A stretch of 22,635 bases of DNA from a virus, in IMG/VR virus record IMGVR_UViG_3300030329_001283, positions 1-22,635 of that record. One strand, written 5' to 3'. A model generated the notes under the pieces. That model was not told the DNA's origin. It saw only the letters and a list, made by a program, of their open reading frames with translations, and searched no databases. This document shows positions 1 to 22,635 of this stretch, piece after piece; the stretch's first letter is position 1; the number at the start of each line of letters is the position of its first letter. Position numbers and translations under genes: made by a program.

Positions 1-1425
1 CAACTTGAAGATATAAAAGGATTAGATACAACTATTGATTGGAAGAATACTGGAGATAATAGTTATGATGGTGAAAAATTAGCTTTACTAGTACATGATG
101 AAAGTGGTAAATGGGAAAGACCTGATAATATATTAAATAACTGGAGAGTTACAAAAACATGTTTACGATTAGGTAGTAAGATTGTTGGTAAATGTATGAT
201 GGGCTCAACTTCAAACGCATTAGATAAAGGTGGAGACAATTTTAAAAAACTATATAACGCATCCGATGTCACACAGAGAAATAGAAATGGTCAGACTAAG
301 TCTGGTCTCTACTCTTTGTTTATCCCAATGGAATGGAACTACGAAGGTTTTATTGATGAATACGGACTTCCTGTATTTGATACTCCTGACTCAGATGTAT
401 TCGGGCCAGATGAAGAATTAATAGACATTGGAATTATAGAGCATTGGGAAAATGAAGCAGAGGGATTGAAACAAGATCATGATGCGTTAAATGAGTTTTA
501 TAGACAGTTTCCAAGAACTACAGAACACGCGTTTAGAGATGAAGCTAAAAATAGTATATTTAACCTTGTAAAAATATACGAGCAGATAGATTATAATGAG
601 GGTGTTGGTAATTCAGCAGCTGTGTCTACAGGAAACTTTCAATGGGTTAATGGTATAAGAGATACGCAAGTAATTTTTTATCCAGATCCTAAAGGAAGAT
701 TTAATGTTAGTTGGTTTCCACCAACACATATACAAAATAAAATAGTATTAAAAAATGGAGTTAAGTATCCTGGCAACGAACATATGGGTGCCTTTGGTTG
801 TGATAGTTATGATATCTCTGGAACGGTAGATGGTAAAGGATCTAACGGTGCTTTACATGGACTAACCAAGTTTAGCATGGAAGATTGTCCACCAAATCAT
901 TTTTTCTTAGAATATATAGCTAGACCACAGACTGCTGATATATTTTTTGAAGATGTATTAATGGCTTTAGTGTTTTATGGAATGCCAATATTAGCAGAAA
1001 ATAATAAACCTAGATTATTATATCATTTAAGAAGAAGAGGTTATAGAGGATATTCAATGAATAGACCAGATAGAACTTGGAATAAATTATCTGTAGCAGA
1101 AAAAGAAATAGGTGGAATACCAAATACAAGTGAGGATATAAAACAGGCTCACGCAGCTGCAATTGAAATGTATATACAAAACCATGTTGGTCACTTAAAC
1201 GATGGAAATTATGGTAATATATATTTTAATAAAACTCTAAATGATTGGAGTAGATTTGATATAACAAAAAGAACAAAGTACGATGCTTCTATTAGTTCTG
1301 GATTAGCAATTATGGCTTGTAATAGACATTTATATACTCCAAACGCTAAAATAGAAAAGCCAAAACTAAATATACATATTGCTAAATACCAAAACAAAGG
1401 TAGTATGTCTAAAATAATTAAATAA
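1..1425 (+). CDS. terL: Terminase large subunit, C-terminal part (5' end cut by the window)
   Basis: This is the packaging motor: its ATPase drives DNA into the procapsid through the portal and its nuclease cuts the concatemer. The frame is open from base 1, so the gene starts upstream and the ATG at 196 is internal; 474 residues are present. Numbering from base 1, residues 27-34 read LALLVHDE, a Walker B strand ending in the Asp-Glu pair (E34 likely catalytic). Residues 66-73 (MMGSTSNA) fit the coupling motif that follows it. The Walker A part lies outside the window. The RNase H-like nuclease begins near residue 262 with GAFGCDSYDISG (D268 or D271 as first metal ligand). E333 in ILAENNKP and D428 in KYDAS are candidates for the others. 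The stop lies 5 bases before the portal start, the usual terminase-portal order. The assignment rests on motifs plus order; exact catalytic residues are inferred. Confidence 0.92.
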   Translation, partial: QLEDIKGLDTTIDWKNTGDNSYDGEKLALLVHDESGKWERPDNILNNWRVTKTCLRLGSKIVGKCMMGSTSNALDKGGDNFKKLYNASDVTQRNRNGQTKSGLYSLFIPMEWNYEGFIDEYGLPVFDTPDSDVFGPDEELIDIGIIEHWENEAEGLKQDHDALNEFYRQFPRTTEHAFRDEAKNSIFNLVKIYEQIDYNEGVGNSAAVSTGNFQWVNGIRDTQVIFYPDPKGRFNVSWFPPTHIQNKIVLKNGVKYPGNEHMGAFGCDSYDISGTVDGKGSNGALHGLTKFSMEDCPPNHFFLEYIARPQTADIFFEDVLMALVFYGMPILAENNKPRLLYHLRRRGYRGYSMNRPDRTWNKLSVAEKEIGGIPNTSEDIKQAHAAAIEMYIQNHVGHLNDGNYGNIYFNKTLNDWSRFDITKRTKYDASISSGLAIMACNRHLYTPNAKIEKPKLNIHIAKYQNKGSMSKIIK

Positions 1426-1430
1426 CTAAT

Positions 1431-3848
1431 ATGAATAAATCAGGTGTAACAGGAATTTTTCCAAGCCAAGTAGTTAGTGATCTAGAGAAGATGACTGGGG
1501 AATATGGCCTTGAGGTAGGTAAAGCTATTGCTACTGAGTGGTTCAATAAAGACAATTATAGTAGTAGGTTTTTAACTTCATATAATAGTTTTCATAATTT
1601 AAGATTGTACGCTAGGGGCGAGCAATCAATTAAAAAGTATAAGGATGAGTTATCAATAAATGGTGATTTGTCCTATTTAAATTTAGATTGGAAGCCAGTT
1701 CCAATTATACCTAAATTTGTAGACATAGTGGTTAACGGTATAGCTGATAGAATGTACGATATAAAGGCATACTCACAAGATCCGCATGGAGTTTCGAAAA
1801 GAACTGAGTATATGGAATCTTTATTAGCCGATATACAAACACAGGATTTAAATGAACTTTTAGAAGAAACTTTAGGTATCACTATAAATGAAAACGATAA
1901 ATCTAAAATACCAGGTTCTGAACAAGAATTAGAATTACACATGCAGCTAACTTATAAGCAAGCTGTAGAATTAGCTGAAGAGCAAGCTATTAACACGTTG
2001 CTTGAGGCTAATAGATACGAATTAACTAAAAAGCAGTTTTATTATGATTTAACAGTTTTAGGTATTGGTGCTGTAAAAACTGTTTTTAATCAAAGTGAAG
2101 GTGTTAAGATAGAGTATGTTGATCCAGCTAATTTAGTTTATTCTCATACTGATTCTCCTTATTTTGAAGATATATATTATGTTGGTGAAGTTAAACAAAT
2201 ACCAATAAATGAATTGGTAAAACAATTTCCAGATTTAAGTCAAGAAAATTTAGAAGAAATAATTGCAAAAGGAGGTGGAAACAAGAGTGCTTATAGATTT
2301 AGTGGAGAACATGATGATGATAATAATAAAGTTTCAGTGTTATACTTTAATTATAAAACCTACATGAATGAGGTTTATAAAATGAAAGAAACAAAATCTG
2401 GTGGGGAAAAGGCTATAGAAAAAGATGATACTTTTAATCCACCCGAAAACAAAGAAGGTGATTATAGTAAAATGAAAAGATGTATAGAGGTTTTGTTTGA
2501 AGGTGCTATGATTTTAGGTAGTGATAAACTATTAAAGTGGGAAATGGCACAAAACATGATGCGCCCTAAGAGTGATATTACAAAAGTAAAAATGAATTAT
2601 GCTATTTGTGCTCCAAGAATGTATAATGGTAGAATAGAATCTATAGTAAGTAGAATAACTGGTTTTGCTGATATGATACAGTTAACTCATTTAAAGCTCC
2701 AGCAAGTAATGTCTAGAATGACTCCAGATGGTGTATATCTTGATGCTGACGGTTTAGCTGAAATAGATTTAGGTAATGGTACTAATTATAATCCACAAGA
2801 AGCATTAAACATGTTCTTCCAAACTGGTAGTGTTATTGGTAGATCATTTACTTCTGAAGGTGATATGAATCCAGGTAAAATTCCTATTCAAGAAATACAA
2901 TCTGGAAACGGCGGTGCTAAAATGCAAAGTTTAATTCAAACATATAACTATTATTTACAAATGATAAGAGATGTGACCGGGTTAAACGAAGCAAGAGATG
3001 GTGCTATGCCTGAAAAATACTCATTAGTTGGTGTACAAAAACTAGCAGCCGCAAATTCTAACACGGCTACTAAACATATACTACAAGGTGGTTTGTTTTT
3101 AACATCAGAAGTTGCAGAAGCAATATCACTTAGAGTTTCAGATATTATAGAATATTCACCAACAAAAGATGCTTTCATACAGCAAATTGGAGCTCATAAT
3201 GTTGCTACATTAAAAGAGATGTCAGAACTACATCTTTATGATTTTGGTATATTTATAGAATTAGCACCAGATGAAGAAGAAAAACAATTATTAGAAAACA
3301 ATATACAAGCGGCAATAGCTCAACAAGGTATAGATTTAGAAGATGCTATAGACGTAAGAGAAATTAAAAACGTAAAATTAGCTAATCAAGTTTTAAAGTT
3401 ACGTAGAAAACAAAAACTTGAAAGAGATCAAAAAATGCAGCAAGAAAACATTAAAGCTCAAACTATGGCTAATGTTGAGGCTCAGAACGCTGCTGCTCAA
3501 ATGGAGATTCAAAAGAAACAATCAGAATCTCAATCCATGCAACAATTAGAACAAATTAAGGCTCAACTTGAATCAGAAAGAATGATGCAAGAAACAGAAC
3601 TTAAAAAGCAAATAATGGATCATGAGTTTGAGATACAGATTAGACTAGCAAAGTTACAAGCTGACGCTATGAAAGCTAAAGAAGATAGTAAAGAAGATAG
3701 AAAAGACGAAAGAACAAAAATGCAGGCAACTCAACAAAGTGAGTTAATTGAACAAAGAAAAACTGATGCTCCACCTAAAGACTTCCAAAAAGACACAGGA
3801 ATGGGTGAAGGTATTGTAGATCCTATGAAAGTTTTAGGAGGTATGTAA
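1431..3848 (+). CDS. Portal protein
   Basis: The protein has 805 residues and should form the dodecameric ring at the capsid vertex that takes DNA from the terminase and later holds the tail. It lies directly between terminase and scaffold. Residues about 428-450 (RMTPDGVYLDADG and following) and the segment near 511-545 (RDVTGLNEARDG, then VGVQKLAAANSNTATKHI) look like the conserved core of long portals seen in marine and crAss-like phages. Residues 60-130 and 190-260 hold the mixed alpha/beta clip and wing regions expected of a portal. From about residue 614 the chain becomes almost purely helical and rich in Gln, Glu, Lys and Met through about 770, a likely coiled coil. It then ends in a short Gly/Pro tail. 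The length is well above a minimal portal but ordinary for this type. ATG at 1431 follows an A/T-only spacer with no Shine-Dalgarno. Confidence 0.9.
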   Translation: MNKSGVTGIFPSQVVSDLEKMTGEYGLEVGKAIATEWFNKDNYSSRFLTSYNSFHNLRLYARGEQSIKKYKDELSINGDLSYLNLDWKPVPIIPKFVDIVVNGIADRMYDIKAYSQDPHGVSKRTEYMESLLADIQTQDLNELLEETLGITINENDKSKIPGSEQELELHMQLTYKQAVELAEEQAINTLLEANRYELTKKQFYYDLTVLGIGAVKTVFNQSEGVKIEYVDPANLVYSHTDSPYFEDIYYVGEVKQIPINELVKQFPDLSQENLEEIIAKGGGNKSAYRFSGEHDDDNNKVSVLYFNYKTYMNEVYKMKETKSGGEKAIEKDDTFNPPENKEGDYSKMKRCIEVLFEGAMILGSDKLLKWEMAQNMMRPKSDITKVKMNYAICAPRMYNGRIESIVSRITGFADMIQLTHLKLQQVMSRMTPDGVYLDADGLAEIDLGNGTNYNPQEALNMFFQTGSVIGRSFTSEGDMNPGKIPIQEIQSGNGGAKMQSLIQTYNYYLQMIRDVTGLNEARDGAMPEKYSLVGVQKLAAANSNTATKHILQGGLFLTSEVAEAISLRVSDIIEYSPTKDAFIQQIGAHNVATLKEMSELHLYDFGIFIELAPDEEEKQLLENNIQAAIAQQGIDLEDAIDVREIKNVKLANQVLKLRRKQKLERDQKMQQENIKAQTMANVEAQNAAAQMEIQKKQSESQSMQQLEQIKAQLESERMMQETELKKQIMDHEFEIQIRLAKLQADAMKAKEDSKEDRKDERTKMQATQQSELIEQRKTDAPPKDFQKDTGMGEGIVDPMKVLGGM

Positions 3849-3877
3849 CAAATTATTAACTATTATTATATTATATT

Positions 3878-4975
3878 ATGGCAGAAAAAAAAGAAAATAA
3901 GGTTGAAGAACCTAAAGTAGATAACACTGTAGAAAAAATTAAAATTAAGAAAAAACCTAAAAAATTTGAAAGAACACCAGATATTATTAAGGTGGATATG
4001 AGTAAGCCGGTTGAAAAGCCAGTTGAAGAACCAACAAAGGTTGACTTAAAAAAAGATAACGATCAAGAAACTGTAGATAAACCTGCTGAACCACAACAAG
4101 TTTTAGAAGAAATAAAAGAAGAAGAAGTAAAGGTTCAAGCTCCACCAAAACCAATACTACCAGAAGGGGTTGAGAAACTAGTAAACTTTATGGAAGAAAC
4201 TGGTGGTGATATAAGTGATTATATAAAATTAAATCAAAACTATGACGAGTGGGATGATGATGCTTTAATCAAAGCACATTATCAAAAAACAAAACCACAC
4301 TTAAATGATGATGAAATACTTTTCATGATAGAAGATAATTTTAAGTATGATGAATCTACAGATGATGAAAAAGAAATTAAAAGAAAAAAATTAGCGTTAA
4401 AAGAGCAAGTTGCCAGCGCTAAAACTCAATTGGAAGAGTACAAATCCAAATACTATGAAGATATTAAAATGGGTTCTAAGCTTAATGAAGAGCAACAGAA
4501 CGCAATGAAATTCTTCAGCGAGTCCAAAGAAAGACAACAGATGCAAGAGCAAGCACAATCTACGTTTTTAGAACTAACAGATCAAGTTTTTAATAATGAA
4601 TTCAAAGGATTTGAATATCAAGTTGGAGATAAGAGGTTTAGGTATAACGTTAGTGATGCTGAAAAAGTAAAGACCACTCAAAGCGACATTAATAATTTTG
4701 TCAAAAAGTTTTTGAACGAAAATAATCAAATGGAAAACGCTAGTGGATACCATAAAGGTTTATTTACCGCTATGAATTCTGATGCTATTGCAAGTCACTT
4801 TTATGAACAAGGTAAGGCTGATGCTTTAAAAGAAAGTATAGCTAAATCTAAAAACATTAATATGGATCCACGACAACAACATAGTAGTGAGGTTAATACT
4901 GGTGGTGTAAAGGTAAGAGTGCTTAACAATGATAATTCTAATAGGGCTACATTTAAAATTAAGAAAAGAAAATAA
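3878..4975 (+). CDS. Probable capsid scaffolding protein
   Basis: This 365-residue, highly charged protein sits exactly between portal and major capsid protein, where tailed phages keep the scaffold that guides procapsid assembly. Residues 1-90 are low complexity (Lys, Glu, Pro, Val) and probably disordered. Residues 95-165 are acidic and helical, starting LPEGVEKLVNFMEETGG. Residues about 166-200 (EIKRKKLALKEQVASAKTQL and following) look like a coiled coil, followed by more helix. The last 20 residues are basic (ending FKIKKRK), similar in character to the coat-binding basic tail of P22-type scaffolds. No protease or coat-fold features are seen. Two in-frame TAA stops end it in tandem. The role comes from position and composition, not from a family signature, so an internal head protein is the main alternative. 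Confidence 0.75.
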   Translation: MAEKKENKVEEPKVDNTVEKIKIKKKPKKFERTPDIIKVDMSKPVEKPVEEPTKVDLKKDNDQETVDKPAEPQQVLEEIKEEEVKVQAPPKPILPEGVEKLVNFMEETGGDISDYIKLNQNYDEWDDDALIKAHYQKTKPHLNDDEILFMIEDNFKYDESTDDEKEIKRKKLALKEQVASAKTQLEEYKSKYYEDIKMGSKLNEEQQNAMKFFSESKERQQMQEQAQSTFLELTDQVFNNEFKGFEYQVGDKRFRYNVSDAEKVKTTQSDINNFVKKFLNENNQMENASGYHKGLFTAMNSDAIASHFYEQGKADALKESIAKSKNINMDPRQQHSSEVNTGGVKVRVLNNDNSNRATFKIKKRK

Positions 4976-4978
4976 TAA

Positions 4979-4990
4979 TTAAAAATTAAA
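4979..4990 (+). promoter_or_regulatory. A/T-only translation leader of the major capsid gene
   Basis: The 12 bases TTAAAAATTAAA end 5 bases before the capsid ATG. There is no purine-rich Shine-Dalgarno sequence in the 20-base gap. The identical 12-mer sits 4 bases before the start of the small gene at 7468. Because the other starts here are also preceded only by A and T, I read this as a Bacteroidota-style unstructured initiation region rather than a promoter. Confidence 0.35.
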
Positions 4991-4995
4991 AAATT

Positions 4996-6495
4996 ATGGC
5001 AATTACAGGTGCGTCGAATACAGTACCAGCTGCAATACAGCAAACACTGTCTTCGAATTATATTGATTTTGCTACGTTATCATCTTCGGATGGTTGGGCG
5101 CAGCAATACTTACCAGATCTTATGGAAAAAGAAGCTGAGGTTTTTGGAAACAGAACTATCTCAGGATTTCTTTCACAAGTAGGAGCTGAAGAGAGCATGA
5201 CCGCTGATCAAGTGGTATGGTCTGAACAAGGAAGGTTACATTTATCGTATACTGGACACGTTGAAAATACTACTGTTTGTGCTGACACTTCTACTGCTGG
5301 TGGTCAGTTAACTCTTGATAAAACTATTGATGGGGTTACTCTTGATGCTTCAGCTAGAGATCATGGTGTTAGAGTAAATGATATTTTATTAGTTGCTACA
5401 GCTACTGCGACTCATAGATTATTAGTACAAGCTGTTGCTTTAAACGTGGTTAGTGTTGTTACTTACGATGCTACAAATAACAATGGTCAAATAGGTAACT
5501 TAACAGGATTAGGTTCTACAGGTACTGATGATGATGATACTTTAACGGTACTAGTTATTGGTTCTGAGTATTCAAAAGGAACTAGTGGTAGAGATGGTAC
5601 TAACACTCCAGGATTCAAATCTTTTACTAACAAACCAATTATCATGAAAGACAAGTATGATATCTCAGGATCTGATGCTTCTCAAGTTGGTTGGGTTGAA
5701 ATATCTGGTGAAGATGGACAAAATGGTTACATGTGGTATTTAAAAGCTGAAGGTGATACTAGAGCTCGTTTTACTGATTACTTAGAAATGGCGATGATTG
5801 AAGCTGTTGTTGGTGATTCAGCACAGTCAGCTGCTGATGGTGGTCCTTTAGGAGCTGCTCACACTACTTTTGGTACAGAAGGTTTATTCTCTGCTATCGA
5901 AACTAGAGGTAACATTGCTACTGGTATTACTGGTACTAATGCTGCTACTGATTTAGCTGAGTTTGATGCTATTTTAACTGAATTAGACTCTCAAGGAGCT
6001 ATAGAAGAAAATATGATGTTTGTAAACAGAGCAACTGCTCTTGCAATGGATGACATGTTAGCTTCTATGAATTCTTACGGTGCTGGTGGTACTTCTTATG
6101 GAGTATTCGACAACGAAGAAGACATGGCTTTGAACTTAGGTTTCTCTGGATTCCGTAGAGGTTCTTATGACTTCTATAAATCTGATTGGAAGTATTTAAA
6201 TGACGCTTCAACTAGAGGCGCTATTAATGCTAAAGATACGGTTAACGCTATTAGAGGTGCTATGATTCCTGCTGGAGTTTCTTCAGTATATGATCAAAAC
6301 TTAGGTAAAAACCTAAAACGTCCATTCTTACACGTTAGATATAGAGCTTCTCAAACTGATGACAGAAAGTTAAAAACTTGGGTTACTGGTTCTGTTGGAG
6401 CAACTACATCTGATTTAGATGCGATGGAAGTACACTACTTATCTGAAAGATGTTTAGTAGTACAAGGTGCTAATAACTTCTTCTTATTGAAGTAA
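4996..6495 (+). CDS. Major capsid protein
   Basis: At 499 residues this is the likely shell subunit, expected to have the HK97 fold. It follows portal and scaffold, and a strong terminator comes right after it, as suits the most abundant protein of the module. The N-terminal arm (residues about 15-65) contains YIDFATLSSSDGWAQQYLPD. A beta-rich, Thr/Val/Ala/Asp-rich region at about 75-195 looks like an inserted surface or E-loop domain (TGTDDDDTLTVLVIGSEYSK near its end). The rest has the alpha/beta mix of the P and A domains, including MMFVNRATALAMDDMLASM. Its codons look more GC-tolerant than its neighbours (more TTC, GGT and GCT), consistent with high expression. Size and layout fit crAss-like and related short-tailed phages. 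I identify it by position and overall character; the fold itself is inferred. Confidence 0.88.
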   Translation: MAITGASNTVPAAIQQTLSSNYIDFATLSSSDGWAQQYLPDLMEKEAEVFGNRTISGFLSQVGAEESMTADQVVWSEQGRLHLSYTGHVENTTVCADTSTAGGQLTLDKTIDGVTLDASARDHGVRVNDILLVATATATHRLLVQAVALNVVSVVTYDATNNNGQIGNLTGLGSTGTDDDDTLTVLVIGSEYSKGTSGRDGTNTPGFKSFTNKPIIMKDKYDISGSDASQVGWVEISGEDGQNGYMWYLKAEGDTRARFTDYLEMAMIEAVVGDSAQSAADGGPLGAAHTTFGTEGLFSAIETRGNIATGITGTNAATDLAEFDAILTELDSQGAIEENMMFVNRATALAMDDMLASMNSYGAGGTSYGVFDNEEDMALNLGFSGFRRGSYDFYKSDWKYLNDASTRGAINAKDTVNAIRGAMIPAGVSSVYDQNLGKNLKRPFLHVRYRASQTDDRKLKTWVTGSVGATTSDLDAMEVHYLSERCLVVQGANNFFLLK

Positions 6496-6506
6496 GCATT
6501 TATACT

Positions 6507-6555
6507 AAAAGAGGGGAGCGGCATGCATGTAAACGCTCTCCGCTCCTCTTTTTTT
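6507..6555 (+). terminator. Intrinsic terminator after the major capsid gene
   Basis: GGGGAGCGG (6513-6521) pairs with CCGCTCCTC (6540-6548) with one G-U wobble. The stem extends outward through the A-rich 5' flank and the T run, giving about 15 base pairs and an 18-base loop. Seven T residues follow (6549-6555). This is the only hairpin with a U tract I found in the window and it starts about 12 bases after the capsid stop. A second copy of the 3' arm, CGCTCTCC (6534-6541), can pair with GGGGAGCG (6513-6520) instead. Confidence 0.9.
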
Positions 6556-6586
6556 ATTTATTAATTTTATTATATAATATTTTATT

Positions 6587-7411
6587 ATGGCAAAGAAAAA
6601 AGAAACAAAAACAGAAGTGGAATCAACTCCACAGGTTGAAAAACCAAAAGTTGAAACACCGGTTGTGGAAACTCCAAAACCAAAAAAAGATGAATGGGAA
6701 ATAAAAGATAGAACCTATTATTTAAAAGGTAAAAAAACACCTTTATCTTATATGATAAGATCAACTGGGATTTACTGGTTTGATGAAGAAAAAGGATATG
6801 AAAGAGAATTAAAGTATTGTCAAAATCAAAGAACTCCTTTTGTTGATGAAATGCAGGGTGATCAAAGATTAGATCATATTATTTTTAGAAGTGGAGCTTT
6901 ATTTGTGCCTAGAAACAAAGTGGTTTTACAAAAATTATTAAGTTTATATCATCCACATAAAGATAAGGTTTATTATGAGTGGAAACCAGTTCAACAAGCA
7001 GAAAGACAGTTAGATTGGTTAGAATTTGAAGTAGCAGCATTACAAGCGGCTAGTAATTTAGATGTTGATATGATGGAAGCTGTTATGCGTGCTGAAATCG
7101 GTTCTAGAGTATCAGAGATGTCCTATAAGGAATTAAAACGTGATTTACTTATATTTGCTAAGAAAAATCCTAAACTATTCTTAGAACTTGTTACAGATGA
7201 TTCTATTCAACTTAGAAATTTTGGTATCAAAGCAACGGAGGCTGGTATATTAACTTTATCTGCAAACCAAAGAACTTTTAGTTGGGGTTCTACTGGTAGA
7301 AAATTAATGAACGTTCCGTTTGATGAACACCCTTATTCAGCTTTAGCTCAATGGTTTAAAACTGATGAAGGTATGGAGATTTATAAGAATATCGAAAAGA
7401 GAATGAATTAA
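6587..7411 (+). CDS. Conserved post-capsid structural protein of unknown role
   Basis: The protein has 274 residues. Residues 1-37 are a low-complexity Lys/Glu/Thr/Pro tail that begins MAKKKETK, much like the scaffold's start. From about 38 on it is compact: a beta-rich stretch with GKKTPLSYMIRSTGIYWFDE and FVDEMQGDQRLDHIIFRSG, then helices from about 130, including LDWLEFEVAALQAASNLDVD and MSYKELKRDLLIFAKKNPKL. It ends with a WGSTGRKLM...FDEHPYSALAQWF segment. It resembles hypothetical proteins that I believe sit after the capsid gene in uncultured marine phages, but I know of no assigned function. A head auxiliary, decoration or head-closure role is inferred from position. It lies between a terminator and a GC-rich hairpin, so it may have its own expression level. 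Confidence 0.8.
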   Translation: MAKKKETKTEVESTPQVEKPKVETPVVETPKPKKDEWEIKDRTYYLKGKKTPLSYMIRSTGIYWFDEEKGYERELKYCQNQRTPFVDEMQGDQRLDHIIFRSGALFVPRNKVVLQKLLSLYHPHKDKVYYEWKPVQQAERQLDWLEFEVAALQAASNLDVDMMEAVMRAEIGSRVSEMSYKELKRDLLIFAKKNPKLFLELVTDDSIQLRNFGIKATEAGILTLSANQRTFSWGSTGRKLMNVPFDEHPYSALAQWFKTDEGMEIYKNIEKRMN

Positions 7412-7422
7412 AAATAATATAA

Positions 7423-7448
7423 AGCAACCATCCTCACGGGTGGTTGCT
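7423..7448 (+). other. GC-rich RNA hairpin without a U tract
   Basis: AGCAACCATCC (7423-7433) pairs with GGGTGGTTGCT (7438-7448) over 11 base pairs with one U-G wobble, closed by the four-base loop TCAC. It lies 11 bases after the preceding stop and 19 bases before the next start. What follows is ATATTAAAAATT, with no T run, so it does not look like a classical intrinsic terminator. It could protect a 3' end, mark an RNA processing site, or act as a weak terminator in a host with different termination rules. Confidence 0.75.
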
Positions 7449-7451
7449 ATA

Positions 7452-7463
7452 TTAAAAATTAAA
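7452..7463 (+). promoter_or_regulatory. A/T-only translation leader of the mini-protein gene
   Basis: This is the second exact copy of TTAAAAATTAAA, ending 4 bases before the ATG at 7468. It begins just after the hairpin at 7423-7448 and probably keeps the start region single-stranded. No Shine-Dalgarno sequence is present. In so A/T-rich a genome chance recurrence is possible. Confidence 0.3.
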
Positions 7464-7467
7464 TAGT

Positions 7468-7626
7468 ATGGAATCAAAAAAATCAAAGGGTTTAGGAGAC
7501 TCAATAGAAAAAATTACAGAAATAACTGGAATCAAAAAAGTAGTAGAAAAAGTAACTGGAAAAAAAGATTGCGGTTGTAAGAAAAGAAAAGAAGCTTTAA
7601 ACAAAGCTTTTCCTTATAAAAAATAA
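7468..7626 (+). CDS. Small Cys-containing phage protein (52 residues)
   Basis: The short frame encodes 52 residues starting MESKKSKGLGDSIEKITE and ending in TAA 11 bases before the next gene. An amphipathic helical half (GDSIEKITEITGIKKVVEKV) leads into GKKDCGCKKRKEALNKAFPY, with Cys35 and Cys37 in a C-G-C pair beside a basic run. The gene fills an otherwise empty gap in a tightly packed module, has the same A/T leader as its neighbours and uses the same codons, all of which support a real gene. Similar small proteins ending in a CGC-KRKE-LN-FPY pattern occur, as far as I recall, in other marine phages, without known function. Metal binding, DNA binding or a small virion part are all possible; I cannot choose. 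Confidence 0.78.
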   Translation: MESKKSKGLGDSIEKITEITGIKKVVEKVTGKKDCGCKKRKEALNKAFPYKK

Positions 7627-7637
7627 AAAAATAAAAA

Positions 7638-8366
7638 ATGGCGGTAAGTATAGATACAGTATATCAAAGAGTTTTAGCTTTAGCTGGTAAAGAACAAAGA
7701 GGATATATAACACCTCAAGAGTTTAATTTATTTGCTAATCAAGCGCAAATGGCTATATTTGAACAATATTTTTATGATATAAAACAATTTAGCCAGCAAC
7801 CTGGAAACGACACGGAGTATTCTGATATGTTGGATTTATTAAATAAGAAGTTAGCGCCTTTTCAAAGAACTAGTAGTAATCTGAGTTATAGCGCTTTTGA
7901 CTCTCAATTTATACTACCTACGGCTTCCTATAGATTGGGAACCGTTATATATAGTCCTAGCTCACTTACTTATCCAGTAGAAATACAGGAAATAAAAGAA
8001 AATGAGTTATTATACATAAACGCATCACCAATAGCAAGACCAACAGATAAAAGACCTGTTTACGTAAGAACTGGAAATACAACTATTAAAATTATACCAA
8101 CTACTATTGTTGATGATGTAACATGTACTTATGTTATAGCTCCAACTAGAAAGAATGGTAATGATGCTAAGTGGGGTTATGCTGTAATCAATGGTCAAGC
8201 TTTATATAATCAAAATGAAACAACTGATTTCATGCTACATGAATCTGAAGAGTCTAGTTTAGTAATCAATATACTAGAGCTAGCAGGTGTTACGTTAAAC
8301 AAACCTGGATTAGTGCAAATAGCGCAAAATGAAAGAAATTCAAAAATAACGCAAGAAAAATCATAA
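7638..8366 (+). CDS. Probable head-tail connector or virion structural protein
   Basis: The protein has 242 residues. The N-terminal third is helical and begins VSIDTVYQRVLALAGKEQRG, then YITPQEFNLFANQAQMAIFE (about residues 21-40). The middle (about 85-185) is beta-rich, with YPVEIQEIKENELLYINASP and repeated short strands, and the C-terminus is helical again (SSLVINILELAGVTLNKPGL). Helix, beta insertion, helix is common in connector and ring proteins. It lies two genes upstream of the nozzle and is followed after three bases by another connector candidate. Tandem TAA codons end it. Similar N-termini are frequent among uncultured marine phage structural proteins. The exact place in the virion is inferred from order. 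Confidence 0.72.
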   Translation: MAVSIDTVYQRVLALAGKEQRGYITPQEFNLFANQAQMAIFEQYFYDIKQFSQQPGNDTEYSDMLDLLNKKLAPFQRTSSNLSYSAFDSQFILPTASYRLGTVIYSPSSLTYPVEIQEIKENELLYINASPIARPTDKRPVYVRTGNTTIKIIPTTIVDDVTCTYVIAPTRKNGNDAKWGYAVINGQALYNQNETTDFMLHESEESSLVINILELAGVTLNKPGLVQIAQNERNSKITQEKS

Positions 8367-8369
8367 TAA

Positions 8370-9248
8370 ATGGGATTAATAACACAAACAGGAGAACAGT
8401 ATTATAGTACGGCATCGCCAACGCCTTTTGGTGATTATCAATTTATTTCTTTACAAACTATAATAAATAACTTTATTGTTGCTTATGTTGGAGAAGATAA
8501 AATAATAAGTAAAATTAAAAGAACAGATGTTCAATTTCATGCCATGAGAGCCTTGCAGGAATTATCGTTTGATACGTTTAAATCTATAAAATCACAAGAA
8601 ATAGAATTACCAGCTTCTTTAACTATGATACTACCTCAAGATTATGTTAACTATGTTAAATTTACTTGGGTAGACGGTGTTGGTGTTGAGCATGTGCTTT
8701 ATCCAGCTTATAAGACATCTAATCCTACAGATGTTACACAAGATGCTAGTGGTAACTACACGTTTACAGCTGGTGTTTTAGATACCGACACATCATCAAC
8801 AACTTGGGATAAATACAAATCTAATACTCCCGCAGAAAATCAAAATGATGATTATGAAGATGAAACTTATTGGCCTCATGATGGTCAAAGATACGGATTA
8901 GATCCTAGTCATGCTCAGGTAAATGGATCTTTTTATATAGATCCAAATACTGGTTTAGTACATTTTAGTTCTAATTTATCAGGACAAACTATAACATTAA
9001 AATATATAAGTGATGGTTTAGGTACAGATGACGAAATGAAAGTTCATAAATTTGCTGAAGAGGCTATGTATAAATGGATTGCTCATGCTATATTAGCAAC
9101 AAGGGCTAACACACAAGAATATTTAGTTGCTAGATTTAAGAAAGAAAGATTTGCAGAAGTAAGAAAAGCAAAATTAAGATTATCAAATATAAAATTAGAA
9201 GAGATTACTCAAGTATTAAGAGGTAAATCGAAACATATAAAACATTAA
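8370..9248 (+). CDS. Probable head-tail adaptor (P22 gp4-like / crAss-like tail tubular type)
   Basis: The protein has 292 residues. Residues 25-75 are helical (IINNFIVAYVGEDKIISK, then HAMRALQELSFDTFKSIKSQ). These are followed by strands with LPASLTMILPQDYVNYVKFTW, a pattern typical of adaptor proteins that dock under the portal. A variable Asp/Thr/Asn-rich beta insertion spans about 110-215. The last 70 residues are strongly helical and basic (KFAEEAMYKWIAHAILATRA and following), which would suit contact with portal or nozzle. It starts three bases after the upstream gene and ends four bases before the nozzle gene, so the three are surely co-translated or tightly coupled. The gp4-like label comes from the fold pattern and from sitting directly upstream of a gp10-like protein. 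Confidence 0.72.
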   Translation: MGLITQTGEQYYSTASPTPFGDYQFISLQTIINNFIVAYVGEDKIISKIKRTDVQFHAMRALQELSFDTFKSIKSQEIELPASLTMILPQDYVNYVKFTWVDGVGVEHVLYPAYKTSNPTDVTQDASGNYTFTAGVLDTDTSSTTWDKYKSNTPAENQNDDYEDETYWPHDGQRYGLDPSHAQVNGSFYIDPNTGLVHFSSNLSGQTITLKYISDGLGTDDEMKVHKFAEEAMYKWIAHAILATRANTQEYLVARFKKERFAEVRKAKLRLSNIKLEEITQVLRGKSKHIKH

Positions 9249-9252
9249 TTAA

Positions 9253-12200
9253 ATGCCGGAATTAAGTCAAAACTTTATTAAAGGTCGTATGAACAAAGAC
9301 CTTGACGAAAGGTTGGTTACTAATGGTGAATATAGAGATGCTTTAAATATAGAGGTTTCTACATCTGAGGGCGCTAACGTTGGAACTGTACAAACAACTA
9401 TGGGTAATACTAAGGTTGGTACTGGTTTTGGTACTTGCGTTGCCTCTATTACTGATGAAAAGAATGATGATATTTATTGGTTAGTAGCAGGTAGTAGTAC
9501 AGATGGAAAAGATGCTGTTTTAAAATATCATTTAAATCCATCAACAAATACTTATGAAGTAACACCGGTAGTAGTTGACGTTTGGAAACAAACACGAACT
9601 ATAGCAAATTCAGATGGTGATGTTATTGTTGATGACGGTACTGATCATTTACATATAAGCAATCTAGGTAATTCAAATGAAAATATTACAAACGTTAGGA
9701 AGGGAATGGTTGTTACTGGTACCTTTACAAATAACACTGGATCAACTTGTAATGTTTTAGGCACGTCTATAGCTAACGGTGCTACATACACGTTATTAGA
9801 ATCGCATGGCGTTATCGTTGATAAAGTTAGAACTGATTATCCCACAACTAATAGTTGGAGAATTTACTTAAAATCATCATATGGATCAACCACATACACC
9901 TTATTTCCTAGTAAAATAGGAGATGACATTACGTTTATCTCAGGTTCTATATGGGGAAAAGAAGATAGAGTATTAAACTTTGATTCTTCTAGACTAATTA
10001 CTGGTATAAACATTATAGATGATTTAATGTTTTGGACAGATAATCATACAGAACCTAAAAAAATAAATATACCAAAGTGTATTGATGGAACCTTAGACAT
10101 AAACACACATACAACTTTTGAAGTTATAGATGTTGATGGAAATAATTACACTATCCCGTCAAGTACTCTTCAAAATTCTACAGCTAATTTTCCTTTAAAA
10201 AAAGAACATATAACTGTTGTTAAAAAGTCTCCTTTAACAGCTCCTAAATTAGAGATGGATGACACAGAGGTAGCTAGAGGACAAATAACAGCACAAGTAA
10301 ATACCATGTTTACTGATGGAACAGATAATTTGGCTGTAAATACAGTAATAACTTATCAATTAAGTGACTTTTTAGGAGGTGCTGTTCCAGATTGGAGAGT
10401 TGGTGATATTATTCTTAGTACAAGTGATAATAATGGTATATTGCTTTTTGAAGAAGCAGAAGTAAGATTAAGTGTTACAAGCGTTTCCGCAACAGCAATG
10501 ACATTTGAAATAATATCTATAACTTCTACACAACTAGGTACTAGTAATTCTGACCACTTTTTTGTACTAGAGCGATCTGCTCCACTTTTCGAATTCAAAT
10601 TCCCAAGATTTTCTTATAGATATAAATATCAAGATGGAGAATATTCATCTTTCGCGCCTTTTTCAAAAGTTGCGTTTATGCCTGGTCCATTTGATTATAA
10701 CCCTAAAAAAGGATATAATTTAGGAATGAAAAATCAATTAAGAAATCTTAAAGTAAAAGATTTTATAATAGAAGATTCAATTAGACCTAATGGTGTAATA
10801 GCTGTAGATATACTTTATAAAGAATCAAATTCTCCAAATATATATACTGTAAAAACAATAAACACTGTTGATGACGAGTGGAGTGCGGATGGTACTAACC
10901 CAAACGCTTCAGGAGTTTTAACTAGAGGTTCTGTAGAGATAACTAGTGAATTAATACACGCTGTATTACCGGCGAACCAACTATTACGACCTTGGGATAA
11001 CGTGCCTAGAAAAGCTTTAGCTCAAGATATTAGCTCTAATAGATTGATATATGGTAATTATTTACAAAACTTTAATTTAACCATGCATAATGGTAACTCT
11101 ATAAAGTTTATGAATCAACTTTCTTTAGATAGTAAGACTAATGGCGTTGGTCCTACAAATCCACAACCATCTATTAAATCACTAAGAACTTATCAAGTAG
11201 GTGTTGTATATAGAGATGAGCACGGAAGAGAAACACCAGTTATAGCTTCTAAACGAAGTAACTCAGGTACAATAACAATAAAGAAAGACGTGGCGGATAA
11301 ACAGAATAAACTGAAAGTCCACATGGAACACGACCCGCCAGGATTTGCTGATTCATTTAAATTTTTTGTTAAAGAAACTTCTAATGAGTATTATAATTTA
11401 GCTATGGATCGTTGGTATAATGCTGAGGATGGTAATGTTTGGTTAAGTTTCCCTTCCGCAGAAAGAAACAAAATAGATGAAGAAACTTATTTAATACTTA
11501 AAAAACAACATGATACTGATATTTTTGTTTCTGATGAGGCTAGATATAAAGTTATTGCTATAGAAAACGAAGTTCCTGAATATGTTAAATTAACAAAAAA
11601 ATCACTTGGAACATTAGGTAATAATAGCGATAGAACTGTTTTTGGAACCGCTGGCGGTGGTTATCCAGAAAAAGACGTTCAGTTTTTTTATGTACATAAA
11701 GGTACTTTAGAAAGTGGTGGTTTAAAAGATTTTGATACTAACGGTGGTGATGTAAAAAAATACTGCAGGTTTTTATCAACTGGAACAAAAACATATAGAT
11801 CAGATTGGTACGAAATAAGAAACGCAAGAAAAATTGAAGTACATAATACTGGTAAGGATGATACTTGGATGATAGAGACAGCTATACCTTTTGGAAAAGA
11901 TTTAAATTTTACAACAGAAGGTTCTACTGGTATAGGTACTGGCCTATGGGCTGATAGAATTGGTAGTGGTAACAGTTACAACACATCTACATTAAAATTA
12001 GAAATTGCAAAAGAAATAGAAGAAGTAAAACCAGAGCATAGAGGAAGATTTTTTGTAAAAATATATAAAGATGGTGTTTTAGAAAAACATGTGTTAAAAA
12101 GTGTAAACGCAGATAGAGATTGGATATCTGTTTTTTCTGAACCTATATATTATTTAAATAGTACAGATTGGAAAACACCAAAAGATTGGGGTGCTAATCA

Positions 12201-15200
12201 AGAAGTACCTTCTGGATCTGTCGTAAATAATTGGTGGGCTGGAACAGGTACTGCTGAAGCAAAGGTAAAAAGATGGTGGAGGAACTTTGGATCTCATTGG
12301 TTTATAGATAATTTACAAACAAGAACAAATGATATAACTTGTAATTACGGGTTTTGGGGACAAGGCCCATGTGCTGATAACGATGGTCCTAATAGTATAA
12401 CTGCTGGTGGTATAACAGCTTTAGGAAATCAACATAATAAAACTATTCATCTGGCTTTTTCTGGTGTTTATATACCAGGTTCAAAACCAGATCCTGCAGA
12501 TGATCAAGCAGAGCACAATCATGAAAAAAAGACACCAGCGAACTTAGACCTTGGTGTTAACGCTAACTTAGATGAAAAAACATGGATGGATTATATAACT
12601 TCTGTTGGTACTGTTTTTAAGTGGTCTAAAGATCCAGAAGGAGTTAAGTATGTAGTAGAAAAAGCTACATTATATAAATCTGGATCTAGATGGAATGAAG
12701 ATAATAAATTTTCAGGAAACTCTATTGATGAACTTTGTAACTACGATGCTTCAGGAAAGCGGTTTCTTGGTATGGGTGGTGAAAACTTTTTACACGCGGC
12801 TAATAAACGTGTAAGATGGGAAATACAAGTAGGACAATGGGATGGCAACGGGGCTAAACCAACAGACGCTAATCCGGCTCCAGGCGTTGGTGTTATAAGC
12901 GCATTATGTACAGTTGGTTATAATCCTATAAATAATACTGTAGATAATTATACAGATCCAAGTAGCCCATCAACAATATCTAGAGCAAACCATCATGATA
13001 ATGCACATCCAATAGAAATATTAGAACTTGAACACGATGAAGAAGGAGATTTCTCTAGTACAAATCCTGCTATATGGGAAACAGAACCTAAAGAAGATAT
13101 TGGTTTAGAGTTATATTATGAGGCTAGTGATGCTAATCCTATAGAGCTTGATTATAGAACTAATGAAGTTTATATACCTGTTACCTCTAAATTAACGCTA
13201 CCAACGGGTATTGGACCATCTACAGCAACAGGTTTGAGAACTTGGACAACTACTAACAATACTTATACAGCAGCTTCCTCGTTAAAAATAACAGCTTTTA
13301 ATGATAAAACAATAACCATAAATGATAGACCAACATGGACAGATCCTAGTGGTAATACCGGAACACTTGTAGTTGGAGATGAAATAATATTTACAAAACC
13401 TGACGGTGGAATGGTTACCGGTATAGTTGATTCAGCACCAGTTAATGTTGGAAATACATATTCTACTATAAAATTAGATGATGAGTTACATAAAAGAACA
13501 TATTATTTAGATTGGTTTAATTGTTATTCTTTTGGAAATGGAGTAGAATCAAATAGAATTAGAGATGACTTTAACGCGGTTACTATAGATAAAGGACCTA
13601 TAGTATCAACAACTTTAGCCACTCCATATGAAGAAGAAAGAAAGAAAAATGGATTAATATATTCAGGTATATATAATTCTACTAGTGGTATAAACGATCT
13701 TAATCAGTTTATAATGGCTGAGAAAATAACTAAAGATGTAAGTCCTAGATTTGGTAGTATACAAAAGCTACATGCTAGAGATACTGATTTAGTAGTTTTT
13801 TGTGAAGATAAAGTAGTTAGATGTTTAGCTAATAAAGATGCTGTTTATAACGCTGATGGTAATGCTCAATTAATAGCTACTAATAGAGTTTTAGGACAAG
13901 TAGTTCCGTTTGCTGGTGAATACGGTATATCTACTAATCCAGAATCATTTGCAAGTAGATCTTTTCAAGCATATTTTTCAGATAGAGTTAGAGGTGTTGT
14001 GATGAGACTATCAAGAGACGGTTTAACGCCTGTTTCAGAACACGGGATGAAAGATTGGTTTTCAGATAATCTAAAGCAAGCGGGAACTATAATAGGTAGT
14101 TATGATGATAAAAAATCACTATATAATATAACGTTAAAAAACGCGGTTACAAAAGCTGTAGAAGTTGATAGAGATACATCTGTAATAACATACGCTAACA
14201 CTAATCCTATTGGATATTTTATACCAACAAGCAACCCACCTAATAATATTGCCTCTATAAAATATACACAAGTAGATGATGATAATAATTATCAAACTGG
14301 TGGTGGTACTTTAGACCTAGTAACACAAATAGTGTTACCAACAACTGGATATTATGAAGATAGATCTACAGAACTTCAATCTTTAATAAGCGCTTTAGAC
14401 GAGTGCCCTAATGGAACCATATATTTACACTATCAAGTACAACATGATACTCCATCTCAAGAAGTTAGTTCAACATATACAAACAGTGGTGCTCCTATTA
14501 TAACATACACGGTAAATTCCTATACATTTAACGATAATGGGGCGTATATTCTTGATGTAGATTACCATTCGGGTACGTACGCAATGCTAGATTTTGTATA
14601 TTTTTGGTGGTCTTCAGAAAACTGTGATGATGATACTGGTGGTGAAGAAGGAGAGAAAAATAACTTTGTTGAAAGAACGCTTAGTTTTGCAGAGAAAACA
14701 AACGGATGGGTTAGTTTTAAATCTTGGATACAAGAATCAGGATTAAGTATGAATGGTAAATTTTATACTTTTAGTAGTGGTAATTTATATGAACATGAAA
14801 AAAATGAATTAAGAAATAATTTTTATGGAACACAATACACATCCACCGTCGATGTTCTATTAAACGAGCAGCCAAGTTCAGTTAAAAGTTTTCAACTTTT
14901 AAAATACTCTGGTTCACAAGCTAGAATTACTAAAAACACATTAACAGGTACAAATTCTGACGGTTATAATCAATTTGATAATGAATATTATAATAATATA
15001 GGTAAAACTGGTTGGTATGCTAGCTCAATAGAAACAGATCTTCAATCTGGTAAAGAATTAGAATTTAGACCTAAAGAAGGGAAATGGTTTACAGCTATGC
15101 AAGGAGTATCTACATACTTTAATAGCGCTACAGATAATAATGTAGATGAAGGTGAATTTTCTGTTCAAGGAATAGGATACACGGCTTCAGTACATTGTCC

Positions 15201-15282
15201 TGATTGTGGTGGTGAAGACCCAAGACAACCATCAAGAGATACATTTACACTAACTGTAAAAGACGATCCAACAGATCATTAA
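9253..15282 (+). CDS. Giant tail nozzle / stabilisation protein (P22 gp10-like)
   Basis: At 2009 residues this is the largest gene here, and it should form the distal tube or muzzle that closes the short tail. The N-terminus has the signature of this family: MPELSQNFIKGRMNKDLDER, then NGEYRDALNIEVSTSEG. Conserved beta-propeller-like blocks follow at about 449-475 (FKFPRFSYRYKYQDGEYSSF), 578-605 (LRPWDNVPRKALAQDISSNR), 647-665 (YQVGVVYRDEHGRETPV) and about 1461-1640 (LIYSGIYNSTSGINDLNQF, FGSIQKLHARDTDLVVF, FSDRVRGVVMRLSRDGLTP). Between them lie long, Trp-rich, less conserved stretches, about 850-1250. Near the C-terminus is HCPDCGGEDPR with a CxxC pair. P22 gp10 is under 500 residues, so this is a much enlarged version, as in crAss-like phages. 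The label is firm for the family type, inferred for the virion position. Confidence 0.82.
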   Translation: MPELSQNFIKGRMNKDLDERLVTNGEYRDALNIEVSTSEGANVGTVQTTMGNTKVGTGFGTCVASITDEKNDDIYWLVAGSSTDGKDAVLKYHLNPSTNTYEVTPVVVDVWKQTRTIANSDGDVIVDDGTDHLHISNLGNSNENITNVRKGMVVTGTFTNNTGSTCNVLGTSIANGATYTLLESHGVIVDKVRTDYPTTNSWRIYLKSSYGSTTYTLFPSKIGDDITFISGSIWGKEDRVLNFDSSRLITGINIIDDLMFWTDNHTEPKKINIPKCIDGTLDINTHTTFEVIDVDGNNYTIPSSTLQNSTANFPLKKEHITVVKKSPLTAPKLEMDDTEVARGQITAQVNTMFTDGTDNLAVNTVITYQLSDFLGGAVPDWRVGDIILSTSDNNGILLFEEAEVRLSVTSVSATAMTFEIISITSTQLGTSNSDHFFVLERSAPLFEFKFPRFSYRYKYQDGEYSSFAPFSKVAFMPGPFDYNPKKGYNLGMKNQLRNLKVKDFIIEDSIRPNGVIAVDILYKESNSPNIYTVKTINTVDDEWSADGTNPNASGVLTRGSVEITSELIHAVLPANQLLRPWDNVPRKALAQDISSNRLIYGNYLQNFNLTMHNGNSIKFMNQLSLDSKTNGVGPTNPQPSIKSLRTYQVGVVYRDEHGRETPVIASKRSNSGTITIKKDVADKQNKLKVHMEHDPPGFADSFKFFVKETSNEYYNLAMDRWYNAEDGNVWLSFPSAERNKIDEETYLILKKQHDTDIFVSDEARYKVIAIENEVPEYVKLTKKSLGTLGNNSDRTVFGTAGGGYPEKDVQFFYVHKGTLESGGLKDFDTNGGDVKKYCRFLSTGTKTYRSDWYEIRNARKIEVHNTGKDDTWMIETAIPFGKDLNFTTEGSTGIGTGLWADRIGSGNSYNTSTLKLEIAKEIEEVKPEHRGRFFVKIYKDGVLEKHVLKSVNADRDWISVFSEPIYYLNSTDWKTPKDWGANQEVPSGSVVNNWWAGTGTAEAKVKRWWRNFGSHWFIDNLQTRTNDITCNYGFWGQGPCADNDGPNSITAGGITALGNQHNKTIHLAFSGVYIPGSKPDPADDQAEHNHEKKTPANLDLGVNANLDEKTWMDYITSVGTVFKWSKDPEGVKYVVEKATLYKSGSRWNEDNKFSGNSIDELCNYDASGKRFLGMGGENFLHAANKRVRWEIQVGQWDGNGAKPTDANPAPGVGVISALCTVGYNPINNTVDNYTDPSSPSTISRANHHDNAHPIEILELEHDEEGDFSSTNPAIWETEPKEDIGLELYYEASDANPIELDYRTNEVYIPVTSKLTLPTGIGPSTATGLRTWTTTNNTYTAASSLKITAFNDKTITINDRPTWTDPSGNTGTLVVGDEIIFTKPDGGMVTGIVDSAPVNVGNTYSTIKLDDELHKRTYYLDWFNCYSFGNGVESNRIRDDFNAVTIDKGPIVSTTLATPYEEERKKNGLIYSGIYNSTSGINDLNQFIMAEKITKDVSPRFGSIQKLHARDTDLVVFCEDKVVRCLANKDAVYNADGNAQLIATNRVLGQVVPFAGEYGISTNPESFASRSFQAYFSDRVRGVVMRLSRDGLTPVSEHGMKDWFSDNLKQAGTIIGSYDDKKSLYNITLKNAVTKAVEVDRDTSVITYANTNPIGYFIPTSNPPNNIASIKYTQVDDDNNYQTGGGTLDLVTQIVLPTTGYYEDRSTELQSLISALDECPNGTIYLHYQVQHDTPSQEVSSTYTNSGAPIITYTVNSYTFNDNGAYILDVDYHSGTYAMLDFVYFWWSSENCDDDTGGEEGEKNNFVERTLSFAEKTNGWVSFKSWIQESGLSMNGKFYTFSSGNLYEHEKNELRNNFYGTQYTSTVDVLLNEQPSSVKSFQLLKYSGSQARITKNTLTGTNSDGYNQFDNEYYNNIGKTGWYASSIETDLQSGKELEFRPKEGKWFTAMQGVSTYFNSATDNNVDEGEFSVQGIGYTASVHCPDCGGEDPRQPSRDTFTLTVKDDPTDH

Positions 15283-15292
15283 AAATAAATAA

Positions 15293-17671
15293 ATGGCACA
15301 TTTAAATTATACAATTTCAACGGTAACAACTACAGAGTCTCCAGGGGATTCAGTTAACGCTGGTACTTTACCTTCATCAGCCACATTAATAATAACACCA
15401 AATAGTGGTTTTGTTGCTAGTGCTAGTGATTTTAATATTAGTGGAGGAACAGCTGGATCAGGAACAACATTTTCTCATGGTGATACTAATGTGGTTTTGC
15501 CACCAGAAGTTGCTAGTGTCACGTTTTCTAATACAGGTACAGCTGGTCAAGTAGGAAATACCGTTCAGGCCTTAGTTACTTTTAACCACTTCATAATGCC
15601 ATCAGCAGACGTGGAGTTATCAATTGATATTAATGGATCTGTAACACAAAGAACAATTAATCAAGTTACCGCTTGTATAACAGATAACGTTGTAACAGAT
15701 GGTGTTTGTGCGGGTAGTCAATGGCCTAAAGCTGGTGATCCAATAAGTAGCACAAACTTAACGCCAGCTGCTGGCACGGCTTGTACTGGTAATTTAGATA
15801 CGGTAACCGAAGGTACTGGTATTACAGCGTCTTCTGGTACAAATGCTAACTGGTCAAATCCAGTTAATAGTGTATATCCAGGACAGTTTACGGGAGATTA
15901 TGTGGCCAACACATCAGTAACTACACAACACACTGGTTCTATAACACCTAATACGCAAACAACATTATTTACAAAAACATTTTGGACGGGTCCTACTCGT
16001 ATTTTTGAAGCTACACCTTTTTATCAATTAAATGCTAATGCCGCTGCTTCTGGATATTATACTGTAGAAGAAACACCTGATAACTATAATGTAGATAGAG
16101 TAGTTTTACAAAATGTAAGTGCTAGTAATTCAGTAAAGGTAAACCTTGCGGATATTTATCCTGGAATGTTAGTAACTGGGGAAAATATAACAAGTTTAGC
16201 GCCAGGAACTGGATATCCATATACGTATCAAGATATTAGAGTTACTAGAGTTAGCACTACAAATGGTACGGTAAGTTTAAGTGAAAAAGTAACATTAACA
16301 GCTGGTGATACGTTAAATTTTAATAGTATATTTGATTTAACAGCTAATGGAGCTGCGTGGGGTCAAAACTATCCAACACCGGCACATTGTTTAACGAAAA
16401 CGTTTACAGTTAAATGTAATATGCCAGAAAGCGTTGATTGTGGTAATCACGAGATTGATTTTGGTATGGTGCCAGGTGATCAAATACAGTGGAGAGAAAA
16501 TCCAAATCCATTAATAACTGGGGTTAATATAGATACATCTGATATACCTAACGAGGGCGACACCAGAACAATAACTATATATGGAAATGGAAACGCTCAA
16601 TTTAATCTCGCTATAGAAAGATCTGATGGAGAGCTATATAATTTTGAATCGGAGACGTTTGGTGGTAGTGGTCCTTTAGTAAATCAAATAGCAACTAATG
16701 CTACGCCTTTTTCTAGAGCAATATATTTTCAAACTACAGATACTGCTTATACGTATTTAATAAGGATAACGCCCTCTGGTTTTGTTGTTGAAGGAGACTA
16801 CTCAACACAAACGCAATTTGCAACTGGAGTTGACGATACCTACGCAATATCGCAATATCCAACAACAACGTTAACATTTGCAGCGACAGAGCCCTCTGGA
16901 TACACAACAGCTGCCGGATTAGAGGCTCCTGGAAACTGGGTTGTACAAGGGGGTGCTACTTGGCCAACTGGTAGATCTGTTATAAGTTGGACGGGTACTT
17001 TTGTTAAAGATGACGGTTCTGTTTTATATGATGATGGTACGCATGCTGCAGCTATAAGTTTATTAAAACCAGGTTTTTACGCGTTTGATGATGATGGTGA
17101 TGCAATAACAGCTGATGTTGCTGGAGATTTTGGTAATGCAACTGCTAACAATGGATCTATGTCTTTAGAGGCTTTCGCATCTGGGAGTGGTACCGCTACA
17201 ATAACAATAACGGTAAATGGCTCTATTTATAAACAACCAACAGCTAACACAACCGTAACTTTAGACATAGATAATTTTATAGTAACAAAACCTAGAGTAC
17301 CTAATGTAAATGAACAGTTAGATAGATTAGAAAAAAGCGCTTCAGGCGTGTTAAGCAGTGTTGGTGAGGCTGTTGGATTAGAACGAATGATCTCTGTTGA
17401 AACTGGTGGTTCTGTTGCTATTAATTTAAGAAGTTGGGATAATGATACTAATAAAGCTAGTAAAACTTTAGCTACAGTTGTTGGGCCTACAGACACAGAA
17501 GGCACAACAAAAGGCAGTCTTGGAGCTCATTCTGGAGGATCAGTAACATATACAGCGAATACAAACATAACATCTGCCGATGTTGGTAAAGTTATAACTT
17601 TTACATATAAAGGAACCGTTGGCGCTGTTGATAGTGATCCAGCTACTGTTTACATATTAATATCTAAATAA
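15293..17671 (+). CDS. Beta-rich tail or head fibre protein
   Basis: The 792 residues are rich in Thr, Ser, Gly, Asn and Val with almost no long helix, as in fibres and adhesins. Residues about 10-125 form one module (ATLIITPNSGFVASASDFNI, then VASVTFSNTGTAGQVGNTVQ and FIMPSADVELSIDI) of a kind seen in marine phage fibres. Near residues 268-350 a second module contains YPGMLVTGENITS and VSLSEKVTLTAGDTLNF. A short helix around 669-700 (VPNVNEQLDRLEKSASGVLS) could be a trimerising segment. The last 95 residues look like an Ig- or cadherin-like domain ending DSDPATVYILISK. It begins 10 bases after the nozzle gene, so it probably attaches to the tail, and it is the best receptor-binding candidate in the window. 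Host-binding is inferred. Confidence 0.7.
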   Translation: MAHLNYTISTVTTTESPGDSVNAGTLPSSATLIITPNSGFVASASDFNISGGTAGSGTTFSHGDTNVVLPPEVASVTFSNTGTAGQVGNTVQALVTFNHFIMPSADVELSIDINGSVTQRTINQVTACITDNVVTDGVCAGSQWPKAGDPISSTNLTPAAGTACTGNLDTVTEGTGITASSGTNANWSNPVNSVYPGQFTGDYVANTSVTTQHTGSITPNTQTTLFTKTFWTGPTRIFEATPFYQLNANAAASGYYTVEETPDNYNVDRVVLQNVSASNSVKVNLADIYPGMLVTGENITSLAPGTGYPYTYQDIRVTRVSTTNGTVSLSEKVTLTAGDTLNFNSIFDLTANGAAWGQNYPTPAHCLTKTFTVKCNMPESVDCGNHEIDFGMVPGDQIQWRENPNPLITGVNIDTSDIPNEGDTRTITIYGNGNAQFNLAIERSDGELYNFESETFGGSGPLVNQIATNATPFSRAIYFQTTDTAYTYLIRITPSGFVVEGDYSTQTQFATGVDDTYAISQYPTTTLTFAATEPSGYTTAAGLEAPGNWVVQGGATWPTGRSVISWTGTFVKDDGSVLYDDGTHAAAISLLKPGFYAFDDDGDAITADVAGDFGNATANNGSMSLEAFASGSGTATITITVNGSIYKQPTANTTVTLDIDNFIVTKPRVPNVNEQLDRLEKSASGVLSSVGEAVGLERMISVETGGSVAINLRSWDNDTNKASKTLATVVGPTDTEGTTKGSLGAHSGGSVTYTANTNITSADVGKVITFTYKGTVGAVDSDPATVYILISK

Positions 17672-17678
17672 AATAATT

Positions 17679-18047
17679 ATGCCACTAATAACATTAAATT
17701 TTCAAGGAACAGTTCAGTCTTCAGTACAAATAAATGATGTAGCTTATTATGTGCCTGTAGCTAGTTCTGGTGGTTTTGTTACACAAAGTAACGATATAGT
17801 AAAAATTGGAAGAATAACATCTGTTGGTTTAACTAGTATTACTTGTGATATTGATAACAGTACTGTACCACCAACAGCGTATGATCCAAACAAACCTACT
17901 AACGATATGATTATGTTTAGCAAGGATAGTGCGGCTAATATGAGCAGTTTGTTAGGTTATTATGCTAGAGTACAATTAACTAATAATTCAACTTTAGAAG
18001 GTGAGTTATTTACATTAGAGTCCGATTATTTTGAAAGTAGTAAATAA
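17679..18047 (+). CDS. Small conserved virion-associated protein, downstream partner of the fibre
   Basis: The 122-residue protein has a beta-rich N-terminal half (MPLITLNFQGTVQSSVQIND, then KIGRITSVGLTSITCDIDNS). Its more conserved-looking C-terminal half contains MIMFSKDSAANMSSLLGYYA, then LTNNSTLEGELFTLESDYFE. I recall this FSKD...LLGYYA...NNS...ELF...SE.ESSK pattern from small structural proteins of marine phages, where it lies close to head or tail genes; no function is established that I know of. It starts seven bases after the fibre stop. A fibre-tip cap, fibre assembly partner or small head protein are all possible. There is no signal peptide or membrane segment. Confidence 0.72.
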   Translation: MPLITLNFQGTVQSSVQINDVAYYVPVASSGGFVTQSNDIVKIGRITSVGLTSITCDIDNSTVPPTAYDPNKPTNDMIMFSKDSAANMSSLLGYYARVQLTNNSTLEGELFTLESDYFESSK

Positions 18048-18087
18048 ACAGCAAAAACTGTAACTATATTGATATAAATTTAATTAA

Positions 18088-18555
18088 ATGGCTGACAAGC
18101 AAGATATAATAAAAAAAGAACAACAACTACAGAAAAGAAGTGGAATAATGGAACTACAAGATTCTTTAATGAAGTTTGTAGATGGAAAAAATGTAGTAAA
18201 AGGAGATTCTGAAGTTTTTCCTTTAAAACACACTTTTACCGACGGGATATATATTAGACAAATGTCTATGAAAAAAGATTCGTTTGTTATAGGTAAAATA
18301 CACAAGCACAACCATGTTTGGTTTTTATTAACTGGACATATAGTTGTGGCTGACGAACATGGAACCGTTGAGCATATAGCACCATGTTATGTTGAAGCGC
18401 CGGCGGGTTCTAAAAGAATGATATATGCAGAAGAAGATTCAATATGGGTTAATATACATGCTAACCCTACAAACACGAGAGATTTAGAAGAATTAGAAAA
18501 ATTAATTATAGCAAAAGATTACGATGAGTTTAATGAGTATAACAATAAAAAATAA
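18088..18555 (+). CDS. Cupin-fold protein in the structural module
   Basis: The protein has 155 residues. A charged helical start (1-35) leads into a single cupin barrel. The first cupin motif is at about 69-83, GKIHKHNHVWFLLTG, with His72, His74 and His76. The second is around 104-124, EAPAGSKRMIYAEEDSIWVN followed by His124. The usual Glu after the HxH pair is not at its normal place, so metal binding or catalysis is uncertain. The C-terminus is an acidic helix (DLEELEKLIIAKDYDEFNEY). Related cupin-like proteins occur among structural genes of diverse phages, as I recall, without a demonstrated reaction. A structural, trimer-forming or glycan-linked role at the fibre is as likely as an enzyme. 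A 40-base A/T-rich gap precedes it, the largest gap in this half apart from none other of note. Confidence 0.78.
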   Translation: MADKQDIIKKEQQLQKRSGIMELQDSLMKFVDGKNVVKGDSEVFPLKHTFTDGIYIRQMSMKKDSFVIGKIHKHNHVWFLLTGHIVVADEHGTVEHIAPCYVEAPAGSKRMIYAEEDSIWVNIHANPTNTRDLEELEKLIIAKDYDEFNEYNNKK

Positions 18556-18561
18556 TATATT

Positions 18562-19194
18562 ATGAGTTTTGTAACATTAGGAGTAGCGGTTGTTGGTGGC
18601 GCAGCAAAGCTAATAAGTGCAGGTCAAGGTAGAGCACAAAGAAAAAAAGAACAAAGAAGAGCTAATGCCGAGTTAGCTAAACGTCAAGCTGCGTATGAAA
18701 ACCTAGACGTTACAAATCCGTATGCTAATTTAGAAAATACTTATGAAGATTTAACTGTAAATCAACAACAAGCTGAGTTTATGATGCAGCAAAATGCTAT
18801 ACAACAAGCAAATACAATGCAAGGGTTACGTGCTGCTGCGGGTGGTTCTGGTGTGGCTGGACTTGCTCAAGCTATGGCTAATCAAGGTCAAATTGCTGCT
18901 CAAAAAGCATCGACAACTATTGGTCAACAAGAAGCGGCAAATGAAAGAGCTGCTGCGCAAGGTGAGGCCGCTAGACAAAGGGCTGTTGCTCAAGGTGAAG
19001 TTGGAAGACAAACAAGAGAAAAACAAAAACAAGGGGATTTATTAGAAATGGCTATGGGTCAAAAAGCAGCTGCTGACGAAGCTAGAACCGCTGCCGCTAC
19101 ACAGGCTTGGCAAGGTGTTGGTGAGATTGCTGGTGGTGTTGCTGCTCATAAGAAATCAATGGATGATCAGGGTTTAAACTTCTGGGGTAAATAA
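18562..19194 (+). CDS. Ala/Gln-rich internal virion (ejection) protein candidate
   Basis: The 210-residue protein starts with a short hydrophobic, Gly-rich segment (residues 4-19, VTLGVAVVGGAAKLIS). It then becomes basic and helical (GQGRAQRKKEQRRANAELAK) and stays Ala/Gln/Glu/Arg-rich to about 175 with hardly any aromatic residues. This composition, with an Ala-rich hydrophobic start and Gln-rich helices, is like internal proteins that short-tailed phages eject to form a channel across the host envelope (T7 gp14 and P22 gp7/gp20 type). A second small hydrophobic Gly/Ala patch lies at 183-195 (WQGVGEIAGGVAA). It comes after the fibre and cupin genes and before two large proteins, as internal-core genes often do. 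No specific domain is recognised, so the role is inferred. Confidence 0.68.
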   Translation: MSFVTLGVAVVGGAAKLISAGQGRAQRKKEQRRANAELAKRQAAYENLDVTNPYANLENTYEDLTVNQQQAEFMMQQNAIQQANTMQGLRAAAGGSGVAGLAQAMANQGQIAAQKASTTIGQQEAANERAAAQGEAARQRAVAQGEVGRQTREKQKQGDLLEMAMGQKAAADEARTAAATQAWQGVGEIAGGVAAHKKSMDDQGLNFWGK

Positions 19195-19205
19195 ACAAAT
19201 AGAAT

Positions 19206-22103
19206 ATGGCAAAGAAAAAAGATAATAAAAGTAAACCGCTAAAACAAATTACAGATCCATTAGGGATACCACAAACTCAACAGCGTGGTTGGTTTGGTAA
19301 AGCTAAAGAAGCTGCTAAAGGAGGAGCTGGTGATACTGTTGGTTTTGGATCACTAGGTTATGGTGTTAATTGGTCTAAAGTAGATTTCGGTAAAGCCGCT
19401 TTATCCAAAAAAATGAATAATGAAGAAGGAGGTTGGGCAGCTAGAAAGCGTTGTGAAAAAGATGGTGGTACTTGGAACTATCAAACTAAAAAGTGTGAAG
19501 GAATAGAAACAGAAACAGAAACACCAACTAACAACGATGTGCCAGTAGATAAAAGCATGTTGGGTGAGCCATGTAATTGTGAAGGTACAGAAACTGAAGG
19601 TAAGTATGTTGAAAATGCGAGCGGTGAAATAGTTTGCGAGTGTATCGATACAAAATCAACTAAATCCTCAGACGAAGATTGTAATTGTGATAACTTTGAT
19701 CCAGAACTATCTGACGAAAATGATCCGTGTTATGAAAAATGTGCAGGAACAGGAGATGATGAAGTAAACGAACAAGAAGAAAAATGTCCTGGATCATTAT
19801 TAGATCCTCCAACTCATTATTGGGATGATATAGGAAAAAAGTGTGTAGATAGAGATGACATGAAATCAAATGAAGATGAAGGTTCTTGTGAGGGAAAAGA
19901 AGAAGAAAAAGAAATGTGTGCTGCTGGAGACTATGGAGATGGAATGGTTTGGAATAACGACACGTGTGAATGTGAACAAGATCCAAACAAAGGTTCTGGT
20001 TCAGATATAAAGCCAAAGAAAGACGATACAAAACCAAAGCAAAACGATCAAGATCTTAATTTAGAAGCTAAAAAAGGTGATAAAGACGACCTCTTGAAAA
20101 ACGATATAGAAAACATGAGGGTAAGCGAGTTGAATCAAGGTCTAGATATGAATAGATTAACCCCTAATAGCGGAAAACAATTAAATAAAAATCTAGCAGC
20201 ATTAAGTGATCCAGAAACTCATAGTGGTAATATAAATGGCGCTTCTGGTAAGATTTTTGAAGGTGTAAATGCAAACGATTATACTAGTATAGCTTTAGGT
20301 GGTGGTGAAATAAAAAATAAAAAACAGCAATATAGTTTTAAAAGAGGAAAATTAACAGGACAGACTAATAGCGGCGCTATGTGGGTTGATCTTGATGATG
20401 GAGATAAGAAGAGGCGAAAAAGATTTAACTGGAGTTTTGAAATTACAGGTAAAGGTGAAATTAGCTTTAATAAAATGACTGGTTATTCACAAGAAGTTTG
20501 GGGTAATATTATTGGAGGTTTAAGAAAAGATGGGAATAAAGGTATAGGTGTTGATTTAGAAAAAGGTAAAGCCACCATGACTAAGCAAGAGTGGGATAAG
20601 TTTACTAAAGTCTATAATAAAAAAATAGAAGAATTAATAAAAAGACGTGATAGATTCGCTAAAGATCATGCTAATAATGAGGATTCTGTTTGGTGGGCTA
20701 ATAATAGTTTTGAACCTTGGGAAAGAGACTTATTAAGAATGCATGCTCAGGGATTTTTTGCTAATACTTTTGGTAAAGAAGAACCACCAACAAAATTTAA
20801 AAATCCAATAAATTATGGTACACCAACTTTTGTTTCTCCTTTTAAAAGAAGAGATAGGAGTTACTTAAGAGTTAGAGAAAATTGGATGCCTACTCCAATG
20901 AAACATGGTACATTTGAGGATTTTCAATATGGAAGAAATGGACACAATCCAGATACCATGTCGGCAAAACATGAAGATTGGCATTTAAAACAATCTGGTG
21001 AATCACCAAATAATTACAATAGTCCTTTTCATCAAGAGGAACAAATGCAACAACCTACTAATATATGGGAGAAAATACAAGCTTATGGTAAAGATATGGA
21101 TAAAAGAATTGATAAATTTATTCAACACACAAATTATGATCCAGCTACAGATAAACCTATAAATTCTTTTCAAAATCAAACTTGGGTTGGTATAATAACA
21201 GAATGGTTACAAGGTCAAAAACAAGTAATGATTGATGCTGGAAATAATAATGATAAACAAGCACAACAAAATGTGTCTACAGCAGTTAATCAATTGATAC
21301 AAGATGTAACTACTTATTCTGGGAAGTTCTTAGATTGGATAGATAGAAACTCTGGTGATCAAGCAGAAGGTAATGCTGGTGGATCTGTAACGTCTAACGG
21401 TTCTAGAAAAGATGAAAAATTTATAGGTAACATAACATTCATGGGTGATCAAAATACAACAATAGGTATAGGTGATGATGGTAAGATTGGTATTAAATCA
21501 TATGGTTTAGAAGATGTTAAATATGTAGAGGATTTAGATACCGATGTCTTTGCAAAAGATGATGCTGGTTATCAAATGTTTTTAGAAGCATCTGGACAGT
21601 TACAAAAAGATGCTGAATCTGGAAAACCATTAAATAGCAGTATTGTTGAAGGACACGCTGATAACTTACTTAAAAACGAAGATAGTATATTATCTTGGGC
21701 TTTTGATTCAATGTATGGTCAATCGTGGATACAAGATTACGTTCAAGCAAATCCAAACGCTGATGTAGATATGTTTATGCCAGAAAGTCCTAGTTTTGAT
21801 ATAGATTATTTAACAGATGAATTACATGGTTGGCTTACTTCTAAATTAACAGAAGCATATGAAAAAAATAAGCCAGCACAACCAGAACAAAAAGGTGAGG
21901 CTGCTCAAGGTATAATGAACGAAACCTTAGCAAACGTAGAGCAAGAAAAAGAAAATAAAGAAGGTGTTTATGCTGAAGAAGGAGCTGAACAACCTGCTAT
22001 GCAACCGCAAGGTATGCCTGCACCTCAAGAATCACCAATGATGTATAGATCACCAAGACGAGCAAGGGAAATATTAAAAAAATTAAATAAAATAAATAGA
22101 TGA
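19206..22103 (+). CDS. Large Cys-block protein, candidate internal virion protein
   Basis: I recognise no enzyme domain in these 965 residues. Residues 1-80 are basic and Gly-rich (MAKKKDNKSKPLKQITDPLG). Residues 83-256 hold all 16 cysteines of the protein, many as C-x-C pairs (123/125, 144/146, 159/161, 254/256), in a very acidic background. Three C...W[DN]...C units lie at 83-97, 194-213 and 238-256. Residues 260-330 are low complexity. Residues about 345-460 look globular (beta-rich with Trp), then helical. Residues 540-610 carry repeated Ser/Thr-Pro-Phe/Met motifs (VSPFKRR, PTPMKHG, NSPFHQE). The end is an acidic tail then SPMMYRSPRRAREILKKLNK. It probably belongs to the internal core with its neighbours. 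Its TGA stop overlaps the next ATG by four bases. Confidence 0.72.
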   Translation: MAKKKDNKSKPLKQITDPLGIPQTQQRGWFGKAKEAAKGGAGDTVGFGSLGYGVNWSKVDFGKAALSKKMNNEEGGWAARKRCEKDGGTWNYQTKKCEGIETETETPTNNDVPVDKSMLGEPCNCEGTETEGKYVENASGEIVCECIDTKSTKSSDEDCNCDNFDPELSDENDPCYEKCAGTGDDEVNEQEEKCPGSLLDPPTHYWDDIGKKCVDRDDMKSNEDEGSCEGKEEEKEMCAAGDYGDGMVWNNDTCECEQDPNKGSGSDIKPKKDDTKPKQNDQDLNLEAKKGDKDDLLKNDIENMRVSELNQGLDMNRLTPNSGKQLNKNLAALSDPETHSGNINGASGKIFEGVNANDYTSIALGGGEIKNKKQQYSFKRGKLTGQTNSGAMWVDLDDGDKKRRKRFNWSFEITGKGEISFNKMTGYSQEVWGNIIGGLRKDGNKGIGVDLEKGKATMTKQEWDKFTKVYNKKIEELIKRRDRFAKDHANNEDSVWWANNSFEPWERDLLRMHAQGFFANTFGKEEPPTKFKNPINYGTPTFVSPFKRRDRSYLRVRENWMPTPMKHGTFEDFQYGRNGHNPDTMSAKHEDWHLKQSGESPNNYNSPFHQEEQMQQPTNIWEKIQAYGKDMDKRIDKFIQHTNYDPATDKPINSFQNQTWVGIITEWLQGQKQVMIDAGNNNDKQAQQNVSTAVNQLIQDVTTYSGKFLDWIDRNSGDQAEGNAGGSVTSNGSRKDEKFIGNITFMGDQNTTIGIGDDGKIGIKSYGLEDVKYVEDLDTDVFAKDDAGYQMFLEASGQLQKDAESGKPLNSSIVEGHADNLLKNEDSILSWAFDSMYGQSWIQDYVQANPNADVDMFMPESPSFDIDYLTDELHGWLTSKLTEAYEKNKPAQPEQKGEAAQGIMNETLANVEQEKENKEGVYAEEGAEQPAMQPQGMPAPQESPMMYRSPRRAREILKKLNKINR

Positions 22104-22635
22104 GTAAAACAAGCCCTTTTTTACAAGAAGTAGATGTTGAAACTAATGAGGAATTAGAAACTAATATCCAAGAGTTACCAAAGGCTTCAACTGAAACTGA
22201 AGAATTAAAGTTAGATGAAAGGTGTCCAGAAGGTTCTCTTTGGGATAAAGAGAAAGGTATGTGTGTACCTACGGAAACTGAACCTATAGAAACAGAGAAA
22301 AAAGAGGAGGTTGGAACGTTAACAGAAGAATTAATAGAGAAAGATTATGAGAGCGAATTGGAGGGCACGGAGGAAGAGTTTATACAAACCTCTGATTTTG
22401 CAGAAGGATTATCTATCATATTGCAAAACTATACACATATACCAAAGTTTGATTTAAAAACAGAAGATGGTAAGTTATTTTACGAAAACGCAAACAAAGC
22501 GTATCAAGCTTTTATAGCAAAATATCCAGATTTAAATCCAGAAGAATATATAGAAAACTTTGTAAAAACACAACCAGAGGTTTTAGAAAATAATTTTTAT
22601 CAAAAAGATGAAGGTTATTATAATGAAATAGCATC
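22100..22635 (+). CDS. Start of an acidic protein cut by the right edge
   Basis: An ATG at 22100 overlaps the upstream TGA as ATGA, and the frame stays open for 178 codons to the window end. The protein begins MSKTSPFLQEVDVETNEELE and is strongly acidic for about 105 residues, then looks more globular (DFAEGLSIILQNYTHIPKFD, then NANKAYQAFIAKYPDLNPEE). Residues 42-55 read CPEGSLWDKEKGMC, the same kind of C...W[DN]...C unit as in the upstream protein, and residues 5-7 repeat its Ser-Pro-Phe motif. Overlap and shared motifs suggest coupled translation and a common role. In crAss-like phages very large virion proteins lie in such a position, but nothing visible here shows a polymerase, lysozyme or other enzyme. 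Confidence 0.82.
   Translation, partial: MSKTSPFLQEVDVETNEELETNIQELPKASTETEELKLDERCPEGSLWDKEKGMCVPTETEPIETEKKEEVGTLTEELIEKDYESELEGTEEEFIQTSDFAEGLSIILQNYTHIPKFDLKTEDGKLFYENANKAYQAFIAKYPDLNPEEYIENFVKTQPEVLENNFYQKDEGYYNEIA

Follow-up and report, generated by a model that had tools for sequence, protein, structure and literature searches.

The window analysed here spans all 22,635 bases of a virus record and ends in a block of three genes on the plus strand. The first (18562-19194) encodes a 210-residue, Ala/Gln-rich, helical protein with no cysteine, a homolog of gp99 of Cellulophaga phage phi38:1 at the position held by gp14 in T7. The second (19206-22103) encodes a 965-residue protein for which we propose the role of ejection (internal virion) protein 2, based on its open reading frame, its synteny with phi38:1 gp100 and a profile match. 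The record ends within the third gene and holds only the N-terminus of its giant product (22100-22633); relatives of this protein are mostly 2,700-3,700 residues long. A 155-residue protein matching the PHROG short tail fiber and tail fiber adhesin families (18088-18555; E 8.4e-31) lies between the tail genes and the block.

The terminase, portal and capsid genes of the window matched PHROG families. The portal protein retrieved 87 phage-record matches, all below 60% identity, from phages of Flavobacterium (68), Cellulophaga (15), Tenacibaculum (2), Maribacter (1) and an unassigned host (1); the best were MW202828 (52.0%) and Maribacter phage Panino (46.2%). By sequence similarity, the window is a podophage of marine Bacteroidota, kin to Cellulophaga, Maribacter and Flavobacterium phages, and an initial reading of the DNA from its letters alone (the sequence-only reading), which had taken the host to be Gram-negative, is reasonable given this kinship of the portal with Flavobacteriia phages. 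Relatives of the 210-residue protein also occur in contigs of metagenome-assembled genomes labelled Flavobacteriaceae (two) and Woesearchaeota (one), which is weak evidence for the host as these are phage contigs within such assemblies.

The gene order of the window (terminase, portal, capsid, tail, then a small, a medium and a giant protein) is the same as that of gp90-gp101 in phi38:1 (Pervagoviridae), where terminase, portal, a structural protein and the capsid protein are followed by four genes up to the long gp97 and then by gp98-gp101. The last three of these, gp99 (200 residues), gp100 (549 residues) and gp101 (1,691 residues), are all annotated as structural and contain no cysteine. 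The 210-residue family is homologous to gp99 (hhalign probability 76.8, E 2.1e-5) and also matched its equivalents in phages Panino and elemo (probabilities 75.4 and 52.1). Two of 50 members of the family matched a PHROG "DNA ejection protein" family (best E 1.4e-10), and four matched a "virion structural protein" family. The model of the 210-residue protein is all-helix (mean pLDDT 69.5), and a PDB fold search with it gave no match.

The same small-medium-giant order, directly after the tail genes, is found in the gp14-gp15-gp16 genes of T7, which are annotated as internal virion proteins and form its DNA ejectosome; the 965-residue protein, as the middle gene, holds the position of gp15. Unlike this likeness in order, sequence homology to T7 was not detectable: the 210-residue family did not match gp14 in profile comparison, the family of the 965-residue protein reached an hhalign probability of only 0.2 against gp15, and sequence-profile comparison of the block with the ejection proteins of T7, P22 and N4 gave no match. 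The 965-residue family likewise had no detectable homology to phi38:1 gp100 by profile comparison. We infer an ejection role from position and composition; judging by synteny, the three-gene block probably occupies the place of the T7 cassette. The suggestion that the 965-residue protein is a virion protein gains support through its synteny with gp100, given the structural annotation of the latter.

The cysteine-rich linker and its modules

The 16 cysteines of the 965-residue protein are residues 83, 97, 123, 125, 144, 146, 159, 161, 175, 179, 194, 213, 228, 238, 254 and 256. The sequence-only reading had described all of them as confined to 174 residues (83-256; 19452-19973, plus strand), with four C-x-C pairs in an acidic background, and each of these statements was confirmed: the pairs are CNC, CEC, CNC and CEC, and the stretch contains 50 Asp/Glu against 15 Lys/Arg. 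When 16 cysteines were placed at random among 965 residues, a span of 173 or less was obtained in 0 of 200,000 trials (smallest span, 355). Four C-x-C pairs are a modest excess in the window (shuffle mean 1.36, with at least four in 671 of 20,000 shuffles) and a strong one in the relatives L118 (10 of 20,000) and L119 and L121 (0 of 20,000 each); no such excess was seen by shuffling in L116, L117 or L136. We rejected the possibility that the region is untranslated, as the frame is open for 965 codons, homologs share it, and dN is below dS within the cysteine region (0.13 and 0.21 for L118-L121; 0.31 and 0.54 for L117-L136).

By inspection, the 16 cysteines divide into modules of two, four, four, two and four, all on the plus strand. 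A two-Cys hairpin (residues 83-97; 19452-19496) has predicted strands at 89-91 and 96-98, and its form recurs in L117 and L136. It is followed by a CxC...CxC module (123-146; 19572-19643; predicted strands 122-124, 131-136 and 142-146), a form shared with L118, L119 and L121, and by a CxC...Cx3C module (159-179; 19680-19742) whose form is found in L116, L117 and L136. These first three forms recur in differing order and number. A two-Cys loop (194-213; 19785-19844) was assigned from the sequence by inspection, the structure model predicting nothing there, and the last four-Cys module (228-256; 19887-19973; predicted strands 247-250 and 253-256) is the stretch best conserved with L116. Beyond what the sequence-only reading had noted, the next gene carries one further module of the same kind, a two-Cys hairpin (Cys 42 and 55; 22223-22264, plus strand) with a weak match to CBM_14. 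One such hairpin is present in the third protein of the window, L117, L118 and L121, and none was found in those of L116, L119 and L136.

The AlphaFold2 model of the 965-residue protein, built with nine sequences, is poor (mean pLDDT 46.9). The predicted strands lie between paired cysteines, in blocks with pLDDT of 52-71 against about 27-32 in several flanking blocks. The model does not bear out the single compact domain that had been suggested for this stretch; it shows small hairpins as islands along a linker that is otherwise disordered.

Searches of PHROGs, Pfam and NCBIfam with the 965-residue protein returned nothing above curated cut-offs or below E 0.01, a profile search of the PDB gave no match, and no INPHARED phage record encodes a relative by tblastn; the cysteine stretch alone also had no tblastn match there, in a search where low-complexity filtering may hide one. 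Scans of viral contigs with one or two sequences of the family returned nothing, and a scan with a seven-sequence alignment returned eight loci, two of them new. The resulting family has nine members of 807-965 residues: the window, L116, L117, L118, L119, L121, L136, L180 and L181.

The common C-terminal part of this clade (residues 656-842 in the window; 21171-21731, plus strand) is homologous to the ordinary cysteine-free second protein of related phages (family A8; hhalign probability 96.3, E 1.7e-9), and it did not match a second, more diverse subset of such proteins (A9). Because the ordinary protein aligns only from its position 68, the clade has several hundred additional residues at the N-terminus, and the linker lies within this extension. 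The window's 16 cysteines compare with none in 50 of 55 second proteins outside the clade, and the cysteine linker is real and restricted to the clade. Across the nine members, the linker contains 16, 16, 18, 10, 12, 14, 20, 2 and 0 cysteines, so that seven of nine have 10-20. All of these counts are even, an argument that rests on about five independent lineages only, since L118/L121, L117/L136 and L180/L181 are closer pairs that reduce the nine to about five or six. L116 and L118 each have two further cysteines beyond the linker, and L121 has one, unpaired, at residue 514.

The linker is hypervariable, with a dN of 0.31 against 0.13 in the rest of the protein for L117-L136 and of 0.63 against 0.03 for L180-L181. 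Whether cysteine positions hold in close relatives, which the sequence-only reading had proposed as a check, received a divided answer. Where modules align, most cysteine columns are kept (10 of 10 in L118-L121, 13 of 17 in L117-L136 and 14 of 16 in window-L136), but the figure drops to 8 of 21 for window-L116 and to 0 of 2 for L180-L181, and entire modules are free to vary. For example, L121 differs from L118 by one additional CxC...CxC four-Cys module. L180, with its two linker cysteines, carries GCMDPKATNYDEYAEVQPDGAC at a place where L181 has a TEQP-type repeat with no cysteine; apart from this, the two proteins hardly differ (522 of 557 aligned residues are identical). The modules are therefore dispensable, as L181 lacks any linker cysteine; its third protein starts with a module of the same class as GCMDPKATNYDEYAEVQPDGAC.

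The linker of L117 holds GCTNPDSENYNPDATIDDGSC, which belongs to the class of the L180 module. The long tail proteins of L089, L093, L102 and L103 have 27-57 cysteines, and their C-termini are also filled by this class (GCTDPxAxNYNPxAxxDDGSC), in repeats of the form GCTDPTALNYNPNATIDDGSC. The class of the tail-protein repeats (GCTDPTALNYNPxAxxDDGSC) is thus the one seen in the L117 and L180 linkers and in L181's third protein; the modules of the window's own linker have other forms. Pfam yielded no family for the repeat as it occurs in L093 and L102, and a literature search with the letters DDGSC returned unrelated papers only. L204 encodes a separate 736-residue protein with 37 cysteines (6549-8759).

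Near absence of cysteine from podophage ejection proteins

The more general finding, also beyond the sequence-only reading, is how little cysteine there is in the equivalent proteins of relatives and in podophage ejection proteins. A scan with the alignment of the 210-residue family gave 64 loci, from which L175 was dropped for having no open reading frame there, and cysteines were counted in the 57 non-clade loci. Together, the three block proteins contain 13 cysteines in 97,626 residues; the frequency in the upstream open reading frames (0.997% Cys) would give about 973. For the first proteins the count is 1 in 13,871 residues (about 138 expected), for the second 8 in 25,449 (about 254 expected) and for the third 4 in 58,306 (about 581 expected). 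The expected values are raised because some upstream tail proteins are cysteine-rich; with the window's own 0.56% (its first 11 open reading frames) the depletion is still about 40-fold. These counts come from mechanical open reading frame calls and include some proteins cut by contig ends and some near-duplicate contigs. The block-to-upstream ratio is 0.01 for Cys, against 0.59 for Trp and 0.54 for His. A second set of relatives was found via the capsid protein. Here, the giant proteins (2,806-3,281 residues) of L088, L091, L092 and L106 are free of cysteine, and the second protein of L102 has four.

Ejection proteins of podophages from other families (T7, P22, N4, SP6 and phiKMV, our loci L194, L195, L196, L197 and L198) are almost or wholly cysteine-free. 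T7 gp14, gp15 and gp16 have 1, 0 and 0 cysteines, so that gp15 and gp16 are like the relatives of the window's protein and gp15 is without a Cys-rich insert. P22 gp7, gp20 and gp16, SP6 p35-p37, phiKMV gp35-gp37, and N4 gp50 (3,500 residues), gp51 and gp52 have none. The rule is not absolute, as gp14-gp17 of epsilon15 have 1, 2, 1 and 1. Apart from T7 and N4, we take the comparison podophage proteins to be ejected. Ejected status followed annotations, supplemented for T7 by the review PMC8954989 and for N4 by PMC12633501. In the open-access literature searched, we did not find a statement that ejection proteins lack cysteine, which is no proof that the observation is unpublished; the terms "cys" and "disulfide" were not in the main texts of PMC8954989, PMC12633501, PMC11440229 and PMC11784390, and that of PMC10925440 gave only "cystic".

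Some third proteins do carry cysteine. In the 3,348-residue giant protein of L204, the eight cysteines are two in an N-terminal module and six in the C-terminal tail. The third proteins of L203, L205 and L206 have further, scattered cysteines, indicating that the clade also relaxes the exclusion of cysteine in this protein. The giant proteins of L090, L098, L099, L101 and L104 end in a zinc-finger-like tandem of six cysteines with histidines, which in L090 matches DUF5763 above the cut-off (E 7.9e-11); similar six-Cys C-terminal ends occur within the clade in L203, L204 and L205. The 3,323-residue giant protein of L104 (8659-18630) additionally contains a Zeta-toxin/AAA_33/polynucleotide-kinase-like domain (residues 2211-2355), possibly an enzyme delivered with the DNA.

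Chemistry and possible function of the modules

The sequence-only reading had offered a disulfide-rich or a metal-loaded domain. The disulfide alternative found indirect support in the even linker counts of the nine relatives, in the gain and loss of whole pairs and modules, and in the module class shared with tail proteins. Even counts alone are compatible with both chemistries. A metal-loaded domain, with zinc or iron-sulfur clusters on the CxC pairs, would agree with the CxC excess in L118, L119 and L121 and with the zinc-finger-like tandems at the far C-terminus of relatives' third proteins, and the window's own 16 cysteines alone would fit sets of four. Across the clade, however, half of the eight non-zero counts (18, 10, 14 and 2) cannot be divided into sets of four, there are 0-1 histidines per segment, and two-Cys modules stand alone, so that local disulfide pairs fit better than zinc. 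No Pfam metal domain matched above its cut-off, and the match to the CXCXC repeat (PF03128; 13.7 bits) fell under the curated cut-off of 15. We therefore disfavour metal and regard it as very unlikely. Small glycan-binding hairpins, holding peptidoglycan or exopolysaccharide during envelope crossing, are also very unlikely in our view: the hairpin of the next gene weakly matches chitin-binding CBM_14 (E 0.013), and another module class fills relatives' tail proteins, but the CBM_14 match scored 16.0 bits against a curated cut-off of 22.1 and no linker module matched a carbohydrate-binding family.

It may also be that the modules form disulfides and have no role in infection, an unconstrained, hypervariable linker gaining them through recombination with genes for tail proteins. 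No part of the protein changes faster than the linker, and the difference between L180 and L181 shows free loss. We nevertheless consider passive modules somewhat unlikely, because seven of nine clade members keep their 10-20 linker cysteines, in even counts, against a near absence of cysteine in relatives' genes, and because L181 retains one module in the next gene. A phage-borne thioredoxin was considered as a partner and rejected; it matched in 4 of 12 records, namely two of eight clade records (one under the curated cut-off) and two of four others, with no association with the clade.

The reading we put forward, with moderate confidence, is that the 965-residue protein is an ejection protein with a flexible linker of disulfide-stapled beads that fold outside the reducing cytoplasm; ejection, disulfides and role are all points that we infer. 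The protein would most likely be the second of three ejection proteins of a marine Flavobacteriia podophage, packaged inside the capsid and entering the cell envelope before the DNA does. The clade has added, before the ordinary cysteine-free protein, an N-terminal extension with a flexible, acidic, hypervariable linker inside it, carrying interchangeable short modules of two or four cysteines. Each module may be closed by local disulfides after leaving the reducing cytoplasm, either in the periplasm or in free virions, and the change of state on leaving the cytoplasm that the sequence-only reading had proposed is in this sense possible. Small stapled beads could still pass the narrow tail channel, and within the envelope they might then serve as spacers or holds that are folded and resist proteases. 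With loops that are local, stapled modules could thread, while scattered cysteines could cross-link the threading chain, which would explain both the general exclusion of cysteine and the exception made by the clade. In T7, gp15 and the N-terminal part of gp16 are placed in the periplasm and the C-terminal part of gp16 in the cytoplasm (PMC8954989). If this topology holds here, disulfide-type modules would end in the oxidising periplasm and zinc-type modules in the reducing cytoplasm. Proteins with twin CxnC motifs in the mitochondrial intermembrane space are trapped oxidatively, threading in reduced form and folding with disulfides on the far side; the comparison is with how they work only, and no homology is claimed.

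A broader version, which we think unlikely, is a redox-topology code in which cysteine is barred from the chain crossing the envelope and admitted only where its final compartment makes it useful, periplasmic oxidation then trapping the linker and making ejection one-way. Such a code would fit the disulfide beads in the protein 2 linker and at the start of protein 3, regions that the T7 model puts in the periplasm, and the zinc-finger-like tandems at the C-terminus of protein 3, the region that in T7 enters the cytoplasm.

For N4, PMC12633501 states as an open question how a podophage tail can be threaded by proteins as long as 3,500 residues, which then refold across the envelope. The near absence of cysteine from ejection proteins, together with a clade whose exceptions are mostly locally paired modules, would open the redox side of ejection to testing.
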